Numbered from the stretch's first letter, positions 1 through 43,945 are shown. The stretch: 43,945 nucleotides of DNA from Bacillota bacterium (GCA_021324255.1 JAJPJL010000032.1:1-43945); one strand, 5' to 3'. Notes: generated by a model not told the origin, from the sequence alone. Numbers and translations are program-made.

Positions 1-389
1 AGGGTGTCGCGCTCGCGGTTCGTGGAGAAGTAGAGGATCGCGCCGAAGAGCATCGCGACGAGCCGGCAGTAGCTGACGAACGCCCACCACATCGGCTGGA
101 AATAGAACGTGAGCCCCGCGAGCCGGAACGCCGCGAGGTGCGCTCGATCGCCGGGCGCCAGGAAGGCCACCCCGAACATGAACAGCGCCACGGTGGCGAG
201 AAGCGGCAGGTAGCGCCGGATCTGCTGCATCCGGACCCGGCCCCACCGCAGGAGGACGAGCGCCGCGAGGATCAGGCCGAGGTTGATTTCGGGCATGTCG
301 ACGAACAGCGGCGTCACCGAGAGAAAGACGAGCAGCACGAGGCGGGTCACGGGATGGTACCGGTAGAACGGCGAATCCACCGGCACCAT
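1..389 (-). CDS. EcfT-like transmembrane component of an ECF importer (3' part outside the window)
   Basis: Partial gene; only the first ~129 codons are inside the window. The translation has the EcfT-style opening DSPFYRYHPVTRLVLLVFLS followed by several hydrophobic helices (VDMPEINLGLILAALVLL, then LPLLATVALFMFGVAFL). EcfT proteins couple the ATPases to the substrate-binding S component at the membrane. The ATG chosen at 389 lies in GGGGATGGTG. The frame stays open upstream to the stop of the preceding gene at 480, so a non-ATG start a few codons earlier is possible. It follows the S-like gene at 480-1115 in the same direction, which fits an ECF operon. No ATPase gene is visible here; it would lie off the left edge. 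The family call is from pattern recognition, not alignment. Confidence 0.6.
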   Translation of the reverse strand, partial: MVPVDSPFYRYHPVTRLVLLVFLSVTPLFVDMPEINLGLILAALVLLRWGRVRMQQIRRYLPLLATVALFMFGVAFLAPGDRAHLAAFRLAGLTFYFQPMWWAFVSYCRLVAMLFGAILYFSTNRERDT

Positions 390-479
390 CCCCAGCAGGG
401 TCTTCTTCGCGATCTGGGCCTCGGTCAGATCATCCCACCCCCGTCCAAGGCGCGGGCCGGCGCGCCGGTCACGGTTGGG

Positions 480-1115
480 TCAGGCCCACCACCCCTTGGT
501 GAAGGCCTTGCTGCGCAGCACCATCGGAGAGACGTACTTCAACAGGATGGATCCGAAGATCAGCGACGGGATCGAGTTGCCGAAAAACCAGCCCAGCAGC
601 GCGGTGACCCGCGCCGACTGCGTGATCATCCCGAACCACGCGAGCACGTACGTGCCCCAAAACGCGCCGAGGAAGTTCGCCAGCAGGACGCCGACGACGA
701 TCCAGATCACCCAGTCGCGCGTGCTCTGCAGCCGGGGGTCGGCCTTGAGCCAGCGAAACGCGGCGCCCGCCAGAAACGCCTGCAGGAAGTTGGCCGGGAG
801 GTACGCCGCCGACACCGGGATCGGGGCCGATCCGCTCAGCGCGTTGGAGATGAACGGAAAGAACATGCCGGCGAGCACGCCCCACCACCCAAACCACACG
901 CCGCCGACGGCCTGCACCGCCTGACCGGGCCAGAAGGCGGACACGAAACCGATCGGGATCGCAAGGCTGCCGAGCGTGCCGACCACGATCCCGATGCCGA
1001 TGAACAACGCCAGCATCACCACGTGCACGATCCCGGGTTGCCTGTGCTCCCCGGATTCCACGGTCCAGACGGCCGCGGCAGAACTGCTGACAGGCACGGT
1101 TCTCGATGCGGACAT
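480..1115 (-). CDS. Multi-pass membrane protein, probable ECF transporter S (substrate-binding) component
   Basis: A 211-residue protein with about five to six hydrophobic segments: LALFIGIGIVVGTLGSLAIP, a Gly-rich pair around GGVWFGWWGVLAGMFFPF, then VIWIVVGVLLANFLGAFWG and LLGWFFGNSIPSLIFGSILL. The small six-helix layout with Gly/Pro-rich helix ends is typical of ECF S components, which bind a vitamin or other small molecule. The specificity cannot be read. The N-terminal ~30 residues are polar and probably cytoplasmic. It is transcribed ahead of an EcfT-like gene and divergently from a GntR/FCD regulator at 1245, which may control it. Alternative: another small membrane sensor or transport protein. 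Confidence 0.55.
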   Translation of the reverse strand: MSASRTVPVSSSAAAVWTVESGEHRQPGIVHVVMLALFIGIGIVVGTLGSLAIPIGFVSAFWPGQAVQAVGGVWFGWWGVLAGMFFPFISNALSGSAPIPVSAAYLPANFLQAFLAGAAFRWLKADPRLQSTRDWVIWIVVGVLLANFLGAFWGTYVLAWFGMITQSARVTALLGWFFGNSIPSLIFGSILLKYVSPMVLRSKAFTKGWWA

Positions 1116-1208
1116 CGGCGCTCCCTCCCTGGCGGCGGCTCGGCGGCCGGCCCGCGGTCCCGGTGGCCGCGGCCGCTCCCGGCGCCTTGCTGGCCCCCCG
1201 CCGGATTT

Positions 1209-1227
1209 GTAGTATGTAGTATATCAC
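1209..1227. promoter_or_regulatory. AT-rich tandem heptamer between divergent genes, possible GntR operator/promoter
   Basis: GTAGTAT occurs twice in direct succession (1209-1215 and 1216-1222), followed by ATCAC. This is the only AT-rich patch in the 130 bp between the membrane gene (start 1115) and the regulator (start 1245). FadR-type GntR proteins commonly bind short AT-containing sites close to their own start. The role is inferred from position and composition only. Confidence 0.3.
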
Positions 1228-1244
1228 ATCTTGAGGACCATTCG

Positions 1245-1931
1245 ATGCCGCTGCCGGCGCAGGTCGCCCGGATCGAACGACGGCTCGTCCGCGAACGCGT
1301 CTACGTGACCGTACGCGAGTGGATCGTCAGCGGCACGCTGCGCCCCAACGAGAAGATGCGGGACGTCGAGCTGGCGGCGCGGCTCGGCGTCAGCCGCACC
1401 CCCGTCCGCGAGGCGCTGCAGCGGCTCGAGGACGAGGGGTTCGTGCAGACCGCGCCGAACCGCTGGACGCGCGTGTCGCCGCTCGACATCGGCGAAGCCT
1501 GGCGGCTCTATCCGATCATCTGGTCGCTTGAGGCCCTGGCCGTCCGCTCTGGCGGACACCGGCTGACGGCGGCGGACCTGCGGGAAATGACCCGGACGAA
1601 CGAACGGCTGGCGCGTGCGCTGCGCCAGCGGTCGGCCGCGGAGGCCTCGGCGGCCGACCGCGACTTCCATGCCGTCGTGCTGAGGCGCTCCGACAACCCC
1701 GAGCTCATCAGGATCGTGCGCGATCTCAAAGTCAAGCTGCAGCGCCTCGAGAGCGGCTACTTCGGCGGGAGCGTGGTGGCGGAGCGCTCGGTGGCCGAGC
1801 ACCGGCGCATTCTCGCCGCGCTCGAGATGCGGCGTTTCGAGGGCGCCGCCAAGGCGCTCGAGGCGAACTGGCGCAACAGCCTCGACCGCCTGTCGCAGTA
1901 TCTCGACGGCAGGCGCGGCGCGGGGCGCTAA
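1245..1931 (+). CDS. GntR-family transcriptional regulator, FadR/FCD subfamily
   Basis: A 228-residue regulator. The N-terminal winged helix-turn-helix spans about residues 14-78, with the characteristic VSRTPVREALQRLEDEGF at 49-66. The C-terminal all-helical FCD effector domain follows, with DRDFHAVVL (His142) and AEHRRIL (His186). FCD proteins usually hold a metal through an Asp and three His. The last His, expected in the final helix, is not obvious here (EANWRNSL at 206-213), so metal binding may be altered. FCD regulators usually sense small organic acids. The gene is divergent from the membrane transport genes, which it may regulate. Its TAA overlaps the stop of the convergent oxidoreductase by 2 bp. 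The frame is open far upstream, but domain content and the divergent gene place the start at 1245. Confidence 0.85.
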   Translation: MPLPAQVARIERRLVRERVYVTVREWIVSGTLRPNEKMRDVELAARLGVSRTPVREALQRLEDEGFVQTAPNRWTRVSPLDIGEAWRLYPIIWSLEALAVRSGGHRLTAADLREMTRTNERLARALRQRSAAEASAADRDFHAVVLRRSDNPELIRIVRDLKVKLQRLESGYFGGSVVAERSVAEHRRILAALEMRRFEGAAKALEANWRNSLDRLSQYLDGRRGAGR

Positions 1932-2899
1932 GCGGGGATCAGGAGGAGCTTGCCGGTCGTGGCGCGGCTCGCGAGCGCGCGATGCGCCTCCGCCGCCTCC
2001 GCCAGCGGGAACGTGCGGTCGATGCGTACCTTGAGGCGGCCGGAGGCCGCCCACCCGAGCACCGCGCCGGCCCGCTCCAGCAACGCCTCGCGCGTCGCCA
2101 CGTACGACCCCATCGTGGGCCGCGTGACGAAGAGCGACCCCTTTTGGGCCAGGATCTGCAGGTCCAACGGCGGCACCGGTCCGCTGGCCTGCCCGTACAG
2201 CACGAGATACCCCCGCGGCGCGAGGCAGTCGAGGCTGCGGTCGAACGTGGCGCGGCCGACCGAATCGTACACCACCTGCACCCCCCGGCCTCCGGTCAGC
2301 CGTTTCGCTTCGGCCTCGAAATCCTCGGTTTCGTACAGCACCACCTCGTCGGCCCCCGCCTCGCGCGCGAGCGTCGCCTTGGCCGCCGTGGAGACGGTGC
2401 CGATCACGCGCGCGCCCCGCATCTTCGCCATCTGCACGAGGAGGAGTCCGACGCCGCCCGCCGCCGCGTGGACCAACGCCGTATCGTCCGCCCGGAGCGG
2501 GTACGTGGCGTGCGAAAGGTAGTGCGCGGTCATCCCCTGGAGCATGACGGCCGCACCCTGCCGGGCGTCCACGCCGGCCGGCAGGGGCACGAGCCGCTGG
2601 GCCGGGACGACCGCGTGCGTGGCGTATGCGCCGGGCACGCCGGCGTATGCCACGCGATCCCCCTGCCGCACGCCGCCCGCCCCGGCGCCGACCGCCTCCA
2701 CCACACCCGCGCCCTCGGACCCCGGCACAAACGGCAGCGGCACCTTGTAGTGGCCGAGCCGCTGGTAGATGTCGACAAAGTTGACGCCGATCGCCTCCAG
2801 GCGCACGAGCGCTTCGCCCGGCCCCGGGGCCGGCGTCGGCACCTCCTCGTAGCGCAGCACCTCGGGCCCGCCGTACGCGGGCACACGGACCGCCTTCAC
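1928..2899 (-). CDS. Zinc-independent MDR oxidoreductase (NAD(P)H:quinone oxidoreductase type)
   Basis: A 323-residue protein of the medium-chain dehydrogenase/reductase superfamily, normal for quinone oxidoreductases. It has the opening MKAVRVPAYGGPEVLRYEEV, VNFVDIYQRLG, PGSEGAG (where zinc alcohol dehydrogenases have GHE), and the NADPH-binding AAAGGVG near residues 146-152. No structural or catalytic zinc Cys/His set is seen. Family members reduce quinones or alpha,beta-unsaturated carbonyls with NADPH in the cytoplasm. The GTG start at 2899 gives the canonical N-terminus. A longer frame runs upstream but would overlap the aldehyde dehydrogenase gene. It lies 5 bp after that gene, so the two are surely co-transcribed. 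Together they may detoxify or oxidise aldehydes and enones; the substrate is not known. Confidence 0.85.
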   Translation of the reverse strand: MKAVRVPAYGGPEVLRYEEVPTPAPGPGEALVRLEAIGVNFVDIYQRLGHYKVPLPFVPGSEGAGVVEAVGAGAGGVRQGDRVAYAGVPGAYATHAVVPAQRLVPLPAGVDARQGAAVMLQGMTAHYLSHATYPLRADDTALVHAAAGGVGLLLVQMAKMRGARVIGTVSTAAKATLAREAGADEVVLYETEDFEAEAKRLTGGRGVQVVYDSVGRATFDRSLDCLAPRGYLVLYGQASGPVPPLDLQILAQKGSLFVTRPTMGSYVATREALLERAGAVLGWAASGRLKVRIDRTFPLAEAAEAHRALASRATTGKLLLIPA

Positions 2900-2904
2900 G
2901 GCCG

Positions 2905-4320
2905 CTACGAGAGATGCAGCACGATCATCTTGAGCTCGGACATCTCCTGGACGGCGTACTTGGGGCCTTCTTTCCCGAACCCGCTCTCCTTGAGGCCGCC
3001 GTACGGCATCAGGTCCGCACGCCACTGCGGGCCCCAGTTGATGTGGATGTTACCGGCCTCGACCTCCCGGGCGAACCGCATCGCCGTGTTGATGTTCTCG
3101 GTGAATACCCCCGCGGACAACCCGTAGTTCGTGTCGTTCGCCATCGCGATCGCCTCGTCGACCGTCGGCGCCGGCGTGACCGCCACCGCCGGGCCGAACA
3201 ACTCGCTCTGCGCCACCCGCATCTGCGGCGTCACGTCGGCCAGGACCGTCGGGCTGTGGATGGCGCCCCGCCGGTCGCCGCCCACCACGAGCCTCGCGCC
3301 TGCGCTCACGGCCTCCTTGATCCAGGCTTCCACGCGCTTCGCGTCGGCCTCGCGGACCATCGGCCCCACCTTGGTGCGCTCGTCGAGCGGGTCGCCGGTC
3401 GTGAGCGCGGCGACCTTCGGCCGGAGCGCCGCGAGGAAGTCCTGGTAGATCGGCGCGAGCGGAATGACGCGCTGGGCGCTGATGCACACCTGGCCCGCGT
3501 TGCTGTAGCCGGTCGCCGCGACCGCCGTGGCGACCTTCTCCAGGTCGGCGTCCGGCATGATGATGAGCGGCGAATTGCTGCCGAGCTCCATCGTGACCTT
3601 CTTGAGCCCCGCGACCCGGCAGATCTGCTCGCCCACGTCCCGGCTGCCGGTGAACGTGATCTTGCGCACGCGGGCGTCTCTGCACAGCGCCTCCCCCACC
3701 TCCTTGCCGCTGCCGGTGATGCACTGGATGCCGTCCGCGGGCACGCCGCACTCGAGCAAGAGCGCGGTCAGCTTCAGCGCGCTGAGCGGCGTGTCGGTCG
3801 CGGGCTTGAGGACGACGCTGTTGCCGGCCGCGAGCGCGGGCCCGACCTTGTGCGCGACCAGGTGCAGGGGAAAGTTGAACGGGCTGATGCCGACGACGAC
3901 GCCGCACGGCACGCGCAACGTAAACCCCATCTGCGTCTTCACGCCGGGGGCGCCGTCGAGCGGGATCACCTCGCCGTACAGACGCTTGGCCTCCTCCGCC
4001 GAAAGGGCCAGGATCTCCGCCGCGCGCGTGACCTCGAACCGGGCCTCGCCGATGATCTTGCCTTCCTCGAGCGTGATCGTGCGCGCGAAGTCGTCGGCGC
4101 GGGCCAGGAGCAGGTCCGAGGCCTTACGCAGGATTTGGAACCGCTCGTATCCGGTCAGGCGGCGCATCGCGGCGGCGCCGCGCGTGGCCGTCGCGAGCGC
4201 CCGCTCCACGTCGTCGGCGTCGGCCTTGGGGATCGTGTCGATCTCGGAGCCGTCGTACGGGTTCAGCACCGGGATCGTCTGCCGCTTGTCCACCCACTCG
4301 TTTCCCACGTACATCTTCAT
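2905..4320 (-). CDS. NAD(P)-dependent aldehyde dehydrogenase
   Basis: A 471-residue aldehyde dehydrogenase of normal length. Catalytic features are intact: Asn149 in SPFNFPL, Lys172 in VLKPATDTP, Glu245 in MELGSNSP and nucleophile Cys279 in NAGQVCISAQRV. The C-terminal oligomerisation motif reads PYGGLKESGFGKEGPKYA. The GQVCISAQR signature is close to lactaldehyde/glycolaldehyde and phosphonoacetaldehyde-type enzymes, but the substrate cannot be assigned from sequence. It oxidises an aldehyde to the acid with NAD(P)+. A purine-rich ribosome site (GGAGGGAGAGGG) precedes the ATG. The gene sits between the DUF3105 gene (54 bp upstream) and the quinone oxidoreductase (5 bp downstream) in one minus-strand unit. 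Confidence 0.93.
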   Translation of the reverse strand: MKMYVGNEWVDKRQTIPVLNPYDGSEIDTIPKADADDVERALATATRGAAAMRRLTGYERFQILRKASDLLLARADDFARTITLEEGKIIGEARFEVTRAAEILALSAEEAKRLYGEVIPLDGAPGVKTQMGFTLRVPCGVVVGISPFNFPLHLVAHKVGPALAAGNSVVLKPATDTPLSALKLTALLLECGVPADGIQCITGSGKEVGEALCRDARVRKITFTGSRDVGEQICRVAGLKKVTMELGSNSPLIIMPDADLEKVATAVAATGYSNAGQVCISAQRVIPLAPIYQDFLAALRPKVAALTTGDPLDERTKVGPMVREADAKRVEAWIKEAVSAGARLVVGGDRRGAIHSPTVLADVTPQMRVAQSELFGPAVAVTPAPTVDEAIAMANDTNYGLSAGVFTENINTAMRFAREVEAGNIHINWGPQWRADLMPYGGLKESGFGKEGPKYAVQEMSELKMIVLHLS

Positions 4321-4374
4321 GATCCCTCTCCCTCCTCGCGGGCCGGCGGCCTCGGCGCGCGCCGCCCGGGCCCC

Positions 4375-4968
4375 TCACGGAAGATCTTCCCGACCCTGAT
4401 CCACGTGCGCCCGGTAGAACTCCAGCACCTTGGCCCGGTCCAGTTCGTCGAGCCACAGCCGCCACTGCCAGGAGAGCACGGCGTACCGGTGCGGCATGTC
4501 CTCGTACGGCGCGGCCACGAACTTGACGTTGCCGAACTTGCTCGGCGGGAAGTCGCGCAGCATCTCCCGCAGCTGCAGCTCGAGCCCCGGCGCCGCCGGC
4601 GGCTTGAAGAGCACGACGACGTAGCCATGCTCGAGGTTGTGCACCCAAAACCCCGGGGCGAGCCCCTGCATGTACACGCCCGCCGGCGCGGGCATCGGAT
4701 AGTGGGGACCGGAGGCCGGCGGATGCGCGTGGTACGGGATCGCGCTGCCGACCGGCACGTGCTCGTATCCCTCGTCGGGCACGCGCTCGCCGATCTTCGG
4801 GGCCGCGGGGAGCGCGTGCGGCCTGAGCAGCCACCACCCGCCGCCGCCGGCCACGACCAGCACCACGAGCCCCGCGATCCACGCCCACGAGCGTCCGCCG
4901 CGCAGGCGCGGCGCCGGCGCGGTACCGCGCCGCCTCGCGTGCCGTGCGCGGCTTCGTTCCTGCGACAT
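4375..4968 (-). CDS. DUF3105 membrane-anchored protein
   Basis: A 197-residue protein. The first ~28 residues are Arg-rich and cytoplasmic, one transmembrane helix lies at about 29-47 (WAWIAGLVVLVVAGGGGWW), and the rest is an outside domain. Hallmarks of the DUF3105 family are present: YHAHPPASGPHYP, then HNLEHGYVVVLFKPP. The His, Asn and Glu residues could bind metal or form an active site, but no biochemical role is established that I know of. The ATG at 4968 has GGGAGAG six bases upstream. It is the first gene of the unit with the aldehyde dehydrogenase and is divergent from the metallophosphoesterase at 5086. Confidence 0.8.
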   Translation of the reverse strand: MSQERSRARHARRRGTAPAPRLRGGRSWAWIAGLVVLVVAGGGGWWLLRPHALPAAPKIGERVPDEGYEHVPVGSAIPYHAHPPASGPHYPMPAPAGVYMQGLAPGFWVHNLEHGYVVVLFKPPAAPGLELQLREMLRDFPPSKFGNVKFVAAPYEDMPHRYAVLSWQWRLWLDELDRAKVLEFYRAHVDQGREDLP

Positions 4969-5085
4969 GCTCTCTCCCACCCCACTTGACGACGCGCCGA
5001 TCGAGCCGCCGATAGTCGGTTCCCGGTCCCCTCCGTGGCCCCCTGCAACGAAAGATCGGCACGGGTTCGCGTCGAACCACGCGCC

Positions 5086-5646
5086 ATGAAGATCCTCGCC
5101 TGCGCAGACCTCCACGGCCGCCCGGAACGCATCGCGCGCGTGCGCGCCCTCGTCGCGGAGCACGCGCCGGCCGTGGTCCTGCTCCCCGGCGACCTGACCC
5201 ACGCGGGCTACGGAGAGGAAGCGCTCGATCTCCTCGGCGCCCTGCCGGTGCCGGTCTTTGCGGTCGCCGGCAACATGGACGGCCCGCGGGCGCTCGCGGA
5301 GATCGCAGGCCGCGGCTCGCTGGCGGGAACGACGCCGGTGGAGATCGGCGGCGTGTTGTTCGGCGGTCCGCACGTGGCGTCGCCGTGCGACGTGCTGGTC
5401 ACCCATGAGCCGCCGGCGGGCACCCTCGATGTCGCACGCTCCGGCCGCCACATCGGCACGCGCGCCGTGCTGGACCTGGTCCGGCAGGTCCGCCCGCGGG
5501 TGCTCGCGTGCGGCCACGTCCACGAGGCCGGCGGTGTGGCTCGCCTCGATGACACGCTCGTCGTGAACTGCACCATGGGCGACGGGACGACGGGCGGCGC
5601 CCTGATCGAGCTCACCGCCGACGGCGCCACGGCGCAGCTCCTCTGA
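5086..5646 (+). CDS. Calcineurin-like metallophosphoesterase
   Basis: A 186-residue compact phosphoesterase. The five metal-binding blocks appear in order: DLHG (residues 8-11), PGDLTHAGYG, AGNMD (family consensus GNHD/E, here Met for His), VTHEPPAG and ACGHVHEAGG. This is the short YfcE/MJ0936-like form, which uses two metal ions to cleave phosphomono- or diesters. The His of the GNHD block normally helps protonate the leaving group, so its change to Met may point to a diesterase or altered activity. ATG 5086 is preferred because the DLHG strand begins immediately; an open frame extends 17 codons upstream. It is followed after 19 bp by the SIS-domain gene, probably in one transcript. Confidence 0.85.
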   Translation: MKILACADLHGRPERIARVRALVAEHAPAVVLLPGDLTHAGYGEEALDLLGALPVPVFAVAGNMDGPRALAEIAGRGSLAGTTPVEIGGVLFGGPHVASPCDVLVTHEPPAGTLDVARSGRHIGTRAVLDLVRQVRPRVLACGHVHEAGGVARLDDTLVVNCTMGDGTTGGALIELTADGATAQLL

Positions 5647-5665
5647 CGGCCGCGGCGATCGCACG

Positions 5666-6733
5666 ATGACCGCGATCCCGGCGGAAGCCGCGGCGGGCCG
5701 GTTGATGCGCCGCGAGATCGAGGAGCAGCCCGAGGTCGTCGCGCGGCTCTGCGACCGCGAGGGCCCGGCCATCGCCGCCCTGGGGCGGCGGCTCCGGCGC
5801 CGGGCGCCCGAGACGATCGTCCTGGCGGCGCGCGGCACGTCCGACAACGCCGCGCTCTACGGCCGGTACCTCATCGAGACGTTGCTCGGGATCCCCGTCT
5901 CCCTCGCGGCCCCGTCGGTGCTCACCGTCTACCGGGCCCGGCTTCGCCTCCGCCGGTCGCTGGTCATCGGGCTGTCGCAGTCCGGCGCGTCACCCGACAT
6001 CGTCGAGTTCGTCGAGACCGCCAGGCGGTACGGCGCCCGGACCATCGCCGTGACCAACGACGCGGGCTCGGCGCTCTCGCGCGCGGCGCACGACACGGCG
6101 CTGCTGCTCACGGGGCGCGAGCGGAGCGTCGCGGCGACGAAGACCTACACGGCGCAGCTGACGGTGCTGAGCCTGTTCGTCGCGGCGGCGTCCGGCCGCC
6201 GCCGGCTCACGGACGCGCACGCCGACCTGCCGGGCTGCATGGCGCGCACGTTCGAGGCGGACGGCCGCATCCGCGACATCGCGCACCACTGGCGGCGAAT
6301 CGACGAGTGCCTCGTGACGTCGCGGGGCTACGACTACGCCACCGCGCGCGAAGCCGCGCTCAAGCTCAAGGAAACGTGTTACCTCGTGGCGGAGCCGGTC
6401 TCCGCGGCCGACCTGCTGCACGGGCCGATCGCGGTGGTGGACGAGGGCTTTCCGGTGCTACTCATCGCGCCGCCGGGGGCCGTGCTGCCGCACCTCGCGG
6501 CGCTCGCGTCGCGGCTGCGCCGCCGGCGTGCGGGCACGCTGATCGTGTCCTCCGACGCGGCCATCCTCCGGCAGGCGGACATCCCGCTTGCGATGCCGGC
6601 CGTCCCGGACGAGCGCCTCAGCCCGCATGTCTACGTGCTGCCGCTGCAGCTCCTGGCGTACCATTTGTCGCGGATCCGGGGACACGACCCCGACCACCCG
6701 CGCGGGCTGCACAAGATCACGCGGGCGCGTTAG
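5666..6733 (+). CDS. SIS-domain amino-sugar isomerase/deaminase (GlmS C-terminal half homologue)
   Basis: A 355-residue protein with two SIS domains like the isomerase half of GlmS, but no N-terminal glutaminase domain. First SIS: LAARGTSDNAALYGRYLIE, then GLSQSGASPDIVEF and RSVAATKTYTAQL, the phosphosugar-binding loops. Second SIS: SRGYDYATAREAALKLKETC and PVSAADLLHGPIA. The C-terminus DHPRGLHKITR is the usual GlmS-type end that enters the active site. Without glutaminase it should act as a glucosamine-6-phosphate deaminase or isomerase (GlmD/AgaS-like) or on a related sugar phosphate. The cytoplasmic location is inferred. It follows a metallophosphoesterase. Its TAG overlaps the stop of the convergent deacetylase at 6730-6733, and both fit amino-sugar metabolism. 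Confidence 0.85.
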   Translation: MTAIPAEAAAGRLMRREIEEQPEVVARLCDREGPAIAALGRRLRRRAPETIVLAARGTSDNAALYGRYLIETLLGIPVSLAAPSVLTVYRARLRLRRSLVIGLSQSGASPDIVEFVETARRYGARTIAVTNDAGSALSRAAHDTALLLTGRERSVAATKTYTAQLTVLSLFVAAASGRRRLTDAHADLPGCMARTFEADGRIRDIAHHWRRIDECLVTSRGYDYATAREAALKLKETCYLVAEPVSAADLLHGPIAVVDEGFPVLLIAPPGAVLPHLAALASRLRRRRAGTLIVSSDAAILRQADIPLAMPAVPDERLSPHVYVLPLQLLAYHLSRIRGHDPDHPRGLHKITRAR

Positions 6734-7560
6734 CCGCCGCGCGCCGCGGATTCCTCGGCCGCGGCATCCATGCGCACGAACACCGCGCGCTCCGCCGCAA
6801 GCGCATCGATCAGCCGCTGCAGGACGAGCATGCGGTGTCCGCGGCCCATCACCTGAGGATGGAAGGTGTACGTCAGCACCCCCCAGTCCACCGTCGCGGC
6901 CATGTAGCGAAAGTCGTCCACCCAGTTGTCGAGCACGTCCCCGCCGCGGCGAAGCCCGGGCAGAATCCCGGCGGGGGACCGTGCGTACTCGAAGTGCGGG
7001 TAGTCGTCGAGGGACCAGCTCACCGGCATTTCGATGAGGCGGGTCGCCGCGCCCCAGCGCACGGGCCGGTCCGGCGCCAGGTCGTCGCCCTGCCGCGCCC
7101 GGTACGGCAAGCAGTCGTGCGCCATCATGCTGCTGTCGTAGAGAAACCCGTGCTCGAGCAAGAGGGACACCGTGTGGGGGCTGAGGTCCCACGCCGGCGA
7201 CCGGTAGCCCCGCGGGGCGCTGCCGCAGATCCGATGAATCGCCTCGCTGCCCCGGCGGAGTACCGCCGCCTCGTCCTCGGCGGAGAGCGTCGCCGGGGGT
7301 TCGTGCAGGTACCCGTGATTCCCGATTTCGTGCCCCTCCGCATGCACGCGGCGGCACATCTCGGGATACGTGTCGATGGTGTGGCCGGGGATGAACCATG
7401 TGGAGGCGATACCGCGCCGGGCGAGCAGATCGAGAATGCGTCCCGCGCCGACCACGCCGAATTCGCCGCGGGAAATCGCGGTGGGTGTCACGGCGCCGCG
7501 CGCGATCCAATTGGAGATCGCGTCGAAGTCGAACGTCAAGCACACCAGATGCCTCGCCAT
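6730..7560 (-). CDS. Polysaccharide deacetylase-family protein (carbohydrate esterase 4 / NodB fold)
   Basis: A 276-residue NodB-fold protein. It has the TFDFD motif (residues 9-13) with the catalytic and metal-binding Asp, the metal-binding His pair in NHGYLHE (His82, His86), GYRSPAWDLSPHT, and the late motif TYTFHPQVMGRG. No signal peptide is present, so it is probably cytoplasmic. That pattern, with TFDFD rather than TFDDG, is shared with PuuE/allantoinase-like and other small-substrate members rather than secreted peptidoglycan deacetylases. It could remove an acetyl or amide group from an amino sugar or similar molecule. ATG 7560 gives the natural N-terminus MARHLVCLTFDFD. It is convergent with the SIS gene and divergent from the ACT gene. 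Confidence 0.85.
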   Translation of the reverse strand: MARHLVCLTFDFDAISNWIARGAVTPTAISRGEFGVVGAGRILDLLARRGIASTWFIPGHTIDTYPEMCRRVHAEGHEIGNHGYLHEPPATLSAEDEAAVLRRGSEAIHRICGSAPRGYRSPAWDLSPHTVSLLLEHGFLYDSSMMAHDCLPYRARQGDDLAPDRPVRWGAATRLIEMPVSWSLDDYPHFEYARSPAGILPGLRRGGDVLDNWVDDFRYMAATVDWGVLTYTFHPQVMGRGHRMLVLQRLIDALAAERAVFVRMDAAAEESAARGG

Positions 7561-7673
7561 ACCCTGTCCTCCCACCCTGGCATTCACGCCCGAAGCCACT
7601 TATGCGCGGGCCGCGCGCGGCCCTGTCCCCCGGGCGGGCAGGATTCCCGCGCCGCCTCCAATATGACGTTCAT

Positions 7674-7703
7674 GAAGCCCCGGCTCCAAGACCGGCGGGC
7701 TTC
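7674..7703 (+). promoter_or_regulatory. Hairpin in the leader of the ACT-domain gene
   Basis: GAAGCCCCGG at 7674-7683 can pair with CCGG (7692-7695) and GGCTTC (7698-7703), leaving an 8-nt loop (7684-7691) and a 2-nt bulge (7696-7697). The stem ends just before the AAGGAGGGG ribosome site of the ACT gene that starts at 7719. It could tune translation or simply be GC-rich structure. It is not a terminator for the divergent deacetylase. Confidence 0.35.
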
Positions 7704-7718
7704 AAGGAGGGGAGATCG

Positions 7719-8135
7719 GTGGCCGATACCATCCGGATCGTGGACTACTATTACATCGAGGCCCCGAACAAGCCGGGGGAGGGCGCGCGGATGCTGCGCC
7801 ACCTTGGCGATGCCGGCGTGAATCTGGCGCTGCTGCACGCGTTCCCGAGCGGCCGGCGCACCCAGGTGGACTTCGTGTCGACGGACGCCGCGGCGCTCAA
7901 GCGCGCCGCGAGGCCGGCGAAGTGGAAGCTCGTCGGGCCCAAAAAGGCGATCCTCGTCAACGGCGACGATCGGGTCGGCGCGTTGACCGGCTACTTCGAG
8001 ACGCTCGGCGAGGCGGGCGTGAACGTGACCGCGGTGAGCGCCATCGCGGCCGGCGCCGGCCGGTTCGGGGCGGTCATCTGGGTCGACCCGCGCAACGTCC
8101 GGCGCGCGGCGCAACTGCTCGGCGCTTCGTCGTAG
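7719..8135 (+). CDS. Stand-alone double ACT-domain protein
   Basis: A 138-residue protein with no catalytic domain. Two ACT-like units are visible: residues ~8-60 (DYYYIEAPNKPGEGARMLRH, GVNLALLHAFP, TQVDFV) and ~70-130 (KAILVNGDDRVGALTGYFET, GVNVTAVSAIA, FGAVIWVD). Each has the hydrophobic strand, a Gly/Pro-rich ligand loop and the AGVN turn of the fold. ACT domains bind amino acids or similar ligands and often control enzymes or transcription, so this may be a free sensor subunit. GTG 7719 follows AAGGAGGGG with good spacing; the open frame before it has no domain content. It is divergent from the deacetylase and convergent with the lactonase. Confidence 0.75.
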   Translation: MADTIRIVDYYYIEAPNKPGEGARMLRHLGDAGVNLALLHAFPSGRRTQVDFVSTDAAALKRAARPAKWKLVGPKKAILVNGDDRVGALTGYFETLGEAGVNVTAVSAIAAGAGRFGAVIWVDPRNVRRAAQLLGASS

Positions 8136-8226
8136 CGCCGGCACGCAGGGCCGGCCCGGCCATCGCGTGCGCGTCGCGCGCCGCCGCGGCAGGGCAGCGC
8201 TGCGGCCGCCTGCCGGTGCTTGACGC

Positions 8227-8266
8227 GACGAGGGTCGCTGGGCCGGCCGGCCCAGCGACCCTCGTC
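8227..8266. terminator. Perfect 40-bp palindrome between convergent genes, probable bidirectional terminator
   Basis: The left arm 8227-8246 and right arm 8247-8266 are exact reverse complements (20 bp each, no spacer; axis at GGCCGG/CCGGCC). It lies between the stops of the ACT gene (8135) and the convergent lactonase (8286). No T-tract follows on either side (AAAC on the right), so it is not a textbook rho-independent terminator. A very stable cruciform or hairpin is nonetheless certain from the sequence. Confidence 0.6.
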
Positions 8267-8285
8267 AAACATCAACGACGCCGCG

Positions 8286-9044
8286 CTAATCGTAGTATGC
8301 TGGCGCCTTGCGCAGCGTCGCCCACTGTGCCGGATCGTGCCCGTACACGAGCATCGCGCGCTCCGCGCGGGCCAGCTCGACGAGGCGCCGGGCACTCGCG
8401 CGGGCGCGGTCCTGATCCATGTACACACCCCAGTTGTCGGTCTCGACGTTCTCCGCCGTGTAGATGGCGTCGATGGCCAGGATGACCGGGCCTGTGCGCG
8501 GCAGGCGCACCTGGACCGACTGGTGGCCGGGCACGTGCCCTGAGGTTTCGAGGAGCCGCACGCCGGGAGCGATCTCCGTATCGCCCTCGACCATCTCGTA
8601 GCGGAGGTGCGGCAGGTCGAACAGATCCCGCGGAAATCGGTCGGACCCGCGCGCGGCCTCGTAGCACTCGCGCTGGACGAGAATCCGGGCGCGGCCGAAG
8701 TCGGCGTGATTCCCGCAGTGGTCGAAGTGAAAGTGCGTGCTCACCAGCACGTCGATGTCCTCGGCGCGGAGGCCGATCTCGCCGAGCCGGCGCTCGATGT
8801 CGTCTTCCGGCCGCATCTTGACGGTGAGCAGCTTCGCGAACGGCTTGCCGCGGTGGGTCGCGAGCGGGTCCGCGATGTGCTTGCGGTGGATGCCGGTGTC
8901 CACGAGCAGGTTGCGGCCGTCGTCCGTCTGGATCAGGTACCCGACGATCGGAATGTCGATCCGCGTGCCGTCGCCGGACCCGGGCGTCAGCACGGCGCCT
9001 TTGTCCACGTCGCACCGTCCCAGGTCGAGGATATACAATCGCAC
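8286..9044 (-). CDS. N-acyl homoserine lactonase-family metallo-beta-lactamase-fold hydrolase
   Basis: A 252-residue AiiA-like lactonase. The di-metal set is complete: HFHFDH at 104-109, His in SGHVPGH (170-174), Asp192 in LAIDAIY and His236 in VYGHD. The N-terminal MRLYILDLGRCDVDKG and the PIVGYLIQTDDG strand are as in the AHL-lactonase family. It would open a lactone ring or a similar ester in the cytoplasm; AHL as the natural substrate is not proven. The GTG start has AAGGAGG nine bases upstream. It is the last gene downstream of a peptide ABC importer in the same direction, 154 bp away, so co-expression is possible. Confidence 0.82.
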   Translation of the reverse strand: MRLYILDLGRCDVDKGAVLTPGSGDGTRIDIPIVGYLIQTDDGRNLLVDTGIHRKHIADPLATHRGKPFAKLLTVKMRPEDDIERRLGEIGLRAEDIDVLVSTHFHFDHCGNHADFGRARILVQRECYEAARGSDRFPRDLFDLPHLRYEMVEGDTEIAPGVRLLETSGHVPGHQSVQVRLPRTGPVILAIDAIYTAENVETDNWGVYMDQDRARASARRLVELARAERAMLVYGHDPAQWATLRKAPAYYD

Positions 9045-9198
9045 GATCGGCCTCCTTCGCGTCGCGGTCAGGCGTCGGCGGGGTGGGGACCGGACGCTCG
9101 CGTCCCCTCGCCATGCATCGGCGCCGCGCTAGCGCGTCATTGACGAACGCCGGAACGCGTTCGAGCCGGCCGGACCGTCACACATCAAAGACGCTCCA

Positions 9199-10092
9199 CT
9201 ACGGCCGGCGCAGCGCGGGGTCCAGCGCTTCGGTCACGCCGTCCCCCACGAAGTTGATGGCGAGGATGACGAGCACGATGGCGGTGCCCGGCGCCGTGCT
9301 CATCCACCACGCGGCGTTCAGGTACTCCCGGCCGGTGTTGAGATCCGCGCCCCACTCCGGGGTGGGCGGATGGACGCCGAAGCCGAGAAAGTTCAGCGTC
9401 GAGCCCGCGATGATCGCCCAGCCCAGGGCGGTGGTGGACAGGACCGCGACCTGGGCCCAGACGTTCGGCAGGATGTGCCGGCCGAGGATCCGCACGGAGC
9501 CGCAGCCGATCGCCCGGGCCGACACGACGAACTCGCGCTGCCGGAGCGACAGCATGGCGCCGCGCACGAGCCGCGTAAACGCGGGGATCAGCGACACGCC
9601 GACGGCGATCATCACGTTGAGGAGGCCGGTGCCCAGGATCGTCACGACGACGAGCGCGAGCAGGATGCCCGGAAACGCCAGCATGATGTCCATGGCGCGC
9701 ATCACCGCGCCGTCCACCGCGCCGCCCGCGTACCCCGCCGCGGCACCGAGTACCACCCCCGCTCCCGCGGCGATGCCGATGGCCATCACCGCCGCGAGGC
9801 ACGTCGGCCGGGCGCCGGCGACGACGCGGCTGAGCACGTCGCGGCCGAATTGGTCGGTCCCGAGCCAGTGCGCCGCGCCGGGCGGGCGCAGCCGATCGAC
9901 GATGTCGACCCGCTCCGGATTGTACGGCGCCACCACGGGCCCCGCCGCCGCGAGCGCAAACACCACGAGCAACAGCGCGGCGCCGGCGGCAGCGAAGCGG
10001 TGGCGGGCGAACCGCCGCCACACCCAGGACGGCCGCCCCGTGGCCGGCCTGGCCGGCGCGGGCGGCGCCGCGGAGGAGGCCTGAACGTCCAC
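9199..10092 (-). CDS. Peptide/nickel-type ABC transporter permease, DppC-like
   Basis: A 297-residue inner-membrane permease. It has an N-terminal cytoplasmic stretch and a first transmembrane helix (AAAGAALLLVVFALAAAGP), the extracellular motif HWLGTDQFGRDVLSRVVAGAR diagnostic for DppC/OppC, and the ATPase-docking EAA loop EFVVSARAIGCGSVRILGRH. The C-terminus is NFVGDGVTEALDPALRR. Length and topology (six helices) are normal. The GTG start at 10092 directly abuts the stop of the DppB gene. It forms a permease pair with DppB for uptake of peptides or other oligomeric substrates. No ATP-binding subunits are encoded nearby. Confidence 0.9.
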   Translation of the reverse strand: MDVQASSAAPPAPARPATGRPSWVWRRFARHRFAAAGAALLLVVFALAAAGPVVAPYNPERVDIVDRLRPPGAAHWLGTDQFGRDVLSRVVAGARPTCLAAVMAIGIAAGAGVVLGAAAGYAGGAVDGAVMRAMDIMLAFPGILLALVVVTILGTGLLNVMIAVGVSLIPAFTRLVRGAMLSLRQREFVVSARAIGCGSVRILGRHILPNVWAQVAVLSTTALGWAIIAGSTLNFLGFGVHPPTPEWGADLNTGREYLNAAWWMSTAPGTAIVLVILAINFVGDGVTEALDPALRRP

Positions 10093-11016
10093 TCAGCCGT
10101 ACCGCACGCGCGGGTCCAGCGCCGCGTACGCGACGTCCACGGCGAGGTTGACGAGCAGGTACACGAGCGCGACGACGAGCACGACCCCCTGGATCGTGGG
10201 GAAGTCCTTGGCCTGGATCGCCCGCACCGCGAGCGATCCGAGGCCCTGGCGCCCGAAGATGGTCTCCACGACCACGGCCCCGCTCAACAGATTCCCCACC
10301 TGGAGCCCGAGCAGCGTGACAACGGGGATCAAGGCGTTTTTGAGCGCGTGCCGCACCACCACGGCGCCGGCCCGCAGGCCCTTCGCGTACGCCGTCGAGA
10401 CGTACGGCTGCGCCAGCGCCTCCAGCAGGTTGGCGCGGCACAGCCGCGTGATGATCGCGGAAAAGCCCCAGCCGAGGCTCACCGACGGCAGGATGAGCCC
10501 GCGGACGCCGCCCTCGCTGAGGGCGGGAAGCCACCCCAGGCGCACCGCGAACACGAGGATGAGCAGCACCGAGAGCCAGAAGTTGGGCACGGCGACGCCC
10601 AGCACCGAGAAGCCGGTCCCGGCGACGTCCATCCAGCTCCCGCGGTACATCGCGCCGATGACGCCCGCGCCGAGCCCCACGGTGGCGGCGACGACCATCG
10701 TGGCCAGCGCCAGGGTGGCCGTGGCGGGAAAGACCAGCCCGATCTCCTCCGCCACCCGCCGTTGCGAGATGAACGAGACGCCCAGATCGCCGTGCACGAG
10801 CCGCCACACAAAGTCGCCGTATTGCACGGCCAGCGGCCGATCGAGCCCGAGGGACCGCCGCAGGCCGGCGATCTGATCCGGGGTGGCGTTGGTGCCGAAC
10901 AACATGATCTGCGCCGGATCGCCCGGAATGAGGTGCAGGATCAGGAACACGAGCGCCGTGACGCCAAACACGATCGGCAGGCTCGCGAGGAGCCGCCGCC
11001 CGATGAATGCGCCCAC
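10093..11016 (-). CDS. Peptide/nickel-type ABC transporter permease, DppB-like
   Basis: A 307-residue inner-membrane permease. The N-terminal helix with FGVTALVFLILHLIPGDPAQ is the classic DppB/OppB opening. It also has LDRPLAVQYGDFVWRLVHGD, the signature GDLGVSF, and the EAA loop (PYVSTAYAKGLRAGAVVVRH). The end AYAALDPRVRYG is typical. It pairs with the DppC-like protein. The GTG start at 11016 lies 30 bp after the substrate-binding protein gene, so the three genes form one operon. Confidence 0.9.
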   Translation of the reverse strand: MGAFIGRRLLASLPIVFGVTALVFLILHLIPGDPAQIMLFGTNATPDQIAGLRRSLGLDRPLAVQYGDFVWRLVHGDLGVSFISQRRVAEEIGLVFPATATLALATMVVAATVGLGAGVIGAMYRGSWMDVAGTGFSVLGVAVPNFWLSVLLILVFAVRLGWLPALSEGGVRGLILPSVSLGWGFSAIITRLCRANLLEALAQPYVSTAYAKGLRAGAVVVRHALKNALIPVVTLLGLQVGNLLSGAVVVETIFGRQGLGSLAVRAIQAKDFPTIQGVVLVVALVYLLVNLAVDVAYAALDPRVRYG

Positions 11017-11046
11017 CGCTCCGCCTCCGCGCGAGCCCCCGCCCGC

Positions 11047-12711
11047 CTACGCGCGCAGCGTGGCGTCGTAGTAGATGGGGAAGCCGTTGACGGTGAAGCG
11101 GAGCGCCTGCACGCGGTCGCTGGCGTCGAACACCGCCCGCTGCTGATAGATCGGAATGACGACCGCCGCCTCCATGACGCGCCGGGCGGCCTCGCGGAAC
11201 GGCGCGATCCGCTTTGACGGATCGGCCGTGGCGTTGCCCTTGGCGACCAGGGCGTCCACCTGCGGGTCGCAGTAGTGCATCCAATTGAAGCCATGTGTGA
11301 TCTGATCGCAGGCGTAGAGCGCCCGCATCAGGAACGGGTCGACGGAATAATAGAAGAAGTCGGCCAGGTTATGATCGCCGCGGTTGTACGTTTCGGCCAC
11401 GGTCGGAAAGGACTGGGCAGAGATGTCCGTCTGGATCCCCACGTCCTGCCACTGCGCCTGGAGCAACTGCGAGATCTGGTCGAAGCCGAAGTTGGCGATG
11501 TTGATGAACACCAAGCGGAGCGGCTGGCCGTCCTTCTGACGGACGCCGCCGGCCCCCGCCTTCCATCCGGCTTCTTCCAGGAGGCTCTTGGCCCGGCCGG
11601 CATCATACCGGTACATCTTGTCGAGGGTGGGGTCGTAGGACAGCGTCCCGGGGAGGAAGATGTTGTGCGCCGGCTCGTAGATGCCCTTGTACAGGGCTTC
11701 GATGATCGCCTCCTGGTTCGTGGCGAACTGCAGCGCCTGCCGGACCCGCACGTCGTCGGACGGCGGGCGCTTGGCGTTCACCATGATGGAGTACGGCATG
11801 CCGGTCACGGGCGCGGCGAACACGGTGTAGCCTTTGGCGCGCTGCAGCCCCTGGACGTCGGTCGGCGCCAGGTTTTCCGCGATCAGCACCTCGCCCGTGC
11901 GGAGCGCGTTGAACCGCGTCGACGCGTCCGGGATGATGCGGAATGTGATCTCGGCGAGATGGGGCGGCCCCTGGTGATGGGCCACCGGCGGCGCCCAGTT
12001 GTAGTCGGGGTTGGCCACGATCGTCACGTGGTTGCCGAGGACCCACTCCTGGAACTTGAACGGACCCGTGCCGACGGGATGCTGGCTCACCCCTTGGTGG
12101 CCGTATCGCCTGAGCGCCGCGGGCGAGATCGGCGAAAGGCCCGACGTCGCGACGTTGTTGAGAAACGCGCCGTTCGGTTCCTTGAAGACGATCGTCACGA
12201 CGTCGTCGCCGGTCACCTCCGTGTGGGAGTACGGTCCGAGCGCCGTGATCGCGGAGCGCGACTTGGTCTCGGGATTCACGATGTGCTCCAGCGTGGCCTT
12301 GACGGCCTCGGCGGTGAACGGCGTGCCGTCGTGGAACTTGACGTCGCGCCGTAGATGGAACGTAAAGCGCCTCGCGTCGCCCGACACCTCCCACCGCAGC
12401 GCGAGCCCGGGGAAGTACTCCTGTCCCCGGCGCATCCCCGGGAGGTGCCAGATCAGCGGGTCGAAGACGTTGATGCTGATGTACCCGCTGGAGATGAGCC
12501 CCGACGTCCCGGGATCGAGCGACTCCGGGCTCTGCCACATCCCGAACACGAGCCGGCCCTGCGGCGCCGGCGCCGAGGCGGCGGCGCGGGGCCGCGCCGC
12601 GCCGAGGAGCGCCGCGCTCCCCGTGCCGAGCGCCCCGGCGAGCAGAGTCCGGCGCGTCACTGGGGCTCCGGCCGCACTCGGTGCCGGGCGCGGCCTGCGT
12701 TGCGTCGTCAC
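11047..12711 (-). CDS. ABC transporter substrate-binding protein, family 5 (peptide/oligomer), Tat-type signal
   Basis: A 554-residue extracytoplasmic binding protein of the SBP_bac_5 family. The signal region contains twin arginines at 20-21 (TRRTLLAGALG) followed by a hydrophobic stretch to about residue 46, so export by the Tat route is likely. The mature protein has SLDPGTSG, FHLRRDVKFHDGTPFTAEAV (the family signature), then GTGPFKFQEW and RVRQALQFATNQEAI. The fold clamps a peptide or other ligand outside the membrane and delivers it to the DppB/DppC pair encoded directly downstream. The ligand cannot be read. The promoter must lie in the ~160 bp shared with the divergent regulator gene. 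Confidence 0.9.
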   Translation of the reverse strand: MTTQRRPRPAPSAAGAPVTRRTLLAGALGTGSAALLGAARPRAAASAPAPQGRLVFGMWQSPESLDPGTSGLISSGYISINVFDPLIWHLPGMRRGQEYFPGLALRWEVSGDARRFTFHLRRDVKFHDGTPFTAEAVKATLEHIVNPETKSRSAITALGPYSHTEVTGDDVVTIVFKEPNGAFLNNVATSGLSPISPAALRRYGHQGVSQHPVGTGPFKFQEWVLGNHVTIVANPDYNWAPPVAHHQGPPHLAEITFRIIPDASTRFNALRTGEVLIAENLAPTDVQGLQRAKGYTVFAAPVTGMPYSIMVNAKRPPSDDVRVRQALQFATNQEAIIEALYKGIYEPAHNIFLPGTLSYDPTLDKMYRYDAGRAKSLLEEAGWKAGAGGVRQKDGQPLRLVFINIANFGFDQISQLLQAQWQDVGIQTDISAQSFPTVAETYNRGDHNLADFFYYSVDPFLMRALYACDQITHGFNWMHYCDPQVDALVAKGNATADPSKRIAPFREAARRVMEAAVVIPIYQQRAVFDASDRVQALRFTVNGFPIYYDATLRA

Positions 12712-12869
12712 GGCTCATCCCTCCCCCATGTCCCTCAGGTTCCACGCCCCGCTCGCCAACTCCCCTGAGGCGCCCCCGGGTGCGGGCGCGCGGGAGGAAG
12801 CGGCGGGATGCGGGTCTAATGAGGCGGGCGATCCCGACGCAGCCCACCACCAAGGAGACGCAGCGGACC

Positions 12870-15800
12870 GTGCCACCCTCCGGCAGGCGCGGCCTTATCC
12901 TTCGTCAGGGCGTCACGGTCGCGCTCGTGGCGGCTGCGTACGTCGTCACCGCCAAGCTCGGGCTGGAGCTGGCATCCGTGCACCCGAGCGCGACGCCGGT
13001 CTGGGCGCCGACGGGCATCGCGCTGGCGTCGGTGCTCCTCCTCGGGTACCGCGCATGGCCCATCACGTTCGCCGCCGCCTTTTACGTCAATATCACCACG
13101 GCCGGCAACCTCTGGACCGCGCTCGGGATCGCCGCGGGGAACACGGGCGAGGCGCTCATCGGCGCGTACCTGATCAACCGCTACGCGCACGGACGCGACG
13201 CGTTCTACAGCTCCCGCACCACCCTTACCTTCATGCTCCTGGGCGCCGGGGTGGCGCCGATGGTGAGCGCGACCGCCGGCGTGACCAGCCTCGCGCTCGG
13301 CGGGTACGCGTCCTGGCACGCCTATCCGGCGATCTGGATGACGTGGTGGCTCGGGGACATGGCCGGGGCAGTGATCGTCGCTCCGCTGTTGATCCTGTGG
13401 AGCCGGCCGGCGCGCTGGGAGTTGAGCGGCCGCGAGATCGGCGAGCGCGGGCTGTTCCTCGCGATCCTCGCGGCGGACGTCTGGGTCGTGTTCGGCGGCG
13501 TCTTCCCGTTCGTCTACCTCACGGTGCCGCTCACCATGTGGGCCGCCTTCCGCCTCAGCCTCCGCGAAACTTCCACCGTCATCGTGCTGCTCGCCGGCAT
13601 TGCGGCGGTGGCCACGATTCGCGGGACGGGCCCGTTCCACATCGTCGGCCCCAACGCGTCGCTCCTCTACCTCGTCGCCTTTATGGGCATCCTGTCGCTC
13701 GCGGGGCTTCCGGTTGCGAGCGTCGTAGCGGAGCGCGCGGGAGTCTCACGGGTGCTCGCCGACCGCATGCGGACGGAGCAGGCGGCGCACGCGGCGGCGG
13801 AACGAACCGCGCACCGGCTGGCGCAGCTGTACGCGGTGAGCGAGGCGCTGTCGCCGATGATGACGTCCGGGGAGGTGGCGGACGTCATCATCGGCGAGGG
13901 CAGCCGGATCCTCGGCGCATCGGCGGCGGCGGTGTACCGCCTCTCCGAGGACGGCGCCGCCCTGGAGCTGCTGCGAACCCGCGGATACCCGGACGACATG
14001 GTCGAACGCTGGCGGCACCTCCCGACGTCAAGGGGGTCGCTCGTCGTAGAAGCGGCGAGGACCGGACAGCCGCACTATGTGCCGTCGCGAGACGCGATGC
14101 TCTCGCAGTACCCCGGGGCCGACGGGACGGCTCTGCCCCACGCCGGCGCCCGGGCCGTCGCACCGCTGCTCGTGGGGCCCCGGACCACGGGCGCCCTGGT
14201 CTTTGTATTCGACGGTCCGAAGGAGTTCAACGAGGAGGAGCGCGGCCTCATCGCCGCGCTCGCGCATCAGTGCGCGCAAGCGCTGGAACGCTCCCGGCTC
14301 TACGAGCGGGAACGCAAGGTCGCCGAGATGCTGCAGGGCGCGTTCCTCCCGGCCGGGCTTCCCCAGGTGCCCGGCATCCGCGTGCGCGCCGCGTACGTCC
14401 CCGCGACCGCGACGCCGTCGGTCGGCGGCGACTGGTACGACGTGTTCCGCCTGCCCGATGGGCGGATCGCGCTGTCCGTCGGGGACGTCGTGGGACACGG
14501 CGTCCAGGCCGCCGCGGTGATGGGGCAGGTGCGACAGTCGATTCGCGCCGCGGCGCTGGACGATGCGGAGCCCGCGCGCGTGCTCGCGCGCGCGGACCGC
14601 GTGCTCACCCTCACCTACGAATTCGAGGCGATGGCAACGGCGATCTTCGCGCGGTTCGATCCCATCGCGCTGACGTTGGAATACGCCACGGCGGGCCATC
14701 CGTCGCCCGTCGTCGCCCACGCGGACGGATCGGTGCGCATCCTGCCGGGCGGCGGGCTCCCGCTCGGCTACGCGGGCGACCGCGTCTTTCCCTCGCGGAC
14801 CGTACAGCTCGCCCCGAGCAGCCTGCTGGTGATGTATACGGACGGGGTCACCGAGCTGACGCGCAATCCCGCGGCCGGCCGCGAGCGGCTGCTCGCCGCC
14901 GTCGCGCACGCGCACGAGACCGGGGCCGAGGATCCCGCCCGCAGCATTCTGGAGCAAATCCTCGGCGGCGCTTCCGCGCCGGATGACATGGCCATTGTCT
15001 CGGTGGCCGTCGACGCAGCCGCAGTGGCCGAGCTCGACCTCACCCTGCCCGCGCAACCGTCCAGCGTGCGGCTGGTGCGGCAGGCCGTCCGAAAGCTGGC
15101 AACCGGACTCGCCCTCGACGAGGACCGGTCCTTCACGCTGAGCGTCGCTGTGGGCGAGGCTGTCAACAATGTCATCGAGCACGCGTACGGCGTCGCGCCC
15201 GGCAAGGTCTACGTGCGGGCGCGCCGTGACGGCGCGTCGCTCCGGGTCGAGGTGGAAGACCGGGGGCAGTGGCGGCCGGCGGGCCCGCGGGGAACGGGCG
15301 GGCGCGGGCTCGCGCTGATCGGCGGGCTCACGGAGCACCTGGAATTGATCGCGAGACCCACGGGCACGATCATCCGGTTTACCGTTCCACTCGAGCGGCC
15401 GCTCGAACACCCGCAGGCCGATGGCCCCGGCACCCCGCGGCCGGCAGTGTCACGCTCACCGCAGCCGCGCGCGGAGGCCGCCACCGCACCGCCGGCGCGC
15501 CCACCCGACGCGGCGCGCGACGGGCGGTTCGAGGTCCGGCCTCGCGACGGCGTCGCCGTGGTCGACGCGGCCGGCGACATCGACCTGGACAACCTCGGGC
15601 GGTTTATGGCCGCGCTGGACCGGGCCGCCGCCCAGGGAGAGCGTGCCGTCATCCTCAACCTCGAGGCCGCCACGTACATCGACAGCCGGGGCGTGCACGC
15701 CTTGTTTCAAGCCGGGCAGCGGTTCAAGACGCGCCGGCGGGACCTCCTCCTGGTGATCCCCGAAGCGTCCCCCCTGCGTACGATCCTCGCCGTGACCAAG

Positions 15801-15878
15801 CTGGGCTCGATGCTCGAGGTGTTTCACACGCTCGACGAGGCCCTCGCGAGCCCGTTCGGCGGGAACCCCGCAGGATGA
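12870..15878 (+). CDS. MASE1-GAF-PP2C phosphatase-HATPase-STAS fusion (RsbU/RsbW/RsbV-like in one chain)
   Basis: About 1,002 residues. Domains in order: MASE1-like eight-helix sensor (~8-300, with ATPVWAPTGIALASVLLLGY and WMTWWLGDMAGAVIVAP); GAF (~320-480); SpoIIE/PP2C phosphatase (~490-710, metal motifs VGGDWYDVFRLPDG, SVGDVVGHG, YTDGVTE, DDMAIVSV); HATPase anti-sigma-type kinase (~725-860, N-box GEAVNNVIEHAY, G-motifs VEDRGQW and GGRGLALIGG); a ~35-residue Pro/Ala linker; C-terminal STAS (~890-995, IDSRGVHALFQAG with the Ser that is phosphorylated in RsbV/SpoIIAA). In the known Rsb system kinase, antagonist and phosphatase are separate proteins. Here all three could work in one membrane-bound chain. 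GTG 12870 has AAGGAGA upstream and gives a usual MASE1 start; ATG 12819 is the alternative. No sigma factor adjoins it. Confidence 0.85.
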   Translation: MPPSGRRGLILRQGVTVALVAAAYVVTAKLGLELASVHPSATPVWAPTGIALASVLLLGYRAWPITFAAAFYVNITTAGNLWTALGIAAGNTGEALIGAYLINRYAHGRDAFYSSRTTLTFMLLGAGVAPMVSATAGVTSLALGGYASWHAYPAIWMTWWLGDMAGAVIVAPLLILWSRPARWELSGREIGERGLFLAILAADVWVVFGGVFPFVYLTVPLTMWAAFRLSLRETSTVIVLLAGIAAVATIRGTGPFHIVGPNASLLYLVAFMGILSLAGLPVASVVAERAGVSRVLADRMRTEQAAHAAAERTAHRLAQLYAVSEALSPMMTSGEVADVIIGEGSRILGASAAAVYRLSEDGAALELLRTRGYPDDMVERWRHLPTSRGSLVVEAARTGQPHYVPSRDAMLSQYPGADGTALPHAGARAVAPLLVGPRTTGALVFVFDGPKEFNEEERGLIAALAHQCAQALERSRLYERERKVAEMLQGAFLPAGLPQVPGIRVRAAYVPATATPSVGGDWYDVFRLPDGRIALSVGDVVGHGVQAAAVMGQVRQSIRAAALDDAEPARVLARADRVLTLTYEFEAMATAIFARFDPIALTLEYATAGHPSPVVAHADGSVRILPGGGLPLGYAGDRVFPSRTVQLAPSSLLVMYTDGVTELTRNPAAGRERLLAAVAHAHETGAEDPARSILEQILGGASAPDDMAIVSVAVDAAAVAELDLTLPAQPSSVRLVRQAVRKLATGLALDEDRSFTLSVAVGEAVNNVIEHAYGVAPGKVYVRARRDGASLRVEVEDRGQWRPAGPRGTGGRGLALIGGLTEHLELIARPTGTIIRFTVPLERPLEHPQADGPGTPRPAVSRSPQPRAEAATAPPARPPDAARDGRFEVRPRDGVAVVDAAGDIDLDNLGRFMAALDRAAAQGERAVILNLEAATYIDSRGVHALFQAGQRFKTRRRDLLLVIPEASPLRTILAVTKLGSMLEVFHTLDEALASPFGGNPAG

Positions 15879-15888
15879 CGGCGCCCGG

Positions 15889-17283
15889 CTACTGATCGAA
15901 CAGGTTGTTGAGCGATTCGGCCAGGGTGGGATGGGCAAAGGTGGCGTCGCGCAGCGCCGCGTACGGCAGGCGCCCCATCATGGCCAGTTGCACCATCGAC
16001 ATCAGCTCGCCCCCGGCCACGCCGAGGATGGCGCACCCGAGAATCTCTCCGGAGGCCTCGTTCGTCACGACCTTCATCAGCCCGCGCGGCTCGTCCATCT
16101 CCCGCGCGCGGGCCACGGAGCTCATCGGCATCGTGAACGCCCGGACGGCCAGCCCTCGCGCGCGCGCCTCGGTCTCGCTCAACCCGACGCGTCCCAGCTC
16201 CGGGTCGATGAAGACGGTGTACGGCACCGCGCGGTGATGCGTCGTCGCGTTGCCGCCCTGCAGCAGGTTCGTGCGCAGAATACGAAAGTCGTCGTAGGAA
16301 ATGTGGGTAAAGGCCGGGCCGCCTTTGACATCGCCCAACGCGTAGATGCCGGGCGCGGACGTCTCCAAGCGCTCGTTCACCCGGACGAACCCGCGCTCGT
16401 CGGTCTCGACCCCGGCCTCCCGCAGATTGAGGCTCGCGGTGTTGGGCGCGCGCCCCGTCGCCACGAGCAGGTGAGACCCCTGAAGCGTGCGGGCGGTCCG
16501 GCTGCCGGCGCGCCGCACCGTGAGGCGCACGCCGCCCGCCGGTCCCGCGCTGGCGCGGACCGTCTCCGTGCCGAGGAGCACGGTGATGCCGTCCTCCCGC
16601 AGGATCTTCTCCACCTCACCCGCGACGTCCGGATCCTCGCGGTCGAGCAGGTGCTCGTGCCGCTGCACGATCGTCACGGCGCTGCCGAACCGCCGGAACA
16701 TCTGACCGAACTCCAGCCCGACGTAGCCGCCGCCGACCACCAGCAGATGGCGGGGCAGCGTGGCCAACTCCATGATCGACGTGGAGTCGAGCGCGGAGAC
16801 GCCGTCGAGCCCCGGAATGGGCGGCCGCACCGGGCGCGCGCCCGTATTGATGAAGATCTGATCGGCAACCAGCGTGCGGGCTCGGCCGCGCGCCGGCGTT
16901 ACGGCGACGGCGTGCGGTCCCGCGAAATGCGCCTCGCCGCGCACCAGGTCCAGTCCGGCGGCGCGCCGGAGCCCCCGCTCGCTGCCCGTGCGCCAGGCCT
17001 CCACCATGCGCTGCTTACGCTGCCGGACGCGCGCCATGTCGACCGTGACGCGCCCGGCACGCACACCGTACGCGCTCGCGCGCCGCGCGAGGTACGCCAC
17101 CCTCGCGCTCGCCACCATCGTCTTCGTGGGCGTGCACCCGACGTTGACGCAGGTGCCACCGACCTGCCCGCTCTCGATGATCGCGGTCGTCCGACCGGCG
17201 GCGGCGAGCGCCCTCGCAAGCGGCGCCCCGCCCTGCCCGGTCCCGATCACGATCGCGTCGTACCGCTCCGCCCCCGCCGCCAT
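15889..17283 (-). CDS. FAD-dependent pyridine nucleotide-disulfide oxidoreductase (mercuric reductase/dihydrolipoamide dehydrogenase family)
   Basis: A 464-residue class I flavoprotein disulfide reductase. FAD motif [14 protein letters not shown]; redox-active pair Cys45/Cys50 in [17 protein letters not shown](P) motif [17 protein letters not shown]; second FAD motif [16 protein letters not shown]; dimer-interface His451-Pro and Glu456 in [13 protein letters not shown]. All catalytic residues for a dithiol/disulfide enzyme are present. There is no N-terminal heavy-metal domain and no C-terminal Cys pair, so it is not a classical MerA, and the partner is unknown. The ATG at 17283 follows GGAGGTGG. 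Its stop is 10 bp from the convergent stop of the large regulator. Confidence 0.85.
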
Positions 17284-17371
17284 ACGCCACCTCCGCGCGC
17301 GCCGCCACACAGCGCTTGCCCGAGCGGAAGCGGGAATCCTCTTCCGATGTGCCCGATGTGCCCGCGCGCGC

Positions 17372-17400
17372 TTGTGTGGCGGGGCGACCGGGGCTACACT
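17372..17400 (+). promoter_or_regulatory. Candidate sigma-70-type promoter for the amidase gene
   Basis: TTGTGT (17372-17377), a 17-bp spacer and TACACT (17395-17400) stand about 90 bp before the amidase start. The match is moderate (3/6 and 4/6). Just upstream is a 9-bp tandem repeat, CGATGTGCC twice (around 17345-17362). No expression evidence. Confidence 0.35.
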
Positions 17401-17488
17401 CGCAGGGGGGCGGGATATCCACTGACGGCGTCCATCCCGTCGACTCGAACGTCCGCCCGGCCGGGGTTCCACGCGTGGGAGGGACACG

Positions 17489-18910
17489 ATGAACAAGGAT
17501 GATCTGTGCTGGGCGTCCGCGCAGGACCTCGCGCGGATGATTCGGACCAAAGCCGTGTCGCCGGTCGAGGTGGTCGACGCGGTGCTGGAACGGATCGACC
17601 GGGTCAATCCGACCGTCAACGCCTACGTCACCATCACCGCGGATCAGGCGCGCGCGGCCGCCGCGGCGGCCGAGGCCGCGGTCACCCGTGGCGATGCGCT
17701 CGGCCCGCTTCACGGCGTGCCGTACTCGCTCAAGGATCTCACCGCGACCCGCGGCATCCGCACGACGATGGGCTCCAAGATCTTCGAGCACAATGTGCCG
17801 GACGAGGACGCGCTTCTCGTGCAGCGCCTGCGCGCCGCGGGCGCGATCCTCGTCGGCAAGACCAACACGCCCGAATTCGGGTGCAAGCCGTTTACGGACA
17901 ACCGCGTATTCGGCGCCACGCGGAACCCGTGGGCCCTGGATCGGTCGGCCGGAGGATCCAGCGGAGGCGCCGCGGCCGCGGTGGCATGCGGCCTGGCCCC
18001 GCTCGCCGAGGGCAGCGACCTCGCAGGATCGATTCGCCATCCGGCGGCGTGGTGTGGCGTCGTGGGCTTCAAGCCGGCGCAGGGCCGGATTGCGCGATAC
18101 CCCAACGTGGCCGGGTGGAACGCGATGTCGTCGAACGGCCCGATCACGCGCACGGTCGGGGACGCGGCGCTCATGTTTTCGGTCATGGCCGGTCCGGACG
18201 ATCGCGACCCGCTGAGCTTGCCGCACACGGGCGAGCGCTGGGCCACCCTCGCCGACGCGCCGAGCGTTCGCGGTTGGCGCGTCGCGTGGACGGCGGATCT
18301 CGGCGGCGCGGCGGCGGTCGACGGTGAGATCGCATCCGTGTGCGCGGCCGCGGCCCGTACCTTTGCCGAGCTCGGCTGCACGGTCGAAGCGGCCGCACCC
18401 GACGTGGGGGACATCATGGAGCCGTTCCTGGCGCTCAACGTAGCCGTGCGCGTGGCCACGGTCGGCCGGCACCTCGCGCAGTGGCGCGAGCAGATGGATC
18501 CGATCCTCGTTGAGCGCCTCGACCTCAGCCGCGATCTTACGCCGGAGCAGATCGGTCAGGCCGAGGTCGCACGCACGGCGTACCACCACCGCCTGCTGCG
18601 CTTCTTCGAGCAGTACGATCTCCTGCTGCTCCCGGCGACGGCGACGGCGGCCACGCCGCTCCGCGCGCCGATCCCGGCGGAGATCGCCGGCCGGCCGATC
18701 CGGCAGCACCTCGACATGCTGATCCCGACGTTTGCCTTCAACCTGAGCGCGTTTCCGGCGATCTCGGTCCCGTGCGGCTGGACGACCACCGGCCTGCCGG
18801 TGGGGTTGCAGATCGTCGCGGGGTGGCGGCAGGACGCACGGGCGCTTGTGGCGGCGGCCTGTCTCGAGGCCCGGCACCCCTGGTCCAACCGGCGACCCCC
18901 GCTCCAGTAG
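17489..18910 (+). CDS. Amidase-signature-family hydrolase
   Basis: A 473-residue amidase-signature enzyme with an intact Ser-cisSer-Lys triad: Lys82 in [11 protein letters not shown], cis-Ser157 in [13 protein letters not shown] and nucleophile Ser181 in [16 protein letters not shown]. The 157-to-181 spacing of 24 residues is exactly that of the family. The C-terminal block [20 protein letters not shown] is normal. It hydrolyses an amide (or transfers ammonia if a GatCAB part, but no gatB/gatC neighbour is seen and the C-terminus is that of a stand-alone amidase). The ATG follows GGGAGGG. It is divergent from the FAD oxidoreductase. Confidence 0.9.
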
Positions 18911-18918
18911 CGGGGCGT

Positions 18919-18952
18919 ATCGGGGAAATACGTCGCGGTTGGCGTCCCCGAT
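18919..18952 (+). terminator. Hairpin after the amidase gene, possible terminator
   Basis: ATCGGGGA (18919-18926) is complementary to TCCCCGAT (18945-18952), with an 18-nt loop, starting 9 bp after the amidase stop. No T-run follows, so this is a weak call. Confidence 0.3.
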
Positions 18953-19053
18953 CCCGGCGGGGTGTTGACGCGCGGCCGTTGCCGGCGCCGCCGCCGGCTT
19001 CTACGCGGAACCCGGCGGGCCAAGCGGTTACGGTGACAGCGCGGGCCGGCGCG

Positions 19054-19602
19054 TCAGCGGCGCCCGGCGAGCGCCGTCACGGGGAAGATGTCCCGATACG
19101 TTCCTCGGGCAAAGACAAACACCGTCGATACGCGGTCGCCCTTGCCCGCCGCGTGATCGATCAAGAATGCAACGCCTGCGCGGTCATAGACGAGCATGAT
19201 GGCACCGTCCCCGTAATCGACGGTTTCCGCGCGGCCGTACGCCGAGCGGATCGCGTTCGGGCTGCTGCCGACGCCGAGCCCGCCCGCCGTACGGTATCCG
19301 GCGTCATCGGAGCCGGAGAGCGCCACGATCTTCCGGGTGACGACATCAACCAGGGCGCCCAAGTGGCGGAGGGGCCAGTGATAGCTCAGCACCGCTTGCG
19401 GCAGCAGCGCAGGGGGGAGCGGCGGGCCGAGCATCTCCGACACGATCTCCACCGAATCCCCCAGGTGAAAGAGACCGATGGATCGGCCGGGCACGACGGG
19501 ATTGCTTTGAGCGTGAGCCGGCAGCGCCGCGAGCACCAGCCCCGCGGAGATGATGAGCGCCACGGTCCGCGCCCGCGGGACACGCAACCTCCGAACCGGC
19601 AC
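19054..19602 (-). CDS. Secreted hypothetical protein
   Basis: A 182-residue protein with a clear Sec signal: Arg-rich start (RRLRVPRAR), hydrophobic core TVALIISAGLVLAAL, and a cleavage-like PAHAQS near residue 33. The mature part starts RSIGLFHLGDSVEIVSEMLG, a motif seen in small secreted proteins where a short repeat senses a position in a larger sequence, but I do not recognise the family. The rest is beta-rich with GSSPNAIRSAYG and YDRAGVAFLID. GTG 19602 has AGGTG at good distance; TTG 19608 is the alternative. It is convergent with the amidase and divergent from the HAD gene. The function is unknown. Confidence 0.6.
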   Translation of the reverse strand: MPVRRLRVPRARTVALIISAGLVLAALPAHAQSNPVVPGRSIGLFHLGDSVEIVSEMLGPPLPPALLPQAVLSYHWPLRHLGALVDVVTRKIVALSGSDDAGYRTAGGLGVGSSPNAIRSAYGRAETVDYGDGAIMLVYDRAGVAFLIDHAAGKGDRVSTVFVFARGTYRDIFPVTALAGRR

Positions 19603-19714
19603 GGTCAAGGCACCTGCCTATCGCCCGGCGTTCACCGCGACCTCGCCATTCGCCGCGCCCGGCACCCGCGCGAGCCCCGGCACGCGCGTCCCCGACGCCA
19701 GCGCTTCCATCCAT

Positions 19715-19744
19715 AATATCATCATCACCAATATCATCATCACC
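19715..19744. repeat. Two tandem copies of an AT-rich 15-mer
   Basis: AATATCATCATCACC occurs exactly twice in a row (19715-19729, 19730-19744), with ATCATC microrepeats inside. It stands out strongly from the GC-rich surroundings and sits between the divergent secreted-protein and HAD genes, where promoters are expected. It may be an operator pair or a slippage product. Confidence 0.7.
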
Positions 19745-19948
19745 GCCGGGCCATGCCGCCGTGCCGCGACGCGCTGCCCGTCCCGTCGCGGGGGCGCGGT
19801 GCAGCCCACGCGGGCGGCTCCGAGGCGGCCGGCGGCTTACAATGGGAAGGAAGCGGGCCGTACGCCGGTCGGGCGGCGAATGTCCGAACCTCGCGGAGAT
19901 TTGGGCATTCGAAGTCGTGCGCGGGCCCGCGCAGTGGAGGCGCTGCCT

Positions 19949-20986
19949 ATGTCCCAGAATCTCTTCAGGCAGACGATCGTCGCCGTCATCTGGGATTTCG
20001 ACAAGACGTTGATCCCGGGATACATGCAGGCGCCGCTGTTCCGCCACTACGGCGTCAACGAGGAGAAATTCTGGAGGGAGGTTGGAGGGCTGCCGGAGTT
20101 TTACAAGAAGCGCGGCCTGGAGCTGGTCTCCCGCGATACGCTCTACCTGACCCACATCCTCACCTATGTGCGAAGCGGCCGCTTCAAGGGGCTCAGCAAC
20201 AAGCTGCTCCGGGACCTCGGCGCAGCGCTCGAGTTCTACCCCGGACTGCCCGAGTTCTTCGCCGCCGTCAAAGAGCATGTCACCCGGCAGCCGGAGTACC
20301 GTCAAGCCGAGATCCGCGTGGAGCACTATATCGTCAGCATCGGGCTCCGGCAGATGATCCTCGGGAGCAAGATCGCGCCGTACGTCGACGGCGTGTGGGG
20401 CTGCGAGTTCGTGGAGACGGTGGCCCCTCCGGACTACCTCGACGCCGGGCGCCAACAGCTTCTGCTGCACACCGACCCCAGCGCGTCGGAGATCGTCGAG
20501 CTGGGGTACGTGATCGACAACATAACGAAGACCCGGGCGATCTTTGAAATCAACAAGGGCACGAACAAAGAGCCGACGATCGACGTGAACGCCAAGATCG
20601 AGCCCGCAGACCGCCGGGTGCCCATCGAGAGCATGATTTACGTGGCCGACGGACCGAGCGACATCCCGGTCTTCTCCATCATCAAGCAGTACGGAGGGCA
20701 GGCATACGCGGTCTACGGCCAGGGTGCGGACAAAGAGTTCGAGCAGGTTCGCACCCTGCAGGCCCAGCAGCGCATCGATGCCTTCGGCCCGGCGGACTAC
20801 CGGGAGGGGTCACACACCGCGCTGCTCATTCTCGACGCCGTGGATCGCGCCGCGCGCCGCATCGTGGAAACCCGCCGCCGCATGGTCGGGGATCGCGTGG
20901 GCGCGCCGCCCCGGCACATCGCGAGCGACGCCGACGGGGCCCCGTCCGTGCGGGCGCCCCGCCAGCTCGAGCTCGGCAGAGGGTAG
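19949..20986 (+). CDS. HAD-superfamily phosphatase
   Basis: A 345-residue haloacid-dehalogenase-fold hydrolase. Motif I is VIWDFDKTL (nucleophile Asp16, acid Asp18); the last motif is YVADGPSDIPVFSII with the metal-binding Asp pair. A long helical cap lies between them (HYGVNEEKFWREVGGLPEF... and HYIVSIGLRQMI, where Ser may be motif II). It belongs to the family of about 300-350-residue HAD proteins of unknown substrate; a phosphomonoester is likely. The C-terminal ~35 residues are low-complexity. ATG 19949 has GGAGG upstream. The frame is open upstream, but without domain content. Confidence 0.8.
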   Translation: MSQNLFRQTIVAVIWDFDKTLIPGYMQAPLFRHYGVNEEKFWREVGGLPEFYKKRGLELVSRDTLYLTHILTYVRSGRFKGLSNKLLRDLGAALEFYPGLPEFFAAVKEHVTRQPEYRQAEIRVEHYIVSIGLRQMILGSKIAPYVDGVWGCEFVETVAPPDYLDAGRQQLLLHTDPSASEIVELGYVIDNITKTRAIFEINKGTNKEPTIDVNAKIEPADRRVPIESMIYVADGPSDIPVFSIIKQYGGQAYAVYGQGADKEFEQVRTLQAQQRIDAFGPADYREGSHTALLILDAVDRAARRIVETRRRMVGDRVGAPPRHIASDADGAPSVRAPRQLELGRG

Positions 20987-21028
20987 GGGCGCGGCTCGCC
21001 GCGCATCGCCGCCGGGCCGCGCACCGCG

Positions 21029-21385
21029 TCACGGCGTCGGCAGGCCCGGGACCTCCAGGATCGGCCGGATCTCAACGGTGCCCAACCGCGCCCCTGGAAG
21101 CCGGCCCGCGATCTCGATCGCTTCGTCGAGGTCTCGGACATCGACCAGGAAGTAGCCGCCGAGCTGCTCGCGCGTCTCCGCGAACGGACCGTCGGTGACG
21201 AGACGCGCGCCCTGGCGCACCCGCACGCTCGTCGCCGTCGACACGGGCTGCAGCGGAGAGGCGGCAACATACTGCCCGGCCGCCTTGATCTGGTGCGCGA
21301 TCTGCGCGGATTCCCGGTAGCATTGCTCCTTTTCGGCTTCGTCCGAGGCACCCTCGGCGCCGTACACGAGCAGCATGTATTTCAT
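21029..21385 (-). CDS. YCII-related (DGPF-domain) protein
   Basis: A 118-residue YCII/DGPF protein: MKYMLLVYGAEG opening, TDGPFAETREQLGGYFLVD (DGPF at 65-68), then the LDEAIEIAGRLP helix and the strand EIRPI. Members are small dimeric ferredoxin-like-fold proteins of uncertain activity. They are the conserved partners of ECF42 sigma factors, one of which is encoded divergently at 22489. Its ATG overlaps the stop of the upstream YCII gene (ATGA), so the two are translationally coupled. Confidence 0.88.
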   Translation of the reverse strand: MKYMLLVYGAEGASDEAEKEQCYRESAQIAHQIKAAGQYVAASPLQPVSTATSVRVRQGARLVTDGPFAETREQLGGYFLVDVRDLDEAIEIAGRLPGARLGTVEIRPILEVPGLPTP

Positions 21386-21825
21386 CGCCCGCCCTCCTTC
21401 CCGCGCGTCGCGGGCGGCCGCTGCACGTCCGGCAGCGTTGCCGCCGCTCGCTGAACCTCAGGCGGGAAGTCCGACAACTCCTGCACCTGGCGCAGCTCGA
21501 TCACGTACTCGTCCTGTTCCGACGCCGGGCACCTGAGCGCCCAGTCGATCGCCTCCTGCTTCGACCCCACCCGGATCATCCAGTAACCGCCGAGCGTCTC
21601 CTTGGTCTCCACAAACGGCCCGTCCGTCACGGTACGTGCGCCCTTCGAGACGGAGACGCGCGCGCCCATCGACGGCGGGGGAAGGCCGTCCAGGGCGAGC
21701 AGGACGCCCGCCTGCTGGAGAGCCTTATTGTACTCCATCATCGCCTCGACGGCCGTGGCGTCGGGCATGGCGTCCGCGGCCGCCTTTTCATACCCCTTCG
21801 GGATCATCAGCATCATGAACCGCAT
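21382..21825 (-). CDS. YCII-related (DGPF-domain) protein, second copy
   Basis: A 147-residue paralogue of the next gene: MRFMMLMIPKGYEKA, VTDGPFVETKETLGGYWMIR (DGPF at 68-71), then EAIDWALRCPASEQDEYVIELRQV-type helix and strand. It carries a ~25-residue low-complexity C-terminal tail missing from the shorter copy. GGAGGGAG precedes the ATG at 21825. It lies 70 bp after the VOC gene in the same operon and overlaps the next gene by 4 bp. Together the pair may form a heterodimer. Confidence 0.88.
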   Translation of the reverse strand: MRFMMLMIPKGYEKAAADAMPDATAVEAMMEYNKALQQAGVLLALDGLPPPSMGARVSVSKGARTVTDGPFVETKETLGGYWMIRVGSKQEAIDWALRCPASEQDEYVIELRQVQELSDFPPEVQRAAATLPDVQRPPATRGKEGGR

Positions 21826-21895
21826 CGTCTCCCTCCGTGTCGGCGTAGCCATCCTGGTCTGCATCTACCCCCGGCGGACGTGCGCGGCGGCGCCA

Positions 21896-22300
21896 TCACT
21901 GCGCGACGTAGACCATCCACGCTACGCCAAACCGATCGGCGACCATGCCGAAGCGCGATGAAAAGAACGTCTTGGTCAACGGCATTCGCACCTGACCGCC
22001 GTCGGCGAGGGCGCCAAACAGCCGCTCCGCATCGTCGTCGTTCGCGACCGCGAGCGACAGGGCGAACCCCTGGAAGTTCGGGTGTCCCAGGCACCGTCCG
22101 TCCGACGCCAGCACCGTGGTGTTGCCGATCCGCAGGCTCGCGTGCATGACCTTGTCCTGGGACCCCGGTGGGATCTGACTCTGATCCGGGCTCTCCTTGA
22201 AACGCATGAGCATCGCCACTTCCGCGCCGAGGCTCTTGCGGTAGAATGCGATCGCTTCGTCACACCGGCCATCGAAGAACAGGTACGCGTTCACGTCCAT
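21896..22300 (-). CDS. VOC-superfamily protein (PhnB/glyoxalase-like)
   Basis: A 134-residue vicinal-oxygen-chelate protein: MDVNAYLFFDGRCDEAIAFY, SLGAEVAMLMRF, VMHASLRIGNTTVLASDG, and the PhnB-type end FFSSRFGMVADRFGVAWMV. PhnB-like proteins often accompany YCII genes in ECF42 operons. Their catalytic role is not established. GGAGGTG lies before the ATG. It is the first gene of the three-gene minus-strand unit and has a candidate ECF42 promoter about 65 bp upstream. Confidence 0.88.
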   Translation of the reverse strand: MDVNAYLFFDGRCDEAIAFYRKSLGAEVAMLMRFKESPDQSQIPPGSQDKVMHASLRIGNTTVLASDGRCLGHPNFQGFALSLAVANDDDAERLFGALADGGQVRMPLTKTFFSSRFGMVADRFGVAWMVYVAQ

Positions 22301-22366
22301 CGTTGCACCTCCGGTGCGCGGTGCAGGACCGGTCTGGCCCGCCCACGCTCGGTTTGCGTTTCGCAT

Positions 22367-22397
22367 CATAGTCGAACGGGTCGATTCGCAATCGACA
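22367..22397 (-). promoter_or_regulatory. Candidate ECF42-dependent promoter for the VOC-YCII-YCII operon
   Basis: Read on the minus strand: TGTCGA (22397-22392) as -35, a 17-bp spacer (22391-22375), then CGAC at 22374-22371 (followed by TATG to 22367) as -10. As I recall the literature on ECF42 sigma factors, they recognise TGTCGA in the -35 and CGA/TC in the -10 region. Transcription would begin near 22360, about 60 bases before the VOC start. The -35 element overlaps an inverted repeat GTCGATT-CGC-AATCGAC (22380-22396). Confidence 0.6.
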
Positions 22398-22488
22398 TCG
22401 CCCGCTGGCGGCCGGCGCCTCCCGTTCGATATGCTGTGAACCGGCCGGCAGAGAAGACTCGCGACCCAGGTACGCCGGGAGCCTGCGA

Positions 22489-23730
22489 ATGAGCCAGGAT
22501 GCAACCCAGGTAGCGCAAGCGGTCGACGCGATCTACCGGTCGGAGTCGCGCCGGGTCCTGGCCACCTTGATCCGCGTCCTCGGAGACTTCGACCTCGCCG
22601 AGGAAGCCCTCCACGATGCCTTTGCGGCGGCCGTGACACAGTGGCCGAGGGACGGGGTGCCCGCCAACCCGCGGGCGTGGCTGGTCTCCACCGGCCGCTT
22701 CAAGGCCATCGACGCCATGCGGCGCCGCGCGCGGTTCGACGCGTCGCTGGCCGAGCTTGCGAGGGAGCTGGACAGCGGCACGACCGCGTGGCGGGACGAG
22801 GAGCTCGAGGACGACCGGCTCCGGCTCATCTTCACCTGCTGCCACCCGGCCCTGCCGCGGGATGCTCAGGTGGCGCTGACGTTGCGGGAGGTGTGCGGCC
22901 TCACCACGGAGCAGATCGCGCACGCTTTCCTCACGGCCGCGCCCACACTCGCGCAGCGCATCGTGCGTGCCAAGCGAAAGATCCGCGACGCCCGCATTCC
23001 ATATCGCGTACCGTCTCGGGCGGACCTTCCCGATCGGCTGGACGCCGTGCTCCGCGTCGTCTACCTCGTGTTCAACGAGGGCTACTCGGCGTCCTCCGGC
23101 GCCGCGCTCACGAGGCCTGACCTCTCCGCGGAGGCCATCCGGCTCGGCCGGCTCCTCCTCGATTTGCTCCCGGAGCCGGAGGTCGCGGGATTGCTCGCGT
23201 TGATGCTGCTGCACGAGTCGCGCCGCGCGGCGAGGACGTCGGCCGAGGGGGAGTTGATCCTGCTCGACGAGCAAGATCGATCGCGGTGGAATCGGGAGCA
23301 GATCCGGGAGGGGCTGGACCTTGTGACGCGGGCGGTCGCATCACCGGGCGCCGGCCCCTACACGATCCAGGCGGCGATTGCGGCCGTCCACGCCACCGCG
23401 CCCACGCCCGGCGCCACGGACTGGAACCGCATCGTCGCGCTGTACGACACTTTGCTGCGCGCGGATCCGTCGCCCGTCGTCGAGTTGAACCGCGCGGTGG
23501 CGGTCGCGATGCGGGACGGACCGGGCGCCGGCCTCGCTCTCATCGACGCCCTCCTCGAGCGCGGAGATCTCGCCGAATACCACCTGGCGCACGCCGCCCG
23601 GGCCGACCTGCACCGCCGGTTGGGGCAGGTCGAGGCCGCCCGCGCTTCCTATGAACGCGCCCTCGCCCTGGCGGAGCAGGAGCCGGAACGGCGGTTTCTC
23701 GAGCGGCGCCTGCGAGAGCTCCGGGGCTGA
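22489..23730 (+). CDS. ECF42-group sigma factor with C-terminal SnoaL-free, TPR-like extension (DUF6596)
   Basis: A 413-residue ECF sigma factor, about twice the normal ECF length. Sigma-2 region at ~15-80 (FDLAEEALHDAFAAA, PRAWLVSTGRFKAIDAMRR); sigma-4 at ~110-165 with helix-turn-helix TTEQIAHAFLTAAPTLAQRI. The DUF6596 block follows (~185-285: VYLVFNEGYSASSG, LLLDLLPEPEVAGLLALMLL), then a TPR-like tail (YHLAHAARADLHRRLGQVEA). In ECF42 factors the extension is needed for activity and no anti-sigma factor is usual; none is seen here. The Cys-Cys in FTCCHPALP is typical of the group. It is divergent from the VOC/YCII genes, its likely targets. Confidence 0.92.
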   Translation: MSQDATQVAQAVDAIYRSESRRVLATLIRVLGDFDLAEEALHDAFAAAVTQWPRDGVPANPRAWLVSTGRFKAIDAMRRRARFDASLAELARELDSGTTAWRDEELEDDRLRLIFTCCHPALPRDAQVALTLREVCGLTTEQIAHAFLTAAPTLAQRIVRAKRKIRDARIPYRVPSRADLPDRLDAVLRVVYLVFNEGYSASSGAALTRPDLSAEAIRLGRLLLDLLPEPEVAGLLALMLLHESRRAARTSAEGELILLDEQDRSRWNREQIREGLDLVTRAVASPGAGPYTIQAAIAAVHATAPTPGATDWNRIVALYDTLLRADPSPVVELNRAVAVAMRDGPGAGLALIDALLERGDLAEYHLAHAARADLHRRLGQVEAARASYERALALAEQEPERRFLERRLRELRG

Positions 23731-24027
23731 GGGGGGCATCACTGCCGTTCTCGCACAAGCACCCCAGCGAGCCGGCGCCGCCTGTCGCCGGCCCGGTCCA
23801 GACCGCCCGTCCGCGGCGGGGTGGAGGTCTCCGGTCACCCATGACGCTCGCCTCGCTCGGTGCAAGCGCGGTCGACACATCGTGCCGGTCAGCACGTCGC
23901 GGACACGGTGCGACGGTGACCCTGAGGAGTCCGGACGCGATACGCTGAAGATCCCTGCGTGACCGGTTCGCGTGAGCGCCCGCGCGGCGCGTGCGCGACG
24001 AACCGCGATCGGGAAAGGAGACCCGCG

Positions 24028-26430
24028 GTGCGACGGATTGCGTTTGCGGCGGTGGGCATGGTCGTCGCGGCCTGCATCGGCCTCGGCCTCGGAGGAGAGC
24101 GCGTGGCCGGACCGGACGGCCCCAATGGCGTGACGGCGAACAACTGGACGCTGACGCCGGCCGGCGTGCAGGTCGCCGTCGGAGACCGGCCGTTCGGCGC
24201 GGCGTTGAGCCCCGACGGACGCTATCTTGCGGTGAGCGACGACGGGGACGGCGTGCAGTCGCTCGCGCTCCTGGACACGTCGGCGAGGCTCGTCGTCCAG
24301 TCGATCCCCTATCACAAGCCGGAAGCGCTGTACGTCGGCGTGGCGTGGGCGCCGGACGGGCGCCGCTTGTATGCCTCGGCCGGCGGCGACAATCTGGTGC
24401 GCACGTACGACTTCGAGGACGGGCGCCTGCGGGAAGGATCGCCGATTCCCCTGGGAGAGCGCGCGGCGCAGATCTACCCGGCCGGCCTAGCGGTATCCGC
24501 CGACGGCCAGCGCCTCTACGTCGCGGAAAATCTGGCCAACCGGGTCGTCGCCGTCGACGCGGCGACGGGGAAACCCGTCGCCGTCGCCGGCACCGGACCC
24601 CTACCGTACGCCGTGGCCGTTGCCGCGCGCCGCGGCAAGATCTACGTCAGTGACTGGGGCGCCAATACCGTGACGGTCCTGCGGGCGGATGGACTCGCGC
24701 CGCTCGGCACCGTAACCGTCGGGCTTCATCCCGCCGCGCTGGCGCTGGACCCATCGGGTGGGCGCCTCTACGTGGCCAACACCGACGGCGACAGCGTGTC
24801 GGTGGTGGACACGGGGACGGATCGCGTGGTGGCGACGGTGTCGCTCGCGCCGTATCCGGGCGCGCCGGAGGGCAGCATCCCGGACGGCCTCGCCGTGAGC
24901 GGCGACGGGCGGACGCTGTACGTCGCGAACGCCGGCAACAACGATGTGGCGGTGGTGGACCTCTCCGGCGCCTCGCCGGCGGTCGCGGGGTTGATCCCGA
25001 CCGCCTGGTACCCGACGACCGTGACCATGTCGCACGACGGACGCGTGCTGTTCATCACGAACGCCAAGGGGCTCGGGGCCGGGCCCAACCCCCACGGCCC
25101 CAACCCCACCCAGGCCGACACGGGCAACGAGCAATATATCGGCAGCATGATCGTGGGCACCGTCTCGATCGTAGATGTCCCGGATGCCCGGGAGCTCGCG
25201 GCGATGTCGGCGCGCGTCGTCCAGAACAACGGCTTCGATGAGGGCGCCGGGAGGCTGATACGCTCCGCCGCCGCGGTACCGGCCCGGGTCGTGCCCCGGC
25301 GGGTCGGCGACCCATCGCTGATCAAGCACGTCGTCTACATCGTCAAGGAGAACCGAACCTACGACCAGGTACTGGGCGACCTGCGGGAAGGGAACGGCGA
25401 CCCGTCGCTCGTCTTGTTCGGGCGGGCCGTCACGCCCAATCATCACACGCTGGCACAGCAGTTCGTCCTGCTCGACAACTTCTACGCGAACGCGGAGGTC
25501 AGCGCCGACGGCCACAACTGGTCGATGGCGGCGATGGCCAACGACTACGTGCAGAAGAATTGGCCGGCCAACTACTCCGGCCGGGGCCGCGCCTACGACT
25601 TCGAGGGCGGACAGCCGGCCGCGTACCCGCGCAGCGGGTTCCTCTGGGACGCGGCGGCGCGGGCCAAGGTGTCGTACCGGATCTACGGCGAGTTCACCGA
25701 GTTCGGCGTGACTCCCTCGCGGGGCACGATGGCCTCGATGGAGCAGCACGTCGACCCCGCCTATCACGGCTGGGACCTCAAGGTGACGGACCAGACCCGG
25801 GTCGACGAGTGGCTGCGCGAGTTCAGGACGTTTGAGCAGTCCGGGGAGATGCCGCAGCTCATGATCCTCCGGCTGCCCCAGGACCACACCGCCGGCACTC
25901 GACCCGGCTATCCCACGCCGCTCGCGATGATGGCGGACAACGATCTCGCGCTCGGCCGTCTCGTCGACGCCGTGAGTCACTCCCGTTTCTGGAAGGACAC
26001 GCTGATCGTCGCGCTGGAAGACGACGCGCAGGACGGCCCGGACCATGTGGACGCGCACCGCACCGTCGCCCTCCTCGCCGGCGCCTACGTCCGGCGCGGG
26101 GCCGTAGACCACACGTTCTACAGCACCGTCTCCGCCTTGCGGACGATCGAGCTCATCCTCGGCATTCCGCCGCTTACGCAGTACGACGCCGCCGCGCAGC
26201 CGCTCCTGAACGCCTTCACGAGCGACGCGCGATTGGACCCGTACACGGCGATCGTGCCGCGCCAGTCCCTGACCGCCCTGAACACGCGGACATCGCCGGG
26301 CGCGGCGGAGTCGGCGCGCCTCGATTTCGGCGAGGCGGACGAGGTGGGCCCCGGGGTGCTGAGCCGGATCCTCTGGCGGACCGTCAAAGGAAACACTCCG
26401 CTCCCGACGAGCCCGAGGGAAATCCGCTAG
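24028..26430 (+). CDS. Beta-propeller plus phosphoesterase (phospholipase C/acid-phosphatase-like) lipoprotein
   Basis: About 800 residues. The signal is RRIAFAAVGMVVAACIG with a lipobox-like VAAC, so it is probably a lipid-anchored outside protein. Residues ~40-400 form a YVTN/NHL-like seven-bladed beta-propeller (repeats such as GRRLYASAGGDNLVRTYDF, GGRLYVANTDGDSVSVVDTG, GRTLYVANAGNNDVAVVDL). Residues ~435-740 match the phosphoesterase family that contains phospholipase C and AcpA: HVVYIVKENRTYDQVLGDL, NHHTLAQQFVLLDNFYANAE, SADGHNW, DDAQDGPDHVDAHRT. These hold the metal- and phosphate-binding residues. The GTG start has AAAGGAG eight bases before it. Phosphate scavenging from outside substrates is a reasonable inference. 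Confidence 0.85.
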   Translation: MRRIAFAAVGMVVAACIGLGLGGERVAGPDGPNGVTANNWTLTPAGVQVAVGDRPFGAALSPDGRYLAVSDDGDGVQSLALLDTSARLVVQSIPYHKPEALYVGVAWAPDGRRLYASAGGDNLVRTYDFEDGRLREGSPIPLGERAAQIYPAGLAVSADGQRLYVAENLANRVVAVDAATGKPVAVAGTGPLPYAVAVAARRGKIYVSDWGANTVTVLRADGLAPLGTVTVGLHPAALALDPSGGRLYVANTDGDSVSVVDTGTDRVVATVSLAPYPGAPEGSIPDGLAVSGDGRTLYVANAGNNDVAVVDLSGASPAVAGLIPTAWYPTTVTMSHDGRVLFITNAKGLGAGPNPHGPNPTQADTGNEQYIGSMIVGTVSIVDVPDARELAAMSARVVQNNGFDEGAGRLIRSAAAVPARVVPRRVGDPSLIKHVVYIVKENRTYDQVLGDLREGNGDPSLVLFGRAVTPNHHTLAQQFVLLDNFYANAEVSADGHNWSMAAMANDYVQKNWPANYSGRGRAYDFEGGQPAAYPRSGFLWDAAARAKVSYRIYGEFTEFGVTPSRGTMASMEQHVDPAYHGWDLKVTDQTRVDEWLREFRTFEQSGEMPQLMILRLPQDHTAGTRPGYPTPLAMMADNDLALGRLVDAVSHSRFWKDTLIVALEDDAQDGPDHVDAHRTVALLAGAYVRRGAVDHTFYSTVSALRTIELILGIPPLTQYDAAAQPLLNAFTSDARLDPYTAIVPRQSLTALNTRTSPGAAESARLDFGEADEVGPGVLSRILWRTVKGNTPLPTSPREIR

Positions 26431-26623
26431 GACCGCAGGCGCCGTGGCGGCCGGGGCGCGCCACGTTCCGCAAGGCGGGCCCGGCGAGCCGCGACGCGAT
26501 CAACGCGGCCGGCACGCCGATCGCGACGGTTGCCGCCGCGGCCAGGCCCACGATCGCGAGCACGGCCTTTGCCACCGCAACCGCCACGAGCGCGATGAGC
26601 TGCACAAATCCCGTGATCATCAT
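26384..26623 (-). CDS. Possible small membrane protein overlapping the 3' end of the phosphoesterase gene
   Basis: A 79-residue frame beginning MMITGFVQLIALVAVAVAKA with one or two long hydrophobic stretches (to about residue 45), then a polar Gly/Ser/Pro tail. A GGTGA ribosome site precedes the ATG. The last 47 bp run antisense to the end of the phosphoesterase gene. No family recognised; the tail could be just the opposite-strand reading. Confidence 0.4.
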   Translation of the reverse strand: MMITGFVQLIALVAVAVAKAVLAIVGLAAAATVAIGVPAALIASRLAGPALRNVARPGRHGACGPSGFPSGSSGAECFL

Positions 26624-26721
26624 GGCGTCACCGCCTATCCCCCGGCGAAGCATGTTTCCCCGGGGCGGGGGAAGCCTAACGTGCCCTTCTACCTTCCCGG
26701 CGCATACGCGTCAGTGCGTCA

Positions 26722-26813
26722 TTAGCCGAACTCCGGCAAGGAGTCGAGCCGGCGCGATCCGCACCTCGGCGACGGGCACCCCGAAAGAGGACTTGCCGAG
26801 CGGAGTTGCCTAA
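26722..26813. repeat. Imperfect inverted repeat at the edge of the low-GC region
   Basis: The 19-bp left arm (26722-26740) is close to the reverse complement of 26792-26813: both contain CTTGCCG..GAGTT and TTAG/CTAA-type ends, with a 3-bp insertion on the right. The ~50-bp centre is GC-rich. It could be a transcript end, a small structured RNA or an element border. Confidence 0.35.
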
Positions 26814-26838
26814 TCCTTAGCGCCGGGCGTCCCTACAT

Positions 26839-27876
26839 GTGACAACTGATGCGCTTCGCTCGGCTCTCGGGGGGCGTTGGCACGGGGTGAATGTGACACG
26901 CCTCGGCCGGATTGCGAAAGCCGCTGTCCCGCCTGCCATGCGCCCCGCGATTCGGCTGGGACTGCAGATCGGCAAGGCGCTGCCCCGAGGGGCGCGTAGG
27001 GTGGTGCTCCGGCGCGAACTCCGGTTTCAGAACCGGGAGCGCATCAGCAACTTCGACTTCACGCTGAGCGATCGCCACAGACCCCCAGGCGTCAGCGCCA
27101 TGGTACGGGTGAAGAACGAAGAAGCAAAGTTATCGTATGTACTCGGCTCGATCGTCGACGTCTTCGATGAGATCCTGGTGGTCGACAATGCGAGCGTGGA
27201 CCGAACGCTGGAGGTCGCGCTCGCGATCAAATCGCAGAGGGATCGGCGAGACAAGATCCGGTTGTACAGTTATCCGTTCCGGGTCGCCCGTGTCGGTCAG
27301 GAGCATCTTGCAACGCCGGAAGATTCAGTGCACAGCCTTACGTACTACTATAATTGGTGCTTGTCGCTGTGCTCGTATCGCTACGTGTGCAAATGGGACG
27401 GCGACATGGTGCTGCGGCGGGGAGCGAAACCAGCGGTCGCGCGCCTGTTTCGCATGGTGCAATGGGATGAAGTGTTGTGGGTCCTCCCCGGCCAGCAGGT
27501 CTATCGAGACCCGGCTCACCGATACTACCTGGCCAAGGGCGAGATCTTCCAGGAACCCGTGCTCTTCCCGAACGGAATCAATCCGCGATTCTACAAAGCC
27601 GATCAATTCGAGGATCTCGTGGCCCGGCCACCGCTGCCCGTGAAGACGTTCGTTGGGCCGGCCTTTTACGAATTGCAGTTCACCGACCAGGACGAATTCG
27701 CGCACTGGACCACCCCGGTATTTCCGCCGGGGAGTAAGAAGCAACGGCAGTGGGATAGTTTTCACATGATCAAGCAAGGAAAGACTGATGAGGGCAGATT
27801 CGACCTCCTTCCCGCCGATTTTCTCGACGCGGAGGTCGACAGCGCGCCGGCAGGACCCGGCATGCGGCAGCCTTAG
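26839..27876 (+). CDS. Family 2 glycosyltransferase
   Basis: A 345-residue GT-A-fold glycosyltransferase. Residues 86-98 give the nucleotide-binding opening SAMVRVKNEEAKL, VVDNASVDRT at 114-123 follows, and the DxD metal motif is Asp187/Asp189 in YVCKWDGDMVL. The first ~80 residues are basic and not part of the catalytic fold. It would transfer a sugar from a nucleotide sugar to a glycan or lipid at the cytoplasmic face. It has no transmembrane helix. Base composition is clearly lower in G+C than the neighbours (29/60 in 27301-27360), which suggests transfer. GTG 26839 is the longest start; GTG codons near 26887 and 26893 are alternatives, and none has a strong ribosome site. Confidence 0.8.
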   Translation: MTTDALRSALGGRWHGVNVTRLGRIAKAAVPPAMRPAIRLGLQIGKALPRGARRVVLRRELRFQNRERISNFDFTLSDRHRPPGVSAMVRVKNEEAKLSYVLGSIVDVFDEILVVDNASVDRTLEVALAIKSQRDRRDKIRLYSYPFRVARVGQEHLATPEDSVHSLTYYYNWCLSLCSYRYVCKWDGDMVLRRGAKPAVARLFRMVQWDEVLWVLPGQQVYRDPAHRYYLAKGEIFQEPVLFPNGINPRFYKADQFEDLVARPPLPVKTFVGPAFYELQFTDQDEFAHWTTPVFPPGSKKQRQWDSFHMIKQGKTDEGRFDLLPADFLDAEVDSAPAGPGMRQP

Positions 27877-28134
27877 GGTGAAGGACCTCGCCCTCGAGCG
27901 CCGCGGGTCGCTCGATCGTGCCAGGAACCTCCTTTCGCCACGCAAACTCGTCCGGGGTCGTCACGACGATGTCCTTGGAGTAACAAGTGCTCCATCCTTC
28001 CCGCGATCCGTTGCCAACGCGGGACAACTAGCTCCCGCGCTGTTCGACTGGGGATCGCCGAGCTGGAACCGTTATGGCAGCATTGCTTGATGAACAACGT
28101 ATCTCAATCTGTTGCCGACGTGACGTAAGTCAAT
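27877..28134. other. Intergenic stretch without recognisable gene
   Basis: 258 bp between the glycosyltransferase and the convergent HNH gene. Short frames on both strands show no family features. I see no clear terminator. Confidence 0.5.
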
Positions 28135-29067
28135 CTAACCGCGGAAGCGACTCTCATTGTGCCATGCTAGGAAGTCACGATTTGGTAGGTATTCGCTTCT
28201 TTCCGGCAGACGAATGGCGCGGCCATGCCACTCTAAGTAGTCCTGGCCGTTATCGAAATCCGCCCGAAGGCGCCGACTGACCAAAAGATTGTATTCCAGC
28301 GTAACCGTAATATAGCCACGGTCAAATAGAGCATGAAAGTCGCTCCTGAGTAACAGACCGTTGTCCACCCTATGTTCTCCTCCGTCCGCAAATGGGCGGA
28401 TGTGTGCAGCCGTGAGCACCGGAAGAACTCTTTCACTCGTCACCGCACACCGGCGACCGTACGCATCGGTCACGATGACTCGGAACGTTCCCTGGCCTAA
28501 TCGAGGACGGACAACAAGTGGATCACCGTAGCGCTGGGGAGCCTCCGCAACATGGTCTCCCACCTTCTCATGATCAGCGCCTCTCACCTTCAAACGATCT
28601 TCGATGTCTCGCCACAGAGTCCGCCCTGGCTCGGTTGTGAGGTCGTATCCTCGACCACGGACGATATTGGAGTGCCAGCCGGGTACGCGTAACCAATCGC
28701 GACGCCGAAGGAAGAAAGGAGCCGCGAGCAAGATACAGCCGATTTCGTAGTCCTCAAGCGGATTCGACCTGGTCCGTCGATAACGCTCGATGCGTTCGCG
28801 CATCTCGACGAGGCTGGACGCCCCATTCTTATTCCCGAATGTATCCCACGCGAGGCCGACCGGAAGTCTTGTCCAGTACGAGAAAAACCCTCCGCCCACT
28901 ATGTAATCATCCGGGCTGTGGAGCTTAAAGAGGAAGGGTTCCCCGACCGCGAGGGCGCGAAAGCCACCGCCCGCACTCGGCTGCCAGAAATTCACCTCGT
29001 CGAGAGACCCGAGGCGTCTGAGCGAGTCGAACCAGTCGGTGTCGGTAACAGCGACGAATGCGTTCAC
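28135..29067 (-). CDS. HNH endonuclease with N-terminal PUA-like region (putative restriction enzyme)
   Basis: A 310-residue protein. The C-terminal part is an HNH_2-type nuclease: RCAVTSERVLPVLTAAHIRP then GEHRVDNGLLLRSDFHALFD, with His222, Asn236 and His245 as the likely metal/catalytic set. The N-terminal ~100 residues (VTDTDWFDSLRRLG, EVNFWQPS, GEPFLFKLHSPDDYIVGGGF, then EMRERIERYR) resemble PUA-superfamily domains such as EVE or SRA that read modified bases. That part is an inference by eye. Such fusions are known as modification-dependent (type IV) restriction enzymes. Composition is about 53-58% G+C in the two lines counted, well below the backbone. GTG 29067 is the start; no strong ribosome site. 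No methyltransferase is nearby, consistent with a type IV enzyme. Confidence 0.75.
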   Translation of the reverse strand: MNAFVAVTDTDWFDSLRRLGSLDEVNFWQPSAGGGFRALAVGEPFLFKLHSPDDYIVGGGFFSYWTRLPVGLAWDTFGNKNGASSLVEMRERIERYRRTRSNPLEDYEIGCILLAAPFFLRRRDWLRVPGWHSNIVRGRGYDLTTEPGRTLWRDIEDRLKVRGADHEKVGDHVAEAPQRYGDPLVVRPRLGQGTFRVIVTDAYGRRCAVTSERVLPVLTAAHIRPFADGGEHRVDNGLLLRSDFHALFDRGYITVTLEYNLLVSRRLRADFDNGQDYLEWHGRAIRLPERSEYLPNRDFLAWHNESRFRG

Positions 29068-29941
29068 GTCATGATCACGTCGGACTCCCGAGTCTATGAC
29101 CGGACGAGGCGACCTCCCAGCCGCCTGACACTGAGCCCCTGTTCTCCTTACCTGCCCTCACCCGTTATCCTTCAGCCCCTTAGTTGCCCTCTTTCGTACC
29201 CATCTGGCCAAGACAGCCTTGCGTGCGGCCTCTGGACGCTCCTCGGGCGTCCGCTTCGATGCTGTGGCCTCACCCTACGCACATCTGATCGAGCGGAGAA
29301 GGAGGCTCGACAGGACGAGACGCTGCACCAGCTTTGTTAGCCGCGAAGGCCGAGCGTGTCACCTCCGGCTGTGGACTCTCGCCCACTCTACACCAGAGGT
29401 GCTGAAACTTAGTGTAAGGTACAGTTTTGGACCGTTGACAACAGACGCAGCGTCTGGACCGCCAATGGGCTGCCGTCGCGTTCACGCGCACCCGGCACGA
29501 CCTGCTCGTCGTGCTCAGCGCAGAGGGGGCGGTGCAGGCAGACCAAGCGCGCCCACGTGGGAACGTGCGCACTGGCCTGCCGAGCCGCCGCACCAGGGCC
29601 AACAGCAACTCCCGCTGCTCGATCGCGACGCCGCGGCTGCGGTGTTGACGCAGACCGAGCGGCTTCTTGCGCGAGATCGTCCCGGTTCGACAACGTTGGG
29701 CTACTCCTCCGAAGAAACGCGCGCCGAGGACGCGTACCGGCGGCGCGGCCTCGAACACGGTGATCCGGGCGGCTACGCCAATGCGCGCTCCTATCAAACA
29801 TTCCCAGTGAACTACGGCATCAGCGAGCAAAGAGAGGAGCGGTGGGTAGCGATGCAAAGTCGAAATGCTTCAAGTGAAACATTTTCTGCTTCACGAGTGG
29901 TGAAAATGCTTCCGGATACGATTGGAGCATTTCTGTGCGCT
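29068..29941. other. Decayed DNA without an intact gene
   Basis: About 0.87 kb with many short frames and no complete recognisable gene. Around 29465-29560 the plus strand reads WAAVAFTRTRHDLLVVLSAE, which faintly resembles the start of CASTOR/DUF2241 ACT proteins and is then lost by frame changes. A TTGACA (29435-29440) followed by a perfect CAGACGC-A-GCGTCTG inverted repeat (29442-29456) may be an old promoter/operator. AAATGCTTC occurs at 29863-29871 and 29904-29912. The stretch fits a genomic-island remnant. Confidence 0.45.
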
Positions 29942-30181
29942 TCATTTCCGGTCGCGCTTCTCGCCCGCCCCCCGGCGGGCAGGTACGATATGAGCCCCTC
30001 GGCCCTTCCCCGCGATTTGAACATCGCCCGCGGCTTCGAGCTGTTTTATGAGCCGGTAGACTTGGATGCGGCTGAATCCCGAGATCCGCCGAATGTCAGC
30101 GTTCGAGAGCCTGCCGCGCTCCCTAAGAAGGGCCAAGATCCGAAGCCGGACATGCTCCTGTGGTCCGAGGGGCGCGCCAAT
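29942..30181 (-). pseudogene. C-terminal winged-helix remnant (AAA_4/AlbA-type ATP-binding regulator)
   Basis: About 80 codons are open, but only the wHTH end of a larger protein is recognisable: VRLRILALLRERGRLSNADI, then SGFSRIQVYRLIKQLEAAG and GKGRGAHIVPA. This looks like the extreme C-terminal domain of AlbA-type divergent AAA or Fic-like regulatory proteins. The rest of the gene is missing: upstream on the minus strand the frame stops at 30184 and the DNA belongs to a recombinase remnant on the other strand. The nearest start is a TTG at 30136 without a ribosome site. Probably a dead fragment. Confidence 0.6.
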
Positions 30182-30473
30182 TCACGCCAGCAACTTCTAT
30201 CGACGGGATCACTTGCCAAGACTCGCGCGGCTCGGTTTGCCACATTTTCGCATTCACGATTTCCGGCACTTCCACGCGACCTACCTGACGGCTGCGGGCG
30301 TGGACCCCAGGACCGCGGCCGATCGTCTCGGGCACACAGATCCCGGACTTTTCACCCGCACCTGTTCCCATGCCGTGGCGACGGCCCAAGAACGGGCCGC
30401 AGCGATTGCCAATGAATTGCCGACGAAAACCGGGCATTCTGGATGGCGAGTAGTAGTTGTTCAGAAAAATTGA
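30150..30473 (+). pseudogene. Truncated tyrosine recombinase (integrase) C-terminal fragment
   Basis: Only the last ~100 residues of a phage-type integrase remain: GAPIHASNFYRRDHLPRLAR, IHDFRHFHATYLTAAGVDPR (the H-x-x-R block) and DRLGHTDPGLFTRTCSHAV. The catalytic Tyr expected before SHAV is Cys (TGT, one transition from TAT), and the first catalytic Arg is absent because the N-terminal half is gone. It is therefore inactive. The fragment ends 7 bp from the 3' end of tRNA-Thr, the usual place for an integrase of a tRNA-targeting element. The open frame begins further left (30066), but no family similarity is seen there. Confidence 0.8.
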
Positions 30474-30479
30474 TAAATA

Positions 30480-30554
30480 TGGAGCCGGCGAGCGGATTTG
30501 AACCGCTGACCTGCGCATTACGAGTGCGCTGCTCTGCCGCTGAGCTACGCCGGC
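30480..30554 (-). tRNA. tRNA-Thr, anticodon CGT
   Basis: The minus strand shows a full cloverleaf: acceptor GCCGGCG pairs with CGCCGGC, D arm GCTC/GAGC, anticodon loop CTCGTAA (anticodon CGT, reads ACG threonine codons), T arm AGCGG-TTCAAAT-CCGCT, discriminator T and an encoded CCA (30482-30480). No variable-arm expansion. The 3' end abuts the integrase fragment and is the probable attB site. Confidence 0.97.
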
Positions 30555-30738
30555 CCGCCTCGCATCGCAAGTATACACAAGGCCAATAGCGGCGACAACC
30601 GAGCCGCACGAACCGTGAAAGCATCGAAGGGTTAACCGCGGCGCGCCGTCAGGGGCGGCCCCCGCCCACCGCTGAACGGACGCTGCCGGCGGTCGCGATC
30701 TTCGCCGCGAAGCGGCGTCCCGGCGGACTGTTGCGTCG

Positions 30739-30894
30739 CTACCGGCGCCAGGTCTGCACGATGAGCAGCACCCCGGCGACCAGCGCCAACAGCGGCGCCA
30801 ACTGGGCGAGCCCGAAGAAGTATCCGAACCGGTCGAGACCGACGATGACCAGGTAGATCCCGAGCACGAAGAGTCCCCAATCGGTCACGCGCAT
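30739..30894 (-). CDS. Small membrane protein (51 residues)
   Basis: A short frame: MRVTDWGLFVLGIYLVIVGL, then FGYFFGLAQLAPLLALVAGV, ending QTWRR. Two hydrophobic helices separated by a short Asp-Arg turn give a helical hairpin with basic ends. It begins 30 bp after the gamma-glutamyltransferase stop in the same direction, so co-transcription is likely. Only a G-rich stretch precedes the ATG. No family recognised; codon use matches the backbone. Confidence 0.6.
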   Translation of the reverse strand: MRVTDWGLFVLGIYLVIVGLDRFGYFFGLAQLAPLLALVAGVLLIVQTWRR

Positions 30895-30924
30895 CGCGGC
30901 GTCCCCCCCAGTCCGTCCGGGCGT

Positions 30925-32646
30925 CTACCAGCCCATCGCGTACCCGTTCCGGCGTGGATCGGCGCCGCCACGCAACCAGCCGTCCTCGCCGACGACGATG
31001 CCCTGGGCGCCGCCGACGCGGACCGACCAGTCCTCGAGCACCTCGAGCTGGTAGCCGCGCGACGCGAGCGCGCGGCGCACGTCCGCCGCGAACCGTCCCT
31101 CCAGCAGCAGCGTCTCCGGCGGCAGTGGATCGCCGACATCGTCCTTCCACCGGAAGCGCGGCGCGGCGATCGCGTCCTGGATGTTGCGCCCGTAGTCGAC
31201 GAGCCCCACGATCACCTGCGCGGTCGTCTGGGGGATGCTGTAGGATCCCGGCGTCCCGATCAAAAACGCGATGCGGCCGCCTCGCGCGGCGTGGGCCGGC
31301 CCCAGCGGATCGATCCCGAAGGAGTGTGTGGGCGCCACCGGCACGCCGTGCAAGGAGAAACCGTGGACGGGCGACGACGGCGATTCGCGGCGCTTGTCGG
31401 GCGCGATGACCTTGGCGTCGCCCGGAACGAGCGTACACCAGTGGTGGCCGTTGTTCATCGTGATCCCGGTATCGCCGATGACGACCCCGGACCCGTAGCC
31501 GCTGCCGATCGTCTGGGTGATGTTGACGGCAAGGCCGCTCGCGTCGGCCGCGGCGAGGTGCGTCGTGGAACGCTCCGGGGCCTTCCGGGCGCGCCGCGCC
31601 GGCGCCCGCCGCCGCGAGGCGCGGCCGCGCGCCGCGTCGAGCCGCCGGTGCACCTCGGCGCGCAACTCGTCGATCCGCTCGTCCGACAGCATCCACGAGA
31701 TCGGCACGTCGACGAACGCGGGGTCCGCGACGTGGGCGGCCGCGTCCATCCGTGCCAGCCGGATGGCCTCGGCCGTCGCCGCCAGGTTGTCGGCCCCGAG
31801 TGGATCCCCGTCGCCGAGCGCGAACGCCTCGAGAATGCGCAGCGTCTGCAGCACCTGCACGGCGCTGCTCGGCGGCGGGGTGGTGCGAATCTGATAGCCG
31901 CGGTACGATGCGACGATCGGATCCTCCCAGCGGATGCTATCGGGGTAGGACCGCAAATCCTCGGCCGTGATGAGTCCGCCGTGCTCGCGGAAGTACGCGG
32001 CGATCGTCTCCCCGACGCGGCCGTGGTAGAAGCTCATCCAGCCCTCGGACGCGAGGGTGCGCAGGGTCGCGGCCAGCCCGGGCTGCCGGAGTATCTCACC
32101 CGGCTCATAGGGCCGCCCGTCCTTGAGAAAGGTGCGCGCCGCGTCCGGGCGCGGGGTGAGCCGGGCCACGGTTTGCGCCGTGCGCACGTGGTCGAAGTAG
32201 GTGACGGGCGAGCCCTGCTCGGCGAGCTCGATCGCCGGCTCGAGCACCTCGGCCAGCGGGAGGTGTCCATATTCGCCGTGGAGGCGCGCCCAGCCGGCGA
32301 CGTTCCCGGGCACCATCGGCGCGAGGATCCCGAGGTCTTGCGTCCGCTCGTCGAACAAATCGGGGCGGGCGGTGCGCGGGCTCCGCCCCATGAAATTGAG
32401 CGTGCGCGTCTCCCCGCCCGGGAGCGACAACACCGCGATGCCGATCCCGCCCGCGGAGGAGAAATACGGCTCGACGACCGTGACCGCCACGGCGGTCGCG
32501 ATCGCCGCATCCACTGCGTTGCCGCCCGCGGCGAACATCCGGAGGCCGGCCTGCGTGGCCAGGGGATTGGCCGATGCCACCATGCCCCGGCGCCCCATCG
32601 CGACAGGTCGAGGCCCGAACTCAGATGCGCCGCCGGCGTGTGCCAC
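30925..32646 (-). CDS. Gamma-glutamyltransferase-family protein (Ntn hydrolase)
   Basis: A 573-residue gamma-glutamyltranspeptidase. Early block GMVASANPLATQAGLRMFAAG, GGIGIAVLSLPGG, MVPGNVAGWARLHGEYG. The autocatalytic nucleophile is Thr361 in ERSTTHLAAADASGLAVN, and the late block is MNNGHHW then GTPGSYSIPQTTAQV. The proenzyme should cut itself before Thr361 and then hydrolyse or transfer gamma-glutamyl or a similar acyl group. No signal peptide is found from the chosen GTG (32646), which has GGAGGTG in place, so a cytoplasmic, YwrD-like member is suggested. The linker before Thr (RASRRRAPARRARKAP) is unusually basic. Upstream in-frame codons lack family features. Confidence 0.9.
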   Translation of the reverse strand: MAHAGGASEFGPRPVAMGRRGMVASANPLATQAGLRMFAAGGNAVDAAIATAVAVTVVEPYFSSAGGIGIAVLSLPGGETRTLNFMGRSPRTARPDLFDERTQDLGILAPMVPGNVAGWARLHGEYGHLPLAEVLEPAIELAEQGSPVTYFDHVRTAQTVARLTPRPDAARTFLKDGRPYEPGEILRQPGLAATLRTLASEGWMSFYHGRVGETIAAYFREHGGLITAEDLRSYPDSIRWEDPIVASYRGYQIRTTPPPSSAVQVLQTLRILEAFALGDGDPLGADNLAATAEAIRLARMDAAAHVADPAFVDVPISWMLSDERIDELRAEVHRRLDAARGRASRRRAPARRARKAPERSTTHLAAADASGLAVNITQTIGSGYGSGVVIGDTGITMNNGHHWCTLVPGDAKVIAPDKRRESPSSPVHGFSLHGVPVAPTHSFGIDPLGPAHAARGGRIAFLIGTPGSYSIPQTTAQVIVGLVDYGRNIQDAIAAPRFRWKDDVGDPLPPETLLLEGRFAADVRRALASRGYQLEVLEDWSVRVGGAQGIVVGEDGWLRGGADPRRNGYAMGW

Positions 32647-32800
32647 GCTGCACCTCCATGAAGTTCTGCGCCGAGCGCCGCGAGAGCTGCGCCCGGCCCC
32701 GTGCGAGGTTCTACGCTGCGCGGAGGTTTCCCTCGGCGCCGCGCGGGGGGAGTTGCGCGCTGCCGTGCGGAAGATACGTCGACGAACAGTCGGTGACCGT

Positions 32801-32829
32801 TTGACACCCTGTGGCATTCCGGAGATAAT
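32801..32829 (+). promoter_or_regulatory. Near-consensus sigma-70 promoter for the lipid-kinase cassette
   Basis: TTGACA at 32801-32806 (perfect -35), a 17-bp spacer and GATAAT at 32824-32829 (5/6 to TATAAT). It stands 65 bp before the start of the lipid kinase, whose AAGGAG ribosome site is at 32881-32886. Such a good match is rare in DNA this GC-rich, so it is probably the start of the three-gene transcript. Confidence 0.75.
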
Positions 32830-32893
32830 GGAGCGGTTACGCACACCCATTCCCGACGCAACCGCACATCGGATCCCATGAAGGAGTGATGGG

Positions 32894-33865
32894 ATGCCGG
32901 CGACTTTGATCGTCGCGAACCTCCGGTCCGGCGGCGGACGCGCGAGGGACGCGCTCCCGCTTGTCACGAGCGCGCTCCGGCGCGCCGGCCGCGTCTATGA
33001 TCTCGTGGTGGCCCCCACCGCGGAGGCGACGGCGCAACTCCTGTCCGCCTCGCTGCGGCGGGACGGGACAAGATTCGACCGGGTCGTCGTGCTCGGCGGC
33101 GACGGCACGATCAACGGTGCGGTCAACGGCATCTTGAACAGCGGTTCGACCCTACCGCTTGGCATCGTCCCCTGCGGCACCGGCAACGAGGTGGTCCGCT
33201 CGCTCGGCATTCCCAAAGATCCGGACAAGGCCGTGCGAATCCTGTCGCAGGGCCGCGAATGCGCGATCGACGTCGGCGTGGTGAACGGCCGTCACTTTCT
33301 CCACATCTTCGGGCTTGGCGCCGACGTACAGGTCGTCAAGATGGTAAACACCCTCCGCGCCCGGTACCGGCTGGCCCGGAATCGCTCGGTGTACTATGTG
33401 GCGGCGCTGCTCCTGCTCTCCTCGGGCTTCGACCCCTTCGCCGCGGAGATCGAAGTCGGCGACGAGGTCTTCCGCGGCAAGACGCTCATGATCGCCGCGG
33501 CCAACGGGCGGATGTACGGCGAGCGGCTGCAGGCGCTGCCCGCGCCGAGCCTCTCCGACGGGTTGCTGGACCTCTACCTGCTGCAAGATCTCGGCGGGCG
33601 GCGGCTGCGCAAGACCGCGCGGCTGCTGCGCCGTCTGCCCGTCCCCGAGCTCAGCGTGCAGCGCTGTCCCGAGGTGACGATTCGCCTGGATCAACGGCGC
33701 GAGGCGCAGGTCGACGGGAGCCTGCTCGGCCCCACCTACACGTTTCACCTGTCGCTCCTGCCGCGCCGCATCCGGGTCATCCACCCCGCGCCCCCGGCGC
33801 TGGCGGGCACGGCGCGCCACCGGGGGGAACCCGTCCGAGCCGGAGAGAGCAGCCCGCGCTGGTGA
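32894..33865 (+). CDS. Diacylglycerol/lipid kinase (DgkB/YegS family)
   Basis: A 323-residue soluble lipid kinase. ATP/lipid motif VVVLGGDGTINGAVNGIL (GGDGT at 68-72), LGIVPCGTGNEVVRSLGIP (GTGN at 95-98), then GLGADVQVV and the C-terminal strand block EAQVDGSLLG. It phosphorylates diacylglycerol or a related lipid alcohol with ATP at the membrane surface. The ATG has AAGGAG 7 bp before it and a strong promoter upstream. It overlaps the next gene by 4 bp. The ~30-residue C-terminal tail is low-complexity. Confidence 0.92.
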   Translation: MPATLIVANLRSGGGRARDALPLVTSALRRAGRVYDLVVAPTAEATAQLLSASLRRDGTRFDRVVVLGGDGTINGAVNGILNSGSTLPLGIVPCGTGNEVVRSLGIPKDPDKAVRILSQGRECAIDVGVVNGRHFLHIFGLGADVQVVKMVNTLRARYRLARNRSVYYVAALLLLSSGFDPFAAEIEVGDEVFRGKTLMIAAANGRMYGERLQALPAPSLSDGLLDLYLLQDLGGRRLRKTARLLRRLPVPELSVQRCPEVTIRLDQRREAQVDGSLLGPTYTFHLSLLPRRIRVIHPAPPALAGTARHRGEPVRAGESSPRW

Positions 33866-35040
33866 CCCGGATGCGTCTCTCGATCCTGTCCTGCAACTAC
33901 GGCGGCGGGCACAAGCGCGTCGGCGAGGCGATCGCCGCGGAATGGGAGGCCCATACCGGCGGCCGGGCGGAGATCGTGGATTACTTCGCGCGCTTCGTCC
34001 ACCCGGTGTTCGACGCCGTGACGAAGTTCTCGTACATTCAGAGCGTGCGCCGGGCGCCGATGATGTACGGCATGTTCTACAAGGTGACCGGCGACATTCG
34101 CCCCGACTCCCTGGTGCAGCGCGCCATCAACCGCATGGGGATGGAACGCCTGGACCGATACCTCGGGGACGAGCGCCCCGACGTCGTCTGCTGCGTGCAC
34201 TGCACGCCCGCGGGGACGATGTCGGATCTCAAAATCGCGGGCCGCACGGCGGTTCCCTGTCTCACGGTGATCACAGACTACGTCACCCACAGCCAGTGGA
34301 TCCACCCGCGCGTCGAGCGCTACTGCGTACCCAACGCGCTCGTGCGGGACGGATTGATCGAGCGCGGCATCGCGCCGGAATCGATCGCCGTCACGGGATT
34401 GCCGATCGAGCGCAAGTTTACGCGGCCGCTGGACCGCCGGGCGCTCATGGCGAAGTTCGGGCTCGTCCCGGACGTGCCCGTGATGCTCGTCATGGCCGGC
34501 GCCTACGCCATGCTCGGCGGGGTCGGCGACGTGGTCCGGGTCCTGGCGCGCTTCCCGCGGCCGCTGCAAGGGCTCGTGGTGTGCGGGTACGATCGCCGCC
34601 TCGAGGAGCAGGTGCGGGCGCGAACGGCCCGATCGCCCCACCCGTTTCAGGTCTTCGGCTACGTGGACAACGTGGAAGAGCTGATGACGGTCAGCGACCT
34701 GCTCATCACGAAGGCCGGCGGCGTCACGGTCAGCGAGGCGCTCGAGAAGCGGCTGCCGATGCTGATCTACCGGCCCATCCCCGGCCAGGAGGAAGGCAAC
34801 ACCCGCTTCTTGCTCGACCGCGGGGCCGCGCTCGCGGCGAAGGGGCCGGCCGACCTCCATGCCGCCCTGGAGGGCCTCCTGCGCCTGCCGGAGCGCCTCG
34901 CCGCGATGAAGCGCGCCGCGGCGCACCTCGCCCGCCCGGACGCCGCGTCCGCGGTCGTACGGCACCTCGTCGCGCTCACCGGCCGCCGGGCGGAGGCGAT
35001 CGGCGAACCCGTCCCCGTGGTCCCGTCCATCACGCCCTGA
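33862..35040 (+). CDS. UgtP/MGDG-synthase-like glycosyltransferase (GT28)
   Basis: A 392-residue GT-B enzyme. N-terminal MGDG-synthase-like domain: LSILSCNYGGGHKRVGEAIA, VDYFARFVHPVFDAVTKFSY, VVCCVHCTPAGTMSDL, ITDYVTHSQWIHPRVERYCV. C-terminal nucleotide-sugar domain: VFGYVDNVEELMTVSDLLIT, KAGGVTVSEAL, IPGQEEGN. This pattern is that of enzymes that glycosylate diacylglycerol (UgtP/YpfP, MGDG synthase), consistent with the lipid kinase directly upstream. GTG 33862 overlaps the kinase stop (GTGA); ATG 33871 is an alternative. Its own stop overlaps the following MFS start (TGATG). The sugar donor is not readable. Confidence 0.85.
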   Translation: MTRMRLSILSCNYGGGHKRVGEAIAAEWEAHTGGRAEIVDYFARFVHPVFDAVTKFSYIQSVRRAPMMYGMFYKVTGDIRPDSLVQRAINRMGMERLDRYLGDERPDVVCCVHCTPAGTMSDLKIAGRTAVPCLTVITDYVTHSQWIHPRVERYCVPNALVRDGLIERGIAPESIAVTGLPIERKFTRPLDRRALMAKFGLVPDVPVMLVMAGAYAMLGGVGDVVRVLARFPRPLQGLVVCGYDRRLEEQVRARTARSPHPFQVFGYVDNVEELMTVSDLLITKAGGVTVSEALEKRLPMLIYRPIPGQEEGNTRFLLDRGAALAAKGPADLHAALEGLLRLPERLAAMKRAAAHLARPDAASAVVRHLVALTGRRAEAIGEPVPVVPSITP

Positions 35041-36191
35041 TGCTGCGCAGCGAGACCGGGCTCCTGGCGGTCTCCATCGCGCTCGTGGAATTCGTTCACG
35101 GGGCGTTGCTGTTCGTGCTTCTTCCCACGATCCTGACGCAGCGGTTCGGCTGGGCCATGGGCACCACGGGAGCCGCCGTGTCCACGTACTTCTTTGCCGA
35201 AGTGGCGTTGAAGCTCGTCGCCGGGTGGATGGTCGACCGCATGGGGACACGGAAGATGCTGCTCTACGGGTTTTGGCTGTACTTCGCGTCGTTCGTGGCG
35301 CTCCTCACGTCCCGCAGCACGTGGCAGGTGTTCATTGCGCTGGCCGTGATGGGGGCCGCGGCCTCGCCGTTGTGGCCGGCGGCCCTGACGCGGGTGACCA
35401 AGGGCGCCGGTTCCGCGATGGGCGGGGTCCTCGGCCGGGTCTTCTCCGTGTGGTTTCTGGGCGGCGGGGCCGGGATCGGCCTGGCCACGCTCATCAGCCG
35501 CGCGGCGCACCCGATCTCCCTCGGCGTGTTCGTGGTCCCACTGCTCGCCGCCGCGCTGCTCGGCCTCCGCCTGCCGAGGGTGGAAACCGAGACGCCGCTG
35601 GCCCGGGTGTCGCCGGGCCAACTCGTTCCCTCGGTCGTGCGGGCGCTCGCCGCGCTCGCCACCAGCCTCGTACCGCAGATCATCGCCGCCGGCGTGCTCA
35701 TCCCCATCATCGTTCCCTACCTCGAGTTCGTGCGCGGGCTCGACGAACGGGAGCTGTTTTTGCTACTGATTCTCGGCCCCGGCAGCGCGCTCGTGCTGAT
35801 GGAGCGGGCCGGTCACATCGGGGACCGCTTCGGCCGGCAGCGGACGTACAGCCTCGGCCTCGGGAGTGTCGCGTTGTTGCTGTTGCTGCTGCCGTTCTGC
35901 CGCGAGCTGTGGCAGTTGGTCCTGGACTTCATCGGCATCGGCGTCGCCTACGCGTTCGTCCTCCCGGCCTGGAACAGCATCATGCTCCGCCTGCTGCCGG
36001 ACGAGGTCCGCGGCGCCGGGCTCGGCGTGGCGATGACGATCGAGGGGATGGGCGGGGTGATCGGGCCGCTCGTCGGCGGCGCCCTGTGGCAATGGGCGAA
36101 CCCCTCCTCGCCGTTCTACGTGAGCGGCGGGCTTCTGCTCATCGCCGCCGGCACGTCCGCGCGGTGGCGCTCCGATCTGGTCGAGGGCTGA
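35040..36191 (+). CDS. MFS transporter, possible glycolipid flippase (LtaA-like role)
   Basis: A 383-residue major facilitator protein with about 11-12 helices. First half: GLLAVSIALVEFVHGALLFV, FFAEVALKLVAGWMVDRMGTRKML (the loop 2-3 MFS motif), AAASPLWPAAL. Second half: ERAGHIGDRFGRQR (loop 8-9 motif), FIGIGVAYAFVLPAWNS, EGMGGVIGPLVGG. Its ATG overlaps the stop of the glycolipid glycosyltransferase, so they are made together. In Staphylococcus the ypfP-ltaA pair has the same make-then-flip logic, with an MFS flippase for diglucosyl-diacylglycerol. Assignment of that role here is an inference from order, not from a diagnostic residue. Confidence 0.75.
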   Translation: MLRSETGLLAVSIALVEFVHGALLFVLLPTILTQRFGWAMGTTGAAVSTYFFAEVALKLVAGWMVDRMGTRKMLLYGFWLYFASFVALLTSRSTWQVFIALAVMGAAASPLWPAALTRVTKGAGSAMGGVLGRVFSVWFLGGGAGIGLATLISRAAHPISLGVFVVPLLAAALLGLRLPRVETETPLARVSPGQLVPSVVRALAALATSLVPQIIAAGVLIPIIVPYLEFVRGLDERELFLLLILGPGSALVLMERAGHIGDRFGRQRTYSLGLGSVALLLLLLPFCRELWQLVLDFIGIGVAYAFVLPAWNSIMLRLLPDEVRGAGLGVAMTIEGMGGVIGPLVGGALWQWANPSSPFYVSGGLLLIAAGTSARWRSDLVEG

Positions 36192-36231
36192 TCACGGCGC
36201 CCCCCCGCGGACGCACAGGAGGATCTTCTAC

Positions 36232-37578
36232 ATGATCAACGCAGCCGCCTTCGCCCGCGGCCGGGTCCACTACGGCTGGATCGTGGTGGCCGTCACGTTT
36301 CTCGTGCTGCTCGTGGCCGCGGGGATCCGATCCACGCCGGGCGTCCTCATTGTTCCGCTGGAGCGCGAGTTCGGGTGGAGCCGCGCGGCGATCTCCCTGG
36401 CCGTCTCGATCAACCTGCTGCTCTACGGGCTGCTGGGACCCTTTGCCGCGGCGCTCATGGACCGGTTCGGGGCCCGCCGCATCACCCTCGCCGCGCTCAG
36501 CGTGCTCGCGGTCGGCGTGGGCCTGACGACGTTCATGCGCACGCCGTGGCAGCTCGATCTGCTGTGGGGCCTCGTCGTCGGCGTGGGCTCGGGGTCGACG
36601 GCCACGGTGCTGGGCGCGTGGATCAGCAATCGCTGGTTCGACCGGCAGCGCGGCCTGGTCATGGGGGTGCTGACGGCGAGCACGGCGACCGGTCAGCTCG
36701 TGTTTCTCCCCATCCTGGCGCGCATCGTGGTCACGTCCGGGTGGAGAGCCGCGGCGCTCGTGATCGCTGCCGCGGCGGTGTGCGCCGTGCCGCTCGTGGC
36801 CGTCTTCATGCGGAACGATCCACGCGAGGTGGCCCTCCGGCCGTTCGGCGCGCCGAGCGGCGGGCCGGAGCCGCCGCGGCCGCCGGCCCGCGCCGCGGGC
36901 GCCGCGATTCAGGGACTGGCGGCCGGCTTACGGTCCCGGGATTTCTGGCTGCTCGCCGGCACCTTTTACATCTGCGGGGCCAGCACCAACGGGTTGATCG
37001 GCACGCATTTCATCCCGGCGTGCACGGAGTTCGGAATTCCCGAGGTCACGGCGGCCGGCTTGCTGGCGTCCATGGGCGTCTTCGACCTCCTGGGGACGAC
37101 GGTCTCCGGCTGGCTCTCGGACCGGTGGAACAACCGCTATCTCTTGTGCTGGTACTACGGCCTTCGCGGCCTGTCGCTGATCTTCTTGCCGGTCGCGTTC
37201 GGTGCGCAACTCCTCTTCCTGCCCGCCGCCGCGCCGTCCTTCGGGCCGAGGTTCGCCGGGCTGGTGGTGTTTGCGGTATTCTACGGTCTCGACTGGGTTG
37301 CCACGGTACCGCCGACCGTGCGACTCACCGCTGATCTGTTCGGCAAGGAAAACGCGGCCCTGATGTTCGGATGGATCTTCGCGGCCCACCAGCTGGGGGC
37401 GGCGACCGCCGCGTTCGGTGCGGGCCTGGTGCATATGTGGCTGGGCAGTTACCCGGTAGCCTTCGTCACATCGGGCGCGCTGTGCTTGTGCGCGGCCGGG
37501 CTCGTGCTCCGCATCGGCTATCCGGGCGCCCGACCGGCCGCGCCGCTCCGGCCGGTCCAGGCCGGCGCCACTGCGTGA
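36232..37578 (+). CDS. MFS transporter, monocarboxylate/oxalate-formate-antiporter-like
   Basis: A 448-residue MFS carrier with 12 predicted helices. VHYGWIVVAVTFLVLLVAAG, PLEREFGWSRAAISLAVSIN and GPFAAALMDRFGARRITLAA are the usual first-half signatures of the OFA/MCT group; GWLSDRWNNRYLL and DLFGKENAALMFGWIFAAHQ occur in the second half. A long Pro-rich central loop (GPEPPRPPARAAG) separates the halves. It probably moves an organic anion; the substrate is unknown. AGGAGG lies before the ATG. It follows the first MFS gene by 40 bp and may be read from the same promoter. Confidence 0.87.
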   Translation: MINAAAFARGRVHYGWIVVAVTFLVLLVAAGIRSTPGVLIVPLEREFGWSRAAISLAVSINLLLYGLLGPFAAALMDRFGARRITLAALSVLAVGVGLTTFMRTPWQLDLLWGLVVGVGSGSTATVLGAWISNRWFDRQRGLVMGVLTASTATGQLVFLPILARIVVTSGWRAAALVIAAAAVCAVPLVAVFMRNDPREVALRPFGAPSGGPEPPRPPARAAGAAIQGLAAGLRSRDFWLLAGTFYICGASTNGLIGTHFIPACTEFGIPEVTAAGLLASMGVFDLLGTTVSGWLSDRWNNRYLLCWYYGLRGLSLIFLPVAFGAQLLFLPAAAPSFGPRFAGLVVFAVFYGLDWVATVPPTVRLTADLFGKENAALMFGWIFAAHQLGAATAAFGAGLVHMWLGSYPVAFVTSGALCLCAAGLVLRIGYPGARPAAPLRPVQAGATA

Positions 37579-37672
37579 AGCCAACGCCAACGGGCCGCAC
37601 CCCGTGGGACCGCCGCAGGCTGCACGCCGGGGGAGGCCCGCGGCCGTCCCCGGCGTCCGAGCAGCGGTAGCG

Positions 37673-39127
37673 ATGCCGCGGTCGCTCGCCGCGCGTCAGC
37701 TCCCGGGCCGCCGCACGAAGATCGTCGCGACGATCGGCCCGGCCACGGAGAGTACGGCGATGCTGCGGCGGATGATCGCCGCCGGGATGGATGTCGCCCG
37801 GATCAACTTCTCGCACGGCACCCGCGCCGGGCACCGCGGCGTCATCGAGCGGCTGCGGCGCCTGGCGCGCGAGGCCGGCGCGCCGCTGGCGATCCTCCAG
37901 GACCTCCAGGGCCCAAAGATCCGCGTCGGGCGGCTCCCGCATCCCGTGCACCTGGCGCAGGGTGCGGAGGTGACGCTGACCCCGACCGCGACCGCCGGCG
38001 ACGCGCGGCGCATCCCGGTGGCGCTGCCGGGCCTTGCCCGCATCGCACGGCGGGGCCAGCGGATCCTGCTGCGCGACGGGACGATCGAGCTCGTGGTGGT
38101 GCGCCGCCGTGGGAACGACGTACACTGCCGCGTCGTGCGCGGCGGCACGCTCGGCGAGCACCAGGGCGTGAACCTCCCGGGAGTGCGCCTGCGCGGAGCC
38201 GCGCTGACGTCGAAAGACATCGCCGACCTGCGAGCCGGACTGCGCTACGGGGTGGATTATGTGGCGCTCAGCTTCGTGCGCGGCCCCGCGGACCTCCGGC
38301 ACGCGCGGCGCCTCCTGCGCCGGTGGGGCCGGTCTGTGCCGATCGTCGCCAAGTTGGAGCGTCCCGAAGCGATCGAGCACCTCGAGGAGATCGTGGCGGC
38401 GTCGGACGCCGTGATGGTGGCGCGCGGCGATCTCGGCGTGGAACTGCCGCCCGAGGAAGTCCCGCTGCTCCAGAAGCGCATTATCCGCGTCGCGAATGCG
38501 CACGGCGTGCCGGTCATCACCGCGACCCAGATGCTCGAATCCATGGTCCACCAACAACGGCCGACGCGCGCCGAGACCTCCGACGTGGCGAACGCGATCT
38601 TGGACGGCACCGACGCGGTCATGCTCTCGGCGGAGACGGCGGTGGGGCGCTTTCCGATCGAAGCCGTGCAGGTGATGGATCGGATCGCGCGCGCGACGGA
38701 GGCGGCGGGGCGTGCCGGCCGGGACGGCGCGCCCCCTCGCACCGTCCTGCAGGCGATCGGCAGCGCGACCCAGGGCCTGGCGGACCAACTCGGCGTCCGC
38801 CTGATCGTCGCGGTGACGTCCAGCGGACGCACGGCATGCGCCCTCGCCCAGCTGCGTCCCGCGGCGCCGGTGCTGGCCTGCACCGAGGACGAGCGCGTGG
38901 CGACGCGGCTCACGCTGTACCGGGGCGTCTGGCCGATCGTGCTCCCATTTGAGCGAACGGCCGACGCGATGGTCCGCGCGCTGGACCGCGAGCTGGTGCG
39001 CCGGCACCTGGCCCGTCCCGCCGATCCGGTGGTGCTCGTCGGCTCCGTGCCCCTCGTCGCACGGGGACGGACGAACTTCGTGCAATACCACCGGGTCCTG
39101 GGTCCCCGCGGCGGCGGCATGGAGTAA
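37673..39127 (+). CDS. pyk: Pyruvate kinase
   Basis: A 484-residue pyruvate kinase: TKIVATIGPATESTAMLRRM, ARINFSHGTRAGH, DLQGPKIRVG, SKDIADLRAGLRYGVDYVAL, VAKLERPEAIEHLEEI (catalytic Lys region), VMVARGDLGVELPPEEVPL, TATQMLESMVHQQRPTRAE and DAVMLSAETAVGRFPIEAV. It makes pyruvate and ATP from phosphoenolpyruvate and ADP. The C-terminal domain includes TSSGRTACALAQLRP and CTEDERVATRLTLYRGVWPI, as in family members. The extra C-terminal ~20 residues end GPRGGGME, without the PEP-utiliser domain some bacteria have. ATG 37673 is close to the first conserved strand; its ribosome site is weak. Confidence 0.95.
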   Translation: MPRSLAARQLPGRRTKIVATIGPATESTAMLRRMIAAGMDVARINFSHGTRAGHRGVIERLRRLAREAGAPLAILQDLQGPKIRVGRLPHPVHLAQGAEVTLTPTATAGDARRIPVALPGLARIARRGQRILLRDGTIELVVVRRRGNDVHCRVVRGGTLGEHQGVNLPGVRLRGAALTSKDIADLRAGLRYGVDYVALSFVRGPADLRHARRLLRRWGRSVPIVAKLERPEAIEHLEEIVAASDAVMVARGDLGVELPPEEVPLLQKRIIRVANAHGVPVITATQMLESMVHQQRPTRAETSDVANAILDGTDAVMLSAETAVGRFPIEAVQVMDRIARATEAAGRAGRDGAPPRTVLQAIGSATQGLADQLGVRLIVAVTSSGRTACALAQLRPAAPVLACTEDERVATRLTLYRGVWPIVLPFERTADAMVRALDRELVRRHLARPADPVVLVGSVPLVARGRTNFVQYHRVLGPRGGGME

Positions 39128-39268
39128 TCTGCCCGCGGCGGCTCCGCCCCGTGGCACCGGCGCTCCCCCGGACCGGCGAGGCGGCCGTCACCGGGACGCC
39201 GGGAAGAAGGGGAACGGCTCCGGCGTTGCAAAGGACGGCGGATCCTGTGCGCGCCGGGAGGTAACGGC

Positions 39269-40189
39269 ATGGCCGAAACACGCAAGGTCATCATCCTAGG
39301 ATCGGGGTCGGCGGGCCTCACCGCCGCCATCTACGCGGCCCGGGCGCAGCTCCGTCCGCTGGTCGTGGCCGGGAGCCAGCGCGGCGGCCAGCTCACGCTG
39401 ACCACGGATGTGGAGAACTTCCCCGGGTTCCCCAACGGCGTCCAGGGACCGGAGCTCATGGATCTGCTCCGGCAGCAGGCGGAGCGGTTCGAGGTCGAGT
39501 TCGTGGACGACGACGCGACCGCGGTCGACTTCGCCAGGCGGCCGTTTCGGGTGACGGTCCCGGGCCGCACGCTCGACGCGGAGGCCGTGATCATCGCGAC
39601 GGGCGCCGGGACGAACTGGCTGAACCTTCCGAACGAGCAGCGGTTGATCGGCCACGGCGTGTCGTCGTGCGCGCCGTGCGACGCGTTCTTCTTCCGGGGC
39701 AAGGAGGTCGCCGTCGTCGGCGGGGGCGACTCCGCGATGGAGGAGGCCCTGGTGCTCACCAAGTTTGCCACGCGCGTGACGATCATTCACCGCCGCGACA
39801 AGTTCCGGGCGAGCAAGATCATGGCCGACCGCGCCCTTCATCACGACAAGGTGGGGGTGCGATGGAACACCGTGGTGGAGGACGTGCTCGGGGACGAGAC
39901 GGTGACCGGGTTGCGCCTCTACGACCGCGAGCGCCGCGCCCGCGAAGAGTTTCGCGTCGATGGCCTGTTCGTGGCCATCGGCCATCATCCGAACACCGAG
40001 CTGTTCCGCGGGCAGGTCGACCTCGACGAGCAGGGATACGTGCGGTTGCACCGGCACACCATGACCAGCGTCGCGGGCGTGTTTGCTGCGGGCGACGTGC
40101 ACGATCACCGTTACCGCCAGGCCGTGACCGCCGCCGGATGGGGCTGCATGGCGGCCATGGACGTGGAGCGCTACCTCGAGGGCCATTAG
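39269..40189 (+). CDS. trxB: Thioredoxin reductase-like NADPH/FAD protein
   Basis: A 306-residue low-Mr thioredoxin reductase. FAD motif ILGSGSAGLTAAIYAARAQL; GGQLTLTTDVENFPGFPNGV; redox pair Cys134/Cys137 in SSCAPCDAFFF (CAPC where Escherichia coli has CATC); NADPH motif VVGGGDSAMEEAL; HRRDKFRASKI; C-terminal AAGDVHDHRYRQAVTAAGWG. It transfers electrons from NADPH through FAD to a disulfide, normally thioredoxin. GGGAGGTAA precedes the ATG. The gene is between pyk and the debranching enzyme, 37 bp from the latter. Confidence 0.93.
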   Translation: MAETRKVIILGSGSAGLTAAIYAARAQLRPLVVAGSQRGGQLTLTTDVENFPGFPNGVQGPELMDLLRQQAERFEVEFVDDDATAVDFARRPFRVTVPGRTLDAEAVIIATGAGTNWLNLPNEQRLIGHGVSSCAPCDAFFFRGKEVAVVGGGDSAMEEALVLTKFATRVTIIHRRDKFRASKIMADRALHHDKVGVRWNTVVEDVLGDETVTGLRLYDRERRAREEFRVDGLFVAIGHHPNTELFRGQVDLDEQGYVRLHRHTMTSVAGVFAAGDVHDHRYRQAVTAAGWGCMAAMDVERYLEGH

Positions 40190-40226
40190 CGAGGGGCGTG
40201 GAGCAGCGCGGCAGGCGGCGCCCCGC

Positions 40227-42239
40227 GTGACGGAGGATGCGGCCGAACCCGTAGCGCGCCTGGACCTGGCGCCTCCTCTGCTCGGCTTTCTCGATGCCCT
40301 GCTTCGCCGCGAGTGGCTGGTCACGAACGGCCGGGGCGGGTACGCGTCGGGTACGGTGGCCGGAGCGAACACGCGCCGCTACCACGGGCTGCTGGTCGCG
40401 GCGCTCCAGCCGCCGGTCCGTCGTACGGTCCTCCTGGCGAAGATCGACGAGACCGTGGAGCTCGGCGGGCGCGCGTTCGAGCTCGGGACGAACGAATACC
40501 ATGACGGCACGATCGCCCCGGAGGGGTACCGGCACCTTGCCGGCTTCCGGTTGGAGGGCACGCTCCCGGTCTGGACGTACGCGCTTCACGGCGCGCAGGT
40601 AGAGAAACAGGTGTGGATGCCGCGGGGGTGCGACGCGGTCTGTGTCCGGTATCGCATCCTCGGCGCCGCCGGCCCGCTGCGGCTCCGGCTTCGCCCGTTT
40701 GTGACGGAGCGCGACTACCACGCGCACACCCGCGGCGATCCCGGCTGGCGCTTTGGCGTGGAGGAGATCCCGGGAGGCGTGCGCGTCGTCCCGTGGCAGG
40801 GCGCCACGCCCTACACGCTCACCGTCAAGGGTGCGGCGTTTGCCCCGGCGCCGGACTGGTACTGGCGGTTCCTTCACCGTGTCGAGCGTGCGCGCGGGCT
40901 CGACGACGTGGAAGACCTGTACGTGCCGGGCACCTTCGAGGCCATGCTCGATGCGGGGCAGGCGCTCACGTTCGTCGCGGCGGCCGGCGACGGCCCGCCG
41001 CCGGCCGGGTGCGGGTCCCTCGCGGCCGAAGCGCGGCGGCAGCGGCGGCTGCTGGAGGTCGGCGACCGGCTGGCCCGCGACAGCGTCCCGCTTCCCGGAC
41101 CCGGCGGGCTCCCGCCGCGGCTCCTGCTCGCGGCGGACCAGTTTCTCGTCCGCGGCGCGGCGCGGCGGTCGGTCATCGCGGGCTACCACTGGTTTACCGA
41201 CTGGGGCCGGGACACGATGATCGCGCTGCCGGGGTTGACGCTCGCCACGGGCCGGCTCGAGGAGGCACGCGACATTCTCCTTTCGTACGCGGACCACGTG
41301 AGCGAGGGTATGCTGCCGAACCGCTTCCCCGACGACGGCGGCGCGCCCGAGTACACAAGCGCGGACGCCGCGCTGTGGTACGTGCACGCGGTGGGACGGT
41401 ACCTGTCGCGCGCGGGAGACGGGGATCTGCTCGCACGCGTGTTCCCGGCGATTCGCGAGATCGTGGACCGGTACCGGGCCGGCACGCGGCACGGCATTCG
41501 CGTCGACCCCGCGGACGGTCTGCTGGAGACGGGCGCCCCGGAGCTCGCGCTCACGTGGATGGACGCCCGTCGCGAGGGACGCCCGGTCACGCCCCGCACG
41601 GGTAAGCCCGTGGACCTCAACGCCCTGTGGCATGAGGCCCTCTGGCTTGCGGCCGCGTGGGCGAATGCGCTGGGGCAGGATGGATCCACGGACGCCGCCG
41701 CCGCCGCCGCCCTGCGCCGGTCCTTCACGCCGCGCTTCTTCGACGACACGGGCGGATACTTGTACGATGTGATCCGTCCGGACGGGACTCCGGACACGTC
41801 GCTGAGACCCAACCAGCTGCTTGCGCTGTCCCTGCCGCACCCGCTCGTCGAGGGCCCCACGGCCCGCACCGTGTTCGACACCGTGACGGCCCGCCTGCTC
41901 ACCCCATTCGGCCTGCGCACGCTTGCGTCCGACGCGCCCGACTACCGCGGGCGGTACGAGGGGGATGTCCCGGCCCGCGACGGCGCGTACCATCAAGGCA
42001 CGGTCTGGACGTGGTGGCTCGCGCCCTACGCCGCGGCGCTCGTGCGCCTGACGGGCGACCGCCGGGCGGCGCGCCGGCTGCTCGAGCCGTTCCGGGCGCA
42101 CCTGCTCGAGGCCGGGCTGGGGACCGTCTCCGAGCTCTTCGACGGCGACTCGCCCCACGACGCCCGCGGGTGCATCGCCCAAGCATGGAGCGTCGCCGCC
42201 CTCCTGGACGTGTGGCACCTGGCCGGGGAGGCACCGTGA
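40227..42239 (+). CDS. Glycogen debranching enzyme, archaeal/bacterial amylo-alpha-1,6-glucosidase type
   Basis: A 670-residue enzyme. The N-terminal beta domain has REWLVTNGRGGYASGTVAGA and NTRRYHGLLVAAL, diagnostic of the family. The C-terminal alpha/alpha barrel holds GYHWFTDWGRDTMIALPG, NRFPDDGGAPEYTSADAALW, LETGAPELALTWMDA and GAYHQGTVWTWW, which include the catalytic acids. It hydrolyses alpha-1,6 links in glycogen-like glucans and can have related alpha-glucosidase activity. No signal peptide. GTG 40227 is directly after the trxB unit. It shares GTGA with the following small gene, so translation is coupled. Confidence 0.92.
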   Translation: MTEDAAEPVARLDLAPPLLGFLDALLRREWLVTNGRGGYASGTVAGANTRRYHGLLVAALQPPVRRTVLLAKIDETVELGGRAFELGTNEYHDGTIAPEGYRHLAGFRLEGTLPVWTYALHGAQVEKQVWMPRGCDAVCVRYRILGAAGPLRLRLRPFVTERDYHAHTRGDPGWRFGVEEIPGGVRVVPWQGATPYTLTVKGAAFAPAPDWYWRFLHRVERARGLDDVEDLYVPGTFEAMLDAGQALTFVAAAGDGPPPAGCGSLAAEARRQRRLLEVGDRLARDSVPLPGPGGLPPRLLLAADQFLVRGAARRSVIAGYHWFTDWGRDTMIALPGLTLATGRLEEARDILLSYADHVSEGMLPNRFPDDGGAPEYTSADAALWYVHAVGRYLSRAGDGDLLARVFPAIREIVDRYRAGTRHGIRVDPADGLLETGAPELALTWMDARREGRPVTPRTGKPVDLNALWHEALWLAAAWANALGQDGSTDAAAAAALRRSFTPRFFDDTGGYLYDVIRPDGTPDTSLRPNQLLALSLPHPLVEGPTARTVFDTVTARLLTPFGLRTLASDAPDYRGRYEGDVPARDGAYHQGTVWTWWLAPYAAALVRLTGDRRAARRLLEPFRAHLLEAGLGTVSELFDGDSPHDARGCIAQAWSVAALLDVWHLAGEAP

Positions 42240-42520
42240 GCGCACGCCTGCGGGACCTGTACGAAACCGTGTGCCAGGACGAGGGGCGCCCCCTCGGCGA
42301 GTTCATCGACCGCCTCCTCGGCGGCGAGTGGGGCGGGTTTCCCAAGGACGACGTCCTCGAGCTCCTCCGCGAGCTCGAGGCCCGAGTCCTCTCGAACATT
42401 CAGATCAAGGCAACCGAGGGGCCCTGGTACGCGCAGGCGGCCGACGCCGTCGCGGAACGCACGCAGGAGGAGTTTGCGGAGCTGGCGGCGCGCGTCGAAC
42501 GCGCGTCCGGCGGCGGATGA
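42236..42520 (+). CDS. Small acidic helical protein coupled to the debranching enzyme
   Basis: A 94-residue protein: SARLRDLYETVCQDEGRPLG, EFIDRLLGGEWGGFPKDDVL, then helices LLRELEARVLSNI and AERTQEEFAELAARVERA. It is acidic and mostly helical, without membrane segments or known catalytic residues. The GTG start overlaps the debranching enzyme stop (GTGA), with GGGGAGG upstream. No family recognised; a partner or regulator of the debranching enzyme is possible from the tight coupling. Confidence 0.75.
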   Translation: MSARLRDLYETVCQDEGRPLGEFIDRLLGGEWGGFPKDDVLELLRELEARVLSNIQIKATEGPWYAQAADAVAERTQEEFAELAARVERASGGG

Positions 42521-42556
42521 TCCGGGCGGCGGCCTCGTCCCGCGGCGCGGCCGCGC

Positions 42557-43663
42557 CTAGGTCAGGAAGCGACCGCCTCGATAGACGACCTCGCCGTCGG
42601 CGTAGACTTCCGCGCCGCTGTCGCGCAGATCCAGGATCATGTCCCAGTGGAGCCCCGAGGTGTTTTTGCCTCCGGTCTCGGGGTACGCGGCGCCAAATGC
42701 CATGTGCAATGTACCCCCGATCTTTTCGTCGAAGAGGATGTTGCGGGTGAACTGCTGGATGTTGTAGTTCAGGCCGAACGCGAACTCGCCGAGGACCCGC
42801 GCCCCCGCGTCGACGTCGAGCATCGCCCGGAGAAACTCCTCCCCCTTGGCGGCCGCCGCCGAGACGACTCGCCCGCCCTCGAACGAGACATGGACGTCGC
42901 TCACCTCACGGCCGCCGTAGATCGCCGGGAACGTGAACCGCACCGTGCCCTGGGTCGCATCCTCGACCGGACCGGTAAAGACTTCGCCGTCGGGGAAGTT
43001 GTGGGTACCCGCGGCGCTGATCCAGCGCCGGCCTTCCACCGATACCGTGAGATCCGTATCGGGCGCCACGATGCGGAGCGTCCGCACCCGCCCAAGCCGG
43101 TCGCAGATCCCGTCTTGCTCGCGCGCGACCCGCTGCCAGGCCGAGACGGGATCGTCCTCGTCGAGGCGCCCGGCGCGGTAGACGAAATCCTCGTACTCGC
43201 CGAGCGACATCTCGGCTTCCTGAGCGTCTGCCTGCGTCGGCGCCTGCGTCAGGCACCACCGAAGGGCGCCGCTGGCCGCGCGCTCCATGAATCGCCGACT
43301 CAGATCGCTCGTGGCCTCCCGCCGGAGGCGCATTCGCCGCGGGTCCACACGGGTAAGCGCCCGCGTGTTGTAGGCGCCGAGGAGCGACACCTCCGCGTCG
43401 ACCGTCTCCATCTCGTGCCGGTCCAAGGGGGAAACGTAGCGGAGCTGATCGTCGCTCGCGATCCGGTAATACAGCTCCTCGATGCCGTCGATGCCGGCGC
43501 GAACGACGGGGTGGGCGCCGGCCTCCAGCGCCGTCCGGTAGAGCGCGAGGATCTGCGGCGCCGCCAGCGCCGATCCCCTGATGCGCACCAGCTGGCCACG
43601 CTGCAGCTCGAGGGAGTAGTGCACCAAAACGCTGGCGAGCTTCTCGACACGGGGGTCCGTCAT
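42557..43663 (-). CDS. Aminopeptidase, peptidase family M29
   Basis: A 368-residue M29 metallo-aminopeptidase (AmpT/AmpS/PepS family). The N-terminal domain begins TDPRVEKLASVLVHYSLELQ. Metal and catalytic features lie in NFPDGEVFTGPVEDATQGTV, VLGEFAFGLN (Glu), DEKIGGTLHMAFGAAYPETG and the end SGLHWDMILDLR (His-Trp-Asp). It removes N-terminal residues from peptides with two metal ions. No signal peptide, so cytoplasmic, as in the Thermus and Bacillus relatives. ATG 43663 is supported by the N-terminal match. It is convergent with the debranching-enzyme unit. Confidence 0.93.
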   Translation of the reverse strand: MTDPRVEKLASVLVHYSLELQRGQLVRIRGSALAAPQILALYRTALEAGAHPVVRAGIDGIEELYYRIASDDQLRYVSPLDRHEMETVDAEVSLLGAYNTRALTRVDPRRMRLRREATSDLSRRFMERAASGALRWCLTQAPTQADAQEAEMSLGEYEDFVYRAGRLDEDDPVSAWQRVAREQDGICDRLGRVRTLRIVAPDTDLTVSVEGRRWISAAGTHNFPDGEVFTGPVEDATQGTVRFTFPAIYGGREVSDVHVSFEGGRVVSAAAAKGEEFLRAMLDVDAGARVLGEFAFGLNYNIQQFTRNILFDEKIGGTLHMAFGAAYPETGGKNTSGLHWDMILDLRDSGAEVYADGEVVYRGGRFLT

Positions 43664-43733
43664 GCCAACCGGTTCGCCCGGAGACGCCAGCTTCCCTCGC
43701 CGCGCCGCGCAGACACGCCGGGTCCCGGCACGC

Positions 43734-43773
43734 GTGTACGACGGCCGATCCCTGTGTACGACGGCCGATCCCT
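43734..43773. repeat. Two exact tandem copies of a 20-mer
   Basis: GTGTACGACGGCCGATCCCT stands twice in direct succession (43734-43753 and 43754-43773), between the aminopeptidase start and the terminator-like hairpin. It lies in the promoter region of the aminopeptidase on the minus strand. It may be a duplicated operator or a slippage product. Confidence 0.9.
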
Positions 43774-43785
43774 TTCGAAGACGAA

Positions 43786-43810
43786 GGGCGCCGCTCTCTG
43801 AGCAGCGCCC
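43786..43810 (-). terminator. Hairpin downstream of the lysine-rich mini-gene
   Basis: GGGCGCCGCT (43786-43795) and AGCAGCGCCC (43801-43810) form a 10-bp stem with one mismatch and a CTCTG loop. On the minus strand it follows the mini-gene stop by 28 bases and is followed by TTCGTCTTCG, a weakly T-rich tail, so terminator function is plausible. Confidence 0.6.
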
Positions 43811-43838
43811 CTACACGAGCAACAGGCAGAAACGCGAG

Positions 43839-43883
43839 TTAGCGCTTCTTGCCCTTCTTGGCTGCCTTCTTCTTGGTCGCCAT
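43839..43883 (-). CDS. Lysine-rich 14-residue mini-gene
   Basis: ATG to TAA encodes MATKKKAAKKGKKR (14 residues; 7 Lys and 1 Arg). AAAGGAGG ends 10 bases before the ATG, a near-perfect ribosome site. The stop is followed by a terminator-like hairpin, so this is laid out as a complete gene. No other frame in the stretch has such signals. The peptide would be strongly basic, disordered or helical, and could bind nucleic acid or ribosomes. I know of no assigned function. Its promoter would lie in the last ~45 bases of the window or beyond. Only expression data can show whether it is a real product. Confidence 0.55.
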   Translation of the reverse strand: MATKKKAAKKGKKR

Positions 43884-43945
43884 GGACTGGGCCCTCCTTT
43901 CGATTTGTGGTGTCCAGGGGGGACCTGTTCTTGCCCCTCAATAAC

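Follow-up and report, generated by a model that had tools for sequence, protein, structure and literature searches.

The window, that is the whole stretch of 43,945 nucleotides analysed here, carries a cassette of three closely joined genes on one strand behind a sigma-70-type promoter (Table 1). Gene 1 encodes a protein of the YegS/DgkB family with a lipid-kinase fold, gene 2 a UgtP/MGDG-synthase-type glycosyltransferase (GT) and gene 3 an LtaA-type MFS protein, a putative glycolipid flippase. A consensus search found two promoter-like sites in 13.5 kb, compared to 0.7 expected. In other genera of the same family (f1), TTGACA and ATAAT stand in register 5' of the kinase gene, and most of the DNA around them has diverged. 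The MFS start codon and the GT stop codon have one base in common (TGATG), and an alternative GTG start of the GT gene overlaps the kinase stop as GTGA. Joins between the cassette genes are overlapping or abutting in most relatives, GT-MFS joins being mostly overlapping. A first-pass annotation of this DNA had described the near-consensus promoter, both overlaps and the three product classes; all are borne out, the products by domain and NCBIfam searches, with the GTGA join depending on the alternative start.

Table 1. Coordinates of the cassette, of neighbouring features in the window and of two related loci
Feature	Position	Strand	Remarks
Promoter TTGACA-17-GATAAT, sigma-70-type	32801..32829	+	11/12 consensus positions
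Gene 1, YegS/DgkB-family lipid-kinase-fold protein	32894..33865	+	323 aa; DAGK_cat + YegS_C
Gene 2, UgtP/MGDG-synthase-type GT	33871-35040 (ATG) or 33862-35040 (GTG)	+	
Gene 3, LtaA-type MFS, putative glycolipid flippase	35040..36191	+	383 aa
P0004, second MFS gene, lactate/oxalate-formate type	36232..37578	+	SfMCT 3.9e-39; no LtaA match
Gamma-glutamyltranspeptidase gene	30925-32967	-	PF01019, 9.8e-116
ORF resembling tyrosine recombinase C-terminal part	30066-30473	+	
Archaeal-type glycogen debranching enzyme	40227-42239	+	TIGR01561, 439 bits
ORF, possibly a chance frame	42647-43801	+	384 aa; no Pfam or NCBIfam match
GT paralogue in the same genome (L206)	G000:C46:48716-49848		Broken into two frames by a frameshift or an assembly error
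PAP2-GT frame of G036	L023 1468-3306	-	

The second MFS gene, P0004, starts 40 nt 3' of the cassette MFS gene. By tblastn it occupies that place only in the window's genus (the window and L033/L004), most relatives having a polysaccharide deacetylase gene there. Being confined to one genus and MCT-like, P0004 was rejected as part of the conserved unit. On the other side, a gamma-glutamyltranspeptidase gene is divergent from the cassette; as the first start of its frame would make it overlap gene 1, the real one is probably further in. Beyond it, an ORF inspected by eye resembles the C-terminal part of a tyrosine recombinase (HDFRHFHATYL...DRLGHTDPG) and is possibly an integrase remnant. The glycogen debranching enzyme gene lies 3' of pyruvate kinase and thioredoxin reductase genes.

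The GT has both domains of the MGD1/UgtP glycosyltransferases, MGDG_synth (3.7e-27) and Glyco_tran_28_C (GT28 C-terminal), and the GGGH motif, with its His, and the PxPGQE motif are conserved. Its best NCBIfam match is UgtP (PRK13609) at 292.5 bits, below the equivalog cut-off of 500. Structures 9wde and 4wyi were matched in the PDB, the GT aligning to the processive diacylglycerol (DAG) beta-glucosyltransferase 9wde at 2.8e-47 and to plant MGD1 at 5.8e-30.

The best solved relative of the cassette MFS protein is Staphylococcus aureus LtaA (6s7v, 2.7e-24), followed by NorA (2.9e-9). When LtaA was used in a reverse search among 46 other MFS proteins, all 20 cassette proteins scored 74-108 bits and were followed by MdtG at 39, the identity between LtaA and cassette proteins being about 22-30%. 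In a maximum-likelihood tree, LtaA and the 20 cassette proteins formed one clade (100/100) apart from 26 other MFS proteins, namely the ten nearest paralogues of the order, P0004 and 15 Escherichia coli transporters of drugs, sugars, phosphate and lysophospholipids (SetA, SotB, MdfA, EmrD, MdtG/H, LplT, GlpT and others). End branches in this tree are long, and LtaA, represented by a partial sequence from the 6s7v alignment that may lack a residue, falls inside or beside the cassette group. The headgroup pocket of LtaA is lined by E32, R35, D68, W127 and W150 (PMC8866510). At these positions all 20 cassette proteins have E, R/H, D/E, W and W; the window's protein has E17, H20, E54, W112 and W138, of which H20 and E54 are conservative changes, and the R35 position is His in its family. 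The full set was found in none of the 15 E. coli proteins, and the nearest paralogues of the order are without R35 and W150. A grouping with drug or sugar exporters, which the first-pass annotation had named as evidence against its proposal, was thus not seen: the protein falls in the LtaA clade and keeps the LtaA pocket. LtaA is also the best NCBIfam match of the window's protein, and the LtaA model matches all 20 cassette members; since the score of 100.8 bits lies below the equivalog cut-off of 450, we call the protein LtaA-like rather than an LtaA equivalog. Two further LtaA-like proteins in one other family (L241 and L242, left out of the tree) score 103-106 bits with LtaA, have K at the R35 position and S/A at the W150 position, and have no GT within 1.5 kb.

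Whether the genes are kept together in relatives had been set beforehand as a refutation test of the first-pass annotation. Among the order's 43 genomes analysed, a close GT relative at such a locus (at least 332 bits with P0002, the GT) occurs in 21, and in 19 of these 21 the kinase, GT and MFS genes follow one another on one strand. These 19 genomes belong to three families (12 to f1, that of the window, one to f3 and six to f4), and their MFS identities go down to about 35%. One exception, G023, has kinase and GT genes followed by a deacetylase gene, with no MFS gene; flipping by the cassette MFS protein is therefore not obligatory for GT function. The other, G036, has a PAP2 phosphatase domain and the GT in one open frame that replaces the kinase, followed by MFS and deacetylase genes. 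An MFS profile search of the order returned 20 matches at 451-591 bits, all beside a GT at these loci, the next match scoring 177 bits. Outside the order, neither the kinase nor the MFS gene of the cassette was found beside the GT at any of 54 GT loci from a survey of 386 genomes across bacteria, with up to 3.5 kb read on each side and positive controls detected; the staphylococcal ypfP-ltaA pair is not counted in these 54. Searches of the open-licence literature brought up no account of a cassette of kinase, GT and MFS genes, of a diderm that has LtaA or of ykoN/ykoP in such an architecture.

A polysaccharide deacetylase gene (PF01522, NodB-type) lies 3' of the MFS gene at 15 of the 19 complete loci, and also at both incomplete ones. 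Its product has one hydrophobic N-terminal stretch and conserved TFDDGP, histidine-pair, RPPWG and LHD motifs. In several relatives a YkoP-domain gene (PF22790) lies near the deacetylase gene, which may link these loci to the YkoP-domain loci of Bacillus subtilis. The window's own locus has neither gene. Besides the window's genome (G000), the cassette loci of G001, G003 and G004 are without a deacetylase gene; for G003 and G004 about 300 bases past the MFS gene are covered, which would show a deacetylase start at the usual distance but not farther away. All four genomes have a GT paralogue elsewhere. In G000, G001 and G003 this paralogue is adjoined by a deacetylase gene and a YkoP-domain gene (convergent in G000, beside L206); the G004 contig stops at that point.

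The host genome is a metagenome-assembled genome of 3.7 Mb (94.85% complete). Among named relatives it is closest to 'Terrabacteria group bacterium ANGP1' and metagenome-assembled genomes akin to it, mostly from soil. From the relatives' names and published naming, the host phylum is most likely the uncultured Sysuimicrobiota (CSP1-3), with one class and one order. The genome encodes Omp85/BamA (1.9e-33) and LpxC (6.8e-84), and judged by these two genes the host is an LPS-bearing diderm. The LtaS-type sulfatase family (PF00884) gave no match in this genome, in a search that detected its positive controls. It is therefore unlikely that the lipid serves as a lipoteichoic-acid anchor, and recycled DAG, which the first-pass annotation had proposed as the substrate source, is left without an evident origin. 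Neither the diderm LPS envelope nor the deacetylase's place in the conserved unit was noted in that annotation.

Gene 1 resembles the soluble lipid kinases DgkB, YegS and BmrU in fold and in most of the active site. It matches TIGR00147 at 138.8 bits (cut-off 118.65) and DAGK_cat at 5.4e-27, and retains GGDGT, IDVG and DGLLD motifs. In a mapping to 2qv7, where an alignment offset of 22 puts DgkB D68, D124 and D216 on the GGDGT, VDIG and DDG motifs, D70, D126 and D222 of gene 1 are their retained equivalents. The cassette proteins differ from these kinases at two points. The first D of DDG is S, T, R or E throughout the cassette clade, and DgkB E273, in the C-terminal DGE motif, falls on S276 of gene 1. 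All 20 cassette kinases are without an acid at the latter position (Ser in 13, Asn in seven), whereas all 39 other kinases compared, including the second kinases of six f4 genomes and three solved structures, have one (Glu in 37, Asp in two). The cassette kinases form one clade (100/98), so that the change may be a single loss that was kept. Miller et al. 2008 reportedly assigned a catalytic role to DgkB E273, in the numbering used here. On that footing gene 1 may have lost its activity, or may work by an altered mechanism.

The best explanation of these data, and in our judgement a probable one, is a make-and-flip glycolipid operon in an LPS diderm with no detected LtaS, in which gene 1 is an altered kinase or a sensor. 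From the gene order and the kinships of the products we infer a substrate, a direction of transport, a fate for the lipid and a role for gene 1, as follows. The GT would transfer sugar from a UDP-sugar onto DAG at the cytoplasmic face of the inner membrane, giving a glycosyl-diacylglycerol, and the LtaA-type protein would move this glycolipid, driven by protons, to the periplasmic leaflet. Given an LPS diderm in which no LtaS was found, the product would more likely serve as a bulk glycolipid of the membrane, or one of its outer leaflet, than as the anchor of a lipoteichoic acid. Gene 1 would more likely be an altered kinase, or a lipid- or nucleotide-sensing partner of the GT, than a normal DAG kinase forming phosphatidic acid. 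Counting against this explanation are the UgtP and LtaA scores, both far under their NCBIfam cut-offs, the low identity of the cassette proteins with LtaA, a fold comparison of the MFS model that did not pick out LtaA, and G023 with its GT but no MFS gene. The glycolipid cassette of the first-pass annotation survives as make-and-flip, to which the 19 genomes, the LtaA clade and the pocket residues point. Its kinase, pictured as a working DgkB-type enzyme that balances DAG against phosphatidic acid, does not, given the conserved Glu lost in every cassette member.

Taken by themselves, the retained motifs and the TIGR00147 score of gene 1 would suggest an ordinary DAG kinase, one that turns spare DAG back into phosphatidic acid while the cassette balances phospholipid against glycolipid synthesis. 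A structural model of gene 1 aligns with DgkB at Z 26.4 and with SphK1 at Z 27.4, and the cassette kinase is the only TIGR00147 kinase in all 12 f1 genomes, where it may do the family's usual job; the f4 genomes have a canonical second copy. We nevertheless consider this unlikely, given the acidic position lost in the whole cassette clade and kept by second kinases of the same genomes, the lack of a detected LtaS to make a DAG surplus, and the PAP2 domain, which would form DAG, in the kinase's place in G036. Less probable still is that gene 3 encodes an exporter of drugs or other small molecules and sits in the operon by chance. Generic MFS efflux models do match its C-terminal half, and SotB, OxlT and NorA rank high in a fold comparison, which had many MFS chains tied at Z 35-39, singled out no family and did not have LtaA (6s7v) among the 50 matches listed. 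Against an exporter stand the LtaA clade with its conserved pocket and the position of every strong match beside a GT.

The deacetylase raises the possibility that the unit makes, flips and deacetylates, and its recurrence beside the GT suggests that the GT sugar may be an N-acetyl sugar that is later deacetylated. A membrane-anchored NodB-type enzyme would then yield an amino-glycolipid, and the window's genus would use its second GT-deacetylase-YkoP locus. We regard this as conceivable but doubtful. It would account for the deacetylase gene at most complete and both incomplete loci, for its conserved NodB motifs, and for the GT paralogues of the four genomes without a cassette deacetylase, three of them with deacetylase and YkoP-domain genes alongside; GT-deacetylase pairs also occur at three loci outside the order, in three genomes (L150, L153 and L154). 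However, the donor sugar and acceptor of the GT are not readable from sequence, the substrate of the deacetylase could be peptidoglycan or some other polymer, and the window's cassette has no deacetylase gene beside it. The charges that flank the hydrophobic N-terminal stretch, moreover, do not fix the membrane side on which the enzyme acts. More speculative, and in our view quite improbable, is a version for the LPS-diderm phylum as a whole, in which making, flipping and (where present) deacetylating would put an amino-glycolipid in the outer leaflet of the inner membrane or in the outer membrane, and the kinase fold would be a non-phosphorylating DAG/ATP sensor controlling the GT.

Returning to the make-and-flip operon, its closest known counterpart is S. 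aureus ypfP-ltaA, which encodes a diglucosyl-DAG synthase and the LtaA flippase: there, likewise, a UgtP-type GT gene is directly followed by an LtaA-clade MFS gene with the same pocket positions. The cassette differs in having a kinase-fold gene in front, in belonging to an LPS diderm that encodes LpxC and BamA and in which no LtaS-type sulfatase was found, in His for R35 in the window's family, and in the deacetylase as a fourth member in most relatives. By its gene content, the cassette appears to be a ypfP-ltaA-like arrangement in an LPS diderm without lipoteichoic acid. The setting in which LtaA flippases are known is the synthesis of lipoteichoic acid by Gram-positive bacteria. That a putative flippase of the LtaA clade is tied to a glycolipid synthase in a diderm with LPS and no detected LtaS suggests a greater age, or a wider use, for glycolipid flipping than for lipoteichoic acid. 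The 20 cassette kinases, for their part, are a natural set in which one conserved acid is lost and the rest of the site retained, and this clade allows a direct test of whether DgkB-family proteins serve in catalysis or in regulation.
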